NCBI GenBank assembly: GCA_030427905.1
Contig: JAUICL010000001.1
Location: forward strand, 372,001-436,000
Source: Bacteroidia bacterium
GTDB taxonomy: Bacteria; Bacteroidota; Bacteroidia; Flavobacteriales_D; Cryomorphaceae
Direction of reading: 5' to 3'
Length of the DNA: 64,000 nucleotides
Position 1 is the first letter of the stretch; each line of letters opens with the position of its first letter. A program made the translations under genes and the position numbers. Positions 1-64,000 of the stretch are shown here, piece after piece. The notes beneath the pieces were generated by a model. That model saw nothing but the letters and a program-made list of their open reading frames with translations, ran no database searches and was not told the DNA's origin.

Positions 1-42
1 GCTCATGACAAACTGAAGTATTTTAATTGTTAATTCGCTCAT
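1..42 (-). CDS. Probable RseP-type site-2 protease, N-terminal 14 codons only (partial)
   Basis: Only the start of the gene lies in the window. The minus strand reads ATG from position 42 into MSELTIKILQFVMS, which resembles the first membrane-proximal residues of Bacteroidota RseP (M50 zinc metalloprotease), where a KILQF-like stretch precedes the HELGH helix. It begins just after the dxr stop, and dxr-rseP is a common gene order in this phylum (family knowledge). The catalytic motif is outside the window, so the call rests on a short N-terminus and context only. Confidence 0.5.
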   Translation of the reverse strand, partial: MSELTIKILQFVMS

Positions 43-50
43 AGGTCTAT

Positions 51-1226
51 TCAGGCCTTTTGCCTGCTCAATATCTCTTTTGCAGATCTTCTAATCTCTG
101 CATCTATTTCTATGTAGTCTGCTATACTGGGCTTTTCAATAAACGTGGCCGTAGCCATGCATTCACTTATCAAATCTGACATTTCCAAGAAGCCCAACTC
201 TTCTTTCAAAAAGGCCTCGACGGCTATTTCGTTGGCGGCGTTGAGAACACATGGCATATTCCCACCTTGGTTCATAGCTTCAAATGCGAGACCAAGATTT
301 CTGAACGTTTCTCGATCGGGCTGCTCAAAAGTCAGAGATGGATAGTCCATAAAGTCAAACCGTGGAAACTCTGACTTCAATCGATTCGGGTAACCAAGTG
401 CATACTGAATAGGCAATTTCATATCGGGAAGTCCCATTTGGGCTTTCATACTGCCGTCTTCAAACTGCACGATGCTATGAAGAATAGATTGGGCGTGAAC
501 CACCACATCAATCTGGTCGGGGCGAAGTCCGAAAAGCCATTTTGCTTCGATCACTTCAAGCCCTTTGTTCATCAAAGATGCCGAATCAATGGTAACCTTG
601 GCCCCCATATCCCAGTTGGGGTGCTTGAGAGCTTGTTTAGGCTTGACTCCCGCCAACTGGTCTCGAGTCATCCCGCGAAACGGGCCACCGCTAGCCGTCA
701 AGTAGATCTTTTCTATCGGGTTGTGAAACTCACCCGCTAGACACTGAAAAATAGCCGAGTGCTCAGAGTCTACGGGGTAAATATTCACTCCTTTCTCCTG
801 AGCCGCTTTGGTGATCAAATCACCGGCTACTACCAAGGTTTCTTTATTTGCTAGAGCAATATGCTTCCCAGCATTAATGGCGGCCATGGTTGGTCTTACT
901 CCAGAAAATCCAACAAGCGCTGTCAACACCAGGTCAATTCCTTCCATCTCACAGATGCTGGCCAATGCATCTTCGCCGCAGTATACCTTGATGCCTTCGT
1001 CAAACAACTGATCCTTCAGCCACTTGTACTTCGATTCATCACTAATCACCACGGCATTAGGCTTGAATTTCAATGCTTGTTTGGCCAATAGCTCCGCATT
1101 AGTACGGGCTGTAAGCACTTCTACGCCAAAGGTGTCTTGGTTTTGCTCGATCACATCAAGCGCCTGAGTACCAATGGAACCCGTCGAACCAAGAATGGCA
1201 ATATTTCTCTTTGGATTTTCGCACAT
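51..1226 (-). CDS. dxr: 1-deoxy-D-xylulose 5-phosphate reductoisomerase
   Basis: This cytoplasmic enzyme converts 1-deoxy-D-xylulose 5-phosphate to 2-C-methyl-D-erythritol 4-phosphate with NADPH, the committed step of the MEP isoprenoid pathway. At 391 aa it is full length. The dinucleotide-binding motif GSTGSIG is at residues 13-19, LANKETLV follows, then the metal and substrate segment PVDSEHSAIFQ near residue 150, ASGGPFRG, and the C-terminal helical domain with ANEIAVEAFL. The ATG at 1226 is the only sensible start. A -7 promoter element lies only 8 nt upstream, suggesting a nearly leaderless mRNA. A probable rseP follows downstream. Confidence 0.97.
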   Translation of the reverse strand: MCENPKRNIAILGSTGSIGTQALDVIEQNQDTFGVEVLTARTNAELLAKQALKFKPNAVVISDESKYKWLKDQLFDEGIKVYCGEDALASICEMEGIDLVLTALVGFSGVRPTMAAINAGKHIALANKETLVVAGDLITKAAQEKGVNIYPVDSEHSAIFQCLAGEFHNPIEKIYLTASGGPFRGMTRDQLAGVKPKQALKHPNWDMGAKVTIDSASLMNKGLEVIEAKWLFGLRPDQIDVVVHAQSILHSIVQFEDGSMKAQMGLPDMKLPIQYALGYPNRLKSEFPRFDFMDYPSLTFEQPDRETFRNLGLAFEAMNQGGNMPCVLNAANEIAVEAFLKEELGFLEMSDLISECMATATFIEKPSIADYIEIDAEIRRSAKEILSRQKA

Positions 1227-1234
1227 GAAGTTTG

Positions 1235-1242
1235 CAAAGATA
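1235..1242 (-). promoter_or_regulatory. -7 element of the dxr promoter
   Basis: Read on the minus strand the octamer is TATCTTTG, an exact match to the Bacteroidota -7 consensus TAnnTTTG, followed by C. No convincing TTG is seen at the -33 spacing. Its downstream edge is 8 nt from the dxr ATG. Confidence 0.5.
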
Positions 1243-1284
1243 TGAGTTTGTACTGTAGGTGAATCGACTGATTTAAGTATTAAA

Positions 1285-2778
1285 TCATATCCATTTACAG
1301 AGTTTATCAGCTATTTTTCGGTCATTGCTCAGTCTTGGCACTTTGTTTTGACCACCCAATTTGCCCTGGCTCTTCATGTATTTATTGAATGCATCTGCTT
1401 CCAACACCGTCACCACCAATGGCCTCAGAATCTTTCCCTTGATCAGGTCAGCGTAGTAGATGTTCTTTTCCTGCATGACCCTGTCAAGATCTGCTGAAAA
1501 CCCATCTATGTCATTAGGCTCTGATGAAAAGGAAATCAACCATTCGTGATAAGGCAGCCCTGCGTCGGGATTCAATTGGGGCGCAACAGTAAATTCTATG
1601 ATTTCAGCTCCGTACTTACTAGCTACTTCATTCATAGCTCCTTCCACTTCTTCGGCAATTACGTGCTCTCCAAATGCAGATGTGAAGTGTTTTATTCTAC
1701 CCGTCACCACAATTTTAAAGGGGTCGATGGAAGTAAACTTGACGGTGTCGCCGATGCTATAGCCCCAGAGTCCGGCATTGGTTGACATAATCAATGCGTA
1801 GTTCACACCCACTTCTACTTCTCTTAGACTCAGGCGGGTTGGCGATTCATTATAAAACTCATCAGCTGGAATAAACTCGAAGAAAATCCCTGCATTCACA
1901 TTGAGCAAGAGGGCTTCGTTGTTTTGATCATCTTGGAAGGCGATAAACCCTTCGCTAGCCGGATAGGTTTCAATGCTGTCAACCGTTTTTCCGATAAGTC
2001 GCTTGAAGTGCGGCCTATACGGGCCAAAATTCACCCCACCGTAAACAAACACGCTGAACTTCGGAAAGACTTGTGAAATACTGCTTTTACCAGTGCGCTG
2101 TAGGATGCGCTCAAAATAGTGTTGCACCCAACTCGGAATCCCAGAAATCAATGTCATGGGCTGATCCAACGTTTCGTCTATGACGGCATCCACCTTTGTT
2201 TCCCAATCTTCTATGCAATTAGTCTCGAACGAAGGCAGCCGGTTCTTCTGGAGATACTTCGGCACGTGATGGGCTACTATTCCTGATAGCCGTCCCACAT
2301 CCAGTCCGTTCTTCTTTGCCAGTTTCGGACTTCCTTGAAGGAAAATCATCTTTCCATCCACAAAGGAAGTATTTCCTGTCTGGGCAATGTAGAGCAGAAG
2401 GGCATCGCGAGCAGCTACGATGTGATGCTTCATCGAGTCTTTTGAAATGGGGATATACTTTGCCCCAGAAGTGGTCCCCGACGTCTTCGAAAGGTAAATT
2501 GGTTTCCCCGGCCAAAGAACATCTGCTTCACCATTTACCATACGATCGAGGTAAGGGCGCAATCCTTCATAATCGCGCACGGGAACTTGACGCTTAAACG
2601 CCTCGTAATTCTCGATGCTCGAAAAGTCGTGGTCTTTTCCAAAAGCCGTATTTCCAGCAGAGTCAATCAGCGAGCTCAAAACCGCATTCTGACATTCAAC
2701 AGCCCTTGACTTCCATTGCTGCACCTTCTTTTTTGTCCTTTGAGCAACTAATTTGCTTAGATATCGCTTGATGCTCAT
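1285..2778 (-). CDS. GH3-family acyl-adenylate/amido synthetase-like protein
   Basis: A 497-aa member of the GH3 (auxin-responsive promoter) family within the ANL adenylating superfamily. Three ATP/AMP-binding signatures are visible: TSGTTSGAK at residues 99-107, YPASEGFIAFQ in the middle, and YSIGDTVKF followed by TGRIKHFTSAFGEH, which leads into the mobile C-terminal domain. Plant GH3 enzymes conjugate amino acids to acyl acids. Bacterial members, common in Bacteroidota, have no well-established substrate, so substrate and pathway are unknown here. The start overlaps the upstream M23 peptidase stop by 4 bp (ATGA), so the two are translationally coupled. Confidence 0.85.
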   Translation of the reverse strand: MSIKRYLSKLVAQRTKKKVQQWKSRAVECQNAVLSSLIDSAGNTAFGKDHDFSSIENYEAFKRQVPVRDYEGLRPYLDRMVNGEADVLWPGKPIYLSKTSGTTSGAKYIPISKDSMKHHIVAARDALLLYIAQTGNTSFVDGKMIFLQGSPKLAKKNGLDVGRLSGIVAHHVPKYLQKNRLPSFETNCIEDWETKVDAVIDETLDQPMTLISGIPSWVQHYFERILQRTGKSSISQVFPKFSVFVYGGVNFGPYRPHFKRLIGKTVDSIETYPASEGFIAFQDDQNNEALLLNVNAGIFFEFIPADEFYNESPTRLSLREVEVGVNYALIMSTNAGLWGYSIGDTVKFTSIDPFKIVVTGRIKHFTSAFGEHVIAEEVEGAMNEVASKYGAEIIEFTVAPQLNPDAGLPYHEWLISFSSEPNDIDGFSADLDRVMQEKNIYYADLIKGKILRPLVVTVLEADAFNKYMKSQGKLGGQNKVPRLSNDRKIADKLCKWI

Positions 2779-3668
2779 GATTCAGACGTAAAGGCAATAT
2801 ATTCTTGCGGATCTATAGGGCTTCCGTTGTGCCAAAGCTCGAAGTGAAGGTGTGGACCATCAGTGTACTTGCCCGTGTTTCCTATAATGGCAATCGTTTC
2901 ACCGGCCTTCACCTGCTCCCCTACTTCCTTCAACAGCACAGAATTGTGCTTGTAGATTGATATCAAATTGTTGGGATGCTGAATTTGAATAACGTACCCT
3001 CCATCAGATGTAAAAGATGAAAGCACCACCACTCCGTCGTAAACAGACATCACGGGCTCACCTTCTCGAGATGTAATGTCTACGCCATAATGCTTTATAC
3101 TCGCATCAAACCCATCTGTAACCGTTCCTTTCATTGGCTGAAAGAACAGTACACCAGGAAGGCCTACCAAATTGGATTTGCTCTGGGCGTTGTCCATGAG
3201 GGCATACCGCTCCTGCGATTCTATGGATTGTCTTAAAACCGAATCTTCGGGGGAAGTTGAAAAGTCGAGATTGCCGTAGTTTCTACTTTCCACTTCTCCT
3301 TCTACGTCGAGAGAATCATTTCCAATATCACCAGTCAGCACGCGGTGTACGTTCTCAAAATAGTTGGCATATTGCTCTTGAGCCTTTTCAAGCGAATCAG
3401 CTTTCACAGCGGCGGCAAGTGCATTGAGCCTTGTTTCGGTATCGCCATATCCCGGAATGTATTCTCGAAGCGGGGTAAAAACAATTAGAACGAGCACAAA
3501 GGTAGCCATGACCAAGAAGGCCAGAGTGATTCCCGAGATGACGTTTAGAGGTGTAAGAAAGGCAGAAAAGCGCTCATCGAAAGTCGTATCGTTCATCACC
3601 ACAAGGCGATACCGATTGCGCAGTTTTTTTATTATTCGCTTAGGTTCTTTAGATGATTTCTTCGCCAT
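2775..3668 (-). CDS. Membrane-anchored M23 (LytM) peptidoglycan endopeptidase
   Basis: This 297-aa protein has a basic cytoplasmic N-terminus, one transmembrane helix at about residues 43-65, a helical linker and a C-terminal LytM domain. The zinc ligands of a catalytically competent M23 domain are present: H193 and D197 in HYGVD, and the HLH pair near residues 273-275 in GPHLHFELW. It probably cleaves or remodels peptidoglycan cross-links from the periplasmic side of the inner membrane. It is first in a two-gene operon with the GH3-like gene and diverges from sprE. The start is the ATG at 3668. Confidence 0.9.
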   Translation of the reverse strand: MAKKSSKEPKRIIKKLRNRYRLVVMNDTTFDERFSAFLTPLNVISGITLAFLVMATFVLVLIVFTPLREYIPGYGDTETRLNALAAAVKADSLEKAQEQYANYFENVHRVLTGDIGNDSLDVEGEVESRNYGNLDFSTSPEDSVLRQSIESQERYALMDNAQSKSNLVGLPGVLFFQPMKGTVTDGFDASIKHYGVDITSREGEPVMSVYDGVVVLSSFTSDGGYVIQIQHPNNLISIYKHNSVLLKEVGEQVKAGETIAIIGNTGKYTDGPHLHFELWHNGSPIDPQEYIAFTSES

Positions 3669-3750
3669 GAACTCGCATTAGCGGCGTAAATATCCGAAAA
3701 TATTAGGCTTTCTTAGAAGAGGTCATACCGAAGTTGTGAGAAATTTGCAA

Positions 3751-3758
3751 TATTTTTG
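3751..3758 (+). promoter_or_regulatory. -7 element upstream of sprE/porW
   Basis: TATTTTTG matches TAnnTTTG and is followed by C. A TTG at 3734-3736 is too close (14-nt gap) to be a standard -33 element. Transcription would start at about 3762-3766, almost on the first possible start codon. Confidence 0.4.
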
Positions 3759-3763
3759 CATCC

Positions 3764-6487
3764 TTGCAGTTTAAGGAATACCCAAATAAGTTTGAGGGTT
3801 TGAAAAAATGGAGATCATATAAAGCTATCTTGAGCATACTGGTTCTTGCTCTGGTGGCTGTTGCGTGCTCGAAAGAAAAGTCTGGGTTTACCAACCGCAT
3901 GTACCACAATACCACTTCTCATTACAACTGGTATTTCAATGCCAATGAGATCATGCGCTTGACTGAGCTGGAGCTATGGACAAATAAGCAAGACAACTAC
4001 CACGAAATTCTTCCTATATATATCATCCCCGATGATGAAGGTCAAAAAAACCTGACCCCATCCATGGATGAAATAATCGAAAAGTGCTCGACTATTATAG
4101 ATCGGCACTCGATGGAGATCAAGAGAACGGAGCACAATAAGTGGATTGATGAGACTTTCTTTTTGATGGGGAAAGCAAACTACTACAAGGGGAAGTTTGC
4201 CACAGCGCAGGAGATGTTTAGCTACGTCTCAAAAAAGTATAAAGATCAAGAGACCAGACATTATGCGGCTCTTTGGTCGGCTCGTACTTATATCGAAGAG
4301 CAGCGGTATGGAAAAGCCGCAACCACACTCACTACGGCTGAGAAAAGTAAGGCAACGGATAAGCCAAAAGATTTTGACGCACAACTAGAAACGGTTTACG
4401 CAGATCTTTATTTGCGACAAGAGCGATACGAAGAAGCTCTTATCCACCTTGACAATGCCGCGCGCATGACCAAGGACAAGGATATGAAGGCGCGACTGAC
4501 TTTTATTTACGCTCAAGTCAATCAGCACCTCAACAAATCTAAAGATGCTGTTGAAGGTTTTGCCAAGGTCGTGAAACTCCGCCCAGATTATGAAATGGAG
4601 TTTTATGCGCGCATAAACCAAGCCCTTTCGTACGATCGAAAGCTCGATGCAAGCCAAATCAAGAAAATGCTTTGGGACATGGCAAAAGACGACAAGAACG
4701 TCGATTACTATGACCAAATCTACTACGCACTAGCGGAAATCGAATTGGCAGACCAAAATATAGAAGAAGGAATTAACCTCCTTCAAACTTCGGCTGCGAA
4801 GAGCATCAACAACCCGCGTCAAAAAGGACGAACCTACCTAAGACTTGCCGAAATATACTTCGTGGAGCGAGAGTATGTTCTCGCTAAGAACTACTACGAC
4901 AGTACAGCTACCTTCCTGCCCGAAGACTACCCAGATTACCACATTATACTCGCAACAGGAGCTTCGCTAAACGAATTGGTTACCAATATCCAAATAGTCG
5001 AGTACAACGACAGCGTTATTTCTCTCGCCACCATGGACGAAAAGGAAAGGGATAAGAAACTCTTGAAGATGATCGCCCAGCTTGAAGAAGAAGAAGACGC
5101 CAAACGACAAGCTGAACTAGATGCTCTAGAGCGTATGCAAAATGCGCCACCATCCCGAAAGGGTTCAGGCAGCGATGGACGAACGTGGTATTTTTACAAC
5201 ACATCCACACTCTCGAGTGGCTACCAAGAGTTCCAAAGAAAATGGGGGTCACGAAAACTGGAAGACAACTGGAGGCGGTCCACCAGGAATGAGTTTGTAG
5301 AAAATAGCCTGGAGATGGGTGCTGATAGCGACTCACTAATGGCCAACTTGGGTCAACAAGAATCCAATGTGAAATCGTTGGATGAGTACCTAAGTGAGTT
5401 ACCAACTTCTGACTCGGCCTTGACCAGCGCACACAACGAAATTATAGCTGCTCTATACGCCATCGGTACCATTTACGCCGAAAAGCTAAAAGATGATGAC
5501 AATGCCATCGAATCGTTTTTGAGAATTACGAATGAATACGACACCAGTGCCACAGCGCTGCCCGCCTACTACCAGCTCTACCGTATTTATGTTCAAAAAG
5601 AAGAGAAGGGTGGTTTTGTAGGAACTGGATTTAAAGACAATTCGGACTACTACAAGAACGTCATCTTAGCTGACTACCCCGATAGCGAATTTGCCAAACT
5701 CATTCTCGACCCGACTTATGTGACGGCCAAAAACCAACGCTATGAGGAGGAAAAAGAAAAGTACGAACAGACGTATAAAAAATTCAATCGAAGGCAGTAC
5801 TCTGATGTTCTTGTCACCTGCAACAACATTATAAACGAAGAGCCTGACAACAACTTCTTAGCCAAGTACTACCTGATCAAAGCCTTGACCATTGGTGCAC
5901 AGAGAAGTGCCGATGCTTACGAAGACATTCTTCGGGAGATCATTGCCAAATTCAGAGGTACACCTGAAGCAGATAAGGCAGCCGAACTACTCGGTGAACT
6001 CAATAGTGCTAAAGCCAGATTGGCTCGAGGCGAAACGCCACAAGATGATGACGACGCGCCTGCGGATCCTGCTGGCGATGACCCTGCTGCTGGAGCTGCT
6101 CCAAGCGATGTCGATTTCAGCATGTTTAAAGAAGATGATGATTCAGAGCACTTCTTCGCACTGGTTTTTGCAAAGACCGAAGACGATGCGACATCGCTAA
6201 AAAACACCATCTCCGATTTTAACACAGAATACTTCAGATCTGAAAACCTTCGAATCACGAACAGTTTTATAGACAAAGATCATCAGATCATCATCGTGCG
6301 TAGCTTCGCTAACAAAGAAGAAGCCTTGCGCTACTACAACTCATTCTACACGGATTCGGGGCTGCTCAAAGAAATTAATCGCAAGAACCACGATAAGTTC
6401 GTTATTACCACCAAGAACTTCACCGTCTTGTTCCGGAATAAAAACACTGACGTCTACAAAGCATTCTTTGATGCGAAGTACGACTAA
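3764..6487 (+). CDS. sprE: Type IX secretion system lipoprotein SprE/PorW (TPR repeats)
   Basis: A 907-aa TPR-rich lipoprotein of the SprE (Flavobacterium) / PorW (Porphyromonas) family, needed for type IX secretion and gliding. The N-terminus has a basic stretch, a hydrophobic helix and a lipobox ending VAVACS (C35 counted from 3764). The characteristic motif HYNWYFNANEIMRL follows, then helical TPR-like repeats through residue 750, a short acidic Ala/Pro/Asp-rich linker and a C-terminal module. There is no ATG before the signal peptide. Candidate starts are TTG at 3764 and TTG at 3800, and the position of the -7 element favours the second. PorZ, another T9SS component, is encoded at 31-33.6 kb. 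Confidence 0.88.
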   Translation: MQFKEYPNKFEGLKKWRSYKAILSILVLALVAVACSKEKSGFTNRMYHNTTSHYNWYFNANEIMRLTELELWTNKQDNYHEILPIYIIPDDEGQKNLTPSMDEIIEKCSTIIDRHSMEIKRTEHNKWIDETFFLMGKANYYKGKFATAQEMFSYVSKKYKDQETRHYAALWSARTYIEEQRYGKAATTLTTAEKSKATDKPKDFDAQLETVYADLYLRQERYEEALIHLDNAARMTKDKDMKARLTFIYAQVNQHLNKSKDAVEGFAKVVKLRPDYEMEFYARINQALSYDRKLDASQIKKMLWDMAKDDKNVDYYDQIYYALAEIELADQNIEEGINLLQTSAAKSINNPRQKGRTYLRLAEIYFVEREYVLAKNYYDSTATFLPEDYPDYHIILATGASLNELVTNIQIVEYNDSVISLATMDEKERDKKLLKMIAQLEEEEDAKRQAELDALERMQNAPPSRKGSGSDGRTWYFYNTSTLSSGYQEFQRKWGSRKLEDNWRRSTRNEFVENSLEMGADSDSLMANLGQQESNVKSLDEYLSELPTSDSALTSAHNEIIAALYAIGTIYAEKLKDDDNAIESFLRITNEYDTSATALPAYYQLYRIYVQKEEKGGFVGTGFKDNSDYYKNVILADYPDSEFAKLILDPTYVTAKNQRYEEEKEKYEQTYKKFNRRQYSDVLVTCNNIINEEPDNNFLAKYYLIKALTIGAQRSADAYEDILREIIAKFRGTPEADKAAELLGELNSAKARLARGETPQDDDDAPADPAGDDPAAGAAPSDVDFSMFKEDDDSEHFFALVFAKTEDDATSLKNTISDFNTEYFRSENLRITNSFIDKDHQIIIVRSFANKEEALRYYNSFYTDSGLLKEINRKNHDKFVITTKNFTVLFRNKNTDVYKAFFDAKYD

Positions 6488-6499
6488 CCCTTAAACACA

Positions 6500-6940
6500 A
6501 TGTTTAAAAGTTCAAACAATAGAGAAATGGCAAAAGCAAACGAGCCCAATTCACCCGAAAAGCTAAATCGAATTGTATCAGGAACTCAATTAGTAGGTGA
6601 GATTGTATCGGATAGCAATATTCGAATAGATGGTACAGTAAAAGGAACGATTTCAGTAAAAGGAAGGCTTGTTGTGGGTCCTACAGGTAAAATTGAAGGA
6701 AGTATCGATTGCGAAAACGCCGACATCGAAGGTACCATCTTGGGTACGATTAACGTAAATGGTTTACTTTCTTTAAAATCTACTGCCCGATTGGAATGCG
6801 ACATCGCCACGAAGAAACTAGCTATCGAGCCAGGTGCCGTATTTAGCGGTAAGTGCGCCATGGGTGGTGGAGTCGTTAAGGAGTTTAACAAGGAGATCTC
6901 AAACAAAGATGGCGACCAAGCCGCCAAACAAGCCCACTAA
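6500..6940 (+). CDS. Bactofilin family polymer-forming cytoskeletal protein
   Basis: A 146-aa bactofilin (DUF583) with the repetitive beta-helix pattern: GTQLVGEIVSDSNIRIDGTV, then KGTISVKGRLVVGPTGKIEG, DCENADIEGTILGTINVNG and further strands. Family members self-assemble into nucleotide-independent filaments that scaffold envelope proteins. Two starts are possible, 6500 and 6527 (MAKANEPNS); the second removes an atypical Asn-rich leader. It sits 12 nt after sprE, and its 3' end overlaps the next gene by 32 bp, so it links the secretion gene to the ATP synthase operon. Confidence 0.88.
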   Translation: MFKSSNNREMAKANEPNSPEKLNRIVSGTQLVGEIVSDSNIRIDGTVKGTISVKGRLVVGPTGKIEGSIDCENADIEGTILGTINVNGLLSLKSTARLECDIATKKLAIEPGAVFSGKCAMGGGVVKEFNKEISNKDGDQAAKQAH

Positions 6941-7136
6941 GCGAGGCCGACCAAACGACTTCTACCGATATTCTGGCATGGCTATAAAGATGGCCATCGT
7001 AATTTTGGCTGGAGTGATGGGAGGGCAAAAGTTGGATGAAAACCACCAAACTGAATCGCCCTGGTTTACCATTGTATTATCGCTACTCAGTGTAGCCATT
7101 GCCATATACATCGTCATCAAAGACACGCAAGACTAA
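6909..7136 (+). CDS. AtpZ/AtpI-like small membrane protein of the ATP synthase operon
   Basis: A 75-aa protein starting at the ATG at 6909, inside the bactofilin 3' end. A basic N-terminus rich in Lys, Pro and Arg precedes two transmembrane segments separated by a short loop: MAIKMAIVILAGVMGGQKLD, then FTIVLSLLSVAIAIYIVIKD. Size, topology and position just upstream of atpB fit the AtpZ/AtpI (F0F1-ATPase subunit) family, implicated in Mg2+ transport and c-ring assembly. The in-frame extension back to 6834 runs through bactofilin coding sequence and is not used. Confidence 0.8.
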   Translation: MATKPPNKPTKRGRPNDFYRYSGMAIKMAIVILAGVMGGQKLDENHQTESPWFTIVLSLLSVAIAIYIVIKDTQD

Positions 7137-7146
7137 CTCAATCCAG

Positions 7147-7524
7147 ATGAAGGGTTTTTACAGAGACATTATCATTGCTACTATTGCTCTAGGTGTTGGT
7201 GCCTGGGCCACAGCAGAATACGGCCTTCACACAACTGTTCCTATCTCGTTCTGGATCTCTCTCATCATCGTGCTGGCCATGACTTGGATCATACATGGTG
7301 TAATGGTCAAGGCAAACGACAAACGACCACAATTGTTCGTAACCTATTTTATGGGTACACTAACGGCCAAATTGTTTATCTCGGCAATGGTGCTGGTATC
7401 CGTGGGCGTGCTCGACCGCGACAACCTTACTTTCACGGCCATCGGCTACTTTCTTTCCTACATTCTACTCACCGGATTAGAGATCAGGTATCTCCTCCCA
7501 CTTGTTAGAAACTCAAACCACTGA
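7147..7524 (+). CDS. Four-helix membrane protein between atpZ and atpB (AtpI-like position)
   Basis: A 125-aa integral membrane protein starting at the ATG at 7147. Four hydrophobic helices are visible, at about residues 5-22, 29-50, 60-84 and 93-115. No sequence motif identifies it. Its place directly before the subunit a gene, 10 nt after the atpZ-like gene, is that of uncharacterised AtpI-like proteins in Bacteroidota ATP synthase operons, so a role in Fo assembly is an inference from position and topology only. Confidence 0.65.
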   Translation: MKGFYRDIIIATIALGVGAWATAEYGLHTTVPISFWISLIIVLAMTWIIHGVMVKANDKRPQLFVTYFMGTLTAKLFISAMVLVSVGVLDRDNLTFTAIGYFLSYILLTGLEIRYLLPLVRNSNH

Positions 7525-7602
7525 TTTACCGGTGTTTTCGGGTGGTTTGAGCTGCCCACGAAAAAAGGCTGTTAATAAATTTTATTCTGATAGATAAATG
7601 CC

Positions 7603-7610
7603 TACTTTTG
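7603..7610 (+). promoter_or_regulatory. -7 element upstream of atpB
   Basis: TACTTTTG matches TAnnTTTG and is followed by C, in the 133-bp non-coding gap before atpB. It would give a leader of about 40 nt. No clear TTG is seen at -33. Confidence 0.45.
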
Positions 7611-7657
7611 CAGTCGATTTTTTGCGCTCCTAAACTGGGGGCGATAAACGGCTAAGA

Positions 7658-8800
7658 ATGCTTAAAATAATCACCACTTCCCTCCGATCTTTTCTCGCTT
7701 TATTGTCGATGGCTCTACTGTGTGTTTCACAGCCACTTATGGCGCAAGACCATCACGAAGAACCCGCTCATGCTGAACACCATGATGAAAGCGCTCACGA
7801 CGAGCCCTTTGATGCTGGTGCGATGATTATGCATCACATTTCTGATGCGCATGAAATTCACATCATTGGCGATTTGGCCATTTACCTTCCTGTGATTCTT
7901 TGGACAGACAATGGGCTCGATGTATTCTCGAGTTCTCATTTCTACCACAATGAGAAACATATTTCTAACGGTGACGAAAACCATCACTACTATGTACATG
8001 GCGACTATGTAATGCATCACGAGCACATCTACATGGCCGAAAATGGCGGCTTGTCATTCAATGAAGATGGAGTGGTTAGCAACGCATCTGTTTTCGACCT
8101 TTCTATCACGAAAAGCGTGGCGGGAATGTTCTTGACAATCATTCTTCTCTTCTTGATTTTCGGATCGGTAGCGAAAGGGTACAAGAAGCGTCCTGGTCAA
8201 GCACCAAAGGGAATTCAGTCATTTATGGAACCGCTCATTCTCTTCATTCGCGACGAAGTAGCGATTCCATCTATAGGAGCAAAGAAAGCTGACAAGTTCA
8301 TGCCTTTCTTATTAACAGTATTCTTCTTTATCTGGATTGCTAACCTACTCGGTTTGATTCCATTTATCGGTGGATTCAACGTAACGGGAACGCTTTCTGT
8401 AACAATCGTTCTTGCAGGTATTGTTTTCATCTTGACTACAATCAACGGAAACAAACATTACTGGGGTCACATCCTTTGGCCTGCTGGCGTTCCAGCTCCA
8501 ATTAAATTTATCCTAGTTCCGATCGAATTCCTCAGCATCTTCATTAAGCCTGCTGTATTGATGATTCGTTTGACTGCAAACATTACGGCAGGTCACATTA
8601 TCATCCTGGCATTCGTTTCCCTCGTACTCATTTTCGGACAATCTAGCGCTGTAGCCGGTTACGGTGTAGGTGTTGGGTCTGTACTGTTTATGATATTTAT
8701 GTTTTTCATCGAGCTCCTTGTAGCTTTCCTTCAGGCGTATGTATTTACCCTGTTGGCAGCCCTCTATTTTGGAGATGCCACACAAGAAGCTCACCATTAA
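7658..8800 (+). CDS. atpB: F1Fo ATP synthase subunit a
   Basis: A 380-aa Fo subunit a forming the proton half-channels. It has a cleavable-type signal sequence (residues 1-29, ending PLMAQ) and a long periplasmic segment very rich in His, Asp and Glu (about residues 30-140), both typical of Bacteroidota subunit a and absent from E. coli. Five or so transmembrane helices follow. The essential stator arginine is R304 in MIRLTANITAGHI, and the last helix has FIELLVAFLQAYVF. It is the first of six atp genes, atpBEFHAG; atpD and atpC are not in the window. Confidence 0.95.
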   Translation: MLKIITTSLRSFLALLSMALLCVSQPLMAQDHHEEPAHAEHHDESAHDEPFDAGAMIMHHISDAHEIHIIGDLAIYLPVILWTDNGLDVFSSSHFYHNEKHISNGDENHHYYVHGDYVMHHEHIYMAENGGLSFNEDGVVSNASVFDLSITKSVAGMFLTIILLFLIFGSVAKGYKKRPGQAPKGIQSFMEPLILFIRDEVAIPSIGAKKADKFMPFLLTVFFFIWIANLLGLIPFIGGFNVTGTLSVTIVLAGIVFILTTINGNKHYWGHILWPAGVPAPIKFILVPIEFLSIFIKPAVLMIRLTANITAGHIIILAFVSLVLIFGQSSAVAGYGVGVGSVLFMIFMFFIELLVAFLQAYVFTLLAALYFGDATQEAHH

Positions 8801-8826
8801 CAATTGGCAATAATTTAACCATATAA

Positions 8827-9081
<255 letters not shown>

Positions 9082-9105
9082 GAGAAACACGAAAAAGAAA
9101 GTGCG

Positions 9106-9126
9106 TCCCCAACGGTTGGTTGGGGA
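9106..9126 (+). promoter_or_regulatory. Intercistronic stem-loop between atpE and atpF
   Basis: An 8-bp perfect stem TCCCCAAC/GTTGGGGA closes a 5-nt loop. It is not followed by a run of T long enough for a strong terminator. It lies in the 91-nt gap between subunit c and subunit b, where partial termination or mRNA protection could raise c-subunit output. Confidence 0.6.
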
Positions 9127-9172
9127 GCCTTTCCTCTTTTAAAGATTGAAAAAGAACTAAAAAATAACTCAT

Positions 9173-9661
9173 ATGCTATCAGTAAGTATCGGTACGGTAA
9201 TTTGGTCTACAATCGCTTTCTTGGTTGTAGCCTTCATTCTTACCAAAATGGCATGGAAGCCTATTCTAGCCTCGATCAAAGAGCGCGAAGAGTCAATCGA
9301 CGAAGCAATCAAGTCGGCTGAAAAGGCAAGAGAAGAAATGAGCAACTTGAAAGCGAGTAATGAAAACTTGCTTAAAGAAGCTCGCATGGAGCGCGATGCA
9401 ATGATTAAAGATGCTCGTGAAACCAAGGATAAGATCATGGCTGATGCGAAAGATCGTGCTGACGAAGAGTACGCACGTATCGTAAACTCGGCTAAAGATG
9501 CTATTCGCTCTGAAAAACTAGCTGCGATCACTGAGATCAAGAATCAAGTGGCTAGCTTGAGTATCGAAATTGCTGAACAAGTGATCCGTCAAGAGCTTAA
9601 GTCTGACGAAAAGCAAAAAGAGCTTATTGACAAGTATTTGCAAGAAGCAAAATTGAACTAG
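9173..9661 (+). CDS. atpF: F1Fo ATP synthase subunit b
   Basis: A 162-aa peripheral-stalk subunit. One N-terminal transmembrane helix (about residues 5-25) leads through the conserved AWKPIL junction into a long charged helix with Ala-rich right-handed coiled-coil spacing, ending in a region for delta/alpha contact. Length is normal. Two nucleotides separate its stop from the atpH start. Confidence 0.95.
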   Translation: MLSVSIGTVIWSTIAFLVVAFILTKMAWKPILASIKEREESIDEAIKSAEKAREEMSNLKASNENLLKEARMERDAMIKDARETKDKIMADAKDRADEEYARIVNSAKDAIRSEKLAAITEIKNQVASLSIEIAEQVIRQELKSDEKQKELIDKYLQEAKLN

Positions 9662-9662
9662 A

Positions 9663-10220
9663 ATGCACAGAGATTCTAAAGTAGCAAAACGTTATGCCAA
9701 GTCCTTGATGGACTTTGCTCAGGAGCAAAACTCGCTTGAGGCCGTTGCTGCTGACATGGAGCTCATTGCTGCTACCATTGATGGAAGCCGTGAGCTTGAG
9801 CTACTTCTCAAAAGTCCAATTATCAAATTGGATAAGAAGGTAGCTATCATGAACCAAATCTTTGGCGGTAAAATCGGTTCGATTTCACAGTCGTTTTTGG
9901 GTATTATCGCTCGAAAAGGACGAGAGAGTCTCATCGAAGAAATGGCGGTCGCTTTTGTAAACCTTTACAAAGCAAGCCAGGGAATCGTAACAGCTGAGAT
10001 CACGACTGCAATTCCACTTGACGATAAAGGACGCGAAAAGGCAAAAGCCCTCATCGCGCAGATTAGCGACAAGGTAGAATTGATCGAGAAAATCAACGAA
10101 GACATTATTGGCGGTTTCATCATCCGCGTAGGCGATAAGCAATATGATGAATCAGTTTCAAGTCGATTGTCGGCGATGAAACGAGAATTTTCTAAGAATC
10201 CACACATAGCAGAATTATAA
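9663..10220 (+). CDS. atpH: F1Fo ATP synthase subunit delta
   Basis: A 185-aa OSCP/delta subunit joining the b stalk to the top of F1. The N-terminal helical domain begins with KVAKRYAKSLMDFA, and the C-terminal signature GGFIIRVGDKQYDESVSSRL matches the family. It lies between atpF and atpA in standard order, with a 10-nt gap before atpA. Confidence 0.95.
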   Translation: MHRDSKVAKRYAKSLMDFAQEQNSLEAVAADMELIAATIDGSRELELLLKSPIIKLDKKVAIMNQIFGGKIGSISQSFLGIIARKGRESLIEEMAVAFVNLYKASQGIVTAEITTAIPLDDKGREKAKALIAQISDKVELIEKINEDIIGGFIIRVGDKQYDESVSSRLSAMKREFSKNPHIAEL

Positions 10221-10230
10221 ATAAAGCGTC

Positions 10231-11811
10231 ATGGCTGAAGTTAAACCAGCAGAAGTATCTGCAATACTAAGAGAGCAACTAGCGGGAATCAAGACCGATG
10301 CTGAGCTAGAAGAAGTAGGTACCGTACTACAAGTTGGAGATGGAATCGCTCGTATCTACGGATTGTCAAGTGTACAAGCCGGTGAGCTTATCGAGTTTGA
10401 AACTGGTCTGAAAGGAATGGTTTTGAACCTTGAAGAAGACAATGTAGGGGCCGTACTACTCGGTAACTCTCAGGATATTAAAGAAGGAGACACTGTAAAG
10501 CGTACCGGGAAAATTTCTTCGATCAATGTTGGTGAAGGGATGCTAGGACGCGTCGTTAACACACTTGGTGAGCCAATCGATGGTAAAGGACCAATCGAAG
10601 GTGAAGTCTTTGAGATGCCTATCGAGCGTAAAGCTCCAGGGGTAATCTACCGACAGCCGGTTAATGAGCCGCTTCAGACTGGTGTAAAAGCAGTTGACGC
10701 CATGATTCCAATCGGACGTGGTCAGCGTGAGCTTATCATTGGTGACCGTCAAACAGGTAAAACAACTGTTGCGATTGACACGATCATCAACCAAAAAGAA
10801 TTTTACGACAGAGGCGAGCCTGTTTTCTGTATTTATGTTGCTATCGGTCAGAAAGGATCTACAGTAGCTCAAATCGTTAAAACACTAGAAGAAAACGGTG
10901 CAATGGCCTACACATGTGTTGTTGCTGCCAACGCTTCTGATCCTGCTCCAATGCAGTTCTTGGCACCATTCGCCGGAGCAGCTATCGGAGAGTACTTCCG
11001 CGATACTGGTCGTCCTGCATTGATCGTTTATGATGACCTTTCAAAGCAAGCCGTAGCCTACCGTGAAGTATCACTTCTTCTTAGAAGACCTCCAGGACGT
11101 GAAGCATACCCAGGTGATGTATTCTACCTTCACTCAAGACTTCTTGAGCGCGCTGCAAAATTGATCGCTTCTGATGAGATTGCTGCTCAAATGAACGACC
11201 TTCCAGAGTCGCTTAAAGGAAAAGTGAAAGGTGGTGGATCGCTTACTGCACTTCCAATCATCGAAACACAAGCCGGTGACGTATCAGCATACATCCCGAC
11301 TAACGTAATTTCGATTACAGATGGACAAATCTTCTTGGAGTCTAACCTATTCCTCTCTGGGGTTCGTCCTGCGATTAACGTAGGTATCTCTGTATCTCGT
11401 GTAGGAGGTTCCGCTCAGATCAAGTCAATGAAGAAAGTATCAGGTACGCTTAAGCTAGACCAAGCTTCTTACCGCGAACTTGAAGCATTTGCGAAATTTG
11501 GTTCTGACCTTGATGCAGCTACTATGGCTATCCTTGGAAAAGGAGCGCGTAACGTTGAAATTCTTAAGCAACCACAAAACTCTCCAATGCCAGTAGAGAA
11601 GCAAGTAGCTATCATCTACCTTGGTACAAAAGGATTGTTAGGTAAAGTACCAGTAGCTCGAATCAAAGAGTTCGAAGAAGAGTTCTTGTCTTACATGGAC
11701 GCTAAGCACCGCGATGTACTCGATACGCTTAAAAGTGGAAAGCTTACGCCTGAGGCTACTGATATGCTAGAGAAAGTGGCAGCAGAAATGTCTGCTAAAT
11801 ACGAAGGTTAA
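10231..11811 (+). CDS. atpA: F1Fo ATP synthase subunit alpha
   Basis: A 526-aa non-catalytic nucleotide-binding F1 subunit. It has an N-terminal beta barrel, the Walker A loop GDRQTGKTT at residues 171-179, the Walker B region around [17 protein letters not shown], and the ATP synthase alpha/beta signature [17 protein letters not shown]. Codon use is noticeably biased towards optimal codons, as expected for a highly expressed gene. Confidence 0.98.
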
Positions 11812-11850
11812 TACCCACTTGTAGCCTAGGCTGCAAAAACCATAATTGAA

Positions 11851-12732
11851 ATGGCAAACCTGAAAGAAATACGCTCACGGATTTCATCGGTAAACTCTAC
11901 GATGCAGATCACCTCTGCCATGAAAATGGTATCGGCTGCGAAGCTTCGAAGAGCGCAAGATGCTATCGTGCAGATGCGTCCTTATGCTACCAAACTCCAA
12001 GAGATTCTTCAGAACCTGAGTGGTGCGCTAGATGTGTCTGAAAACGTATACGCAGCTGAGCGAGACTTAGAGCGTGTGCTGATAATCGCGGTTACTTCAA
12101 ATAGAGGGCTTTGTGGTGCATTCAACAACAATGTAATCAAGGAGGTAAAAACACTGATCCAGGAGCATAAAACTGCTCAAGTTAAAGTGATGGGTGTTGG
12201 GAAAAAGGCTTACGATACTTTTTCTAAAACTCAGTACCACCTAGATGCTGTTGGATACCCTTCACAGCCATTCAAGATATTCGACGATCTTAACTTTAAC
12301 GAAGCATCTCTTATCGCGCAAAGCGTAATGGACAAGTTTGCGAACGGCAAGATTGATCGCGTATATCTCGTGTACAATTCGTTTAAGAACGCAGCGGTTC
12401 AAATTACGAGAAGTGAGCAAATGCTACCAATCGTACCTTCTGCGACAACAGAAGAAACGAGTTCTGCACAGCTCGATTACATTTTCGAGCCAAGCAAAGA
12501 AGAGATCGTAACCGAACTCATCCCGAAGTCGCTTAAAATCCAATTGTACAAGGCTATTTTGGACTCTCATGCTGCCGAACACGGTGCACGTATGACGGCC
12601 ATGCACAAAGCCACTGACAACGCTTCTGAGCTCGTTAAAGACCTCAAGTTGACATACAACAAAGCACGTCAAGCTTCGATTACGAATGAGATTCTCGAAA
12701 TTGTAGCTGGAGCCGAAGCTCTAAATGGATAA
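11851..12732 (+). CDS. atpG: F1Fo ATP synthase subunit gamma
   Basis: A 293-aa rotor shaft subunit. The N-terminal helix MANLKEIRSRISSVNSTMQI, the ITSNRGLCGAFN-type motif (here AVTSNRGLCGAFN) and the C-terminal helix ending ARQASITNEILEIVAGAEAL are diagnostic. It is the last gene of this operon and a terminator follows 18 nt after the stop. The beta and epsilon genes are missing, consistent with a separate atpDC locus in this phylum. Confidence 0.97.
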   Translation: MANLKEIRSRISSVNSTMQITSAMKMVSAAKLRRAQDAIVQMRPYATKLQEILQNLSGALDVSENVYAAERDLERVLIIAVTSNRGLCGAFNNNVIKEVKTLIQEHKTAQVKVMGVGKKAYDTFSKTQYHLDAVGYPSQPFKIFDDLNFNEASLIAQSVMDKFANGKIDRVYLVYNSFKNAAVQITRSEQMLPIVPSATTEETSSAQLDYIFEPSKEEIVTELIPKSLKIQLYKAILDSHAAEHGARMTAMHKATDNASELVKDLKLTYNKARQASITNEILEIVAGAEALNG

Positions 12733-12750
12733 GCTCAAATTGAATTCACA

Positions 12751-12781
12751 AAAAAACCCATCGAGTTTCGATGGGTTTTTC
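12751..12781 (+). terminator. Rho-independent terminator after atpG
   Basis: The stem AAAACCCATCGA/TCGATGGGTTTT has a 3-nt loop, a T tract downstream and an A tract upstream. It can act in both directions, ending the atp operon and the converging M43 protease gene. Confidence 0.9.
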
Positions 12782-12809
12782 TTTGTCTAATACTTTTTAA
12801 TCCAACCGA

Positions 12810-13985
12810 TTAAAACTCGGTAAATAAAAGGGATACGTCCACGATATTTATCGTACCATCACAGTTCAAATCGTGTAGGTCATTATAGCAGGCCTGATCA
12901 TCACCACAGCCAAAAGAGCTAGCAAATACACTCACGTCGAGAATGTTGACAGAGCCATCTGCATTGAAATCTGGATTAACGTCGCATGGTTCCGGGCCTG
13001 TAGTGCTCTCGGTACAGACCAAGTAATCTGCCAAACTATTTTGTATAGCTAAATGAGCTCGCTCCACCTGACCTGGTGTAATTTTCGTTTTGCAGCTCTG
13101 GCTCAAATAATCCATCACATTGTTGCTAACAAATCCGCACGAACCAGAACAGCCCACCCCTTGAGTTTGTGGCGGAGTATCAACTACACGGTCGCCTTGA
13201 ATAACCGGGTTCACCTCGGCCTGACACGTGTTTCCATTGAACGTGTGGAAGATGGCAAAATTATGTAACACTTCATGTGTCCAGGTATGACCTAAATCAG
13301 TGTACGACTTCAAATCAAAGCTCTGTCCATATTCATCCTCTAGCTCTTCCGAACCAAAGGCATTGAACAAGTTATAGTTTCCGTACACAACGCTGGATGT
13401 AGGGAAATACGCAAATGCTTGAGTCCCGCTTCCTTGTGAACCATCGATCTTTGATACCACATAACTATTTAAATAGCGATTCCCTGTATCATCTTCTCCC
13501 CAAGCTAGCGCATTTGCTACTTCCGTTTCAGAAATGGCATCTTCGTTTGTATTCTGAAGCCCATATTCATGCCATGCTGGCCCAAACAGTTCTACTCCGT
13601 CATGGTAAAGAATTCCACTTGTAGGGTTACCGTAAGGGTCTTCTTCTGCCAGAACCAACTCAAAACCTAAAGGGGTGTTCTCCGGATCGTACATGAGCGA
13701 ATCATTTCTAAAAAACTGATTCGTAATGCGAACCTGACTCAAGACTTGCTCCTCAGTGATCATGCCATCAGATTCAAATACACTAGCTTCTGAATCGTAT
13801 ATAACATGTACCACCACGCGAACTTTCTGACAGGGATCCGTCGTTACGTTACTAGGTAGTATGGTCAAGTTTTCTTCAAAAGCCTGCATCTCTGCAAGGT
13901 CTGATATCTTGTGTGAGCACTGCTCGTGTTGCGCCAAGACCGCAAAACTTGAAATCAGGCTAAGGGAGAGTAATATGGATTTCAT
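12810..13985 (-). CDS. Secreted M43-family (pappalysin-like) metalloprotease with dockerin-like repeats
   Basis: A 391-aa exported protease; the ATG at 13985 gives a clean signal peptide ending VLAQ. The zinc motif is HEVLHNFAIFH, i.e. HExxHxxxxxH with Ala where metzincins usually have Gly, and the Met-turn is NVMDYLSQSC. Cysteines around both motifs match the disulfides of M43 proteins. The C-terminus (last about 60 residues) has two calcium-loop dockerin-like repeats, DFNADGSVNILDV and DLNCDGTINIVDV. No YPNP-type sorting domain is seen. Substrate unknown. Confidence 0.85.
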   Translation of the reverse strand: MKSILLSLSLISSFAVLAQHEQCSHKISDLAEMQAFEENLTILPSNVTTDPCQKVRVVVHVIYDSEASVFESDGMITEEQVLSQVRITNQFFRNDSLMYDPENTPLGFELVLAEEDPYGNPTSGILYHDGVELFGPAWHEYGLQNTNEDAISETEVANALAWGEDDTGNRYLNSYVVSKIDGSQGSGTQAFAYFPTSSVVYGNYNLFNAFGSEELEDEYGQSFDLKSYTDLGHTWTHEVLHNFAIFHTFNGNTCQAEVNPVIQGDRVVDTPPQTQGVGCSGSCGFVSNNVMDYLSQSCKTKITPGQVERAHLAIQNSLADYLVCTESTTGPEPCDVNPDFNADGSVNILDVSVFASSFGCGDDQACYNDLHDLNCDGTINIVDVSLLFTEF

Positions 13986-14545
13986 TTTGAAAAGCGGCAC
14001 TACAAAACAGCCTGCCAATAGTCAACCCCCTAAACAATCACAGTTCAACCATTTGGATTCAAACATTATTTCAAAATAATTTCAAAACCCATTGCATCTC
14101 AATATTCGATGCCAGTTGGCGAAAAGTAAGCGTTTCCTGATTGATTTTCAGACTGAGAGTAGCGCCAATAAATTATACATCAGCTACTTTCTGAAATTGT
14201 GCCCTAATCGATAAGACACCAGCCAGAATTTTAACGTTGCGAATGTAAGGCCATAGAAAGGCCTTGTCAATAGATTTTGTCGAAATATAACCAAGCCAAT
14301 AAACCCATAATTTTTAGGGACATAAGCGATTTCTCGTCTGCAAACATCTGTATCGGTTAGATAAAGGGGCAATATTATCGACGAATTGAATTTTTCACTT
14401 CTTAGCTTTCCAATAATAAGCTCTCTTTTGTCTAAACTTGTCGAAATGCGCGTACAACCCACACCTTTTTACGTCCTGGCACAATCTAACCACTCTCTCA
14501 ATTTCATTCACTATTTTGGCTTACTTTCTGCTGCTATTCTAGCTT
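13986..14545. other. 560-bp intergenic region
   Basis: Divergent spacer between the M43 protease and the histidine kinase. It is AT-rich and contains only short open frames without recognisable features. I see no exact TAnnTTTG element, strong hairpin or repeat in it. Confidence 0.5.
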
Positions 14546-17500
14546 ATGGTAAAATCCAAAACGTATCCCGTAATTGCCCTCTTGCTCGGATTGGCACTGG
14601 TCCTAGGTGCTGAATTCTTTGCCGAACAAGTAGAGCGGCCGATCGATAAAATCGAAAGTAGCCAGGCCTTTGCTAAAACATTAGATGAAAAGACGGAGCG
14701 GACCATCAACCTGATCAAGAGCACGCAGTCTCAAATTCTATCTAAAGGAGCGCACCGCGTACAACTAGAAAACAACACTTCCTACCAAAAGCTCTTCGAA
14801 GATGAAGGAATTCTGATCGCCGCCTATCACAACCAAGAGCTCGTGTTATGGTCACACAACGCCGTGTCACCTGCCAATCTGCGAGAGATTGCATCCCGAG
14901 GTACGGAAATCTACCATTTCGAAAATGGATGGTACCGGCTTCTATACCTTACCAACGGACGCGACGAATACCTCGGAGCCATTCAGATAAAGAAGACCTT
15001 TCCGTACAACAACTCCTTTCTCGACAACGGTTTCCGAAAAGGATTTGACCTCCCTTGGCTCAACGACATCCACACTGATGCGATAGTTGGTGGCGTGAAG
15101 CTCAAGGCCGACCACCAATCGTTCTACCTCAGCTACAACGAGAACCCCACCCAGTCGCTTTTCAAAGCGCTCATTCATATTTTCTCTGCCGTTTTCGGCT
15201 CCTTACTGATCCTTTGGGCACTCTTTCGCCTTTTGCTCTCGCACCCAAAAAGAAAACCCATACACGGTATTGGCTTCATACTAATTGTTCTGGGGCTAAG
15301 GATCGTTTCTCTCCACGGCGGGTGGCCGTCATATGTCACCGCATTCGACCTCTTTAGTCCTACCGTCTACGCTTCTTCGGATGGCTGGCCCAGTCTGGCC
15401 GATCTACTGATCAATAGCGTTCTTATCCTCCTGTCTAGCTTTGTTATTGCCGGATTGTTTGAGCGCTTTCTGGGTAAAAGCTCCGCATCAATCAGATTCC
15501 TTCATGCAATAGGCTTGGCTTCTTTGCTCGCCTTTTCGATGTACGTTAACTTTCTTTTAAAAGGTCTCGTCATCCACTCCAGCATTCCATTCGAGATCAA
15601 TAGCATTACCGCCCTGAACGCATATAGCTTCTTGGGGATTCTCTCCATGGGCTTGCTATACTACTCGTGCTTCAAGCTCTACGATGGACTGGCTAAAGCC
15701 ATCGCAAAAAGTGGGTACACTCAGGGGCAGCTCGGACTCATCCTAGCAATAGCCGCTCTGGTTTGGATCCTGGTCAATCACTTCATAGGCATCGTCGACC
15801 TGATCTACGTTTTATGGCCTATCGCTTTACTGACAGGGTTGTTTTACTTCCGCATTTTTCTGGATGTCCAAGGGCGAAATTTTGGGGGAATCATACTTGG
15901 GATTGTGTTTTTCGCCGCACTGGGTTCACATAGCTTCATTAAGTATAGTTCTTCCAGAGAGCATGCCCAGCGAAAAGTCTTTGCTGAAAAGTTAGCGGTA
16001 GATGATGATCCGGTGGCCGAGCTTCTCTTCGAAGATTTAGCCAAAAGACTTGCCAAAGATCAGGAGATTCGAAATGTCTTTGAAGAAAATGATCTTCACT
16101 CACGCGAAACCCTACAGGGCTTTATTTCATCTAGGTACTTCAATGGATATTGGAGCCGCTACGACGTTGAGATATTCGCCTACGAAGCCGATAGCACGGT
16201 CTGGGGAAAGCTGCCTTCAGTAAGACCTAAAACATTCCGAGATGTGCTCCGACAAATTAATACGTACGGAGAACCCACTGAGCTCGTAGATCAGCTCTTC
16301 TTCATGTTCAATACGGAAGATCTGGTGACCTATATTGCCATCGTTCCACTCCACTACAGCCTGAGCACAAGCCCCGATGGCTTTATTGTTATCGAACTAT
16401 CGTCTAAACTATTTCCTCAGCAGCTTGGGTTTCCTTCCCTATTGATTGATGAAGGTTTTCAAGCGAGCCATATATCAGAAAACTATGCCACAGCGCGGTA
16501 CGCTTATGGCAAACTAATCAGCAGCAGAGGCCGTTACCCCTACCAATCTCACCCAGGTAATTTTGACGACATCTACGAAAGTCAGGAGTTTCTCAGGAAG
16601 CGTGGGTACGAGCACCTTGTTTCCAGAGTAGATCAAAACACCTTACTCATCCTCTCAAAAGAGCTCAAAAGCCCACTCGATAAAGCCACTACCCTCAGTT
16701 ATCTCTGCGCCATCTTTGGTGTGCTCTTCGTTCTTCTACTAGCCATCAAAAACTTGGCCTTGAGCAGGTCTTCTTTCACGCTCAACCTCAATCAAAAGGT
16801 TCAAGGGCTACTCGTAATTCTAACCCTGACCAGCCTACTCCTTTTCACCTTTGCTACCCAGTATTTTATCCGTGAGAAGTATACGGAGAAAAACCAAAGT
16901 CAGATCAGCGAAAAAATGCAGTCTATCCTCATGGAACTGGGACACAAACTCGGTGAAGAAGAGCAGATAAACTACGACATGATCGATTATCTGAACAGAC
17001 TACTATCTCAGTTTTCGTTCATCTTTTTCACCGACATCAATATATACAGCCCCGATGGGCTTCTCTTGGCCTCTAGCCAAATGCGCATGTTTAACGAAGG
17101 ACTTATTTCAAGGAAAATTCACCCTGAGGCGTATACGCATCTCCGCTACCTCGATCAAGTAGAATTTATAAATCAAGAAAAGGTCGGGCAAATGGCCTTT
17201 CTCTCGGGCTATGCTCCGTTTTACAACGACCGCGGCGAGCTGCTCGCTTATGTAAACTTGCCCTACTTTGCGAAGCAAACCGAACTCGAAAATGAGATTT
17301 CCAGTTTTCTTATCGCCGTGGTCAACGTTTTCGTGCTCCTTTTCTTGCTCTCCATACTCTTCGGTCTGTACACGGCTCAGTGGATAACAGCTCCTCTTAG
17401 AGCCATCCGAGAAAATCTACAGGGAATTGAGCTCGGTAAAGCCAATAGGCTTATCGCCTACTCGGGAACAGATGAAATTGGACGATTGGTAAACGCCTAC

Positions 17501-18235
17501 AACGACAAAGTGGCCGAACTTGAGAATAACGCTGCCCTACTGGCTCAGTCAGAGCGGGAATCGGCATGGCGCGAAATGGCTAAGCAGGTGGCCCATGAGA
17601 TCAAGAACCCATTGACGCCTATGAAGCTCAATATCCAATACCTGGAGCGAAGCTTATCGAACGGTGGACACATTGACGAAGCGCGAATCGAAAAGATTTC
17701 AAAACAGCTCATTGAGCAAATAGATACCCTCACGGGAATAGCCAATGCCTTCTCAAACTTCGCTCAAATGCCCAAGGCCCAAGAGACCAAAGTTGATCTG
17801 GTTCACTTGCTCGATTCGGCAGTGGGGCTCTACGATAAGTTTGAAAAAATTAACATCCACGCCGATTTTGGATCTATATCGCAAGCATTTATCATGGCCG
17901 ATAAAGAGCAGATGCTTCGCGTGTTCAACAACCTAATTAAAAACGCAATTCAAGCAACAGATGGTCAGGCACACCGGGTAATCCGCATCGGCCTGAAAGA
18001 ATCTGAAGGTGGGTACCAGGCGAGCGTCTCAGACAATGGAAAAGGCATTGCACCCGAAGACCGTCAGCGCATTTTCATGCCCAACTTTACCACAAAATCA
18101 GGCGGAATGGGGCTTGGGCTGGCACTTTCAAAAAATATCGTGGAGCAGAGCGGTGGAAAAATCTGGTTTGAATCCATCGGTTCGAGCGACACATCCTTCT
18201 TTGTATGGATGCCAAAAGGTGAAACGCCTGAGTAA
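14546..18235 (+). CDS. Very large NtrY-like membrane sensor histidine kinase
   Basis: At 1229 aa this kinase has an unusually long sensor half. One N-terminal helix (residues 8-25) precedes an extracytoplasmic segment to about 205, then a cluster of about seven transmembrane helices (206-470), another soluble region, helices near 715, 755 and 930 flanking a second sensor domain, and a HAMP linker (about 946-995). The kinase core has the phospho-acceptor H1017 in VAHEIKNPLTPMKLN, the N box NNLIKNAIQAT, and G boxes DNGKGIAPEDRQRIF and GGMGLGLALSKNIVEQSGG. The NPLTP form of the H box is typical of NtrY-type kinases. No response regulator is adjacent, so the partner and signal are unknown. Confidence 0.88.
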   Translation: MVKSKTYPVIALLLGLALVLGAEFFAEQVERPIDKIESSQAFAKTLDEKTERTINLIKSTQSQILSKGAHRVQLENNTSYQKLFEDEGILIAAYHNQELVLWSHNAVSPANLREIASRGTEIYHFENGWYRLLYLTNGRDEYLGAIQIKKTFPYNNSFLDNGFRKGFDLPWLNDIHTDAIVGGVKLKADHQSFYLSYNENPTQSLFKALIHIFSAVFGSLLILWALFRLLLSHPKRKPIHGIGFILIVLGLRIVSLHGGWPSYVTAFDLFSPTVYASSDGWPSLADLLINSVLILLSSFVIAGLFERFLGKSSASIRFLHAIGLASLLAFSMYVNFLLKGLVIHSSIPFEINSITALNAYSFLGILSMGLLYYSCFKLYDGLAKAIAKSGYTQGQLGLILAIAALVWILVNHFIGIVDLIYVLWPIALLTGLFYFRIFLDVQGRNFGGIILGIVFFAALGSHSFIKYSSSREHAQRKVFAEKLAVDDDPVAELLFEDLAKRLAKDQEIRNVFEENDLHSRETLQGFISSRYFNGYWSRYDVEIFAYEADSTVWGKLPSVRPKTFRDVLRQINTYGEPTELVDQLFFMFNTEDLVTYIAIVPLHYSLSTSPDGFIVIELSSKLFPQQLGFPSLLIDEGFQASHISENYATARYAYGKLISSRGRYPYQSHPGNFDDIYESQEFLRKRGYEHLVSRVDQNTLLILSKELKSPLDKATTLSYLCAIFGVLFVLLLAIKNLALSRSSFTLNLNQKVQGLLVILTLTSLLLFTFATQYFIREKYTEKNQSQISEKMQSILMELGHKLGEEEQINYDMIDYLNRLLSQFSFIFFTDINIYSPDGLLLASSQMRMFNEGLISRKIHPEAYTHLRYLDQVEFINQEKVGQMAFLSGYAPFYNDRGELLAYVNLPYFAKQTELENEISSFLIAVVNVFVLLFLLSILFGLYTAQWITAPLRAIRENLQGIELGKANRLIAYSGTDEIGRLVNAYNDKVAELENNAALLAQSERESAWREMAKQVAHEIKNPLTPMKLNIQYLERSLSNGGHIDEARIEKISKQLIEQIDTLTGIANAFSNFAQMPKAQETKVDLVHLLDSAVGLYDKFEKINIHADFGSISQAFIMADKEQMLRVFNNLIKNAIQATDGQAHRVIRIGLKESEGGYQASVSDNGKGIAPEDRQRIFMPNFTTKSGGMGLGLALSKNIVEQSGGKIWFESIGSSDTSFFVWMPKGETPE

Positions 18236-18294
18236 GTCACATTCGTTTATGGATTTTTATCTTTCTACTCAAGCCGAAACCATCTGAGTAAAGC

Positions 18295-18302
18295 TACATT
18301 TG
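18295..18302 (+). promoter_or_regulatory. -7 element upstream of enoyl-CoA hydratase gene
   Basis: TACATTTG matches TAnnTTTG, 16 nt before the ATG at 18319 in an 83-nt gap. No -33 TTG is evident. Confidence 0.4.
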
Positions 18303-18318
18303 TAGCTAAACATGTCTC

Positions 18319-19101
18319 ATGGAAGGAAAGAACATTAAAATCGAAAATGAAGGGGCTATTCGCCTCATCACAATAAACCGCCCCTCAAAACTGAACGCGC
18401 TCAACAAGGAGACCATTCAAGAGCTCTCTGAAGCCATGAGTACCGCAGAAGTTGATTCATCGGTTCGAGCTGTTATTCTCACCGGAGAAGGCCAAAAGGC
18501 ATTCGTAGCGGGAGCCGACATCTCTGAGTTTGCACATTTTGACGTAGATCAGGGAGCTAAACTCAGCGCCAAAGGACATGAAATCCTATTCAACGCCATC
18601 GAGGCCATGGGAACGCCTGTCATAGCCGCTGTCAATGGGTTTGCTCTTGGTGGCGGATTGGAACTTGCCATGAGCTGCCACATCAGAGTAGCCTCTGACA
18701 ATGCGCGAATGGGTCTCCCTGAGGTTTCGCTTGGTGTAATTCCTGGATATGGTGGAACACAGCGATTGGCTCAGTTTATAGGAAAAGGACGAGCGATCGA
18801 ACTTATCGCCACGGCCAAAATGATCAAAGCCGCAGACGCACTTCAAATGGGCTTGGTGAACCACATGACGACCCCAGAAGGCCTGCTAGACAAGTGTCGC
18901 GAGATTGCAAGCCAAATCGCTGGAAACTCTCCGACTGCCATTGCTGCGGGGATCAGAGCTGTCAATGCTCAGTTTGCCGAAAATGTGGATGGATATGCCG
19001 TTGAAATTGAAGCATTCGGTTCTTGCTTCGGAACAGCTGACTTCGTAGAGGGAACCACGGCCTTTCTCGAAAAACGAAAACCAAACTTTGAGGGGAAGTA
19101 A
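18319..19101 (+). CDS. Enoyl-CoA hydratase (crotonase family)
   Basis: A 260-aa cytoplasmic crotonase, probably hydrating 2-enoyl-CoA in fatty-acid or amino-acid degradation. The oxyanion-hole segment AGADISEF, the Glu in GGGLELAM and the Glu in LPEVSLGVIPGYGGTQRL correspond to the two catalytic glutamates of true hydratases, and the C-terminal FVEGTTAFLEKRKP is typical. The substrate chain length cannot be read from sequence. The flippase gene starts 13 nt after its stop. Confidence 0.9.
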   Translation: MEGKNIKIENEGAIRLITINRPSKLNALNKETIQELSEAMSTAEVDSSVRAVILTGEGQKAFVAGADISEFAHFDVDQGAKLSAKGHEILFNAIEAMGTPVIAAVNGFALGGGLELAMSCHIRVASDNARMGLPEVSLGVIPGYGGTQRLAQFIGKGRAIELIATAKMIKAADALQMGLVNHMTTPEGLLDKCREIASQIAGNSPTAIAAGIRAVNAQFAENVDGYAVEIEAFGSCFGTADFVEGTTAFLEKRKPNFEGK

Positions 19102-19113
19102 TTCTCCTATTTG

Positions 19114-20592
19114 ATGAGCCCTTTGCGCAAACTTGCTGGTCAGACAGCAATCTACGGTGTAAGTAGCATCCTGGGTCGGGTGATGACCTTCCTTCTCACC
19201 CCTCTTTACACCCGTGTTTTTCTGCGAGAAGAATACGGTGTAGTTACGGAGCTATACGCATGGGTGGCATTTGCCATTGTCATACTGACTTACGGTATGG
19301 AGACCACTTTTTTCCGTTTTGGGAGCAAGGCAGAATCCACGTCTGAAAGAGATACCGTATTCAGCACAGCCTTTATTTCCATTCTCACCTCTACAGCCGT
19401 ATTTGTTGGCTTGGTTTGGATGAATTTAGAAGCTGTTTCCGATGCCCTTCGCTATTCTGGCCACCCCGAGTACATTCTATACTTCACCCTGATCGTAGCG
19501 CTAGATGTGCTCTGCGCCATTCCATTAGCGAGGCTTCGCATGCTTGACAAAGCCATCCCCTTTGCCGCAATTAACCTCATCAGCATTTTCACCTATATCG
19601 GCTTAAACCTATTCTTCTTGATCTACTGTCCATACGCACTCAATGAAAGTGGTTTTGGACACAGTTTTATCAAAAGCATTTACGACCCTTCCTTTGGTAT
19701 AGGGTACATCTTCATCTCAAACTTAATAGCCAGCGGCCTCAAGTTTGTGCTGCTCATACCGTGGATTGGCGGGATCAAAAACGGCTGGAGCTTATCTTTA
19801 TTCAAAAAGCTGATGCCTTACGCTTTTCCGCTCCTACTCTTGGGTGTGGGTGGCATTATCAATGAAACATTTGATCGCGCTTTCTTCACTGAACTCTCAG
19901 GCCTGAGCGAAGAAGCCGCCCGAGTGGAACTGGCTGTTTATGGCGCCTGTTACAAGGTAGCCATGCTCTTGAGTATCGCCATTCAAGCCTATCGATTCGC
20001 CGCTGAGCCTTTTGTGTTCAGCCTATTCGGGCAAGACAATGAAAAGAAAACGCAAGCTGACATCATGAAGTACTACGTGATTGTTGGAGCCTTGATTAGC
20101 CTCGCCATTATGTGTTTTCTAGATTTAGCGCTACTCCTTGTGGGTCCAGAGTTTAGATCAGGAAAAGGCGTAATCCCTATTCTCCTTGCCGCATACCTTT
20201 GCTTCGGTGCTGTATTTAACTTGTCGTTTTGGTACAAGCTAGGCGACAAGACCAAATACGGTGCGGTGATCGCTTTTGTTGGGGCTGGAATAACCGTATT
20301 GCTCAACGTCATCCTCGTTCCCAAAATTGGATACTACGGATCGGCTTGGGCTACCCTAGCTGCCTACCTAGCTATGTTGGTTACATCATTTGCCCTAAGC
20401 CGTAAACATCACCCCATTCCCTACGACTTCAAGGCAATTATGAAATATGTAGGGTTGGCACTGGGCTTGATCATCATTCACCAATTTCTTCAAGATAATA
20501 TGTGGATCAAATATATCTCGGGTATCCTTTTTGTAGGACTATACGCCGTGTATATTTGGACTGCCGAAAAATCAATTTCTAGAGCGCAATGA
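19114..20592 (+). CDS. Polysaccharide flippase (MOP/Wzx-like) membrane protein
   Basis: A 492-aa protein with about 14 hydrophobic helices; the N-terminus [20 protein letters not shown] and the following [14 protein letters not shown] are typical of lipid-linked oligosaccharide flippases of the MOP exporter superfamily. ATG at 19114 is preferred over the in-frame TTG directly before it. It overlaps dut by 4 bp and heads the envelope-related operon, so it probably moves a lipid-linked glycan across the inner membrane; the cargo is unknown. Confidence 0.85.
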
Positions 20593-21032
20593 CAAGAGTT
20601 GAGCTAATCAATAAATCGAATCACCCAGCACCCAAATACGCCACGCCACTCAGCGCAGGCGTAGACCTCTACGCAAATACCGATGGGCCCATCACCCTGG
20701 AGCCATTGGAGCGCACGCTGGTACCAACAGGGCTCTACATGGCCCTTCCAGAAGGCACAGAAGCCCAAATAAGACCACGCAGTGGCCTGGCATTCAAACA
20801 GGGCTTAACTGTCCTAAATTCACCTGGTACCATTGACGCCGACTACCGGGGAGAAGTGAAAGTATTATTGGTAAATTTGTCGAACAAAAGCGTGACTATC
20901 AGCGATGGAGAGCGCATTGCTCAAATGGTTGTTGCCAAATTTGAAAAAGTAGAATTTAATGAAGTTGAAGAGCTCTCTTCCACTCAGCGTGGTGAAGGGG
21001 GCTTTGGCAGCACTGGAAAAAGCAAGATCTAA
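20589..21032 (+). CDS. dut: dUTP diphosphatase
   Basis: A 147-aa trimeric dUTPase that hydrolyses dUTP to dUMP, limiting uracil in DNA and feeding thymidylate synthesis. All five family motifs are present in order: [42 protein letters not shown] and the P-loop-like [10 protein letters not shown] at the C-terminus. Start codon overlaps the flippase stop (ATGA). The next gene begins 2 nt after its stop. Confidence 0.97.
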
Positions 21033-21034
21033 GC

Positions 21035-22042
21035 ATGAACATTATTATTCCGATGGCGGGAATGGGTAAACGCCTGCGACCGCATACCCTCACTATTCCC
21101 AAACCACTTGTGCCCGTAGCAGGAAAGCCTATTGTACAACACCTCGTTGAAGACATTGCCGCTCTGGTGCCAGACAATGCCATCGATCAAATTGTATTCG
21201 TTACTGGCCGCTTTGGTAAAGAAGCAGAAGAACACCTTATATCTGTTGCTGAATCGCTGGGAGCTGAGGGAAAAATAGCCTACCAAGATGAAGCCCTCGG
21301 TACAGCCCACGCCATCTGGTGCGCGAAGGAAGCGCTCAAGGGAAATACGATTGTGGCCTTTGCCGACACCCTCTTCACTGCCGACTTTAAACTCGACAAT
21401 GAGAAAGATGGCGTGCTATGGGTTAAGCAAATTGAAGATCCATCAGCTTTTGGTGTGGTAACTCTGGATGATGATGGGCACATAACTGGTTTTGTAGAGA
21501 AACCGCAGACCTTTGTGAGTGATCTTGCCATGATCGGCATTTACTACTTCAAGGACGGTGAGAAGTTGGCCGAAGAGATTCAGTATCTCATGGACAACAA
21601 GGTGATGAAAAGTGGTGAGTACCAACTTCCTGATGCCCTACTGCGCATGACACAAAAAGGCTTGAAATTTAGCCCTGGAAAAGTGGGAGAATGGATGGAT
21701 TGCGGAAATCCGAACGTCACCATAGAAACCAACTCAAAAGTTCTCGAGATCAAGTACCCCAAATCGGAGATAGCTGATTCAGCAACGATTGAAAAAGCGG
21801 TTATCATTGACCCTTGTTTTATAGGCGAAGGAGCGGTAATCCGCGAATCTGTCGTTGGCCCTGGAGTCTCTGTCGGAAAGAACGCATCAATTGAACGAAG
21901 TCGAATAGACAACACCATTGTACAAAGCGAAACGCATATTTCGAATCTTTCAACAAGCCACTCCATGATCGGCCATCACGCTAGTGTGACAGGTACCGAA
22001 AAACAGCTCAACGTGGGAGATTACAACCAGTTATCATGCTAA
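21035..22042 (+). CDS. Sugar-phosphate nucleotidyltransferase with C-terminal left-handed beta helix
   Basis: A 335-aa enzyme with the NTP-transferase signature MAGMGKRLRPHTLTIPKPL at the N-terminus, FADTLF as the metal-binding region, and VEKP and WMDCGNP substrate motifs. From about residue 245 hexapeptide-like repeats indicate a left-handed beta helix. It probably makes an NDP-sugar (glucose-1-phosphate thymidylyl- or related uridylyltransferase) for surface glycans, consistent with the neighbouring flippase. The exact nucleotide and sugar are not determinable. It overlaps the next gene by 7 bp. Confidence 0.85.
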   Translation: MNIIIPMAGMGKRLRPHTLTIPKPLVPVAGKPIVQHLVEDIAALVPDNAIDQIVFVTGRFGKEAEEHLISVAESLGAEGKIAYQDEALGTAHAIWCAKEALKGNTIVAFADTLFTADFKLDNEKDGVLWVKQIEDPSAFGVVTLDDDGHITGFVEKPQTFVSDLAMIGIYYFKDGEKLAEEIQYLMDNKVMKSGEYQLPDALLRMTQKGLKFSPGKVGEWMDCGNPNVTIETNSKVLEIKYPKSEIADSATIEKAVIIDPCFIGEGAVIRESVVGPGVSVGKNASIERSRIDNTIVQSETHISNLSTSHSMIGHHASVTGTEKQLNVGDYNQLSC

Positions 22043-23775
22043 AAAGCCTGCGCACATATCATGTTATAGGCTGGCTTTTTGCCGCTTCACTTCTTCTTTC
22101 CTGCCAGTCGAAAAAGGGAGTTGCCGATAGTCAATCGCGAACACAAACTACCCTCTCGGAACAAGATCGACAACTGTTTACAACCGTTTTCATTGACGCT
22201 GGAAAGCAGAAAGTTTTAGGGAACTTCTCAGAAGCGCTTTACCTCTACAAAAAAGCACTCGACATAGACCCAAACAGCGCCGCCACGCAGTTTGAAATTG
22301 CCCGTATTGAAGCGCTTTCAGGAAATTATGGCGCGGCACTGCCCTACGCACAGTCGGCATTTGAAACCGAGCCAGATAATATTTACTACGCCGAATTTTT
22401 AGGCCAGGTATACGCCGAACTTCGCCAACTAGACAAGAGTGCCGAAGTATTTACCAAGCTCCTCGAACACCATCCGGAGGCCTACGACTACTATTTCACA
22501 TTGGGCAATATTCTCTCCGCTCAAGGCAAGTACGACGAAGCCATCAAGCTATACGACGACCTTGAAAATCAGGTTGGTCAAAACGAAGAAATCACCCTTC
22601 AAAAGCAAGTTCTGTATGTGGATATGGGTGACTACGAATCAGCACTCCAAGAAATAGAAGGACTCATAGCTCTTCACCCTGAAGAAGTGCGGTATAAGGG
22701 TATGAAAGCCGAAATTCTTGAAAAAAGTGGTGACCTGAACGGTGCCATTGCTATCTACGAATCTATCCTTGTAGATGACCCCGGAAATGGGCTTGTCCTG
22801 ATCTCGCTCTACGAGATTTACTTTGGCCAGGGTGAGAAGAAAAAGGCTGAAGACTATTTGGCTCGAGCATTTTCTTCGCCCGATTTGAGCATCGATGTGA
22901 AGGTCAATATCCTTCTCAATTATTTGAGCGATCCAGCCTATGCCAACCGCGATGACTACATTGGCGATCTGGCTTCGAGGCTTGAAGATGCGCACCCGAG
23001 AAACGCCAAAACCTTTGCTGTTCAAGGCGATTTATACTTGAATCAGGAGAAGTATAAAGAAGCCCGAACAAGCTTCCGGAAAGCCGTAGAGCTCGATCCC
23101 AACCGCCCACCGATTTGGCAGCAGATCATCACCCTCGATTCTCAGCTCAGCGATTTTGATGCGATGGAATCGGAAAGCGCCGAAGCCATGGAGCTTTTCC
23201 CTGAGCTTCCTGTGTTTTACCTTTTCCATGGAATTGCACTAATCCAAAAAGGAGATGTAGACGGGGCAATCGAATCACTCACCGTTGGTAAGAATTTGGT
23301 CGTTGATAACAATGCTGCCCTAGCCCAGTTTCACGCGTCGCTCGGAGACGCCTACCACACCAAAGGAAACGATAAGAAATCGGATAACTCCTACGAAAGC
23401 GCACTCAAGTACGACCCAAACAATGTGATCGTACTCAACAACTACGCTTACTATCTATCGCTCCGCGGTGAGAATTTGGAAAGGGCCGAAGAAATGGCTA
23501 AAAAAGCCAACAATATCGCCCCGAATGAAGCGACCTTTCAAGACACCTATGCTTGGGTATTGTACCGCCGGGCTAACTATGCCAACGCCCTTTTTTGGAT
23601 TGAAGAAGCCCTCAAAAACGGTGGCAATACCGACCCTGTAGTTTATGAGCACTACGGTGATATTCTTATCAAAATGTCGAAGAAGGAAGAAGCCATTGAA
23701 GCCTGGCAAAAGGCCATAGAGCTAGGTGGCGACAAGGGTCTTCTTCAAGCTAAAATTGACCAGTCTGCACCATGA
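22036..23775 (+). CDS. TPR-repeat lipoprotein
   Basis: A 579-aa lipoprotein: the signal peptide ends in LLLSCQSKK, giving a lipidated Cys at about residue 23. The rest consists of at least a dozen tetratricopeptide repeats with typical patterns such as ALYLYKKALDIDPNSA and ALKYDPNNVIVLNNYAYYLS. It is probably anchored in the periplasm or outer membrane as an assembly scaffold. It sits between the nucleotidyltransferase and the DUF4292 gene with overlaps on both sides, an arrangement common in flavobacteria. Confidence 0.88.
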   Translation: MLKSLRTYHVIGWLFAASLLLSCQSKKGVADSQSRTQTTLSEQDRQLFTTVFIDAGKQKVLGNFSEALYLYKKALDIDPNSAATQFEIARIEALSGNYGAALPYAQSAFETEPDNIYYAEFLGQVYAELRQLDKSAEVFTKLLEHHPEAYDYYFTLGNILSAQGKYDEAIKLYDDLENQVGQNEEITLQKQVLYVDMGDYESALQEIEGLIALHPEEVRYKGMKAEILEKSGDLNGAIAIYESILVDDPGNGLVLISLYEIYFGQGEKKKAEDYLARAFSSPDLSIDVKVNILLNYLSDPAYANRDDYIGDLASRLEDAHPRNAKTFAVQGDLYLNQEKYKEARTSFRKAVELDPNRPPIWQQIITLDSQLSDFDAMESESAEAMELFPELPVFYLFHGIALIQKGDVDGAIESLTVGKNLVVDNNAALAQFHASLGDAYHTKGNDKKSDNSYESALKYDPNNVIVLNNYAYYLSLRGENLERAEEMAKKANNIAPNEATFQDTYAWVLYRRANYANALFWIEEALKNGGNTDPVVYEHYGDILIKMSKKEEAIEAWQKAIELGGDKGLLQAKIDQSAP

Positions 23776-24668
23776 TTCTTCGAATCAAGCATCTCGGTTT
23801 TGCCTTGCTTACACTTATCGCGCTGCAGGGATGTAAAACGCGAAAAGCCATTGAGCAAAGTCCGCTGAGACAGCTCAGTGAAAATGCCATTCTGGAACAG
23901 CTCAAAAAGAACAATTTTGAGTTTAACACCCTGACCGCTAAGCTCACAGCCGATGTGGAGTCTCCGTCGCTGACCGGTGGATTCAAGATAAACATGCGCA
24001 TCGCAAACGACAGCCTAATTTGGATGAGCCTAACTCCCGCTCTTGGCATCGAAGCCGTGCGAATGGTCGTTGAAGAAGACAGCATTCGCTATATCAACAA
24101 GGTCAAAAAAGAGTTCTATGCAGGTGGGTTTTCCACCGTAGATTCCATTCTGAACTACCAGTCGGGGTATAATTTCCTTCAAGATCTATTGGTAGGAAAC
24201 CCGGCCGACATTGAAGCTGGTGAAAAATACACGGCCACAGTAGAAGACTTGCACTACGTTTTGCACACCAAAGTGAAGCGAAATGTCAAAAAAGCGATCG
24301 ATGTAAACCTGAAGAAGGCAACAAGTGAAGACACCCTTTCGTTAGAAGTCGTAAACGAAAAACAATTTGAGAAAGCAACGGAGAAGCACGGAGAAGACGA
24401 CTTGATTCTCAAACGCTATTTCGTTCGCGCTGATGACTTTAGAATAGGTCGAATCATTATCGATGATATCCTCTACCAACGCACCATTCGCATAGAGTAT
24501 GGCGAGTATATCGACTTGAACGGAATCAACTTTCCGCAGCTAATTAAAGTGTTTGTTAGTACTCCCAAAGAAACAGCTAGATTTGACCTTCGCTATACGC
24601 GTATTAAGACCAATGAGCCACAATCCTATCCATTCAAAATTCCTTCTGCTTACAAGGCTATCAATTAA
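23772..24668 (+). CDS. DUF4292 family lipoprotein
   Basis: A 298-aa lipoprotein with the lipobox in LIALQGCKTRK (Cys near residue 17). The body has the beta-rich pattern of DUF4292, related in fold to LolA/LppX-type lipid-binding proteins, e.g. LTADVESPSLTGGFKINMRI and a C-terminal region ending RYTRIKTNEPQSYPFKIPSA. Molecular role unknown. Transport or sensing of an envelope lipid is a fold-based inference. It overlaps the TPR gene by 4 bp and the EnvC-like gene by 56 bp. Confidence 0.85.
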   Translation: MILRIKHLGFALLTLIALQGCKTRKAIEQSPLRQLSENAILEQLKKNNFEFNTLTAKLTADVESPSLTGGFKINMRIANDSLIWMSLTPALGIEAVRMVVEEDSIRYINKVKKEFYAGGFSTVDSILNYQSGYNFLQDLLVGNPADIEAGEKYTATVEDLHYVLHTKVKRNVKKAIDVNLKKATSEDTLSLEVVNEKQFEKATEKHGEDDLILKRYFVRADDFRIGRIIIDDILYQRTIRIEYGEYIDLNGINFPQLIKVFVSTPKETARFDLRYTRIKTNEPQSYPFKIPSAYKAIN

Positions 24669-25863
24669 AAGCCTTCTGCCGGTTTGGTTTCTCTTGGCAT
24701 CGCTGAGCGGTATGGCCCAAGATAAAGCCGAGCTCCAGAAAGAGCGCGACGAGATTTCGAAAAACATAGAGCTCACAAACAAACTGCTTAAGGAAACACG
24801 GTCCAGCCGGAACAAAGAGGAAGGAGAGTTATCGCTTATCAATAAAAAAATCAGTCTTCGAGAAGATCTAATCTCAAGCCTTCGAAGTGAAGTGGCGCTA
24901 TACTCCCGCCGCATAAAAGACAACGAAGCCGAAGTAGAAGAATTGGAAGCGCGAATAGAAACACTCAAGGAGAAGTACGCCAAGGCCATACAGTTTGCTC
25001 AGCGCACCCAGCGCTCCGAAGACAAGCTTATGTACATTTTTGCTTCGCAAGACCTCTACCAGGCCATTCGAAGAATTAGAGCCCTAAAACAATATACCAA
25101 GTATCGTCAGGATCAAGTGGCGCAAATCAAAGAAGCCCAGGCAGAGCTCCAGGCCTTAAATGAGAATATGCAAGCCCTGATCGGAGAGAAGAATGAAGTG
25201 ATGGGCGAAGAACAGAAAGCCAAAGAAGTACTCAATGCCGATTTGGAAGTGAGACAAACCGCTGTTTCGTCCCTTAAACAAGAAGAGAATAAACTGTCTA
25301 AAAAACTTAAGCAGCAAGAACGACAGCGCAACAAGCTCAACAAAGAGATACAGCGCATCATCGAAGAAGAAATCAGAGCCAGCAAGAAAAACAACGCTGG
25401 AACCTTTGAATTGACGCCCGAAGCAGCAGCCCTTTCAGCTAGCTTCGAATCGAACAAAGGAAAATTGCCCTGGCCGGTTGAACGCGGTGTTATTACCTCC
25501 AAATTTGGAAACAATCCCCACCCTGTCTTGGCGGGAATCACAGTGCCCAACAATGGAATCGACATAGCAACGAGCTCAAATGCCATCGTTCGCAGTGTGT
25601 TCAAAGGAACCGTTTCAGCGGTTTTTAGTATTCCAGGAGCTGGACAAAACGTGATCATAAACCACGGTGGGTACCGCAGCGTGTACTCTAATCTTCAAGA
25701 AGTTCTGGTCACAAAAGGCCAGGAAATTGAGAGCAAACAATCAATCGGGAGCGTGCTTACAGATGAGAATACGGGTAAGACAGAAGCCCACCTCGAAATC
25801 TGGAAAGTGGACTCAAACGGCACCACCAAACAAAATCCGGCGACTTGGCTCTACAAACAGTAG
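24613..25863 (+). CDS. EnvC-like murein hydrolase activator (coiled coil plus LytM domain)
   Basis: A 416-aa exported protein from the ATG at 24613, with a signal peptide ending SLSGMAQ. Two long coiled-coil segments (about residues 36-270, rich in Lys, Glu and Arg) precede a C-terminal M23/LytM domain starting at WPVERGVITSKFG. The zinc ligands appear degenerate: NNGIDIAT replaces the HxxxD motif and AHLEIW replaces HLHFE. That pattern is typical of EnvC-type activators of amidases rather than active endopeptidases. An upstream in-frame extension to 24553 lacks signal-peptide logic. Confidence 0.88.
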   Translation: MSHNPIHSKFLLLTRLSIKSLLPVWFLLASLSGMAQDKAELQKERDEISKNIELTNKLLKETRSSRNKEEGELSLINKKISLREDLISSLRSEVALYSRRIKDNEAEVEELEARIETLKEKYAKAIQFAQRTQRSEDKLMYIFASQDLYQAIRRIRALKQYTKYRQDQVAQIKEAQAELQALNENMQALIGEKNEVMGEEQKAKEVLNADLEVRQTAVSSLKQEENKLSKKLKQQERQRNKLNKEIQRIIEEEIRASKKNNAGTFELTPEAAALSASFESNKGKLPWPVERGVITSKFGNNPHPVLAGITVPNNGIDIATSSNAIVRSVFKGTVSAVFSIPGAGQNVIINHGGYRSVYSNLQEVLVTKGQEIESKQSIGSVLTDENTGKTEAHLEIWKVDSNGTTKQNPATWLYKQ

Positions 25864-25882
25864 TGGTCTGATGCCAATTTTG

Positions 25883-25890
25883 TAGTTTTG
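25883..25890 (+). promoter_or_regulatory. -7 element upstream of tatA
   Basis: TAGTTTTG matches TAnnTTTG, 14 nt before the tatA ATG in the 41-nt gap after the EnvC-like gene, suggesting an internal promoter. No -33 TTG at normal spacing. Confidence 0.4.
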
Positions 25891-25904
25891 TAAAAAATTT
25901 ACGC

Positions 25905-26096
25905 ATGCAGCTATCCATTCTCTTAGGATTTGTTGGCCCTTGGCAAATCGCCCTTGTTGTGGTTTTGATCCTTCTGCTCTTTGGTGGAAAGAAAATTCCA
26001 GAAATGATGCGTGGGCTAGGCCGTGGAATGAAAGAATTTAAGGACGCTTCGAAAGAAGACACTGATTCTGGAAAATCGAATTCTGACGACGCTTAA
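25905..26096 (+). CDS. tatA: Sec-independent protein translocase subunit TatA/TatE
   Basis: A 63-aa protein with a short periplasmic N-terminus, one transmembrane helix (about residues 8-25), the conserved FGGKKIPEMMRGLGRGMKEF hinge and amphipathic helix, and an acidic polar tail. This is TatA architecture; it forms the pore for folded proteins in the twin-arginine pathway. TatC is not in the window. Confidence 0.93.
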   Translation: MQLSILLGFVGPWQIALVVVLILLLFGGKKIPEMMRGLGRGMKEFKDASKEDTDSGKSNSDDA

Positions 26097-26110
26097 AACA
26101 TCCTAAGCTC

Positions 26111-27544
26111 TTGACTACTTACCGTTCTCTGCAAGAAATTCGCAAAGACCTTACTGCTGGAAGTATCACGCTCACCCAGTTGGTGGAGTCTTACCTATCA
26201 AACATTGACGCAAGCTCTGATCTCAATATTTTTCTCGAAGTTTTTGGGGAAGAAGCATTGGAACGCGCCAAAGAAATCGAAGCCAAATGGCAAGCGGGAA
26301 CAGCCGGAAGGTTGGCGGGGGCAGTCATCGCGATAAAAGACAACATCTGCTACGCCGGACATCGAGTAGGAGCTTCTTCCAAAATACTAGAAGGGTTTGA
26401 GTCACTGTTTACATCCACTGCTCTTCAGCGACTTATAGATGAAGACGCAATCGTAATTGGACGTGTGAACTGCGACGAATTTGCCATGGGTGGATCGAAT
26501 GAAAACTCAGCATACGGCAACGTTAAAAACCCGCTTGACCCTGAATTTGTTCCGGGTGGATCATCTGGCGGATCTGCTGCAGCTGTAGCAGCCGATTGCT
26601 GCCTGATTTCTTTGGGTAGCGACACGGGTGGATCTATTCGCCAACCGGCTTCGTTCTGTGGAATAGTCGGAGCAAAACCGACGTACGGCCGCATTAGCCG
26701 CCACGGACTCATCGCCTTCGCTTCTTCTTTTGATCAAATCGGGCCTTTTGCCCACAGCGCAGAAGACGCAGGGCTTGCCATGGAAATCATGTCAGGTCAA
26801 GACCACATGGACACCACCTCGAGCAGCGTGGATGTAACACCCTTGTCAGAAGCTAAGCTTCCCAAAAAGCTCAAGATTGGTTTTGTAAAGGAATGCCTCG
26901 ACAGCGAAGCCATTAATTCAGAAGTTCGAGACCGTCATTCTGCCCTGATTGAGCAACTCAAAAGTGAAGGGCACGAAGTAGAGGCCGTGAGCCTAAAAGA
27001 GCTAGACTACCTGGTGCCAACATACTACGTTCTCACCACCGCCGAGGCTTCTTCGAATCTTTCTCGCTACGACGGGATCCACTACGGTCACCGCAGCCCG
27101 GAAGCCACCGACATCGAATCGACTTACCGCAAGAGCCGAACGGAAGGCTTTGGCCCTGAAGTAAAACGCCGAATCATGCTCGGAACCTTCGTGCTAAATG
27201 CTGGATACTACGACGCTTACTACGCTAAAGCACAAAAGGTAAGACGAGTAATCAAGGAGAAGACAGATGCCTTTTTCGAGAAGTACGACTTGCTTCTTTC
27301 TCCCACTACACCGCATACGGCCTTTAAGTTCGGCGCCAAGTCAGATGACCCGATCCAAATGTATCTGGAAGACATCTTTACGGTTCACGCCAACTTATCC
27401 GGAAATCCAGCCGTCTCTGTTCCGCTTTTCAAGCACAGCAATGGACTGCCGTTTGGAACTCAGATTATGGCTCCAGTTTTCAAAGAAGCGGAGATGATGC
27501 AGGTGGCGCACAACTTAATGAACACAGTCGCGTTAAAAGGATAG
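26111..27544 (+). CDS. gatA: Asp-tRNA(Asn)/Glu-tRNA(Gln) amidotransferase subunit A
   Basis: A 477-aa amidase subunit that releases ammonia from glutamine for GatB-dependent transamidation of mischarged tRNA. The amidase-signature triad is visible: Lys in AVIAIKDNI, the Ser in the GGSSGGSAAAVAA loop, and the nucleophile Ser in SDTGGSIRQPASF. YGRISRHGLIAFASSFDQIG is GatA-typical. The open frame has no ATG near the expected N-terminus, and the TTG at 26111 is the best start. A gltX of the type able to charge tRNA-Gln is encoded at 44.7-46.3 kb. Confidence 0.95.
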   Translation: MTTYRSLQEIRKDLTAGSITLTQLVESYLSNIDASSDLNIFLEVFGEEALERAKEIEAKWQAGTAGRLAGAVIAIKDNICYAGHRVGASSKILEGFESLFTSTALQRLIDEDAIVIGRVNCDEFAMGGSNENSAYGNVKNPLDPEFVPGGSSGGSAAAVAADCCLISLGSDTGGSIRQPASFCGIVGAKPTYGRISRHGLIAFASSFDQIGPFAHSAEDAGLAMEIMSGQDHMDTTSSSVDVTPLSEAKLPKKLKIGFVKECLDSEAINSEVRDRHSALIEQLKSEGHEVEAVSLKELDYLVPTYYVLTTAEASSNLSRYDGIHYGHRSPEATDIESTYRKSRTEGFGPEVKRRIMLGTFVLNAGYYDAYYAKAQKVRRVIKEKTDAFFEKYDLLLSPTTPHTAFKFGAKSDDPIQMYLEDIFTVHANLSGNPAVSVPLFKHSNGLPFGTQIMAPVFKEAEMMQVAHNLMNTVALKG

Positions 27545-27650
27545 CGACCTGCACTTTTCAGAACACCCTTCAAGGCGTAATTTTATTCGATTATTTAGTA
27601 ACCTACCGAGTACGTTTTTGCGTATAGGTTCTAACCCCTTAACTCTATCT

Positions 27651-29180
27651 ATGAAAACCATAGGTCTATTCGCCGTTTCCACTTTTTTGCTCTTCTCGGT
27701 TCATTCGAAGGCACACAAGTCTTTACCGAGCAACCCAAACGATAGCACCAAGACTATAGTCGATACTGTCGCTGTGGAGATTCAGGAAGACAATCCGGTG
27801 CTTGTGGCGCTAGATGATCTCTGGCTGAGCGAACAGCTCTCGTGGAGTACATTCGATACAGATACTTCCTGCCTAAACATTCATGGTTTTTCAAAAGAAG
27901 AAATTCCAGAATACCCAGACTCGGTAATTGCCGCTAGACTTTACGGGCTCAATGCGCAAACGCCAATGAATCTGGACTACAACAGGTATGTAAAGGCCTT
28001 TATCAACCTTTACACCAACAAGCGTCGTGACGTTACTTCGCGTGTACTTGGACTCGCCGAGCTCTACTACCCTATGTTCGAAGAAAAGCTCGACCAGTTT
28101 GATATCCCCCTTGAGCTAAAGCACTTAGCCGTCGTAGAATCTGCCTTGAACCCTTCAGCTCGCTCACATGTGGGCGCTACGGGGCTTTGGCAGTTTATGT
28201 ACAGCACTGGAAAGATTTACGACCTCAACGTCACCTCGTATACCGACGACCGCAGAGACCCATACAAGAGTACGGTGGCTGCTTGCAGATACATGCAGTT
28301 TCTCTACGGGATGTACGGTGACTGGAATTTGGTTTTGGCTGCCTACAATTCGGGGCCGGGTAATGTAAACAAAGCTATTCGCCGTTCGGGTGGACACCGC
28401 GACTATTGGAAAATACGCCCTTACCTTCCTAGAGAAACAAGAGGCTACGTGCCTGCTTTCATCGCTGTAAACTACACGATGAACTTCGCCGCAGAACACA
28501 ATCTTTACCCTGTTGAACCCTTATTTGTTCATGCCCAGATCGACACGCTAAACGTCTGTCAACGCGCTACATTCGACCAAATATCTCACTTCACAGGGGT
28601 GGAAGTCAAAGAGCTGGAAGTGCTAAACCCTTCGCTCAAAAAGAATATCATTCCCGAATCAAAAACTTGTCACACGCTTTACATTCCTTCTTCGGCAGTG
28701 GGGGCATTCTTAGCCAATGAAGATAGCCTCTACGAATATCAAAAAGACGCTCCACAAGCTGTAAACGGATACGTGGTAAACGAAGAAATCACATACTACA
28801 AAGTTCGCTCGGGCGATGTATTGGGCGTCATTGCAGAGCGTAATGGCGTGACGGTTACGCAAATTCGGGAGTGGAACAATCTGCGCAGCAGTCGCATTTA
28901 CCCGGGTCAACGCCTTGAAATTCACTCTACCAAAAAGGTGAAAGTGGACAGCGCCACAGCTAAAGCCACAGAAGAGAAAAAGAGTGAAGGTGGCACGAAA
29001 TCTGTAGTGGAAACGAGCGGAAATGTTGACTACTACACCATCAGAAGCGGAGATACGCTCTGGGATATTGCCAAGACTTATCCAGGTGTTACCGTCAACG
29101 ATATTAAACGCGTAAACACGGGTGTAAATTACAACAGGTTGAAGCCCGGCCAGAAAATTAAAATTCCGAAAAAGTCATGA
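27651..29180 (+). CDS. MltD-like membrane-bound lytic transglycosylase with two LysM domains
   Basis: A 509-aa exported enzyme; the ATG at 27651 gives a good signal peptide, whereas an upstream in-frame start at 27618 does not. The SLT domain has the catalytic Glu in LAVVESALNP followed by GATGLWQFM and the AAYNSGPGNV motif. Two C-terminal LysM repeats (YYKVRSGDVLGVIAERNGV and YYTIRSGDTLWDIAKTY) bind peptidoglycan. It should cleave glycan strands to 1,6-anhydro-muropeptides during growth or recycling. Its stop overlaps the DUF4837 start. Confidence 0.92.
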   Translation: MKTIGLFAVSTFLLFSVHSKAHKSLPSNPNDSTKTIVDTVAVEIQEDNPVLVALDDLWLSEQLSWSTFDTDTSCLNIHGFSKEEIPEYPDSVIAARLYGLNAQTPMNLDYNRYVKAFINLYTNKRRDVTSRVLGLAELYYPMFEEKLDQFDIPLELKHLAVVESALNPSARSHVGATGLWQFMYSTGKIYDLNVTSYTDDRRDPYKSTVAACRYMQFLYGMYGDWNLVLAAYNSGPGNVNKAIRRSGGHRDYWKIRPYLPRETRGYVPAFIAVNYTMNFAAEHNLYPVEPLFVHAQIDTLNVCQRATFDQISHFTGVEVKELEVLNPSLKKNIIPESKTCHTLYIPSSAVGAFLANEDSLYEYQKDAPQAVNGYVVNEEITYYKVRSGDVLGVIAERNGVTVTQIREWNNLRSSRIYPGQRLEIHSTKKVKVDSATAKATEEKKSEGGTKSVVETSGNVDYYTIRSGDTLWDIAKTYPGVTVNDIKRVNTGVNYNRLKPGQKIKIPKKS

Positions 29181-30193
29181 TGAAAGCCTTCAGAATTATC
29201 CCTGCACTAATCGTTTTATGTTTAATCTGGGGGTGTTCAGAAGAGTCTGGGAAAATCCGAAAGCCCCGCCACAGTGGGGAGTCGGGTGAAATTATTGTCA
29301 TCATGGACGAAGGCAAGTGGCTTTCCACTCCCGGCGATAGCCTTCGCGCCGTGCTCGAAGCGAGCTACCCACATTTGCCGCAGGCAGAGCCTCAGTTTAA
29401 ATTACTCCAGTTTTCTCCTAATGAGATGAGCGGACTCCTGCAGCACCACCGCAATATTCTAAAAATCGTTATCGGCCCAGATGCCGAAGGCGAAAACAAA
29501 CTCACCCTTACCAAAGACAAGTGGAGCAACCAGCAACTCTACTTTTCGGCAACGGCTACTGACGAAGAAAACTTCTACATGCTCTTGCGAACGGAGTTTC
29601 AAGAACTTATCAAGCGCATTGACGATATGGAAGTAAAGCGCTACCAATCCAAATACTACAGAACGGGGAATGAGACGCTCGAAGAAAAGGTGAAGGAACT
29701 TATGGGCGTTGAGTTGGCCCTGCCAGTTGAGTCTGAGCTCGCCGAAGTGCACGAAGACTTTATTTGGATTGAACGCGAGCGCATCAAATACCTTGGAAAC
29801 AACGGCCACGACATCACCCAAGGCTTTTTTATATACCGCTACCCCTACACATCCGACTCCCTTCTCGAAGAAAGTGCCATCCTGGCCAAGCGCGATGAAT
29901 TCTTGAAGAAATACGTCCCAGGACCAAAAGAAGGGACCTACATGACAACCGAGTACAAGTTTCCTCCATCGTCAACCGTTACTTCTCTAAACGATAAATA
30001 CGCGGTTGAAACGCGTGGGCTTTGGAAAACAGCCAACTACTTTATGGGCGGGCCATTTATATCGCTCACCACCACATCGGCCGATGATCAATACGTGGTC
30101 TGCATCAGCGCCTTCACCTTTGCTCCCAAGTTCAACAAAAGAGAGTACATCCGCGAGTCGGAAGCCATACTCTACTCAGCCAAAATACAGTAA
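29177..30193 (+). CDS. DUF4837 family lipoprotein
   Basis: A 338-aa lipoprotein with lipobox LIWGCSEE (Cys near residue 20). The body matches the Bacteroidota-specific DUF4837 family: GEIIVIMDEGKW near the start, repeated beta/alpha units, and a C-terminus ending REYIRESEAILYSAKIQ. Function unknown. It starts at either of two adjacent ATGs (29177, 29180), coupled to the transglycosylase gene, so a cell-wall connection is inferred from context only. Confidence 0.85.
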   Translation: MMKAFRIIPALIVLCLIWGCSEESGKIRKPRHSGESGEIIVIMDEGKWLSTPGDSLRAVLEASYPHLPQAEPQFKLLQFSPNEMSGLLQHHRNILKIVIGPDAEGENKLTLTKDKWSNQQLYFSATATDEENFYMLLRTEFQELIKRIDDMEVKRYQSKYYRTGNETLEEKVKELMGVELALPVESELAEVHEDFIWIERERIKYLGNNGHDITQGFFIYRYPYTSDSLLEESAILAKRDEFLKKYVPGPKEGTYMTTEYKFPPSSTVTSLNDKYAVETRGLWKTANYFMGGPFISLTTTSADDQYVVCISAFTFAPKFNKREYIRESEAILYSAKIQ

Positions 30194-30286
30194 TACTCTG
30201 CTAATCAACCTTGTTGAAATCTTTTTTGGGAGGTTCCCAATTTTCATAGTTGATTTTTTCTGATCTTTAGCTAGGCCTAACCAATC

Positions 30287-30535
30287 ATGACTTACTCTGA
30301 ATTAAGATCCTATTTTCATCATCACTGTCGCATACGTTTGCGTTCGGGAAAAGAAGTTTTTGGGGTTTTGTGGGACACTATGGATCAAGCAGATCGCGCC
30401 ATCTATTTCGCTAGCAATATTGAGCACCGAAAGTTGATGGAAAAGTCTCTCGAAGCGCAAAGAAACGACCTGATTCGCCTTCAGTTTGAAGATATAATCG
30501 GCGTGGAACCCGTAAACGGTTTTCAAGTCAATTAA
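30287..30535 (+). CDS. Small conserved-looking protein of unknown function (82 aa)
   Basis: An 82-aa protein, not recognised. It is polar, with no signal peptide or membrane segment. The pattern CRIRLRSGKEVFGVLWD followed later by IRLQFEDIIGVEPVNG resembles a five-stranded Sm/SH3-like barrel, in which RLRSGKEVxGxL is a common strand-turn-strand. This is a fold guess only. It follows DUF4837 after 93 bp, and its stop overlaps the convergent recO stop by 4 bp. Coding bias matches its neighbours. Confidence 0.6.
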   Translation: MTYSELRSYFHHHCRIRLRSGKEVFGVLWDTMDQADRAIYFASNIEHRKLMEKSLEAQRNDLIRLQFEDIIGVEPVNGFQVN

Positions 30536-31248
30536 GAAAAGACTTCTTCGAGCACATCCAGTGATTTTACCTTGCCCATTCCATCGAGGTGGAGCTGGTA
30601 GTACATCATCATATCGTTTAGCGCCTGTCGCCGGTTGAGCTGAGACAAGCCGAGCGACTCACTCAACAGACCCGCTTCAAACACCTTTCTCAGGGCCATA
30701 CTGCGCGTTTCATTGAGCGTGTGAATAGATTGGCCTAAATGGTCGGTAAAGTGGCCGTGCTCCAGATCAAAATCGGTCTGGCCAGGTCGTGCTGACAAGT
30801 CGGGATAAAAACCGAGGTAGCTCGACAATCTCCCCAAAAAAATCAAGTGGAAATCGGGAGAAAAGGGATGGGCAGAAAAATGCGAAATTCCATCTCTTAG
30901 AAAGTGATAGAGCTCTGGCTCTGGCGCTTCTTCACGGAGTACTTTTGAAAGCAGCTCAGCCAGAAAAATGCACACCGTGGTTTTGTAAGGGTCAGTCAGA
31001 ATAGGCAGATGGTTGATCGCCAAATCGAGATTTGAGATCGTTTGAACTTCCTTTGACGGCTTGTAATAGCATTCAAACTCCACTACGGAAAGTGGCTGCA
31101 CATTGACTGATTTGGACTTCTTCTTTCCCAAACCGCGCACCATAATAGCCATAGGCCCGTGATCGTGCGTATAGACATGTACAATAGCAGAAGAGCTGGT
31201 ATAGGGAATCTTTCTGAGGACAATTCCCTCAAAAGCCTGCTGGATCAC
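30532..31248 (-). CDS. recO: DNA repair protein RecO
   Basis: A 238-aa RecFOR-pathway protein that binds ssDNA and SSB and helps load RecA. The N-terminal OB fold begins EGIVLRKIPYTSSSAIVHVY and continues GPMAIMVRGLGKKKSK, followed by the C-terminal helical domain. The start is chosen as GTG at 31248, which overlaps the porZ stop as GTGA and places the OB fold at the N-terminus. Longer in-frame versions run through porZ coding sequence. Linkage to porZ is frequent in Bacteroidota (family knowledge). Confidence 0.9.
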   Translation of the reverse strand: MIQQAFEGIVLRKIPYTSSSAIVHVYTHDHGPMAIMVRGLGKKKSKSVNVQPLSVVEFECYYKPSKEVQTISNLDLAINHLPILTDPYKTTVCIFLAELLSKVLREEAPEPELYHFLRDGISHFSAHPFSPDFHLIFLGRLSSYLGFYPDLSARPGQTDFDLEHGHFTDHLGQSIHTLNETRSMALRKVFEAGLLSESLGLSQLNRRQALNDMMMYYQLHLDGMGKVKSLDVLEEVFS

Positions 31249-33560
31249 TTGACCAGAAGAATTTTGGTGACACAAGTCGAAGTTCCTTCCACATCGGTAC
31301 TCAGTGCGTAGTATACACCCGTAGCCACGCGCACACCATCTGTGTTCTTTCCATCCCAAATGGCACTACCTCCATTCGAAGTGGTTTTGTAAATCAGGTT
31401 TCCGCGGGCATCGGTAATTCGCACCTGACTATCGCGCTTCAAGCCTGTAATGGAAATGGGGCCAGAGTATGTTTCTCTAACGGGATTCGGATACACGCTT
31501 GAGCAGTTGTTTTCATTGCCACCACCTGTGGCATCAGAGAAGTAGGAAATCAACCCTCCCTGCGTGGCGATGAACACTTCGCCAGTCTTATCATTCACGG
31601 CAATATCGTTGATGGCATTGCTAAACAGCGGGCTATCCGCATCGGTAAAACGCTTGATTTCTTCCGTTCCATCTTCCGACATCAAAAACACCCCGGATGA
31701 CTCCGTACCAATCCATTTTCTATTCGCCCCGTCAACCGCAATGGCCGTAACAGCTTGGCCTTCGAGCAGGTATTGGAATATACCGTTTTGTTCTACCAGA
31801 ATTCTTCGGGCATCGCTCGCACTGCTTGTCAGCGCATCGAAAGGAGAATAGAACACGGCTACCCCATCGGTAGTTCCCACCCAAATCTCTCCATCGAGAT
31901 CTTCAACTATGGCCAGAACTTCATTAGCCGGGAGGCCGCCAGAACCTGTAGTTGCTGAAAAGCGTTTTGGAGTCTCCCCTTCCTTGAAGACTGTGATCCC
32001 ATCGCGGTTGAAAACAATCCACTTTTGGTCGAAGTCATCGATGATAATCTTCATTGATTTCAAACTGTTTGTGGCAGCGCTCAAGCTAAAGCTCTCCCAA
32101 GATCCGTCTGCGCGGTACACCACTAGTGGGTTTTGACTCCAGGTATTGCAAATCCAAAGATTCTTGTCATCATCCATCGCCATTCCCGAAACACCCACCC
32201 AAGGGTCGCCATCGTCTTGAAAGGATCCATCTTTGGGGCCTAGCTCCGAATTAGACGCATTAAAAAACTGCAATTCCTTTCCTTCTTCAACCACGCAAAG
32301 TCCGCTGTAATTTGACCCGACAAACACCTGGTCTGGATTATCACGATTCACGAGAATAGCCGGAACATCAATAAACAACGTGTCCCAGAGCACAGGTGTG
32401 TTCAAGCGCACGTAATTTGTCCATTGCCCTGCATTCATACCATAAAATCCGTTGAGCTCGAAACGGTTGTTCCAGTTTCCTGGAAACTCTACTCCACCAC
32501 TGGCCACCCAGAGCTGGTCTTTGTAAAAATCTAGATCGAAAATAAAGTTTGTTCCCGGCCCTTGCGGCTGGATGTACTCAAAGTTTCCGTTAGCGTCACG
32601 CTTTACTAGTCCAAGGCGGCGATCGGCAATCCATACCACCCCATCACCATCTGACACGATCGCGTTAGCCTGTGGGTTTATTCCATCTGAATAGCCCCAG
32701 ATTGCCACTTCCCAGCTCGTTCCTTCGGGGTTGCTGAGTTCAGCGTAGTAGCTATTGGTCATTGTCAGCTTTCCGTGGGCTGAACGCATAAAACGCATAT
32801 CGCCAAACGAACCTTTGGTCTGCCAAGTGTCTGGTGAAGCTTCGAAATAAACCCCGGCTTCATCACCCTCTACATGCGAGATGTAGATCCGCCCATTATA
32901 GGCCACGCAGCTTATCACGGGGTCAAAGGGCCCAGGGATAGACAGGTCTTGTTGCCAGTTTGAGAATATAGTCAGGTCATCGTTTAAGCTACCAAAGTAA
33001 AGTCCTTCGTCAGTGGCTGCGTATATGGTATCGTTAAGCACAGCCGTGGCATTGACGCTCACCGACCCATCAGGACTCAAGCTATACGTTTCTTTGATCT
33101 CAACGCGATCTAGGTTGAACTCGTGAATACCCAATCCACTAGTGATAAAGGCGATATTCTCGTAAAACTCCACATCTCTAATCGTCTTCGACCCCACCGC
33201 CGAGCTATTCTTGAGCTCCGCAAAATTGGTGATTTGATTTCCTTCAATCAGGTCGATGTTACCATTGCTGTAGCCAACAAAGGCCAGCCCGCGTTCATCG
33301 TTGGTGCGCAGAAGCGAGAGCCCGATATCGGAGAGCCCGTTCACGCGGCTCAGCCTGTCGATGCTATTGTCGGCCGTGTGGTAGATAAACACACCGTTTA
33401 TTCCGGCCAGGTACACATCGCTGCCAAGGATATCGAGATCAATCCCTTCAGAATAGCTCAGGTATTCCTTCCAGGTATCTATGGGGTTTTGAGCCAGGGT
33501 TTGGCCCACGAGAAAAAGGGTAAGGTATAGAGAGAGTAGTTTTCGCAACATCTTAAACAT
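31245..33560 (-). CDS. porZ: Type IX secretion system protein PorZ (two beta-propellers)
   Basis: About 771 aa from ATG 33560 (33551 is equally good), with a signal peptide ending VGQTLAQ. The exported body begins NPIDTWKEYLSYSEG and contains repeating propeller blades with phrases such as WIGTTDGVAVF, WIGTESSGVFLMS and VWIADRRLGLVKRD. The C-terminus has a YPNPV motif and a FlgD-like Ig sorting-type domain. PorZ is a surface component of the T9SS attachment complex that binds anionic lipopolysaccharide. It lies upstream of recO. Confidence 0.87.
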   Translation of the reverse strand: MFKMLRKLLSLYLTLFLVGQTLAQNPIDTWKEYLSYSEGIDLDILGSDVYLAGINGVFIYHTADNSIDRLSRVNGLSDIGLSLLRTNDERGLAFVGYSNGNIDLIEGNQITNFAELKNSSAVGSKTIRDVEFYENIAFITSGLGIHEFNLDRVEIKETYSLSPDGSVSVNATAVLNDTIYAATDEGLYFGSLNDDLTIFSNWQQDLSIPGPFDPVISCVAYNGRIYISHVEGDEAGVYFEASPDTWQTKGSFGDMRFMRSAHGKLTMTNSYYAELSNPEGTSWEVAIWGYSDGINPQANAIVSDGDGVVWIADRRLGLVKRDANGNFEYIQPQGPGTNFIFDLDFYKDQLWVASGGVEFPGNWNNRFELNGFYGMNAGQWTNYVRLNTPVLWDTLFIDVPAILVNRDNPDQVFVGSNYSGLCVVEEGKELQFFNASNSELGPKDGSFQDDGDPWVGVSGMAMDDDKNLWICNTWSQNPLVVYRADGSWESFSLSAATNSLKSMKIIIDDFDQKWIVFNRDGITVFKEGETPKRFSATTGSGGLPANEVLAIVEDLDGEIWVGTTDGVAVFYSPFDALTSSASDARRILVEQNGIFQYLLEGQAVTAIAVDGANRKWIGTESSGVFLMSEDGTEEIKRFTDADSPLFSNAINDIAVNDKTGEVFIATQGGLISYFSDATGGGNENNCSSVYPNPVRETYSGPISITGLKRDSQVRITDARGNLIYKTTSNGGSAIWDGKNTDGVRVATGVYYALSTDVEGTSTCVTKILLVK

Positions 33561-33663
33561 CAATTCACATATGAAACGCAAAAACAGCGAGAATCATATG
33601 CAGAGGTCGAAATTATCGAAAACCAATTAAAAATTGCCCTAAACCAATTACATTTGCAGGCTC

Positions 33664-33737
33664 GGCCCGGTAGTTCAACTGGATAGAATATCAGATTTCG
33701 GCTCTGAGGGTTGAGGGTTCGAATCCTTCCCGGGTCA
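33664..33737 (+). tRNA. tRNA-Arg (anticodon TCG)
   Basis: The 74-nt cloverleaf folds fully: acceptor GGCCCGG with CCGGGTC (one G-T pair), D arm GTTC/GAAT, anticodon stem TCAGA/TCTGA around the loop TTTCGGC giving anticodon TCG, and T arm GAGGG/CCTTC with loop TTCGAAT. Discriminator A is at 33737. CCA is not encoded. Its last 16 nt are repeated 177 bp downstream. Confidence 0.93.
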
Positions 33738-33898
33738 CAAGCAAAACACCCCGACGATAGTCGTGGTGTTTTTTTATGCCCAAAAGCTTTGCCGAGTCAC
33801 ACTCGAGCAGAGCTGTGGGCATAAAAAAAGTTCTGGCTGAAAATCAGCCAGGGTTTTGCTTGGAGTATTAAAGTAACCATGTAAAGGATCATGTAAAT
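33722..33898 (+). repeat. Tandem repeat unit 1: tRNA-Arg 3' end plus hairpin cluster
   Basis: A 177-bp unit starting within the tRNA-Arg T arm (AATCCTTCCCGGGTCAC) and repeated directly once. It contains three hairpins nested within an outer CAAGCAAAA (33738-33746)/TTTTGCTTG (33854-33862) pairing: a terminator at 33743-33775; a long stem closed by ATGCCC (33776-33781)/GGGCAT (33817-33822) with an inner AGCTTTGC/GCAGAGCT stem; and CTGGCTGA/TCAGCCAG at 33833-33851. Confidence 0.9.
33743..33775 (+). terminator. Terminator after tRNA-Arg
   Basis: A 13-bp stem AAAACACCCCGAC/GTCGTGGTGTTTT with one C-T mismatch and loop GATA, followed by a T run. It starts 6 nt after the tRNA. Confidence 0.85.
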
Positions 33899-34075
33899 AA
33901 TCCTTCCCGGGTCACAAGCAAAACACCCCGACGGTAGTCGTGGTGTTTTTTTATGCCCAAAAGCTTTGCCGAGTCACACTCGAGCAGAGCTGTGGGCATA
34001 AAAAAAGTCCTGGCTGAAAAGCAGCCAGGGTTTTGCTTGGAGTATTAAAGTAACCATACCTAGGATCACGGAGTA
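33899..34075 (+). repeat. Tandem repeat unit 2: copy of tRNA-Arg tail and hairpin cluster
   Basis: The second copy of the 177-bp unit, nearly identical to the first. Differences are few and mostly in loops: GATA to GGTA in the terminator loop (33920-33952), one base in the CTGGCTG hairpin, and divergence in the last 20 bp. The tRNA fragment at its start lacks the rest of the tRNA and cannot form a cloverleaf. TAATCC occurs again at 34074-34079, as at the first unit boundary. Confidence 0.9.
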
Positions 34076-34108
34076 ATCCAATTAGCTTAAAACCGAAGAA
34101 CGTAATCA

Positions 34109-35620
34109 TCAAAGCACCTGAACCTTCCTCACCCCTACTTCCCCAGCTTCTGACTCTATCATTAACACATAAAGCCCTGATGGTAGGTTGAGTGAAACTC
34201 GTGTTGTAAACCCATTAATTACGCCTTTTTGAACTGTTCTCCCTTGAAGGTCTAATATGCGCCAAGTCTCTGCTTCGTTCTGATCTTCAGGCTGGATGGT
34301 GAGTTCATCTTCCGCTGGATTTGGATAAACATTGAAGTCTAACTTTGATTGTTCTTCCAGTCCGACACTTACCGGCTCACAGCCCAGCCATTCAAAATCT
34401 CCACAGGCGTCTAATTTAACTAGAAAGGACTCAGCTTGTTGAAAGCCACCTTGCATAAAATCTTGCCAATAGCCCGTAAAAACGTAGCCCCCGTCTGGTG
34501 CAACATCAATATCACGCGCTCCCGTGTCGCAACTCGAACAAGACTCATAAGAGTACTCCTGAAACCAATCTAACTCCAAGTCTGAGTTGACTTTTGCCAC
34601 CCAAGAAAGAAATTCAAATGATTCGTTAAGGGAAGTTCCTAAGATGACAAAACCGTCGTCAGATGCCGGAATAATATCTCTAATTTTCATAACCATATAC
34701 TCATAGTTATTCAAATGGGCTATGGGCTCTGAAACGGTGTTGGTGATGGTGTCGAAATACGACAATGCCAATTCTGTCCAATATATATCTGGATCACCAA
34801 TCTCTTCGTTCCACTCGTAATTTTGGGTATAGGCGAAAAGGATACCATCCGGTTCGGATTTTGCGACTAATGCCTGATTACCACCCATATTATTAGTCAG
34901 ATTTGCATCTTCATGTACATTCCCCAAGGTATCCATTACGGTATATGCCGCATGAAATGCCTGAGCATCTTCGCGAAAGCCTGTAAACAAAATCCTATCT
35001 TCATACAGCACAAAGTCCTCTATTCGGTGGGATTCGCCAGAAACAACCGGCACATCATAAGTCCATACAACATTTCCTTCCAAATCAACTTTTGAATAAT
35101 ATGAACCAAAACCATTTGCTGGATCCACGAAGGATCCTATAACAAGATGATTTCCAAAAAAACGCCCATATCCCACAAATGATTCAGGATATTCATCATC
35201 TACCAAATCGTAAAACTGTTTCTCGACTGAACTGAAGTTCAGTTCAATCGCCACCCTATACCCCCTAGGGATGTTCTCTACAGTACCAATTGAATTATAT
35301 GCAACAAAAGCTTCAAGCCCACTTTCATATTGGAATGAGTTAAAAGCGCCAATATAGTATAAGGTGTCTGGAGACATTACTTGTATAGTATCAATAAATG
35401 CACCAGCTGAATCATACTTTCTCACAAACGGAAAAATATCAGTCTCATCTCTTTGTCCACCCCAAACAAAATAATACTCTCCTACAACTTCTACATTAGA
35501 AGTAGACGTCAATCCACCTTCGTTGTAGCTTAGTATTTCTGAATGAAAATAGTCGTACTGCCCAATGCACGCAAAGGGCAATACAACTAATGTCATCCAA
35601 ATAATTTTTCTCAATATCAC
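34109..35620 (-). CDS. T9SS-sorted secreted protein of unknown function (paralogue A)
   Basis: A 503-aa exported protein. Signal peptide ends PFACIGQ; the start is GTG at 35620, or ATG nine codons in. The body has irregular beta-propeller-like repeats (DGGYVFTGYWQD, DDGFVILGTSLN, DRILFTGFRED). The C-terminus is a type A sorting domain: VYPNPAEDELTIQ, WRILDLQGRTV and GLYVLMIESE. Function unknown. It is paralogous to the next gene upstream and lies immediately downstream of an orphan sorting-domain tail whose TGA overlaps its GTG. Confidence 0.82.
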   Translation of the reverse strand: MILRKIIWMTLVVLPFACIGQYDYFHSEILSYNEGGLTSTSNVEVVGEYYFVWGGQRDETDIFPFVRKYDSAGAFIDTIQVMSPDTLYYIGAFNSFQYESGLEAFVAYNSIGTVENIPRGYRVAIELNFSSVEKQFYDLVDDEYPESFVGYGRFFGNHLVIGSFVDPANGFGSYYSKVDLEGNVVWTYDVPVVSGESHRIEDFVLYEDRILFTGFREDAQAFHAAYTVMDTLGNVHEDANLTNNMGGNQALVAKSEPDGILFAYTQNYEWNEEIGDPDIYWTELALSYFDTITNTVSEPIAHLNNYEYMVMKIRDIIPASDDGFVILGTSLNESFEFLSWVAKVNSDLELDWFQEYSYESCSSCDTGARDIDVAPDGGYVFTGYWQDFMQGGFQQAESFLVKLDACGDFEWLGCEPVSVGLEEQSKLDFNVYPNPAEDELTIQPEDQNEAETWRILDLQGRTVQKGVINGFTTRVSLNLPSGLYVLMIESEAGEVGVRKVQVL

Positions 35621-35723
35621 TTTAACTTTACTATTAACTCTTCTTTTAGAAGAGAGCCATCCTTAGCGACTATTCTAATCAAATAATTCCCTGCAGGCTG
35701 AGAACGTAAATTGACGGAAGAGA
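35621..35723 (-). pseudogene. Orphan C-terminal tail of a T9SS sorting domain
   Basis: Between the two paralogues the minus strand encodes VNLRSQPAGNYLIRIVAKDG and then SLLKEELIVKLK before a TGA, a typical last-strand pattern of a type A sorting domain. It has no start or upstream body: the frame runs back into the 3' end of paralogue B in a different frame. It ends exactly at the GTG start of paralogue A. It looks like the leftover 3' end of a gene replaced by insertion or recombination. Confidence 0.7.
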
Positions 35724-37235
35724 TTACAAAACCTGAACCTTCTTCACCCCTACTTCCCCAACTTCCGTCTCTATCATTAATACATAAAGCCCTGATGGTA
35801 GATTGAGTGAAACTCGTGTTGTAAACCCATCAATTACTCCTTCTTGAACTGTTCTCCCTTGAAGGTCAGTGATCGTCCATTTGATCGCGTTCTCAGGTTC
35901 AGTAAGTTCAATAGTAAAAGACTCTTCAACTGGATTTGGATAAACATCGAAGTCTAGCTTTGATTGTTCTTCCAGTCCCACACTAACTGGTTCACAGCCT
36001 AGCCATTCAAAATCTCCACAGGCGTCTATTTTAACGAGGAAAGCTCTGGATGCCTGAAATCCTCCTTGGTTTATATCTTGCCAAATGCCTGTGAAAACAT
36101 ATCCACCATCCGGAGCAATGTCTATGTCCAAAGCTTCCGTATTACAACTCGAACAAGACTCATAAGAGTACTCCTGAAACCAATCTAACTCTAAATCGGA
36201 GTTGACTTTCGCCACCCAAGAAAGAAATTCAAATGATTCGTTAAGCGAAGTTCCTAAGATGACAAACCCATCGTCAGAAGCCGGAATAACATCTCTTACT
36301 TTCATAACCATATATTCATAGTTATTCAGGTGAGCTATGGGCTCTGAAACGGTGTTGGTGATAGTGTCGAAATACGACAATGCCAATTCTGTCCAATAAA
36401 TATCTGGATCACCAATCTCTTCGTTCCATTCGTAATTTTGGGTGTAGGCGAAAAGGATACCATCCGATTCGGACTTTGTGACTAATGCCTGGTTACCTCC
36501 AATATTATTCGTTAAAAAAGGCTCATCAATCACATTTCCCGTAGTGTCTACCAAAGTATAAGATGCATGATAAGTCTGTGATACTCTTCGAAACCCTGAA
36601 AAAAGAATTTTGTCTTCAAAAAGAACAAAGTCTTCAACTCTGTATGTTTGATTTGACGCTGACGGTATTTGGTAAGTCCATATGACATTTCCTTCCATAT
36701 CCACTTTCGAGAAGTATGATGCAAATGCATTACTGGACCCTATTAATGAGCCAATAACCAAGTGGTCGCCATAAAATGAACCGAAACCGACAAAGGAATC
36801 CGTGTTGTTTTCTGGGAAAAAATCATAAAACTGAGAGCTTGAACCATCAAGGTTAAGGTTTACTTGAAACCTGTAACCTACGGGAGGACCATTTGAAGTT
36901 CCTATTGCATTAAAGGCTATGAACACCCCAAGATCGCTCACATAGCGAAATGAATTCCTAGAGCCAATATAATATAGGGTATCTGGGGATTCAAGATAAA
37001 ATGTATCAACAAATGTTCCATCAAGATCATATTTTCTCACAAAAGGAAAGATATCAATCTCGTCCCTTTGAACTCCCCATGTAAAGTAATAATCATCAAC
37101 AACTTCCACACATGAAGAATTATTAAATCCATCTTCATTAAAAGGTAGAAGGTTCGTTTGGAAATAGTCGTACTGCCCAATGCACGCAAAGGGCAATACA
37201 ACTAATGTCATCCATATAATTTTTCTGAATATCAC
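35724..37235 (-). CDS. T9SS-sorted secreted protein of unknown function (paralogue B)
   Basis: A 503-aa paralogue of the previous gene with the same architecture: signal peptide ending PFACIGQ, propeller-like beta repeats and a type A sorting domain (VYPNPVEESFTIE, WTITDLQGRTV, GLYVLMIETE). Residues 1-25 and about 245-370 are almost identical to paralogue A, while residues 26-245 are much more divergent. It starts at GTG 37235, overlapping the TGA of another orphan tail. Function unknown. Confidence 0.82.
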   Translation of the reverse strand: MIFRKIIWMTLVVLPFACIGQYDYFQTNLLPFNEDGFNNSSCVEVVDDYYFTWGVQRDEIDIFPFVRKYDLDGTFVDTFYLESPDTLYYIGSRNSFRYVSDLGVFIAFNAIGTSNGPPVGYRFQVNLNLDGSSSQFYDFFPENNTDSFVGFGSFYGDHLVIGSLIGSSNAFASYFSKVDMEGNVIWTYQIPSASNQTYRVEDFVLFEDKILFSGFRRVSQTYHASYTLVDTTGNVIDEPFLTNNIGGNQALVTKSESDGILFAYTQNYEWNEEIGDPDIYWTELALSYFDTITNTVSEPIAHLNNYEYMVMKVRDVIPASDDGFVILGTSLNESFEFLSWVAKVNSDLELDWFQEYSYESCSSCNTEALDIDIAPDGGYVFTGIWQDINQGGFQASRAFLVKIDACGDFEWLGCEPVSVGLEEQSKLDFDVYPNPVEESFTIELTEPENAIKWTITDLQGRTVQEGVIDGFTTRVSLNLPSGLYVLMIETEVGEVGVKKVQVL

Positions 37236-37236
37236 T

Positions 37237-37386
37237 TCATCTTCACAATTAGCTCTTCTTTTAGAAGAGAGCCGTAACGGGTGAAAATTCTGACTGTTCG
37301 ATTTCCGTTCAGAATTATCGGCTTTATGATATCATCTGGGTTATCTCTATCCTCAAAGTGCAACCAATTTCGCCCATCACACCCTT
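37237..37386 (-). pseudogene. Second orphan gene tail upstream of paralogue B
   Basis: About 50 codons on the minus strand, bounded upstream by an in-frame TAA, encode WLHFEDRDNPDDIIKPIIL, NGNRTVRIFTRY and GSLLKEELIVKMK, then TGA. The last 12 residues match those of the orphan tail at 35621-35723. No start or domain is present, so it is read as the remnant 3' end of a lost secreted-protein gene. Confidence 0.6.
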
Positions 37387-37501
37387 AAAGATAAAAACCC
37401 CAGCCAAATAGCAAAGAAGTGTGATCTGGCTACTGCCTTCCACCCCCTTCACAGCCATCCATCCAAGCCCTAAATCACTCCCTACCAACAAAGATTTAGT
37501 C

Positions 37502-37573
37502 ACGGTCTTCAGACGGTCTCCTTACGGTCATCTGACGGTCTGAATACGGTCTAAACACGGTTAAAATACGTTC
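37502..37573 (+). repeat. Seven-unit 11-bp periodic array ACGGTCnnnnn
   Basis: ACGGTC begins at 37502, 37513, 37524, 37535 and 37546, then ACGGTT at 37557 and ACGTTC at 37568: an exact 11-bp period with a constant 6-mer and variable 5-mer. It lies 65 bp upstream of the unknown gene at 37639. The period is not a multiple of 3 and no frame is conserved, so it is a DNA-level rather than protein-level repeat. Confidence 0.9.
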
Positions 37574-37638
37574 ATACGCAGACCAAAACGGTGTAACTAC
37601 CCGTTATAAGCCTATACAACCACTTAAATTTCAAGGCG

Positions 37639-38373
37639 ATGGCAGAGCAAATTGGCCCATTTCAGTTCAAAGGAAAGCTGGGAAACCTGGTAGGAAAGCA
37701 AATCAACGGCAAGTACATAGTCTCACTCCCGGGTGGGCCCACAGCCGCACAACTCAAGGATAAATCGAGGGAAGGAAACAAGCGAATCCACGAAAACCAA
37801 GCGGAGTTCTCTAGCGCATTTCTCTTTGCAAAGGATATCTACCTCGACATCAAGAACCACACATCTCCCGGCCACTTCCACGCACATGCCTGTGCCAAGC
37901 TCGGCGGTAGACTCTACATGTTGCGCACCATGGATACAGATTCACCCCGTGGACAGCGCAAACCTAACATTGCAGCGGTTTCGCTACTCAAGGACTTTCG
38001 CCTTTCAGATCCAAACCAAAATCCGTGGAACGCACCACCATCTTTTCAAAGAATTTCTGAAACCGAATTAAATCTGGAAATAAACAACCCCAGTACAGCC
38101 CTGAATTTCACAAAAGAAGGCGATGAAAAGTTTGCTGTACGCGTCATCGTCCAGCACTTGGACATTGAAAACCGCAAGGTACTCAGCTCGGCCGCTACAG
38201 AGCAAGTCCTCGACCTCACCTCCACAGCACCCGTATCGTGGAATGTCGAAATCTATCCCGAGAATACACTGGTCACAATCGCTACCAATTTCTTCTTAGA
38301 AAACAATGGCTTCCAATTCCCCCTTTTCCAAAAAAAGCGATGCTCATGCTTTATCGCTAATTTCTTTATTTAA
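37639..38373 (+). CDS. Unknown Bacteroidota-type protein (244 aa)
   Basis: Not assigned to a named family. No signal peptide or membrane helix. The N-terminus FKGKLGNLVGKQINGKYIVS resembles a group of uncharacterised Bacteroidota proteins that open with a G-x-x-GN strand pair. The middle is rich in Lys, Arg, Asn and His. The last dozen residues (RCSCFIANFFI) look unlike the rest and follow a run of seven A at 38329-38335, so a frameshift shortening or altering the C-terminus is possible. It is preceded by the 11-bp repeat array and followed by 203 bp with no recognisable feature. Confidence 0.6.
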   Translation: MAEQIGPFQFKGKLGNLVGKQINGKYIVSLPGGPTAAQLKDKSREGNKRIHENQAEFSSAFLFAKDIYLDIKNHTSPGHFHAHACAKLGGRLYMLRTMDTDSPRGQRKPNIAAVSLLKDFRLSDPNQNPWNAPPSFQRISETELNLEINNPSTALNFTKEGDEKFAVRVIVQHLDIENRKVLSSAATEQVLDLTSTAPVSWNVEIYPENTLVTIATNFFLENNGFQFPLFQKKRCSCFIANFFI

Positions 38374-38576
38374 CCGAAATCGGCTCGGTACCGTATCCAT
38401 CGATAGAAAAACCAAACAGTGCACGACTTCCAATTCTGTAGCCTCTTAGTCATATCAATTGTGTTCGAATTTCACTGCAAGAGTCGCATAAACACCCCCA
38501 ATTATTCCCTCCAATGACTCATAATTTCAATTTTGATCATTAAACTTGTCACTTCCCCGACTATTAAGGAGTAGGA

Positions 38577-40535
38577 ATGAGATTGATGACACTGCTGAAT
38601 TCTTTCGTGGCGAATAGGGTTTTCTTGATTTTGGTTTGTGCAGGCCTGAGCCCACTTGGCGCGCAAACCTATGACCTACCATCTGTAGAGCAATACGCCG
38701 ATTCCGCTTTTGGGTCAAAACACAATATTGCATTACTCACAGCTGACACCATAGAGTTCAAAAGGTTGTTTTTCAAATCTAAAGCCCCTGTTAGGGTCAC
38801 GAAAACCTCGTTTCGAGACATCCTGTGGCAAAAGAGTCAGTTTGGTCATACACAGCCGTTTACAAGCTTCTCGGAGATTTCGAAAATAAGCGGAGCCCAC
38901 TTTGAGCAAGACCGTTTTAAATGGCGGCACGTACAAAGCAAATCGGAGAGAGTGGAGACCGATGGAATCTTTCTTGGCGACTATTCCCTAATGTTTATGT
39001 GGTTTGAGACAAATCCAGGCATCCAGAGACTGCGCTTCGAGACCACATATGAAGACTTCAAATTTCTCTCACATGTTAGCTTGCTTCCAGTAGAATCTTC
39101 ATTCGAATCGCACGTCGTTTTTGTCATCCCATCCTGGCTAAATATTCAGCTCAAGGAGTTCAACTTTGAAGGGTACGAGATAAAGAAAACCACCACACGC
39201 GACGGAGAGAATCAAATAGTAAGCTACTCTTGGGAAAATATTCCAAATTTTAAGGACGATGCTTTTGTGCCGAGCCAAGCACACTATATACCCGCCATCA
39301 TTCCCGTATATCGCTCTGTAAAGCCTGAGCGAAGTGATGAAATAGCACTTATGCCTGATGTAGGGGCTCTCTACAAATGGTATCGAGATGTTTCGCTTGA
39401 AACGGAGAATGAAGATGATGGTAGAATCCCTCAGTTTAGGCAAGAGTGGTTTGACTACGATAAGGGCCCCGATCAGATAAACGCCGTGTACGAATGGGTG
39501 CGCGACAATATCAGGTATATAGCCTTTGAAGATGGAATGGCTGGGTTCAGGCCAGAAGGAGCCTGCCACGTGTATGACCAGAAATACGGGGACTGCAAAG
39601 GCATGGCCAATTTGCTTAAATTCTATTTAGATAGTCTCGGATATGATGCAAGACTAGCGTGGATTGGAACAAAAAGAGAAGTCCCTTTTGACTATTCTAC
39701 ACCTTCACTTGCTGTCGATAATCACATGATCACAGCTGTGAACTGGTCCGATTCGTTGCTCTTCCTTGACGCCACCGAGCCATATGGAAGTCCGTTTTCC
39801 TTGGCCTATCGTATTTCGGGGAGGCCAGCAATGGTTGAAAATGGTGATGACTACATCATTCACCAAATACCAAACACCCCGCCTAAAGCAGATTTGGTCA
39901 ATACTACGTATTACCTGAAACCTTCTGAAGATCTCAAATCAATTCTAGTCAGTGGAGATAAAGCGTTTCGTGGTGAAACCCAAAAAATGCTCAAATTCGG
40001 ATATGACCACGCATCATCTCAACTGAGGGATGAATTTCTGAAGGAAACAGTGCTCAATGGATTTGATCCAGATGGAGTCCTTGAGCTCGAAGCTCATGGG
40101 ATCAAGGAAGATAATCCAGACTCCACTTCGATCCAGTTTAAACTCAAAACGAGAAGCCACCTTATCAATCTGGGTGATGAGCTTTACGTTGATCTCAACA
40201 TGGAGAAACAGCTAGACGACATCTCAAATGAATCACTAAAGCAGCGCTATGCCCCCTGGTACTTTGGCGAAAATTACAACCAAAAATCAGTGGTAAAGCT
40301 GGAGATTCCAGCAGGGTTTGAACCAAGTGAAATTCCTCCTGCCATTGAAATTAATCACCCTGAATTTAGCATCAGTGGAGCCTATCGGCTTTCAGAAAAC
40401 CTTGTGATACTCGAGAAGTCCATTGTAGTATACAACGGGGTTATTTCCAGATCAGAAGCCCAGGTTTTTGCCGATGCAATCCTAGAACTAAAGAACTTTT
40501 ATGAACTACAAATCACCCTCCAGCAGATTAAGTAG
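38577..40535 (+). CDS. Secreted DUF3857/transglutaminase-like protein
   Basis: A 652-aa exported protein with a signal peptide ending SPLGAQ. An N-terminal beta-rich DUF3857-like region (to about residue 270) precedes a transglutaminase-like core with a complete Cys-His-Asp set: YGDCKGMANLL, DNHMITAV and LFLDATEPYG. A C-terminal beta domain follows. Bacteroidota members are secreted and uncharacterised, perhaps peptidases or cross-linkers. An AAGGAG sequence 5 nt before the ATG is a rare clear Shine-Dalgarno in this window. It overlaps the next gene by 35 bp. Confidence 0.82.
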   Translation: MRLMTLLNSFVANRVFLILVCAGLSPLGAQTYDLPSVEQYADSAFGSKHNIALLTADTIEFKRLFFKSKAPVRVTKTSFRDILWQKSQFGHTQPFTSFSEISKISGAHFEQDRFKWRHVQSKSERVETDGIFLGDYSLMFMWFETNPGIQRLRFETTYEDFKFLSHVSLLPVESSFESHVVFVIPSWLNIQLKEFNFEGYEIKKTTTRDGENQIVSYSWENIPNFKDDAFVPSQAHYIPAIIPVYRSVKPERSDEIALMPDVGALYKWYRDVSLETENEDDGRIPQFRQEWFDYDKGPDQINAVYEWVRDNIRYIAFEDGMAGFRPEGACHVYDQKYGDCKGMANLLKFYLDSLGYDARLAWIGTKREVPFDYSTPSLAVDNHMITAVNWSDSLLFLDATEPYGSPFSLAYRISGRPAMVENGDDYIIHQIPNTPPKADLVNTTYYLKPSEDLKSILVSGDKAFRGETQKMLKFGYDHASSQLRDEFLKETVLNGFDPDGVLELEAHGIKEDNPDSTSIQFKLKTRSHLINLGDELYVDLNMEKQLDDISNESLKQRYAPWYFGENYNQKSVVKLEIPAGFEPSEIPPAIEINHPEFSISGAYRLSENLVILEKSIVVYNGVISRSEAQVFADAILELKNFYELQITLQQIK

Positions 40536-42714
40536 CTCAGCAATGGCTGCGTGGGCACTCCTTTGCTCCGTGTTGTTCTTCAATAACACCTTCGCGCAAG
40601 AATGGACTTCGTCAGAATTGAGTTTTCTGAGGCAAGAAATCGACGAAAAAACCGACCCCTTTTTGACGTATAAATCAAAAGAAATTCCTGACTCCCTCAT
40701 GGAAAACTCCATGATCATCCTGGACTTTATCGAGTTGTTTTTATTCAAAACTAGAGGCTCTCTTATTGAGAATAATCGCATTTCGAGAGAGTTGATATTG
40801 ATTAATGATAAGGCGGCGGTTGAGTATTTCAGTCGATTTCCTTTAGAGTCAAACCAGAACAAATACCGGGTCAATTCACTTGGGCGGGTTGTGAAAACAC
40901 AAGGCCGCTTTTTGCCTAGGTACACCATCAGAATCATTAAGAAGGAAGGCGAGCAGGTAGAAGTCAATTTAGGCAAGCTTCGCCCAAATGCACGGGGCGA
41001 AGTGGCCATTCCGAACCTTGAGATCGGAGACATTCTTGATTTTGCGGTGAAAGTGACAGAGCAAGTTGAAGAGTGCTTTGACCCAGAATTCACCCCTGTG
41101 GCTGATGACTCACCCGTGCTAAATAGCTTTAAACGATATGAGCTTAGAAAGGGCTTTTACCTAAGCTTTGATGCAGAGAAGTCTGACATCGCACCTGTTC
41201 TGAACGAAGCAATCTCCAAACCCAAAAAAGCCATATATGATCTAGAGTTCTCTGCATACGAAACGCTAGACTTGGAGCCTTGGGAAGTTCCCTATATGAC
41301 CAGGCCCTACACTGCATCGCAAGTGTGCTACTGCCATAAATCCAACAAGTCTCGGACTTCACTAATCGTTCCAGAGGAAGGAAAGATTATCCGCCATTCC
41401 ACACCCGAGCAAAGGAAGAAAGCCATTTTGTATCGAGATCAAGAAAAGGTTGACTCATACAATTCCCTAAACAAAAGGTTCAAGAAAAAATACGACATCT
41501 ACTACAGCGTTCAAGATCTTTCTAAGGTAGAGTTGATGGAAAGAGCCTACAACTTCTTTCGGTACTACTTAGCCATTGGGGTCTATATGCAGCCGAATTA
41601 TCACTCTGCACAATTCGATTCTCGTCTGTTTTCTCAACGCCTTATGCTAGCTGCAGCTGATATGAACATCGAAGCAGAATTTGTGGCCACCACTCATAAG
41701 TACCTCGCCGATATTGATGATATCATCATGCGAGATGAGCTGATTTCGCTCTTTAGATTTAAGGATGAAGAAGGCAATTGGCATTACATCAGTCCGTCAA
41801 AACCATTCTATCGGGCTTTCGATTTAGATGAGGTAGTTATGGGTCAAAAGGCTATTACCCATAACTGGAACACACTCCAGGATACCATCATTTTGCCGAG
41901 TACTACGTCAAGCGAAAACTTCCATACTTACCAACTCGAAGCCACTGTCGACATGGAGAAAAACATTGCTCAAATGGAGTCTGTCCAAACCCTTACTGGG
42001 AACGAAAGAATGTATAGTTCCTATTTTGTCTTGCATAATACAGAGTACCACAACGACCTTGATAAATCAAGGGATGACGGACACATGGCCCTTGATCCGG
42101 ATGCTCCAAGAACACCATACGCCACGTATTATAGGTCCTTACTAGAGCCTGATAGCGCAAATAAAGCGATCGATATGGAGCATTGGCTCAGAGCTAGTTT
42201 TGATGTGGATGAATACATCTCTTTTGACTTGCTTAGTTCTGGGTTGGCGCTAGACAATGATACCATGATCATAAAAGATGTTTTCACGGTTAGCGAAGTC
42301 GCAAAAAAAGCAGGAAAAAACATAATTCTTGATTTGGGCAAAATGATTCCAACTCAAGCGTCACTCACAGAAACAGAGAAAACTACTCGCCATTTTGACG
42401 CTCAATTCCTATACCCTCGCAAATTCTTGTTTGATCTCCGAATTGAGTTACCGGAAGGATATGAAGCGTATAAACTGGAGAGTCTCCACGTAGATGTGGA
42501 AAACGAAATCGGACGCACGAAGATCTCTTCAGCATCAACAGAGCCTGGCTTTTTAACCATTTCTGTAGCCAAAGAGTATTTTACAGACCATGTCAAGGCT
42601 GAGAATTGGAGTGAGCTTATAGCTTTTCTGGAGCCTGGTATGAATTTGAATCAAGCACAAATCGTTTTAAAGCCCACCCAAGCTCCTAGCTCTAGCAATG
42701 TCGAGGTGGAGTAA
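40501..42714 (+). CDS. Secreted paralogue-like partner with degenerate transglutaminase core
   Basis: A 737-aa exported protein; starts at 40501 or 40543 both give a signal peptide ending NNTFAQ. The layout parallels the upstream gene: an N-terminal beta region with GEVAIPNLEIGDILDFAVKV (DUF3857-like), then a helical/transglutaminase-like segment near residues 340-450. The expected catalytic Cys is absent; the equivalent segment reads FSQRLMLAAADMNIEAEFVA. It is probably a non-catalytic partner or pseudo-enzyme of the upstream protein. Function unknown. Confidence 0.7.
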   Translation: MNYKSPSSRLSSSAMAAWALLCSVLFFNNTFAQEWTSSELSFLRQEIDEKTDPFLTYKSKEIPDSLMENSMIILDFIELFLFKTRGSLIENNRISRELILINDKAAVEYFSRFPLESNQNKYRVNSLGRVVKTQGRFLPRYTIRIIKKEGEQVEVNLGKLRPNARGEVAIPNLEIGDILDFAVKVTEQVEECFDPEFTPVADDSPVLNSFKRYELRKGFYLSFDAEKSDIAPVLNEAISKPKKAIYDLEFSAYETLDLEPWEVPYMTRPYTASQVCYCHKSNKSRTSLIVPEEGKIIRHSTPEQRKKAILYRDQEKVDSYNSLNKRFKKKYDIYYSVQDLSKVELMERAYNFFRYYLAIGVYMQPNYHSAQFDSRLFSQRLMLAAADMNIEAEFVATTHKYLADIDDIIMRDELISLFRFKDEEGNWHYISPSKPFYRAFDLDEVVMGQKAITHNWNTLQDTIILPSTTSSENFHTYQLEATVDMEKNIAQMESVQTLTGNERMYSSYFVLHNTEYHNDLDKSRDDGHMALDPDAPRTPYATYYRSLLEPDSANKAIDMEHWLRASFDVDEYISFDLLSSGLALDNDTMIIKDVFTVSEVAKKAGKNIILDLGKMIPTQASLTETEKTTRHFDAQFLYPRKFLFDLRIELPEGYEAYKLESLHVDVENEIGRTKISSASTEPGFLTISVAKEYFTDHVKAENWSELIAFLEPGMNLNQAQIVLKPTQAPSSSNVEVE

Positions 42715-42816
42715 TTGTTTGAAGGATGCATCTCACTAGCACTTATAACATCCCAACTCGCATTATCAATTATTTATCCGCCAAATCCGCCTAAGGCGGA
42801 GTAGGAGGACCCATTA

Positions 42817-43620
42817 TCAATTAACCCTCCGATATTCTATCCCCAACTCAGCCAAAACCTCCAACATCACCCACTCGTATTCGTTTACAAAGTCGATTAA
42901 CTGCTGGTCCATATGCGATTCACTGTCGGCTTTCTTGGTGGCGTTCACCCTCTTGTGATCTTTGATAAACTCCAGCTCTTTTTCGCTAAAGCCGTACTTG
43001 GAAAGAAAAGCAGCCAGCTCTTCGTTTAGGTTTTCATTTCTCAGAAAGGTCACATCGCACATATCGCTTTTAAACGCTCCACTACTGATGTATTCTTTGT
43101 TGAGTCGGCTAAACACATCTCGGTGGTTTTTGAAGAACAAGCGAACAAATTGAATAGACTGCTTCCCGATTTTCATCTCTGTGTCTATACCGTACTTGCT
43201 TTTGAATTGGTCGCTCTCTAGGGCATAAAACTGCATAAACTGCTCAAAGCTAAGGTCAGGAAAATTGGGAAATAACCGATCGAGTTCTTCCTGTTCCAAG
43301 AAGGGAAACTTAGACCACCACCTAAACCGAAAGCTCGACTCGATGCGCAAGTAGGGGTCGCGCACGGCCGCCATCACCGGCTTGTGGTTGTGCTTCTTCG
43401 GGATCTGATCAAAACACCCGTGTTGGTCTTTGTGGTTGGGTACCATGGGATGCTCCGTCATCAGCTCCTTATACCCCACCTGCCTAATTTTGAGCTTGTG
43501 CAAAGCCTTGGTAAGGATGTTCTTATTTCTCCGGTAGAATATCTCCTTCACCACCTTCCGCACAAAGGTGCTCCCCGTTTTGGGAAGGTTTAGAATCACA
43601 AAGTCTTTGGTAATGATCAT
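42817..43620 (-). CDS. Sulfotransferase-family protein
   Basis: A 267-aa cytoplasmic-looking protein with the PAPS 5'-phosphosulfate-binding loop LPKTGSTFVRKV at residues 13-24 and the 3'-phosphate motif AAVRDPYLRIESSF. These are the two hallmark motifs of PAPS-dependent sulfotransferases. Acceptor is unknown; a surface carbohydrate is plausible. It is a single gene flanked by repeat-rich non-coding DNA on its upstream side (43621-44235). Confidence 0.8.
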   Translation of the reverse strand: MIITKDFVILNLPKTGSTFVRKVVKEIFYRRNKNILTKALHKLKIRQVGYKELMTEHPMVPNHKDQHGCFDQIPKKHNHKPVMAAVRDPYLRIESSFRFRWWSKFPFLEQEELDRLFPNFPDLSFEQFMQFYALESDQFKSKYGIDTEMKIGKQSIQFVRLFFKNHRDVFSRLNKEYISSGAFKSDMCDVTFLRNENLNEELAAFLSKYGFSEKELEFIKDHKRVNATKKADSESHMDQQLIDFVNEYEWVMLEVLAELGIEYRRVN

Positions 43621-43718
43621 TGGGCCGTGGTTATCTCAAGGACCAAAGTATGAAATTCGATGGAAGGGGTGATGGGATAATGGTTAACTCCTACTGTCGT
43701 GATATCGTTCCTCCGCTG

Positions 43719-43873
43719 CCGCGCGATTAGCGAAGCGTATCGCGTGGTTTATGACCCTATAAACTCGGATTGCCTCCGGCGATCCGCAGTACCCTAAGGT
43801 CAGAAACGAACCCGTTCGCTCTTTACAGCGAACGATGATTTTTTCATTCCTACCTGCGGTAATATAGCAGCTA
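43719..43873. repeat. Tandem hairpin repeat unit 1 (155 bp)
   Basis: The first of two direct repeats. It contains three hairpins: CGCGAT/ATCGCG, GGATTGCC/GGCGATCC (loop TCC) and CGTTCGCT/AGCGAACG (loop CTTTAC), followed by a T-rich ATGATTTTTTCATTCC. No open reading frame or tRNA is contained. Confidence 0.85.
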
Positions 43874-44008
43874 CCGCGCGATTAGCGATGCGTATCGCGT
43901 GGTGCTTAGTCTTATCTACTTGGATTGCCTCCGGCGATCCGCGGTACCCTAAGGTCAGTAACGAACCCATTCGCTCTTTACAGCGAACGATGCTTTTTTC
44001 ATTCCTAA
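43874..44008. repeat. Tandem hairpin repeat unit 2
   Basis: A second copy of the 155-bp unit, highly similar in all three hairpins but divergent in the spacer after the first. It ends at TTTTTTCATTCCTAA, which pairs with TTAGAAATGAAAAAA about 30 nt downstream, merging the repeat into the terminator region of the tRNA-Cys locus. Confidence 0.85.
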
Positions 44009-44042
44009 CCAAGCTCAAGCGCACTTGGCTCGCTTAGAAATG

Positions 44043-44077
44043 AAAAAACCCTGAGGAGCCAAATGGCTCTCAGGGTT
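44043..44077 (-). terminator. Second terminator downstream of tRNA-Cys, next to a tRNA-tail echo
   Basis: On the minus strand the stem AACCCTGAG-AGCC/GGCT-CTCAGGGTT (one bulge) is followed by TTTTTT. It lies 9 nt beyond the duplicated tRNA-Cys 3' end. Confidence 0.8.
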
Positions 44078-44085
44078 CGTCATTC

Positions 44086-44103
44086 TGAGGTCTCGAGCGG
44101 ATT
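44086..44103 (-). repeat. Echo of the tRNA-Cys 3' end
   Basis: TGAGGTCTCGAGCGGATT is identical to 44234-44251, the last 16 nt of tRNA-Cys plus 2 flanking bases. The sequence beyond it (44104-44165) is hairpin-rich and does not make a cloverleaf, so this is a tail fragment rather than a tRNA. Confidence 0.8.
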
Positions 44104-44203
44104 ACGGGCGAGAGTCCGCTTCTCAGCGGTGCCCGTGATTGCTGCGCAGTTCGAACCGCGCGGTTCTCATCCGGTTTGTGGAGAATTGCAAAATAGCGGA
44201 CAC

Positions 44204-44229
44204 AAAAAAACCTCCCGGAAAGGGAGGTT
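44204..44229 (-). terminator. Terminator of tRNA-Cys
   Basis: On the minus strand AACCTCCC/GGGAGGTT with a 5-nt loop is followed by a run of T. It begins 7 nt after the tRNA 3' end. Confidence 0.88.
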
Positions 44230-44235
44230 ATCTTG

Positions 44236-44306
44236 AGGTCTCGAGCGGATTCGAACCGCTGTGGATGGTTTTGCAGACCACTGCCTAGCCACTCGGCCAC
44301 GAGACC
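44236..44306 (-). tRNA. tRNA-Cys (anticodon GCA)
   Basis: A 71-nt cloverleaf on the minus strand: acceptor GGTCTCG/CGAGACC, D arm GCC/GGC, anticodon stem GTGGT/ACCAT around loop CTGCAAA (anticodon GCA), T arm GCGG/CCGC with loop TTCGAAT. Discriminator is T (U), as expected for cysteine. CCA is not encoded. Confidence 0.95.
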
Positions 44307-44375
44307 TTTTTAATTGCGGAGCAAAAATAGAAATTTACCTGACTCCACCGTGTTTTCGGACGTTAAATGCCAATT

Positions 44376-44726
44376 TTATCCTTCTATCAATACGGCTACT
44401 TCATCGACGTCGCCGTTTATCGGAGGGATTTGCTTTCGCACTTTTACGGAAGCTTTCGCTATTCTACGGTCCGATTCTAAAATTCGTTTCAAAATTCTGT
44501 GACCAACGTGTTCGATCAGTTTCGAACGTTTCGCCATCTCTTCTTTTACAATGCGGTTGAGCAAAACGTAATCGATGGTATCGGCCAAATCATCGGTCTC
44601 AAAAGACTTGGAATAATCGGCATCCACAACCAAATCAACAATGTAATCGCTACCAATCTTCGCTTCTTCATCAAGGCAACCGTGGTAGGCAAACACCTTG
44701 ATTCCACTCACTTCGATCTTATGCAT
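44376..44726 (-). CDS. folB: Dihydroneopterin aldolase
   Basis: A 116-aa folate-biosynthesis enzyme that cleaves 7,8-dihydroneopterin to 6-hydroxymethyl-dihydropterin and glycolaldehyde. Visible motifs: the N-terminal [20 protein letters not shown] with its conserved Glu, the middle [12 protein letters not shown], and the catalytic Lys in [11 protein letters not shown]. Length is normal. Its start overlaps the end of gltX by 8 bp, so the two are coupled. Confidence 0.95.
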
Positions 44727-46251
44727 GCTGCGACGAAAGCTTTGAAATACCTTCTTTCATTCTGGCGATACACTCACCCTTACCAAGCAAGTTCATGATG
44801 TCGAATACACCAGGACCCATGCCCTGACCCGTCAACAAAACGCGCAAATTTGGCAATACCGCTCCCATTCCAAGTTCGTTCTCTTCGAGGAATGATTTGA
44901 AAGTGGTCTCCAATGCTTCAGGTGAAAAATCAGTCCCTTCAAACTTGCCCATCAAGGCTTCCATATGCGCTGAAGTTCCTTCTTTCCACTTCTTTCTTAC
45001 CGTCTTCTCATCGTAAGATTCTGGTCGGGTGAAGAAATACGTTCCACCATCCACGATCTCCTGAATAAACGATGCCCGCTCCTTCATCATTCTGCATACG
45101 CCAGCCAAAAACTCATCCGACTTCTCGTAGCCCATCTCCGCAACACGCGGCTTAATGGCTTGAGCCAACTCAGCATCGCTCGTCGAACGGAGGTATTGCT
45201 GGTTGTACCACTTGGCTTTGTCTGGGTCAAACTTCGCTCCGGCTTTTCCTACGCGCTCCAGCGAGAACGACTCAATCAATTCATCCATCGAGAAGATCTC
45301 TTGCGGCGTTCCTGGGTTCCACCCGAGAAAGGCTAACATATTGACAAAGGCTTCTGAGAAATACCCACGCTCACGATATCCACTAGATTTCTCTCCAGTA
45401 GTTGGATCTTCCCATGAAAGTGGGAATACTGGGAACCCTAATCGGTCTCCATCTCGCTTGCTCAGTTTTCCATTTCCATCAGGACGAAGCAAAAGTGGCA
45501 AGTGCGCAAAGGCAGGACAATCCCAACCAAAAGCTTCGTAGAGCAACACGTGCAATGGCGCCGATGGCAACCACTCTTCCCCGCGAATCACATGCGTGAT
45601 CTTCATGCTGTGGTCGTCCACAATATTGGCGAGGTGATAAGTCGGCATTCCATCGCTTTTGAAAAGCACTTTATCGTCGAGTTGGCTCGTGTTTACCACA
45701 ACCCACCCACGGATAATATCATTTACGCGCACATTTTCCTTTCGCGGCATTTTAAACCGGATAACATAAGGCGTGCCGTCTTCAATCAGCTTATTGACTT
45801 CGTCAGAACTTAGGGTCAACGAGTTGCGCATGGTCTCACGCGTAATGGCGTTGTACTGAGGCGAAGCTACTTTGGCCGCCTTTAAGCGCTCACGCATCGC
45901 ATCGAGTTCTTCTGGTGTATCAAAAGCGTAGTAAGCCTTCCCTTCTTCTACCAATTTATCGGCGTACTGACGGTACATGGCCTTGCGCTCGCTCTGGCGA
46001 TAAGGTCCAAATTCTCCACCGAATTCAACCCCTTCATTGGGTGTGATTCCGCACCACTTCAGCGCTTCTACAATGTAGTCTTCAGCGCCTGACACAAACC
46101 TGTTCTGGTCAGTGTCTTCAATTCTGAGAATGAAGTCTCCGCCTTTCTGCTTGGCAAACAAATAGTTGTACAAAGCGGTTCGAACACCCCCCATGTGCAA
46201 GGGGCCTGTGGGGCTTGGCGCAAATCTGACGCGTACTTTTTCTGCTGTCAT
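44719..46251 (-). CDS. gltX: Glutamyl-tRNA synthetase
   Basis: A 510-aa class I aminoacyl-tRNA synthetase. The HIGH-type motif is [11 protein letters not shown] (residues 12-22) and the KMSKS-type motif is [17 protein letters not shown] and the C-terminal anticodon-binding helices are typical. With GatA also encoded in the window, it may additionally charge tRNA-Gln as substrate for the amidotransferase; that is inference. Promoter faces away from the methyltransferase gene at 46320. Confidence 0.97.
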
Positions 46252-46268
46252 GGTCGAAAATTTGGGTG

Positions 46269-46276
46269 CAAAGATA
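46269..46276 (-). promoter_or_regulatory. -7 element of the gltX promoter
   Basis: The minus strand reads TATCTTTG, an exact TAnnTTTG match, 17 nt upstream of the gltX ATG. It forms one arm of an inverted repeat with the divergent promoter at 46301-46313. Confidence 0.5.
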
Positions 46277-46282
46277 CGGTAA

Positions 46283-46312
46283 TTGCCAATATAGGTGGGA
46301 ACCGTATCTTCG
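46283..46312 (+). promoter_or_regulatory. Promoter of the rRNA-type methyltransferase gene
   Basis: TTG at 46283-46285 is followed after 19 nt by TATCTTCG at 46305-46312, matching the Bacteroidota -33/-7 layout with a one-base deviation in the -7 box. Transcription should begin within a few nt of the ATG at 46320. Confidence 0.55.
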
Positions 46313-46319
46313 CAATCCG

Positions 46320-47153
46320 ATGCAAAAAGGGCTGGATTACGAACTCATTGATTTTGGGCAGGGCAAAAAGCTCGAGCGCTTCGGTTCTATCGTGCTGATT
46401 CGTCCGGAAATTCTGGTGGAAAAGAAGTCCAAAGCAAACCCAAAAGCCTGGGCCGGCGCTCATGCCGAGTTCAAGCCCATCGATAAACTCAAGGGGGAAT
46501 GGAAATTCCTTAAGAAATTCGACCCCAACTGGCCTATTTCATACAGCCATAAAGATCTGGTGTGGAGCGCCGATCTAAAGTTTGGCCCCTATAAGCATGT
46601 CGGCATTTTTCCCGAACAAGAACAGCACTGGAACTTTCTCGCTTCAAAGGTCAAGTCGCACCACAAAGTGATGAACCTTTTTGGATACACTGGCTGCGCT
46701 TCTCTCACGGCGGCTATGACAGGAGGCGATGTTTTTCACGTGGACTCCTCCAAATCTGTGGTCAATTGGTCGGCTTCCAATGCCCGAAAAAACGATGTCA
46801 ACGACATTCACTGGGTGGTGGAAGATGCCATGGCCTTTGCTGAAAAAGAAGCCCGAAGAAACCGGCGCTACGATTTTATCATCATGGATCCACCTGTATT
46901 TGGGCGTGGAAAGAAGGGTGAAAAATGGCGGATTGAAAAGCGACTGCCCGAGCTGGTTGAGGTAACTCACTCCATCCTGGCACCCCGCGGCACACTGATT
47001 TTCAACACCTACTCTCCCACCGTGACATTGGGCGATATGGCGGAGCTCTGCAAGGCACACAAGATGAAAGTTCTCGACCAGGGTATGCTGGGTCTCCAAG
47101 CATCTGATGGAAGAAGATTGTCCTTGAGCAATTATGTGGTGGCTCAAAAGTGA
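46320..47153 (+). CDS. SAM-dependent rRNA-methyltransferase-like protein
   Basis: A 277-aa class I methyltransferase; the ATG at 46320 gives [20 protein letters not shown]. The SAM-binding motif is [17 protein letters not shown], the acidic motif II is [15 protein letters not shown], and motif IV is [11 protein letters not shown] (DPPxF), as in RlmI/RlmL-type rRNA m5C or m2G enzymes. There is no PUA domain at the N-terminus. Target base unknown. It is divergent from gltX. Confidence 0.85.
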
Positions 47154-47223
47154 ACTTGACCTTAACAATCCTTAACTTAGCCCATTGGACATAAAGCAGA
47201 CTTAAACTGTATTATGTAGTGTT

Positions 47224-50200
47224 ATGGCAGAAGATCAGAATCTACTTCTCAGCAAGATAGACGCTTTCACGCGGAAGTACTACCAGAATCAGATTATTCG
47301 TGGGGCCTTGTACTTCATTGCTATCGGCCTGGCAGCTTATCTTTTCTCCGTTACGCTCGAGTACTTTGGGCGTTTCTCATCAGGGGTGCGTGGTGTTCTG
47401 TTTTACGGGTTGATTTTGACTTACGTCGGTTTGTTCATCCGCTTTATCGCCATTCCAGGGTCTAAGCTTTTCAAGCTTGGAAAAGTGATCTCGTACGAAG
47501 AAGCAGCTCAGATTATCGGGCAGCACTTTCCGGAAGTGAGCGACAAACTGCTCAATACCCTTCAACTTTCTCAAAGAGCCAAGGTCAACGCCAAAGATTC
47601 GGCCCTTTTGATGGCCAGTATCGACCAGAAAACGGGAGAACTCCAGCCCGTTCCATTCGCATCGGCTATCGATTTTGGTGAAAACAAGAAGTACGCAAAA
47701 TACGTGGTGCCACCCGTGCTCCTGGCTTTGCTCATGCTCGTGATCAGCCCTTCTATTTTGAAGGATGGTACGGAGCGCATCGTATCATATGAAAAGACTT
47801 ACGAAGCTGAAGCGCCATTCCAGTTTATTATTGGCAATGATGAGCTTTCCGTTCCCATGAACAGCGATTTTGAGCTGGATGTGCGGGTAGAAGGCGATTA
47901 CGTGCCAACAGAATTGGTAGTGTGGGTTGGTGAAAAGCGTTTTCGGATGAAGTCGAGCAATGAGCCGGGATCCTTTTCTTACGCATTCAAAAATGTACGT
48001 GAACCGATTCCCTTCAAGCTTTCAGCAGATGGATTTGACAGCCAGGGCTATATCGTGGAAGTGGTACCCGTTCCTTCCATAAGCCATTTTCAAGTGGCTC
48101 TTCAATACCCGAGCTACTTGGGCCGGAAAGACGAAAACCTAGCCAATACCGGAAATCTGAAAGTACCGGTCGGAACTTTTGTCTCGTGGAAGTTCACAAC
48201 TAAAAATGCGGATGCGGTTCTCGTTTCCTTTAAAGACACTTCTGCCGTTCTAGACGGGCAGGGAAAACAGAGCTTTGTTTACGGAAAGCAAGTGTTTTCT
48301 TCAGAGAAATACCGCGTAGGTGCTTCCAACAACGTGGTGGGAAATATGGATACCATCGCTTACTATCTCGACGTGATCCCCGATCAGTTTCCGCGCATTG
48401 ACGTAGTGAGTTCCATCGACTCAAATAAGGTGAGCCAACACTATTTTGGCGGGACCATCGCCGACGACTACGGCCTGCGCGCACTCGTATTCCACTATAC
48501 CGTCCAGAAATCTTCTGGAGAAGAGATTAAGCATAAGACGAATCTGAAAATAGGTGGACAAACCGCCCAGGAGTTCTTCCACTCTTTCGACTTTAAAACA
48601 CTGAATCTTGAGCCAGGCGATCAGGTAGACTACTACTTTGAAGTTTGGGACAACGATGGGGTAAATGGATCAAAATCTTCGCGTTCTGGAGTGAAACAAT
48701 TCAAAGCTCCTACCCTTCGCGAGCTTGAAGAAGCCAGAAAAGAATCGGCTGAAAACATCAAGGACAAACTAGAGAAAAGCATTGAAGAAGCCGCAGAGCT
48801 TCAGAAGGAAATACAGGAATTGAACAAAGACCTGCTTGACAAGCCTGAGATGGGTTGGCAAGAGAAGAAGCGTATTGAAAACGTTCTGAACAAGCAAAAG
48901 GAATTGGAGCAAAACATTCAGGAGCTCCAGCAGGAGCAAAAACAATCCCTTCAGCAGCAATCAGAGTACAACAAGGAAGAGAGCCAGCGCATCATGGAGA
49001 AGCAAGAAATTCTCGAAAAGATGTTTGACGAGCTTATGAGCGAAGAGATGAAGGAGATGTACAAGAAGCTCGAGGAGATGATGAAGGAACTCAACCAAGA
49101 AGAACTTCGTCAGGAGTTGGAACAGATGGAGATGTCGAGCGAAGAGTTGGAGAAGGAACTAGACCGAACGCTTGAGATTTTCAAACAAATGGAATTTGAG
49201 CAAGCCTTTGAAGAAACGCTGGATAAGCTAGAAGAACTAGCAGAGAAGCAAGAAGAGCTTAGCGAACAAAGCGAGAGCGGTGAAAAGACTGAAGAAGAAC
49301 TCAAAGAAGAGCAGGAAAAGCTGAATGATGAGTTTGAACAGGTCAAAGAAGATATGAAGGCTCTGGAAGAATTGAATAAAGATCTAGAGCGTCCAAACGA
49401 TATGCCCGACACCGAGAAGCAACAAGAAGAAATTGAGCAGGACATGCAAGATGCTTCGGAGCAACTCGACAAGAAGAAAAAGAAAAAGGCTTCTGATTCG
49501 CAGAAGAGCGCTTCCGATAAAATGGAGGAAATGGCCAAGCAAATGCAAATGGCCATGCAGGGGCAACAAGCCCAACAGCAAAAAGAAGATATGGAAGCCC
49601 TTCGTGCTCTTCTCGAAAACATCATCCAGCTATCCTTTGATCAGGAAGAGATAATGGATAATATAGGTGGGCTGGACAAAGGTGACCCGCGATATGTGGA
49701 GATGGGTCAGCGCCAGAAGAAGCTGGAAGATGATAGCCAGATGGTAGAAGATTCTCTTTTCGCCCTGAGTAAGCGCGTTCCACAACTGGAGTCGCTGGTA
49801 AATGAAGAAATCGGTTCCATAAACCGAAATCACGCTAAAGCTCTAGAAGACATCGGTGAACGAAGAACGGCCAATGCCGTTTCGCGTCAGCAGTACGTCA
49901 TGACTTCATACAACAATCTGGCTCTCCTTCTGGATGAAGCCCTTCAGCAAATGCAGATGCAGATGGCGAATGAAATGCCCGGAAAAGGCAACTGCGAAAA
50001 CCCAGGAGGGCAAGGCCAAAACCCTTCTGAAGGAAAGATGGGGAAAATGCAGGAGCAAATGGGCAAGAAGCTCGAAGAACTCCAAAAACAAATGGAGAAA
50101 GGCCAGAACGAAGGCGGTCAGAAACCGGGAATGGGCAAGCAGGGTATGAGTAAGGAACTGGCTAAAATGGCTGCAGAACAAGCTGCTATTCGCAAGGAGA

Positions 50201-50571
50201 TAGAGAAGATGGCCCAGAAGCTAAACGAGCGTGGAAAAGGCGAAGGAAAAGGCCTTGAAGATCTCGCTAAGCAGATGGAAGAGCAAGAGAAAGATATCGT
50301 GAATCAGGAAATAGATAGACAGACACTAAAAAGGCAAGAAGAAATTATGACCCGGCTTCTCAAATCAGAAAAAGCTGAGAGAGAGCGGGAGTATGATGAC
50401 AAGCGAGAAAGTAATCGTCCAAAAGATTACGAACCTAGTAACCCAGAGAAATATTTAGAGTATAACAAGCGCAAAGCTCGGGAAGTGGAATTGTTACGAA
50501 CAGTGCCGCCTGACTTAAGCCCTTATTATAAAGAAAGGGTGAATGATTATTTTCTTAATTTTGAGAACTAA
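47224..50571 (+). CDS. DUF4175 family giant membrane protein with long coiled coil
   Basis: A 1115-aa protein. Two N-terminal transmembrane helices (about residues 25-70) and a third near 163-180 precede an Ig-like beta region to about 500. A very long, low-complexity, Glu/Lys/Gln/Met-rich coiled coil extends to about residue 1060, broken by a Gly/Asn-rich stretch (GKGNCENPGGQGQNPSEGKM). The C-terminal tail RTVPPDLSPYYKERVNDYF is conserved-looking. Bacteroidota-typical; function unknown. It is followed 6 nt later by an anti-sigma-type ATPase gene. Confidence 0.82.
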   Translation: MAEDQNLLLSKIDAFTRKYYQNQIIRGALYFIAIGLAAYLFSVTLEYFGRFSSGVRGVLFYGLILTYVGLFIRFIAIPGSKLFKLGKVISYEEAAQIIGQHFPEVSDKLLNTLQLSQRAKVNAKDSALLMASIDQKTGELQPVPFASAIDFGENKKYAKYVVPPVLLALLMLVISPSILKDGTERIVSYEKTYEAEAPFQFIIGNDELSVPMNSDFELDVRVEGDYVPTELVVWVGEKRFRMKSSNEPGSFSYAFKNVREPIPFKLSADGFDSQGYIVEVVPVPSISHFQVALQYPSYLGRKDENLANTGNLKVPVGTFVSWKFTTKNADAVLVSFKDTSAVLDGQGKQSFVYGKQVFSSEKYRVGASNNVVGNMDTIAYYLDVIPDQFPRIDVVSSIDSNKVSQHYFGGTIADDYGLRALVFHYTVQKSSGEEIKHKTNLKIGGQTAQEFFHSFDFKTLNLEPGDQVDYYFEVWDNDGVNGSKSSRSGVKQFKAPTLRELEEARKESAENIKDKLEKSIEEAAELQKEIQELNKDLLDKPEMGWQEKKRIENVLNKQKELEQNIQELQQEQKQSLQQQSEYNKEESQRIMEKQEILEKMFDELMSEEMKEMYKKLEEMMKELNQEELRQELEQMEMSSEELEKELDRTLEIFKQMEFEQAFEETLDKLEELAEKQEELSEQSESGEKTEEELKEEQEKLNDEFEQVKEDMKALEELNKDLERPNDMPDTEKQQEEIEQDMQDASEQLDKKKKKKASDSQKSASDKMEEMAKQMQMAMQGQQAQQQKEDMEALRALLENIIQLSFDQEEIMDNIGGLDKGDPRYVEMGQRQKKLEDDSQMVEDSLFALSKRVPQLESLVNEEIGSINRNHAKALEDIGERRTANAVSRQQYVMTSYNNLALLLDEALQQMQMQMANEMPGKGNCENPGGQGQNPSEGKMGKMQEQMGKKLEELQKQMEKGQNEGGQKPGMGKQGMSKELAKMAAEQAAIRKEIEKMAQKLNERGKGEGKGLEDLAKQMEEQEKDIVNQEIDRQTLKRQEEIMTRLLKSEKAEREREYDDKRESNRPKDYEPSNPEKYLEYNKRKAREVELLRTVPPDLSPYYKERVNDYFLNFEN

Positions 50572-50577
50572 GTTTGG

Positions 50578-51021
50578 ATGACATTGATCGAATCTACCGA
50601 AATGGAAAGCATTGATTTTTCTTCAAAAGGCGAAAACATTAACATCGTTGAACGCCTAATAGACGACTTATGCGAAAAGCATTCTATAAATGAAGAACAC
50701 TACGGGAACATATTAATTGCGCTCACCGAAGCTGCAAACAATGCTATTTACCACGGTAATCGTCAGGATCCCGAAAAGACCGTTCACGTTGAATACGAAG
50801 CAGACGGTGATACGTTCTTCTTTAAAATTGAAGATGAAGGTCCAGGGTTCGACTTTGAAAATGTTCCGGATCCAACATCTCCCGAAAACCTCGAAAAGCC
50901 AAATGGCCGCGGCGTGTTTTTGATGAAACACCTCGCCGATGAGATCGAATTCAAAGATGGCGGCCGAATCGTTGAGCTCAAGTTTACCAACTTATCGAAG
51001 CCCGTAGAAGCCACGGCCTGA
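50578..51021 (+). CDS. RsbW-like anti-sigma/serine kinase ATPase
   Basis: A 147-aa single-domain GHKL ATPase. The N box ALTEAANNAIYHGN and G boxes EDEGPGFDFENVP and GRGVFLMKHLAD are clear. Such proteins act as anti-sigma factors or regulatory serine kinases in partner-switching. No anti-anti-sigma (STAS) gene or sigma factor is adjacent. The stop overlaps the ybeY start by 1 nt (TGATGG), and the order DUF4175-GHKL-ybeY-mnmG suggests a co-transcribed block. Confidence 0.82.
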   Translation: MTLIESTEMESIDFSSKGENINIVERLIDDLCEKHSINEEHYGNILIALTEAANNAIYHGNRQDPEKTVHVEYEADGDTFFFKIEDEGPGFDFENVPDPTSPENLEKPNGRGVFLMKHLADEIEFKDGGRIVELKFTNLSKPVEATA

Positions 51022-51446
51022 TGGAAGAGGCGTTCTTTTTCGAAGCAGCAGATTTAGATTTTTCTTTAGAATCTCCAGAACAGGTGGCTGAATGGCTCGA
51101 AGCTACCATTGAAGCTGAAGGTCACCAAGCAGAGACAATTCAATACGTCTTTACAAGCGACGATTATCTTCTTGATTTAAATCGAGAATACCTCAATCAC
51201 GATACCTATACTGACATCATTACCTTCGATTACTGCGAGGGAGAAATGATCATGGGCGATATATTCATCAGCATTGATCGGATTAAAGAAAATGCTGAAA
51301 AGCTCGATATTCCTTTTCAGGATGAACTCCATCGCGTGATGGTACACGGTGTGCTTCACCTCTGTGGCTACAAAGACAAGAGTCCGACGGAAAAAGCTCA
51401 GATGACCGAAAAAGAAGATTATTACTTATCTTTGCGCACTTTTTAA
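51021..51446 (+). CDS. ybeY: Endoribonuclease YbeY (rRNA maturation factor)
   Basis: A 141-aa metal-dependent RNase acting in 16S rRNA 3'-end processing and ribosome quality control. The zinc motif is HGVLHLCGYKDKSP: the first two histidines are present, while the third (GYDH in E. coli) is replaced by a K-D pair, a variation seen in Bacteroidota. LNREYLNHDTYTDIITF is the other family signature. A promoter element for mnmG lies within its 3' end. Confidence 0.92.
   Translation: MEEAFFFEAADLDFSLESPEQVAEWLEATIEAEGHQAETIQYVFTSDDYLLDLNREYLNHDTYTDIITFDYCEGEMIMGDIFISIDRIKENAEKLDIPFQDELHRVMVHGVLHLCGYKDKSPTEKAQMTEKEDYYLSLRTF
51427..51434 (+). promoter_or_regulatory. -7 element upstream of mnmG
   Basis: TATCTTTG followed by C, exact TAnnTTTG match, within the last codons of ybeY and 33 nt before the mnmG ATG. 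No -33 TTG at normal spacing. Confidence 0.4.
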
Positions 51447-51467
51447 TCGACCGAATCTTAGGGTTTT

Positions 51468-53357
51468 ATGCTTGATAATTACGACGTTATAGTTGTTGGT
51501 GCAGGTCATGCTGGTAATGAAGCTGCAGCAGCAGCCGCCAATCTCGGTTCTCGCGTTCTTCTGATCACGATGAACATGAATACCATTGGCCAAATGTCTT
51601 GTAATCCGGCAATGGGTGGAGTTGCTAAGGGTCAGATTGTCAGGGAAATAGATGCGCTAGACGGGTATTCAGGCATCGTTAGTGATCTGAGTACTATTCA
51701 GTTCAGAATGCTCAATCTATCAAAAGGTCCAGCCATGTGGAGTCCGCGTACTCAAAACGATCGGATGCGCTTTCTGGAGACCTGGAGAATAAAACTGGAA
51801 GAGACTCCCAATGTGGACTTCTTCCAAGACATGGTTAAAGGCATTCTAGTTGATAAAGAAGGCCGCGTTTGTGGTGTAAAAACAGGAATCGGTATAGAAA
51901 TAAAAAGTAAGGCCGTTATCCTCACAAGCGGGACTTTTCTCAATGGACTCATCCATATTGGAGAGAAACAATTTGGCGGTGGTCGTGCTGGTGAGAGTGC
52001 TTCTTTTGGAATCACAGAGCAGCTCATTGAATTGGGTTTCGAGCACGGCCGAATGAAGACCGGAACACCTCCCCGACTTGATGGACGATCGATAGATTAT
52101 TCCAAAACAGAAGAGCAGCCTGGGGACGAAAACCCATCTAAATTCTCATTTAGCGATACGCCAATTGTACAGGATCAACTCCCCTGTCACATTACTTACA
52201 CCAACCCCACAGTACACGAAATTCTCCGATCAGGATTCGATCGCTCGCCCATGTTCAATGGCCGAATTCAATCCATCGGACCGAGATATTGCCCTTCAAT
52301 AGAAGATAAAATAGATCGCTTCTCAGAAAGAGATCGTCATCAAATATTCGTTGAGCCAGAAGGAAGAAATACGGTAGAAATCTATCTCAATGGATTTAGT
52401 TCAAGTCTTCCGGAAGAAGTTCAGATGGCCGCTCTAAAACATATTCCAGGGCTGGAAAATGCGAAGATGTTTAGACCTGGATACGCCATTGAATACGACT
52501 ACTTCCCTCCTACTCAGCTCCAGCATACCCTCGAGACTAAGCTCGTGAGCGGATTGTATTTTGCTGGGCAAATCAATGGAACGACTGGTTATGAAGAAGC
52601 CGCCTGCCAGGGACTCATGGCCGGAATAAATGCTCATTTAAAAGTTCGCGAAAAGGATCCACTTATCCTTCAGCGCAGCGAAGCATACATCGGTGTTTTG
52701 ATCGATGACTTGATTACGAAAGGAACCAACGAGCCGTATCGTATGTTTACTTCTCGAGCCGAGTACCGCATTCTTCTGCGTCAAGACAATGCAGATATGA
52801 GACTCACACCATTGAGCCATGCTATCGGATTAGCCTCTGACGAGCGATTAAAACGGATGGAGAAAAAGCAGAAGGCCATTAAAAAGGTGGTTCGTGAATT
52901 CGACAAAATCGGCGTTACTCCAGAAGAGATGAATCCGATGTTGGAGGCCAATTCGTCGAGCCCTATTAAACAGCAAGTAAAGGCCAAATCAATTCTCATT
53001 CGGCCAAATATTTCGATGAGCGATGTAGTAAAACATAGCTCTCCTGTGCAAGAATTTCTCGAGAATCAAACTGAGATCAACGGTGACTTGGAGCAAACGG
53101 TCATCAATGAAGCAGCGGAAATTATCATGAAATACGAAGGCTACATCCAGAAAGAACAGGAAATGGCCGACAAGATTTCACGACTAGAAGACATTAAATT
53201 GAAGACTGATATGGACTACTTCCAGATCAAGTCTTTATCTACTGAAGCAAAAGAAAAACTAACGGACATTCGTCCACGAACCATTGGTCAAGCTTCGCGT
53301 ATTAGCGGTGTTTCACCATCAGATATTTCTGTATTAATGGTTCATGTGGGCAGATAG
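51468..53357 (+). CDS. mnmG: tRNA uridine-5-carboxymethylaminomethyl modification enzyme MnmG (GidA)
   Basis: A 629-aa FAD enzyme that with MnmE installs cmnm5 on wobble U34. FAD-binding GAGHAGNEA is at residues 11-19. [32 protein letters not shown] and [10 protein letters not shown] are family signatures, and the C-terminal helical domain ends [17 protein letters not shown]. gidA is often near chromosome origins. Its TAG stop overlaps the first base of a ParB-site palindrome. Confidence 0.97.
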
Positions 53358-53370
53358 TTCCACGTGGAAC
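53357..53370. promoter_or_regulatory. parS-like ParB site 1
   Basis: GTTCCACGTGGAAC, a perfect 14-bp palindrome identical to the core of the widespread chromosomal parS consensus TGTTCCACGTGGAACA apart from its outer bases. It fills the 14-bp gap between mnmG and the next gene. Confidence 0.8.
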
Positions 53371-53371
53371 A

Positions 53372-54247
53372 ATGAGTTTACATCAGATCACATCCTGCCC
53401 TATTTGCCATTCAACCGGACTTAAAAACTCACGGCGAATCAAGGACTACAGTATATCAAAAGAGACGTTCACAATACAAGTTTGTATCCAATGTGGATTC
53501 AATATAACAAACCCTAGGCCTGCCGATGCAGATCTAGGCAAGTACTATCATAGCGAAGATTATGTTTCCCACTCTTCCACCAAAAAAGGCCTGATCAATA
53601 GCCTTTATCATCGGGTACAAAAAGTAAATCTTCGCAGCAAATATCGAAAAGTAAAGAAGCATGTTCCACGTGGAACATGGGCTGATTTCGGTGCAGGAAC
53701 TGGAGCCTTTCTTTCATACACCAAAAGTCAGAATGAAGAAGCAATCGGGTTTGAACCTGAAAAGAACGCCCGAGATCTTGCCAAACAAAACGGTGTCGAA
53801 ATTCGTCCATTGAAAGAATTCAGCAATCATAAAGAGCCACTGGCATGTATCACGCTATGGCATGTATTAGAACACGTCGCTGATCTCAATGAGCAATTGA
53901 AGGAGTTTCATACCAAGCTCCAAACCGATGGAATATTAGCCATTGCCGTTCCTAATCACCACGCTTTCGATTCAAAATACTACAAAGAATACTGGGCGGC
54001 ATTAGATGTTCCAAGACACCTCTGGCACTTTACCGAACAGGATGTCATTTCTCTTTTAAAGAATAATGGATTCACACATATCAAAACCTACCCCATGGTT
54101 TTTGACTCGTACTATATTTCAATGTTAAGTGAGAAATATAAAAACGGCAGCGCTTTGTTTGGGACTATCATCGGGGCACTCTCCAATGTATATGCTCGCC
54201 TTTCTTCATACCCCTACTCGAGTCAGATCTACATTTTTAAGAAATAA
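53372..54247 (+). CDS. Class I SAM-dependent methyltransferase with N-terminal zinc ribbon
   Basis: A 291-aa protein. Four N-terminal cysteines (CPIC at 9-12, CIQC at about 38-41) form a zinc-ribbon-like element. Then comes a Rossmann methyltransferase domain: motif I WADFGAGTGAFL, IGFEPEK, and the CITLWHVLEHVADL signature typical of SAM enzymes acting on small molecules or sugars. The C-terminus contains hydrophobic stretches. Substrate unknown. A perfect parS-like palindrome is embedded in its coding sequence, encoding HVPRGTW. Confidence 0.8.
   Translation: MSLHQITSCPICHSTGLKNSRRIKDYSISKETFTIQVCIQCGFNITNPRPADADLGKYYHSEDYVSHSSTKKGLINSLYHRVQKVNLRSKYRKVKKHVPRGTWADFGAGTGAFLSYTKSQNEEAIGFEPEKNARDLAKQNGVEIRPLKEFSNHKEPLACITLWHVLEHVADLNEQLKEFHTKLQTDGILAIAVPNHHAFDSKYYKEYWAALDVPRHLWHFTEQDVISLLKNNGFTHIKTYPMVFDSYYISMLSEKYKNGSALFGTIIGALSNVYARLSSYPYSSQIYIFKK
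53661..53678. promoter_or_regulatory. parS-like ParB site 2 (intragenic)
   Basis: ATGTTCCACGTGGAACAT, a perfect 18-bp palindrome containing the full 16-bp parS consensus TGTTCCACGTGGAACA. It lies inside the methyltransferase gene, 306 bp from site 1. Confidence 0.85.
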
Positions 54248-54401
54248 GCGTTTTAAGGGCCTAAAATTCGATTAACACCTTTGGCTAGTATCACACACTG
54301 ATTTTTTCAAAATCAGCCGTATTATTGTACTTCTATTTATTCTGTTGATTACCAGTATTTTAAGTAAATCTAAACAAGGACTCTAAACCAAAAACATCTC
54401 C

Positions 54402-54409
54402 TATCTTTG
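54402..54409 (+). promoter_or_regulatory. -7 element upstream of the ALDH7-type gene
   Basis: TATCTTTG followed by C, exact TAnnTTTG match, 18 nt before the ATG at 54428. The 180-bp gap before the gene contains nothing else recognised. Confidence 0.5.
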
Positions 54410-54427
54410 CCAAAAAAATAATAAGAC

Positions 54428-55978
54428 ATGCTAGCCACAGCAACTGAAACGAATATAAAGCCGATCCTAACCAATTTAGGAATCAAAGAAATTAACGACG
54501 GATGTTCCACGGGAACACAATCCTTCGCATCTGGAGAAACGATTGAGAGCTACTCCCCTGTCGATGGCAAACTAATTGCCAAAGTCACTGCCGCAACCGC
54601 AGAAGATTATGAAAAAGTAATGAGCGCTGCTACAGCTGCATTTACTTCATGGAGAATGATGCCCGCACCAAAACGCGGAGAAATCGTTAGACAGTATGGA
54701 GATGTCCTTCGCGAATACAAAGCTGATCTAGGAGCTCTTGTTAGTTATGAAATGGGTAAATCACTCCAAGAAGGTCTTGGAGAAGTGCAAGAGATGATCG
54801 ATATCTGCGACTTTGCCGTTGGTCTTTCTCGCCAGCTACATGGTCTTACAATGCACAGTGAGCGTTTTAAACACAGAATGTACGAGCAGTACCACCCACT
54901 AGGCGTTGTAGGAATCATTTCTGCTTTTAACTTCCCGGTAGCCGTATGGTGTTGGAACACTGCATTGGCATGGATTTGTGGAGATGTTTGTGTTTGGAAA
55001 CCATCAGAGAAGACACCACTCTGTTCGATTGCTTGTCAGAATCTATTTCAAAAGGTACTCAAAGCAAATGACCTTCCAGAAGGAATTAGCTGCATCGTAA
55101 ACGGTGATTACAAAGTTGGTCAGATGATGACTGCTGATAAACGCGTACCACTTGTATCGGCTACAGGATCAATCCGCATGGGTAAATTGGTAGCACAAGA
55201 TGTTGCTGCTCGTCTAGGCAAATCTCTACTCGAATTGGGTGGAAACAATGCCATGATCATTACCGAAAACGCTGATTTGAATATTTCCATTCCTGGAATC
55301 GTGTTCGGAGCCGTTGGAACAGCGGGACAAAGATGTACTTCTACCCGCAGAGTGATCATCCACGAAAGTCGCTACGAAGAAGTGAAAAACGCTTTAGTAA
55401 GTGCTTACAAGCAACTTCGCATCGGATCTCCACTAGACGAAAACAATCACGTAGGACCATTGATCGATACAGATGCTGTAGCTATGTATGAAGCTGCTTT
55501 GAAAAAGGTAGTGGAAGAAGGCGGAAACATCATTGTTGATGGCGAAGTGCTTAGTGGTGAAGGCTACGAATCTGGATGCTACGTTAAACCGGCTATCGCT
55601 GAAGTCGAAAACACATATGAAATTGTTCAACACGAGACTTTCGCTCCAATTCTTTACCTTCTGAAATACAGTACGATAGAAGAAGCTATTGACCTGCAAA
55701 ACGGTGTTGTTCAAGGACTTTCATCTGCAATAATGACTACGAACCTAAGAGAAGCTGAGCGCTTCCTTTCTCACGAAGGTTCTGACTGTGGTATCGCCAA
55801 TGTAAACATTGGTACTTCCGGTGCTGAAATAGGTGGAGCATTTGGTGGTGAAAAAGAAACAGGTGGTGGACGTGAGTCTGGCTCAGATGCATGGAAAGTG
55901 TACATGAGAAGACAAACAAACACGATCAACTACAGTTCTGAGCTCCCACTTGCTCAAGGAATTAAATTTGACTTTTAA
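54428..55978 (+). CDS. ALDH7-family aldehyde dehydrogenase, probable L-piperidine-6-carboxylate dehydrogenase
   Basis: A 516-aa NAD-dependent dehydrogenase. Catalytic residues are E269 in LLELGGNN and C303 in AGQRCTSTRR. The family-specific C-terminus ESGSDAWKVYMRRQTNTINY identifies the ALDH7/antiquitin group, which oxidises alpha-aminoadipate semialdehyde (in equilibrium with piperidine-6-carboxylate) in lysine catabolism. Monocistronic between a strong promoter element and a terminator. A degenerate ParB-like palindrome lies near its 5' end. Confidence 0.9.
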   Translation: MLATATETNIKPILTNLGIKEINDGCSTGTQSFASGETIESYSPVDGKLIAKVTAATAEDYEKVMSAATAAFTSWRMMPAPKRGEIVRQYGDVLREYKADLGALVSYEMGKSLQEGLGEVQEMIDICDFAVGLSRQLHGLTMHSERFKHRMYEQYHPLGVVGIISAFNFPVAVWCWNTALAWICGDVCVWKPSEKTPLCSIACQNLFQKVLKANDLPEGISCIVNGDYKVGQMMTADKRVPLVSATGSIRMGKLVAQDVAARLGKSLLELGGNNAMIITENADLNISIPGIVFGAVGTAGQRCTSTRRVIIHESRYEEVKNALVSAYKQLRIGSPLDENNHVGPLIDTDAVAMYEAALKKVVEEGGNIIVDGEVLSGEGYESGCYVKPAIAEVENTYEIVQHETFAPILYLLKYSTIEEAIDLQNGVVQGLSSAIMTTNLREAERFLSHEGSDCGIANVNIGTSGAEIGGAFGGEKETGGGRESGSDAWKVYMRRQTNTINYSSELPLAQGIKFDF

Positions 55979-55999
55979 GGATAATTCATAGATTTATCG

Positions 56000-56029
56000 A
56001 AGGGCTGGCTTATAGCTAGCCCTTTTTTT
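56000..56029 (+). terminator. Terminator after the ALDH7-type gene
   Basis: The stem AGGGCTgGCT/AGCtAGCCCT (one mismatch) has loop TAT and a following run of seven T. Confidence 0.88.
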
Positions 56030-56035
56030 GCCTAT

Positions 56036-57289
56036 ATGCCCATGCGCTTGTTTTTCATTTCTGTCCTATCTCTTATCGTTTTCAACGGTTGCCAGACTCA
56101 ATCAAAAAATAACCAAGATACTCCCACTCCTTCCATCCTTGAAACAGGTGTGTGGCGTGCCACATTAGATTTGAATGGCACGGATCTTCCTTTTAACCTT
56201 GAAATAATAGAAGAAGCAGGAAAACTACGCGCTGTGGTCATCAATCAAAACGAACGTATTGAAATTGAGTCTCTAAGTATCACCACCGACTCCATCAATT
56301 TCGAACTACCATTTTTTCCATCCGAAATTAAAGCTCGTATCGATTCCCCAGGACTAATTTCTGGTGTTTGGATAAACCATTCTAGAGAAAACTACCGCAT
56401 TCCTTTTACTGCCGAATCCAACAAGGATTTTCGATTTACACCTACCAAAAGTAGTATTGAAATCAAAGATCGATACCATGTTGTATTTGATGAGACGTCG
56501 GATGAACCCTGGAATGCAGTGCTCGAAATAGAAAACAAAGAAGGGCACATCTTTGGTACCTTTCTTACTGAAACCGGTGACTATCGCTATTTAGAAGGCA
56601 ATCTCATGAACGATGGGGTCTACCTTAGTACATTCGACGGGAGTCATGCTTTCTTGTTTTCTGCCGATATCGTAGGAGATAGCTTGATCAACGGTAAATT
56701 TCTTTCTGGAACGCATTACAAAACTTCATGGGTAGGTGTCCAAAGTGATTCATTCGAACTCCAAAAACCAGAGAATCTCACCTTTCTTAAAGACGATTAC
56801 GCATATTTCGATTTTAAGCTTCCAAACCAAGACGGCGATACGGTAACATGGGAAGATCTATCTCTCACCAACAAAGTCGTTATTGTTGATATTATGGGCT
56901 CTTGGTGCCCAAATTGTATGGATGCTTCCAAGGCAATACACCAACTTACCAAGCCATTTGAAGATGATATCCAAATTCTTCCCATAGCCTTCGAAGCCAC
57001 AGAAGATTTAGCAATTGCTAAAAAACGTGTGCTCAAAATGAACCAAGATCTCGGTATTCCGAATGAGAAGTTTCTCTTTGGAGGAAAAGCAAATAAATCC
57101 CGTGCGGCTGAAGCATTTCCCATGCTCAACCACATCATGTCATTCCCTACGCTCATCTTTATAGATAAGAATAGGAATGTCCGACAGATTTACACCGGAT
57201 TTTATGGTCCAGGAACCGGGTCGCACTACGAAGAGTTTATGAAAAAAACCGAAGCACTTTTAAGAGAAATGGTTGCTGAGAAAGCCTAG
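56036..57289 (+). CDS. Thioredoxin-fold (TlpA/ResA-like) lipoprotein
   Basis: A 417-aa lipoprotein with lipobox VFNGCQTQ (Cys near residue 19). A beta-rich N-terminal domain (about residues 35-240) is followed by a TlpA-type thioredoxin domain with active site WCPNC (C291, C294) in GSWCPNCMDASKA and cis-Pro region SFPTLIFID. It is probably a periplasmic thiol reductase or oxidant sensor. Starts 56036 and 56042 are both possible. Converges with the M28 gene with a 2-bp gap. Confidence 0.85.
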   Translation: MPMRLFFISVLSLIVFNGCQTQSKNNQDTPTPSILETGVWRATLDLNGTDLPFNLEIIEEAGKLRAVVINQNERIEIESLSITTDSINFELPFFPSEIKARIDSPGLISGVWINHSRENYRIPFTAESNKDFRFTPTKSSIEIKDRYHVVFDETSDEPWNAVLEIENKEGHIFGTFLTETGDYRYLEGNLMNDGVYLSTFDGSHAFLFSADIVGDSLINGKFLSGTHYKTSWVGVQSDSFELQKPENLTFLKDDYAYFDFKLPNQDGDTVTWEDLSLTNKVVIVDIMGSWCPNCMDASKAIHQLTKPFEDDIQILPIAFEATEDLAIAKKRVLKMNQDLGIPNEKFLFGGKANKSRAAEAFPMLNHIMSFPTLIFIDKNRNVRQIYTGFYGPGTGSHYEEFMKKTEALLREMVAEKA

Positions 57290-57291
57290 TC

Positions 57292-58848
57292 CTAATCTAG
57301 TTTTAAGCGCTCATCTCTATTAGCTATTTCCCACGCCGTATAAAACACCAATTCCATTACTTCTTCTATCGTATCAAACTCGATCTTATCAACAGTGTCA
57401 TTTACGGTGTGATAATCTTCATGAATACCCCGGAAATAAAAGATCACGGGAATATCATGCTTCGCAAAGTTGTAATGATCTGAGCGATAGTATAATCGAG
57501 AAGGGTGCTCTTCATCATTAAATACATAGTCAATATCAAATTGACAATACGTTGTATTTGCCCATTCACTAATTCGGTGTAGATCCATACTAAGCTTATC
57601 AGAACCAATGAGATAGATATACTTATCCGTTGTCTTTTGATGTTCCGTATCCCTTCTTCCAATCATGTCTATATTCAGATCAGTAACCGTTTTTTCAAGT
57701 GGGATCAAGGGATGTTCTGTGTAATATTCCGATCCTAAAAGTCCTTTCTCCTCACCACTCACAAAAAGAAAAACCATTGACCTTCTGGGACCATTTCCAT
57801 CCTTGTAAGCCATAGACATCACACGCATCATTTCCATTACACCAGTTGTTCCACTTCCGTCATCGTCAGCACCATTAAATATGCCTTCATCTGCTTTACC
57901 CAAGTGATCGTAATGAGCTGTGATAAACACATAATCATCAGCCAAATCAGAACCGGGAATCATCCCGATAACATTCTCACTGACTAATCTTTCTACTTCT
58001 CCATAATACTCAACGGTAAACCTTTCACTTTTACCAGCTTTGACAAGCTCCTTTCCAGCATTCAAATCTGCTTTTACTTTAACCATTTTAATCTTTGGAA
58101 AGAGCCTATTCGCCAGATCAAAATCAACATGTACCACCGGAAGTACTGAATTATCGGGCCTTTCAATTTGCAACCGACGCCTACTCATAAAGTACGCTGC
58201 GCGCGATGATTTTGAATTAAAATTATCTTGGAGAACAACCAGTCCAGATAGCCCCTTTTCTTTAGCTGTATTGACCTTCAAGTTTTGATCCGTACTCCAA
58301 GCCGAAGCTTCTTCAGTGCCAGTCATCAAGAATTTGCCTTGAGCACGTGGCTCACCACTCAATATCACTCCTATCTTTCCATTAAAATCGCCATCACCAT
58401 AATTACTGTAGTTTTCATCATCTATTCCAAATCCCAGAAATACCATCTCTCCAGTGATAGCTGTATCTGTGAGCGCTGTGAATGAAAATAAGTCTGAAAA
58501 GAGATTCAAGGTATCATTCTCTCCGACTATCACTCTAGACTTGTCTTTTGGAATGTAATACAGGTCGAATCGCTGGTAATAATCCAAACTATCGCCAACA
58601 CCTACCAAATTCAAGTGGTTCATTTGTTGAGCGATGTAGCCTGCAGCCATTTTCTGCCCTTTTTCACCGGTTTCCCTTCCTTCGAATGCATCACTAGCAA
58701 TTACCTCAAGGTGCTTCTCGATTTCTTCAGCGCTTAGCTGCTGTGCGTACTTAATTGCAGTACTATCTATCTGTGCGTAGCTATGGCCCGCAAACAAAAA
58801 AGGCATGGAAATGATCCATGCCTTTTTTAGAATATCAATGACTAGCAT
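57292..58848 (-). CDS. Secreted M28-family zinc aminopeptidase
   Basis: A 518-aa exported peptidase, signal peptide ending GHSYAQ. A PA-domain-like insert (about residues 120-260) precedes the M28 core with the two-zinc motifs AHYDHLG, NGADDDGSGT, SGEEKGLLGSEYY and LNIDMIGR, plus a final DHYNFAKHDIP. All metal ligands appear present. Its start overlaps the rpiB stop by 7 bp, and a terminator-like hairpin is embedded in the signal-peptide coding region. Confidence 0.9.
   Translation of the reverse strand: MLVIDILKKAWIISMPFLFAGHSYAQIDSTAIKYAQQLSAEEIEKHLEVIASDAFEGRETGEKGQKMAAGYIAQQMNHLNLVGVGDSLDYYQRFDLYYIPKDKSRVIVGENDTLNLFSDLFSFTALTDTAITGEMVFLGFGIDDENYSNYGDGDFNGKIGVILSGEPRAQGKFLMTGTEEASAWSTDQNLKVNTAKEKGLSGLVVLQDNFNSKSSRAAYFMSRRRLQIERPDNSVLPVVHVDFDLANRLFPKIKMVKVKADLNAGKELVKAGKSERFTVEYYGEVERLVSENVIGMIPGSDLADDYVFITAHYDHLGKADEGIFNGADDDGSGTTGVMEMMRVMSMAYKDGNGPRRSMVFLFVSGEEKGLLGSEYYTEHPLIPLEKTVTDLNIDMIGRRDTEHQKTTDKYIYLIGSDKLSMDLHRISEWANTTYCQFDIDYVFNDEEHPSRLYYRSDHYNFAKHDIPVIFYFRGIHEDYHTVNDTVDKIEFDTIEEVMELVFYTAWEIANRDERLKLD
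58796..58828 (-). terminator. Terminator-like hairpin inside the M28 signal-peptide codons
   Basis: A 14-bp perfect inverted repeat, AAAAAAGGCATGGA/TCCATGCCTTTTTT, with a 5-nt loop. On the minus strand it lies 14 nt after the rpiB stop, with a U6 tract, and encodes part of KKAWIISMPFLF of the peptidase. Confidence 0.75.
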
Positions 58849-59270
58849 AAGGCTATCTTATTTACACGGCGTTCATGACGCCCACCTTCAAATTCTGCTG
58901 CGAGATATGCATCCACAATTTCAAAAGCCAGCTCTTCCGAAATAAATCTGGCCGGAAGGGCTAGTATATTGGCATTGTTGTGCTGACGAGCAAGCGAAGC
59001 CAACTCAGGCAACCAACATATTGCACAGCGAATAGCTTCGTGCTTGTTAGCAGCCATGGAAACACCATTAGCACTTCCACAGATAAGTATTCCCAAATTT
59101 CCATTGCTCGCCACCTCTTCTGAAACAGCGTGTGCAAACTCAGGGTAATCCGTACTTTCAGTAGAGTACGTTCCCTTATCACTTACTTCTATTCCTTTAT
59201 CAGAAAGAAACTTCTTTACGAGTTCTTTTAATTCAAATCCCGCGTGATCGCTACCAATACTTATTTTCAT
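58842..59270 (-). CDS. rpiB: Ribose 5-phosphate isomerase B
   Basis: A 142-aa RpiB/LacA-family isomerase interconverting ribose 5-phosphate and ribulose 5-phosphate. Visible motifs: ISIGSDHAGFELK at the start, and LICGSANGVSMAANKH with the catalytic Cys. The ATG at 59270 fits the family N-terminus; an 18-codon extension upstream is not supported. Leads into the M28 peptidase gene. Confidence 0.93.
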   Translation of the reverse strand: MKISIGSDHAGFELKELVKKFLSDKGIEVSDKGTYSTESTDYPEFAHAVSEEVASNGNLGILICGSANGVSMAANKHEAIRCAICWLPELASLARQHNNANILALPARFISEELAFEIVDAYLAAEFEGGRHERRVNKIALC

Positions 59271-59285
59271 TGCGCCAATTTTGGT

Positions 59286-59293
59286 CAAAGATA
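59286..59293 (-). promoter_or_regulatory. -7 element of the rpiB promoter
   Basis: The minus strand reads TATCTTTG, an exact TAnnTTTG match, 15 nt upstream of the rpiB ATG. No -33 TTG at normal spacing. Confidence 0.5.
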
Positions 59294-59299
59294 CTGATT

Positions 59300-59700
59300 C
59301 AGCCAACAAGGAAGTTTTAAACATCAGCGGAATTTGAAATTCTAAACCACCTGATTTTAAAGGAATTTTGAATTCGATTTTTGCAGATCGAAATTCACTT
59401 TTCTGTGTAGATCTTGTGAAAAACCCAGAGGAACTTCATTTGTTAAACTCAGTAATTAAGCCTAATCAAATATGGAAATGAAAAAACCTAGTTGAAAGGG
59501 TGTAAAAATATGAGGAGAAAATAGCACCTCTATTCACAGAATAAGAACGTAATTAGCTCTTCAAGTTTTTAAATATTTTCCTATCCACAGAAATGTTAAC
59601 AAACAAAATAATTACTGTCTCTCAAGGTTCTATACGTTTACAACTGTTCAGAGTCTGTTATTAACTTTGAATAAATAATATTCTCAAGATTTGTCGACTT
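59300..59700. other. Putative chromosomal replication origin region
   Basis: An essentially gene-free divergent interval. GC content is about 29% over 59461-59700 by hand count. DnaA-box-like 9-mers (consensus TTWTNCACA): a perfect reverse match TGTGAAAAA at 59415-59423, and one-mismatch matches CTATTCACA at 59530-59538 and CTATCCACA at 59581-59589; a weaker TTCTCCACA is at 59704-59712. Plus-strand base composition switches from C-rich to G-rich across it, and parS-like sites lie about 6 kb to the left. No initiator gene is adjacent. Confidence 0.55.
59662..59669 (+). promoter_or_regulatory. -7 element upstream of the MORN-repeat gene
   Basis: TAACTTTG matches TAnnTTTG, 21 nt before the TTG start at 59691. 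No -33 TTG at normal spacing. Confidence 0.35.
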
Positions 59701-61280
59701 CTATTCTCCACACAATTCACAGCGCTATATTTAATTCATTTTCTTTTCTAAAAAGAGAATATAAATATAGACGTCTTCTAATCGTAGGTATTTCTCTCTT
59801 ACTTCATTCTACTGTACTTTCACAGTCCGAATACAAGGTCTTTAAGTATGCTGATGGTAGCGTGTCTAGCGAAGGCACCATGGTTGATGGCCGGCCGAAT
59901 GGATATTGGAAAACATATTATGAGAATGGAAATTTACAATCTGAAGGAAATAGGAAGGATTTTTTGCTGGATAACCTTTGGGTTTTTTACCGAGAAGATG
60001 GGAGCAAGAAGCAAACCGTGACATACCGTGCTGACAAGAAGGATGGGCTTACTACCAATTTCAGAGATGGCGTAAAGTACGAAGAGGTAATTTATGAAGC
60101 CAATCTCCGTCAGGGTGAGTCTAAGATTTTTTACCCAACAGGCGAATTGCACAAGCTAGTGCCGTTTGTGGATGATAAGGAGAAGGGAGAAGGCTATGAG
60201 TACGATAGGAATGGAATGGTGATCACACTCTTGTTTTTTGATGAAGGATACTTGCGAAGATCGGAGAAAATAAACCGGTACGACAAAGAAGGAAAGAAGC
60301 GCGGGCCATGGAAAGAGTTTCATGCTAACCGCCAGGTGTCCATGGAAGGATATTACATGAACAACCTAAAGAATGGAATTTTTAAGTATTTCGATAGTGA
60401 TGGAAACTTACTTACGCTTGAAAAATACAAGGATGGAGAGCTGGTTGTTGACTCTGAGCAATCCATAATTCTCGACATCAGAAATACGTATTACCCAGAC
60501 GGATCCATTAAGTCGAGCGGGGGATATGTGGATGGGAAGAAGCAAGGAACACATCGCATTTACAACCAGGAAGGTGAAGTAATACGTGGTGAAGTGTACA
60601 GCGCTGGTGTAAAAACAGGAGAAGGGATCATCGATCCATCAGGAGATTTTGAAGGAGAATGGAAACTCTACTACGACACGGGAGAGCTAAAAGCAGAAGG
60701 AAGTTACGAGAAGAGCAATCGAACTGGCGATTGGGTATTCTATCATAAGAATGGGAAAATAGAGCACCGTGGGAAGTACGCAGAAGGAAAGCCACAAGGC
60801 GATTGGACTTGGTATTTTGAAGATGGAAAGTTGCGCCGACAAGAGTATTACCGACGTGGAAAAGAAGATGGGGAGTCGGAAGAATTTGATGAAGACGGAA
60901 ATGTTATCAGTAAAGGAGAGTACGTAGGTGGATTAAAAGATGGAAAGTGGTTTTATCATGTAGGTGATCACACCGAAGAGGGAGAATATTTGGATGGAGA
61001 AAAGCAAGGAGAGTGGGTTTTTACTTATGACAATGGGCAATTAAACTACAAAGGTGAGTACATTGCTGGCCTGGCAACCGGAAAACACAAGTGGTACTAT
61101 CCAACTGGTCAAGTTAAGAAAGAAGGAAAGTACAGTAGTGGCGTACGGATAGGTACCTGGAATACATACAGCGAAGAAGGTATTAAGGTATTAGAAGTCA
61201 AGTATAAGAATGGTTTAGAGCACAAAATCAATGGGAAGAAGGTGGTGCGCTCTGAACCCGATGATGAAGAAATTCAATAG
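59691..61280 (+). CDS. Exported MORN/YwqK-like repeat protein
   Basis: About 529 aa from TTG 59691; no ATG precedes the signal sequence (RRLLIVGISLLLHSTVLSQ), so this TTG is the best start. The rest is made of about 18 repeats of the YwqK/MORN_2 type, such as GNLQSEGNRKDFLLDNLWVF, GTWNTYSEEG and KQGEWVFTYDNGQLNYKGEY, forming an elongated beta sheet. Databases name related proteins YwqK 'antitoxins', but nothing here supports a toxin-antitoxin role. Function unknown; probably periplasmic or surface-exposed. Strongly G-rich on the coding strand. Confidence 0.8.
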   Translation: MSTSILHTIHSAIFNSFSFLKREYKYRRLLIVGISLLLHSTVLSQSEYKVFKYADGSVSSEGTMVDGRPNGYWKTYYENGNLQSEGNRKDFLLDNLWVFYREDGSKKQTVTYRADKKDGLTTNFRDGVKYEEVIYEANLRQGESKIFYPTGELHKLVPFVDDKEKGEGYEYDRNGMVITLLFFDEGYLRRSEKINRYDKEGKKRGPWKEFHANRQVSMEGYYMNNLKNGIFKYFDSDGNLLTLEKYKDGELVVDSEQSIILDIRNTYYPDGSIKSSGGYVDGKKQGTHRIYNQEGEVIRGEVYSAGVKTGEGIIDPSGDFEGEWKLYYDTGELKAEGSYEKSNRTGDWVFYHKNGKIEHRGKYAEGKPQGDWTWYFEDGKLRRQEYYRRGKEDGESEEFDEDGNVISKGEYVGGLKDGKWFYHVGDHTEEGEYLDGEKQGEWVFTYDNGQLNYKGEYIAGLATGKHKWYYPTGQVKKEGKYSSGVRIGTWNTYSEEGIKVLEVKYKNGLEHKINGKKVVRSEPDDEEIQ

Positions 61281-61335
61281 AAAAACGAAGGGAGTTATTA
61301 ATTTTATTTTTTTCAAAGATCATTAGCGACGGGGC

Positions 61336-64000
61336 ATGCCTTTAAAATATTCTGAAATACAAAGCTTAAGTACGCCCTGCTTGATTGTAGATCGGAAATC
61401 TGCAAAAATTACCAAGGCAAATAAGGCATATGACGAAAAAGCATCAACGCTTTCTAAAGCGGTAAAAGAATTACTCGGTGATGCGTCTTGGAAGAAACTT
61501 TCTAAAAAGACAGTAGAAAAGGGATTTGCCAGCTTTAAATCGAGTGGAGTAGAAGCCATTCTTAGTTCGGCGGGCAGCGATTTTATATTGATCTCATTTG
61601 TAAAACTGCCAAAGAATAAATCAAAGACAGCGGGCTACCCCGATAGCTTTGTGAAAGTGGTACTCGATAGCTTGGTTAACCTGGTGGCTATTTTCAATCT
61701 AGATTTTGTAGTTACTGACGTTAACCGGACAATTTTGGATTATTCAGGGTACTCAAAGTCGGAGCTTTTGGGAAGACACGTCGAAGAGTTTTTGGGTGAT
61801 CAATTCTCAATGGATCTCATCAGAATGGATCTGAAAGGGAAAGAGCGCTATTTGAGAAATGTGATTCTAAAGAAGAAGAGTGGTGAACCTGTAGAAGTCT
61901 TTGCATCCGTTTCTCCGATAATTGATGACGGTGATCAAGTATTGGGTTATGTAGCGAGTATGCGCGTGGTCACGGAGATAAAAGAATGGCGAGAGAAATT
62001 AGCTTTCGTAGAGGACCGATACACCGACTTGTTTCAGAATGCTTCAGACTTGATACATGGAGTGGGAGTAGATGGAAAACTGAAGTACGCCAATACAGCT
62101 TGGTACAATACACTTGGCTATTCGAAGGCAGAAATGAAGGGAATGGATGTGACTAACATCCTGATTGAAGACCAGCGTGCGGCCTATTCCATTTATCTGG
62201 AAAAGGTGATAGGTGGTACGGAAAAAGGTCCGCGTATGTGGACTTTGCAAACCAAAACAGGCGAGCATATCTACATTGAAGCCATCTCAGATGTAAACTT
62301 GGTAGCTGGAGACATTCACTCGGTGAGAAGTATCATGCGCGACATCACCAATACCCGAAAAACAGAAGAAATTGCCCAGAAGCAGGCGGCAAAAATTGAT
62401 GCAATTTTCGAAGGTAGTCGAATGCTGTTTTGGACCGTAAACATGAAAACGGCATTAACTTCCTTTAATTCACTTTATGCAAGAGCTATCTACAATCTCT
62501 ATGGTAAGTACCCTGAAATACAAATGGATGAATCGCTTCCAAAACCAAAATTTGCCGACGATCACTACCATAGCTATTGGGAAGAAAAGTATGCAGAAGT
62601 AATAGAGACAGGAAGAAATGTGAGTTTTCAGACTGAAACGGTAAACCAAGATGGCACGATCAATTATAGGGAGATATACCTAAATCCGATTTGGGAAAAC
62701 TCTTCAAAGAAGAAGATGTTGGAGATTGCAGGGATGGCAATTGATATTACTGATAAAAAAGAAGCAGAAAAGAAAATTAAGTCTCAGTCGGAGCAATTGA
62801 AAGCCATTTTTAACTCAACTCCGCACATGATTTGGGCTATCGACCTCGAGGGAAGAGTTACATCCATGAACAAGGCATTTGCAGAGCAGATGAAAGAGCG
62901 GTTCGGAATAACAATGAAGGAAGGCACTGTTATGAAAAACTTGAGCGACAACCAGTCTGAAGAAGCGCGCATAAGATGGCAAAACGCCTTGAGATATGTA
63001 GCTGAAGGGAATACCCTTCACTTTGAGATGACATCGTTGGATATGCATGGAACAGAACATATTGATGACATCTTTATATCGCCAATATTCAATGATGATG
63101 GTGAAGTAGTTGAAATTTCTGGACTTTCACAGACAGTTACGTTCAAAAAAACAGCTGAGCTAAAGCTCAAAGAGCAGGCGGCCAAAATCAGCGCTATTTT
63201 TGATAGTTCCGCCATGCTCATTTGGACCATGGACCAAAAAGGTAGACTTGTTTCCTACAATAAAGTTTTTGCCGATAGCTTTTTCTCATTGAAGGGAGAA
63301 GATATCAGTCTTGGAAGTGTATTCATTGAATTGATAAAGAATAACTTAAAGCCGATAGCCTATCGCAACATCAAGCGATACATAAAAGCAGCGTTCAAAG
63401 GCGAAAAGCAACAATTCGAGGGAGTACTCTACAATTTGAGAGGAAAAAAGACCTGGATGGAAACCTTTGTAAATCCGATTTATTCGGATAACAATGAAAT
63501 TAGAGAGGTAACTTGCATGTCATATGAAATCACCGATAAAAAGGAGATTCAGCAGCAAATGAAGGAGACCATTCAAGAAAAAGAAATATTGCTGCAGGAG
63601 GTACACCACCGTGTGAAGAACAACTTGCAGGTGATAAGCAGTATTCTCAATCTTCAATCTTCGTATGTTAAGGATGAAAACTCGCTGAACATCTTACGTG
63701 AAAGTCAGAACCGAATAAAGTCTATGAGCTTTATTCACGAATCACTCTACCACACGGGCAATTTCTCAAAAATTGAGTTTAGTGAGTATATCCATAGTTT
63801 GGCAAAAAATCTGATTCACTCGTACAGTTTAGAAACGGCGGCCATTGAGTTGGATGTAGACTTTCAGAAGACTTCGCTTTTGCTCGATCAAGCTATTCCT
63901 TGCGGGCTGATCGCAAATGAGATTCTTTCCAACGCACTCAAGTATGCCTTTAAAGGGAGAGAAAAAGGAAAGATTTCATGTAGAATTGGGAGTCAGAAAG
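61336..64000 (+). CDS. Multi-PAS sensor histidine kinase of the HisKA_2 type (3' truncated by window)
   Basis: An open frame from ATG 61336 to the window end (888 codons, no stop). No signal peptide or membrane helix, so probably cytoplasmic. Five PAS-like domains begin near residues 106, 225, 349, 482 and 612 (e.g. YTDLFQNASDLIHGVGVDGK and LKAIFNSTPHMIWAIDLEGR), with short AAKIxAIF-type linkers. The HisKA_2 phosphoacceptor region EVHHRVKNNLQVISSILNLQ has the His pair at 757-758, and an N box GLIANEILSNALKYAF begins the ATPase domain. Signal unknown; the C-terminus is outside the window. Confidence 0.88.
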   Translation, partial: MPLKYSEIQSLSTPCLIVDRKSAKITKANKAYDEKASTLSKAVKELLGDASWKKLSKKTVEKGFASFKSSGVEAILSSAGSDFILISFVKLPKNKSKTAGYPDSFVKVVLDSLVNLVAIFNLDFVVTDVNRTILDYSGYSKSELLGRHVEEFLGDQFSMDLIRMDLKGKERYLRNVILKKKSGEPVEVFASVSPIIDDGDQVLGYVASMRVVTEIKEWREKLAFVEDRYTDLFQNASDLIHGVGVDGKLKYANTAWYNTLGYSKAEMKGMDVTNILIEDQRAAYSIYLEKVIGGTEKGPRMWTLQTKTGEHIYIEAISDVNLVAGDIHSVRSIMRDITNTRKTEEIAQKQAAKIDAIFEGSRMLFWTVNMKTALTSFNSLYARAIYNLYGKYPEIQMDESLPKPKFADDHYHSYWEEKYAEVIETGRNVSFQTETVNQDGTINYREIYLNPIWENSSKKKMLEIAGMAIDITDKKEAEKKIKSQSEQLKAIFNSTPHMIWAIDLEGRVTSMNKAFAEQMKERFGITMKEGTVMKNLSDNQSEEARIRWQNALRYVAEGNTLHFEMTSLDMHGTEHIDDIFISPIFNDDGEVVEISGLSQTVTFKKTAELKLKEQAAKISAIFDSSAMLIWTMDQKGRLVSYNKVFADSFFSLKGEDISLGSVFIELIKNNLKPIAYRNIKRYIKAAFKGEKQQFEGVLYNLRGKKTWMETFVNPIYSDNNEIREVTCMSYEITDKKEIQQQMKETIQEKEILLQEVHHRVKNNLQVISSILNLQSSYVKDENSLNILRESQNRIKSMSFIHESLYHTGNFSKIEFSEYIHSLAKNLIHSYSLETAAIELDVDFQKTSLLLDQAIPCGLIANEILSNALKYAFKGREKGKISCRIGSQK

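Follow-up and report, generated by a model that had tools for sequence, protein, structure and literature searches.

REP sequences with their RAYT are dispersed intergenic elements of which one copy bears a gene, and the group is defined by REP hairpins together with a Y1 transposase. In the PHO box, the direct repeat unit is 11 nucleotides long, of which 7 bases are well conserved and 4 less so, and OmpR-family units are likewise read head-to-tail (PMC4415409). The type II plasmid centromere parC of R1 also has 11-bp direct repeats, which lie near the gene of their reader, ParR; these repeats differ strongly between families, and a non-cognate ParR is unable to bind them (PMC9426499). BrickBuilt, a MITE of Porphyromonas gingivalis, has 19 dispersed copies and an internal tandem repeat of 23 nt (PMC4596501). 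To our knowledge, it is the nearest dispersed repeat in the phylum.

The locus analysed here, within a stretch of 64,000 nucleotides from a Bacteroidia bacterium of the Cryomorphaceae (the window), has features of each of these systems. Like the PHO box, its array is built of 11-nt direct repeat units that are in part conserved and in part variable, but a single genome has several unrelated cores, and every core goes with a DUF6266-like gene of its own. As in parC/ParR, repeats of about one helical turn adjoin a putative reader gene and diverge with it, whereas, in contrast to ParMRC, the system is chromosomal, has many gene-less copies and has no parM neighbour that we could see. The linked protein has an FnIII-like fold instead of a ribbon-helix-helix domain and the location is not plasmidic, and a ParR centromere was rejected on these grounds. 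The resemblance to BrickBuilt lies in the phylum, the dispersed copies and the internal tandem repeat; the unit is however of 11 bp and a gene is linked, while BrickBuilt has a 23-nt repeat and no linked protein family, and it bears terminal inverted repeats, of which none was seen by eye in the array copies. Finally, as in REP/RAYT, the arrays are dispersed and intergenic, with one copy accompanied by a gene.

The window array (37502..37578, forward strand) consists of seven units in strict 11-bp steps, starting at 37502, 37513, 37524, 37535, 37546, 37557 and 37568, and its end lies 65 bp from the ATG at 37639, which reproduces the geometry given in the preliminary description. That description had the 6-mer ACGGTC exact in all seven units; this holds for units 1-5, while unit 6 reads ACGGTT and unit 7 ACGTTC. 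Over the whole window, three-unit matches at up to three mismatches number 6, against a maximum of 1 in dinucleotide shuffles. The upstream flank (37443..37501, forward strand) is about 84% identical to that of two other array copies of the same genome, C5:151904 and C5:154577, and the leader between array and start codon (37579..37638, forward strand) is homologous to the C5:154577 copy. This leader holds GACC/AACC-type bases, in the sense opposite to the GGTC core, which may be degenerate inverted units. Other tandem repeats are present in the window: a 177-bp unit in two copies with 98% match (33722-34057), which includes an apparent terminator-like CACCCCGACGATAGTCGTGGTGTTTTTTT and adjoins two tandem 503-aa paralogues (34109-37235), the second of which (35724-37235) has a T9SS sorting domain, and a 155-bp unit in 1.9 copies with 89% match (43715-44007).

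The ACGGTC array is not confined to this locus. In the 3.81-Mb genome to which the window belongs (G000), nine such arrays are present, including the window copy, against 1+1 for the reversed-pattern control; the whole-genome pattern search gave no tenth array at the same threshold, and no ACGGTC array was found in the 7 other genomes of the same family that were searched. All nine are intergenic, among unrelated neighbour genes, and the gene-less copies have inconsistent orientation and neighbours with no obvious common theme. The number of units differs among the copies. By their flanks, the nine arrays fall into two types, the window copy being grouped with C5:151904 and C5:154577. The last of these precedes a truncated remnant of the start of a 37639-type gene, 78% identical over 32 residues. 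At one locus (L018), C5:151904 and C5:154577 flank a Y1/RAYT-type transposase gene, C5:152618. With nine copies, an operator private to one gene is not supported. An iteron-like initiation array is not supported either, as the copies are chromosomal, the protein has no Rep signature and there are almost no plasmid or phage relatives; an iteron replication origin was thus discarded, with no Rep initiator, several chromosomal copies and no plasmid location.

The 74 units of the nine arrays have 35 distinct spacers, against 56.4 ± 2.4 expected under column independence, and the spacers TCCTT, TAGTG, TTCAG, TGAAT, ATAAT and TAAAC recur across the arrays with their order kept. The spacers therefore do not vary freely, as the preliminary description had it, but belong to a shared vocabulary in fixed order. 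Nevertheless, the entropy of core positions (0-0.82 bits) is lower than that of spacer positions (1.05-1.91 bits), and therefore the contrast between a conserved core and a less conserved spacer, also part of that description, is real.

Of the genes next to the nine ACGGTC arrays, only the one at the window array (37639..38373, forward strand) was found to be an intact member of its family. It encodes a DUF6266-like protein of 244 aa, with a three-strand basic N-terminal module, a helical segment and a C-terminal FnIII-like beta-sandwich, as in the predicted structure (pLDDT 89.9; the second predicted model in the DUF6266 comparison has 88.5). Both models have FnIII-like domains among their best PDB matches, although these are weak for the window protein, and the PDB fold searches gave nothing beyond these weak matches. 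The protein has no family match in Pfam, NCBIfam, PADLOC or PHROG and does not reach the Pfam DUF6266 model (PF19781; 0 families at E<=1), but its N-terminal module (about aa 1-34; 37639..37740, forward strand) is common to DUF6266 by profile-profile comparison: hhalign aligns 34 columns with a probability of 75% and an E-value of 2.6e-5. Together with the FnIII-like C-terminal domain, this agrees with the architecture of DUF6266. The ORF of the L047 homologue does reach the PF19781 model (36.9 bits, above the cut-off). No DNA-binding domain was recognised in the window protein by Pfam, NCBIfam and PDB search. Its charge runs +4/+4/-4 along the chain, with residues 1-120 basic and the remainder acidic, both in this protein and in the family average.

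A profile of the relatives has matches in 30 of 247 genomes of the class. The T9SS sorting domains of the window genome, its relatives and the protein family itself point to a member of the Bacteroidota. A phage or plasmid origin was set aside, since a DUF6266 protein has no match in phages or in the plasmid search, the only records being one plasmid for L180 and one viral contig for the A2 profile. A defence system was also set aside, with no PADLOC match for the window protein. In flavobacteria, relatives of the window gene (L243, L244 and L245) belong to a small module that recurs and also comprises DUF5675, DUF6943 and a hydrophobic, glycine-rich protein of ~78 aa; a divergent SNase-like gene is found at related loci, and in G226 the module is present as an inverted pair.

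The check proposed in the preliminary description, arrays upstream of homologues of the 37639 protein, gave a positive result. We scored the 400 bp upstream of 60 homologues from across the Bacteroidota, which are a sample and not an exhaustive list, for self-match at shifts of 6-30, with far-upstream and downstream regions as controls. Shift 11 stands out, together with its harmonic 22. At a dinucleotide-shuffle p<=0.01, arrays are found in 26/60 upstream regions against 2/58 far-upstream and 3/59 downstream; at a period-11 score of at least 31 of 44 self-matches, the counts are 13/60, 0/58 and 0/59, respectively. About 25 of the 60 upstream regions are without a significant array. In a subclade of 267-aa proteins (L195, L196 and L210), the 11-bp array is 60-90 bp downstream of the gene, not upstream. 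Genes of true DUF6266 proteins also have 11-bp arrays (L164, L165, L170 and L047). The core changes from locus to locus (AGCGTY at L010, TAGCG at L011, CTAACTATAT at L164, ATGCTT at L015, CCCGA at L211, and among further homologues ACGGTC, GGCGGTC, CAACTAAG and others), while the period of 11 is constant. At L170 and L029, units are present in both orientations within one 11-bp phase (CCATATCAA then TTGATATGG, and ACCGTATTCAT then ACGGTCGAGAT). Two genomes with unrelated cores (L226 and L269) have the array close to the 3' end of an asnS-like gene, as judged by its sequence, possibly a coincidence.

In one clade of flavobacteria, 14/21 upstream regions and 0/21 controls have YATRC repeated every 11 bp exactly, for an expectation of about 0.01 per region in shuffles, and the same core is found in the same position at homologous genes of many genera. 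More generally, unit similarity is 0.59 for protein pairs at least 45% identical and 0.36-0.40 below that (Mantel p 0.027), although common descent may account for part of the likeness of cores among relatives. These data bear on a neutral slippage minisatellite, or chance, as the origin of the arrays. Such an origin would fit the differing copy number of units, and pure 11-bp minisatellites do exist elsewhere: most of the non-Bacteroidota matches listed for the ACGGTC pattern resemble plain minisatellites with near-identical spacers. It is nevertheless hardly credible, as it is contradicted by the cross-genome statistics: the period is fixed over distant homologues with unrelated cores, the core is kept more than the spacer instead of the two diverging alike, and a clade shares both core and position. 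According to the preliminary description, the array consists of protein-binding sites phased along one face of the DNA and is not a slippage minisatellite. The higher conservation of the core, the period of 11 kept at distant homologues despite the change of sequence, and the YATRC core kept in its clade all support this reading, in which the units are candidate sites.

Dispersal is also seen with other cores. G000 has three array families, ACGGTC (nine arrays), CAACTAAG (five) and GGCGGTC (four), each with one copy bearing an intact DUF6266-like gene plus dispersed gene-less copies; the two paralogues of the 37639 gene lie at C2:196612 and C1:4786. For several cores, gene-less copies occupy another 3-14 positions on the chromosome, most of them intergenic. 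In an unrelated genome (G159), the L164 core is present at 15 loci, all intergenic and one with the gene, and it is absent from two other genomes searched, with 0 control matches. The G159 copies have a conserved body of ~100 bp between unrelated flanks, and the second half of this body has units in reverse orientation (ATATAGTTA), so that the two halves are opposed. In G003, the core was found at the gene only, with no dispersed copies.

Since gene-bearing and gene-less copies coexist, we keep as a possible, though rather unlikely, account that a small transposable unit uses the arrays for its recognition; its gene-bearing copy would be autonomous or carry the gene as a passenger, and its gene-less copies would be MITE-like derivatives. 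The arrays are indeed multicopy and intergenic, as are MITEs, and the single gene-bearing copy per core with several gene-less ones, the truncated gene that follows the C5:154577 array, the conserved body of the G159 copies amid unrelated flanks, and the arrays of rumen Bacteroidales at gene junctions and within ORFs (see below) are consistent with this account. However, the protein has neither the fold nor the family of a transposase, terminal inverted repeats and target duplications were not seen in the copies viewed by eye, and only one of the two Y1 transposase genes of G000 is near arrays (2 of 18). REP/RAYT was rejected on the last count and because the linked protein is not a Y1 transposase. 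Moreover, mobility alone does not require that the core be kept at homologous genes of many genera in one clade, and G003 holds the gene-linked copy alone.

A second account, which we consider improbable, is that the arrays are operators of an unlinked OmpR/PhoB-type regulator, the DUF6266-like gene being one target of several. PHO boxes are defined by 11-nucleotide direct repeat units (PMC4415409), and the arrays are near promoters. But G000 has three cores, each with its own DUF6266-like gene, where a single regulon-wide consensus would be expected, and different gene lineages have different cores. The arrays also run to 5-9 units, and many copies have no fixed orientation before a gene.

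Rumen Bacteroidales have many ACGGTC arrays among the matches listed, and in all 7 genomes tested in which such arrays are dispersed there is a short gene family, whose protein has an N-terminal pattern that appears similar to that of the DUF6266 family, a kinship proposed by eye only. At the nine loci of this family that were read, the leader has ACRGTC units, eight in sense and one degenerate antisense, in most cases just after a TAnnTTTG promoter. At five rumen loci (L025, L034, L036, L051 and L116), an ACGGTC array is within open reading frames, mostly in sense; these ORF-internal arrays look as if placed at junctions of fused genes. In flavobacteria, by contrast, the array is upstream of the -7 motif, and location in leaders was dropped as a general rule.

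An array that starts right after the TAnnTTTG promoter is probably transcribed, which, with the mostly sense orientation of the ORF-internal arrays, would fit a leader-RNA element, acting in RNA by being bound by protein or by altering translation. We regard this as very unlikely. The RNA structure of the window is no better than chance (z -0.83), there is no Rfam family match, the G159 copies have no consensus fold, and the flavobacterial array is upstream of the -7 motif. The sense bias can be explained by the rumen unit itself, which has no stops in sense, being stop-free in every frame.

The arrays are thus linked to a gene, dispersed and constant in period, with a conserved core that is private to the lineage and, where a genome has several paralogues, even to each of these. 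To the explanation that best accounts for this we give about an even chance: a dispersed family of helically phased sites goes with the adjacent DUF6266-like gene, the window array being the member closest to that gene, and the product of this gene, or a co-inherited factor, binds to the array. The protein, with its basic residues 1-120 and acidic FnIII-like domain, would be the leading candidate for the binder, and the bound molecules would line up next to one another along a single face of the helix. Binding at its own gene would result in autoregulation, and the same complex, assembled at the dispersed sites, may serve a genome-wide task, either regulation or local chromosome organisation. 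The position relative to the promoter differs between lineages, and it is therefore improbable that a simple repressor operator describes the system in general. As the proteins and their cores seem to diverge in parallel, no paralogue would be expected to read an address other than its own. More tentatively, we propose a lineage-private addressing, in which every DUF6266-like paralogue is the reader of one type of phased 11-bp array, found next to its gene and at several other points of the chromosome.

The homologues and their core-divergent arrays suggest an undescribed family of DNA sites with cognate reader proteins. We found no mention of DUF6266, nor of 11-bp repeats of this kind in Bacteroidetes, in the open-access literature, and novelty of the gene-array system is meant here as not found in that literature, not as proven. 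The element is missed by cross-genome similarity searches because its core changes; an uncharacterised protein family, widespread in Bacteroidota, is tied to a DNA element that is visible by its period and not by its sequence. The pairing of reader to site is directly predictable, and several cores in a single genome, with one reader candidate each, offer a natural series for the study of protein-DNA co-evolution. If the addressing is true, one genome holds several site/reader pairs that do not cross-talk and that organise or regulate the chromosome, with the period as the conserved code and the letters of the core as the private key.
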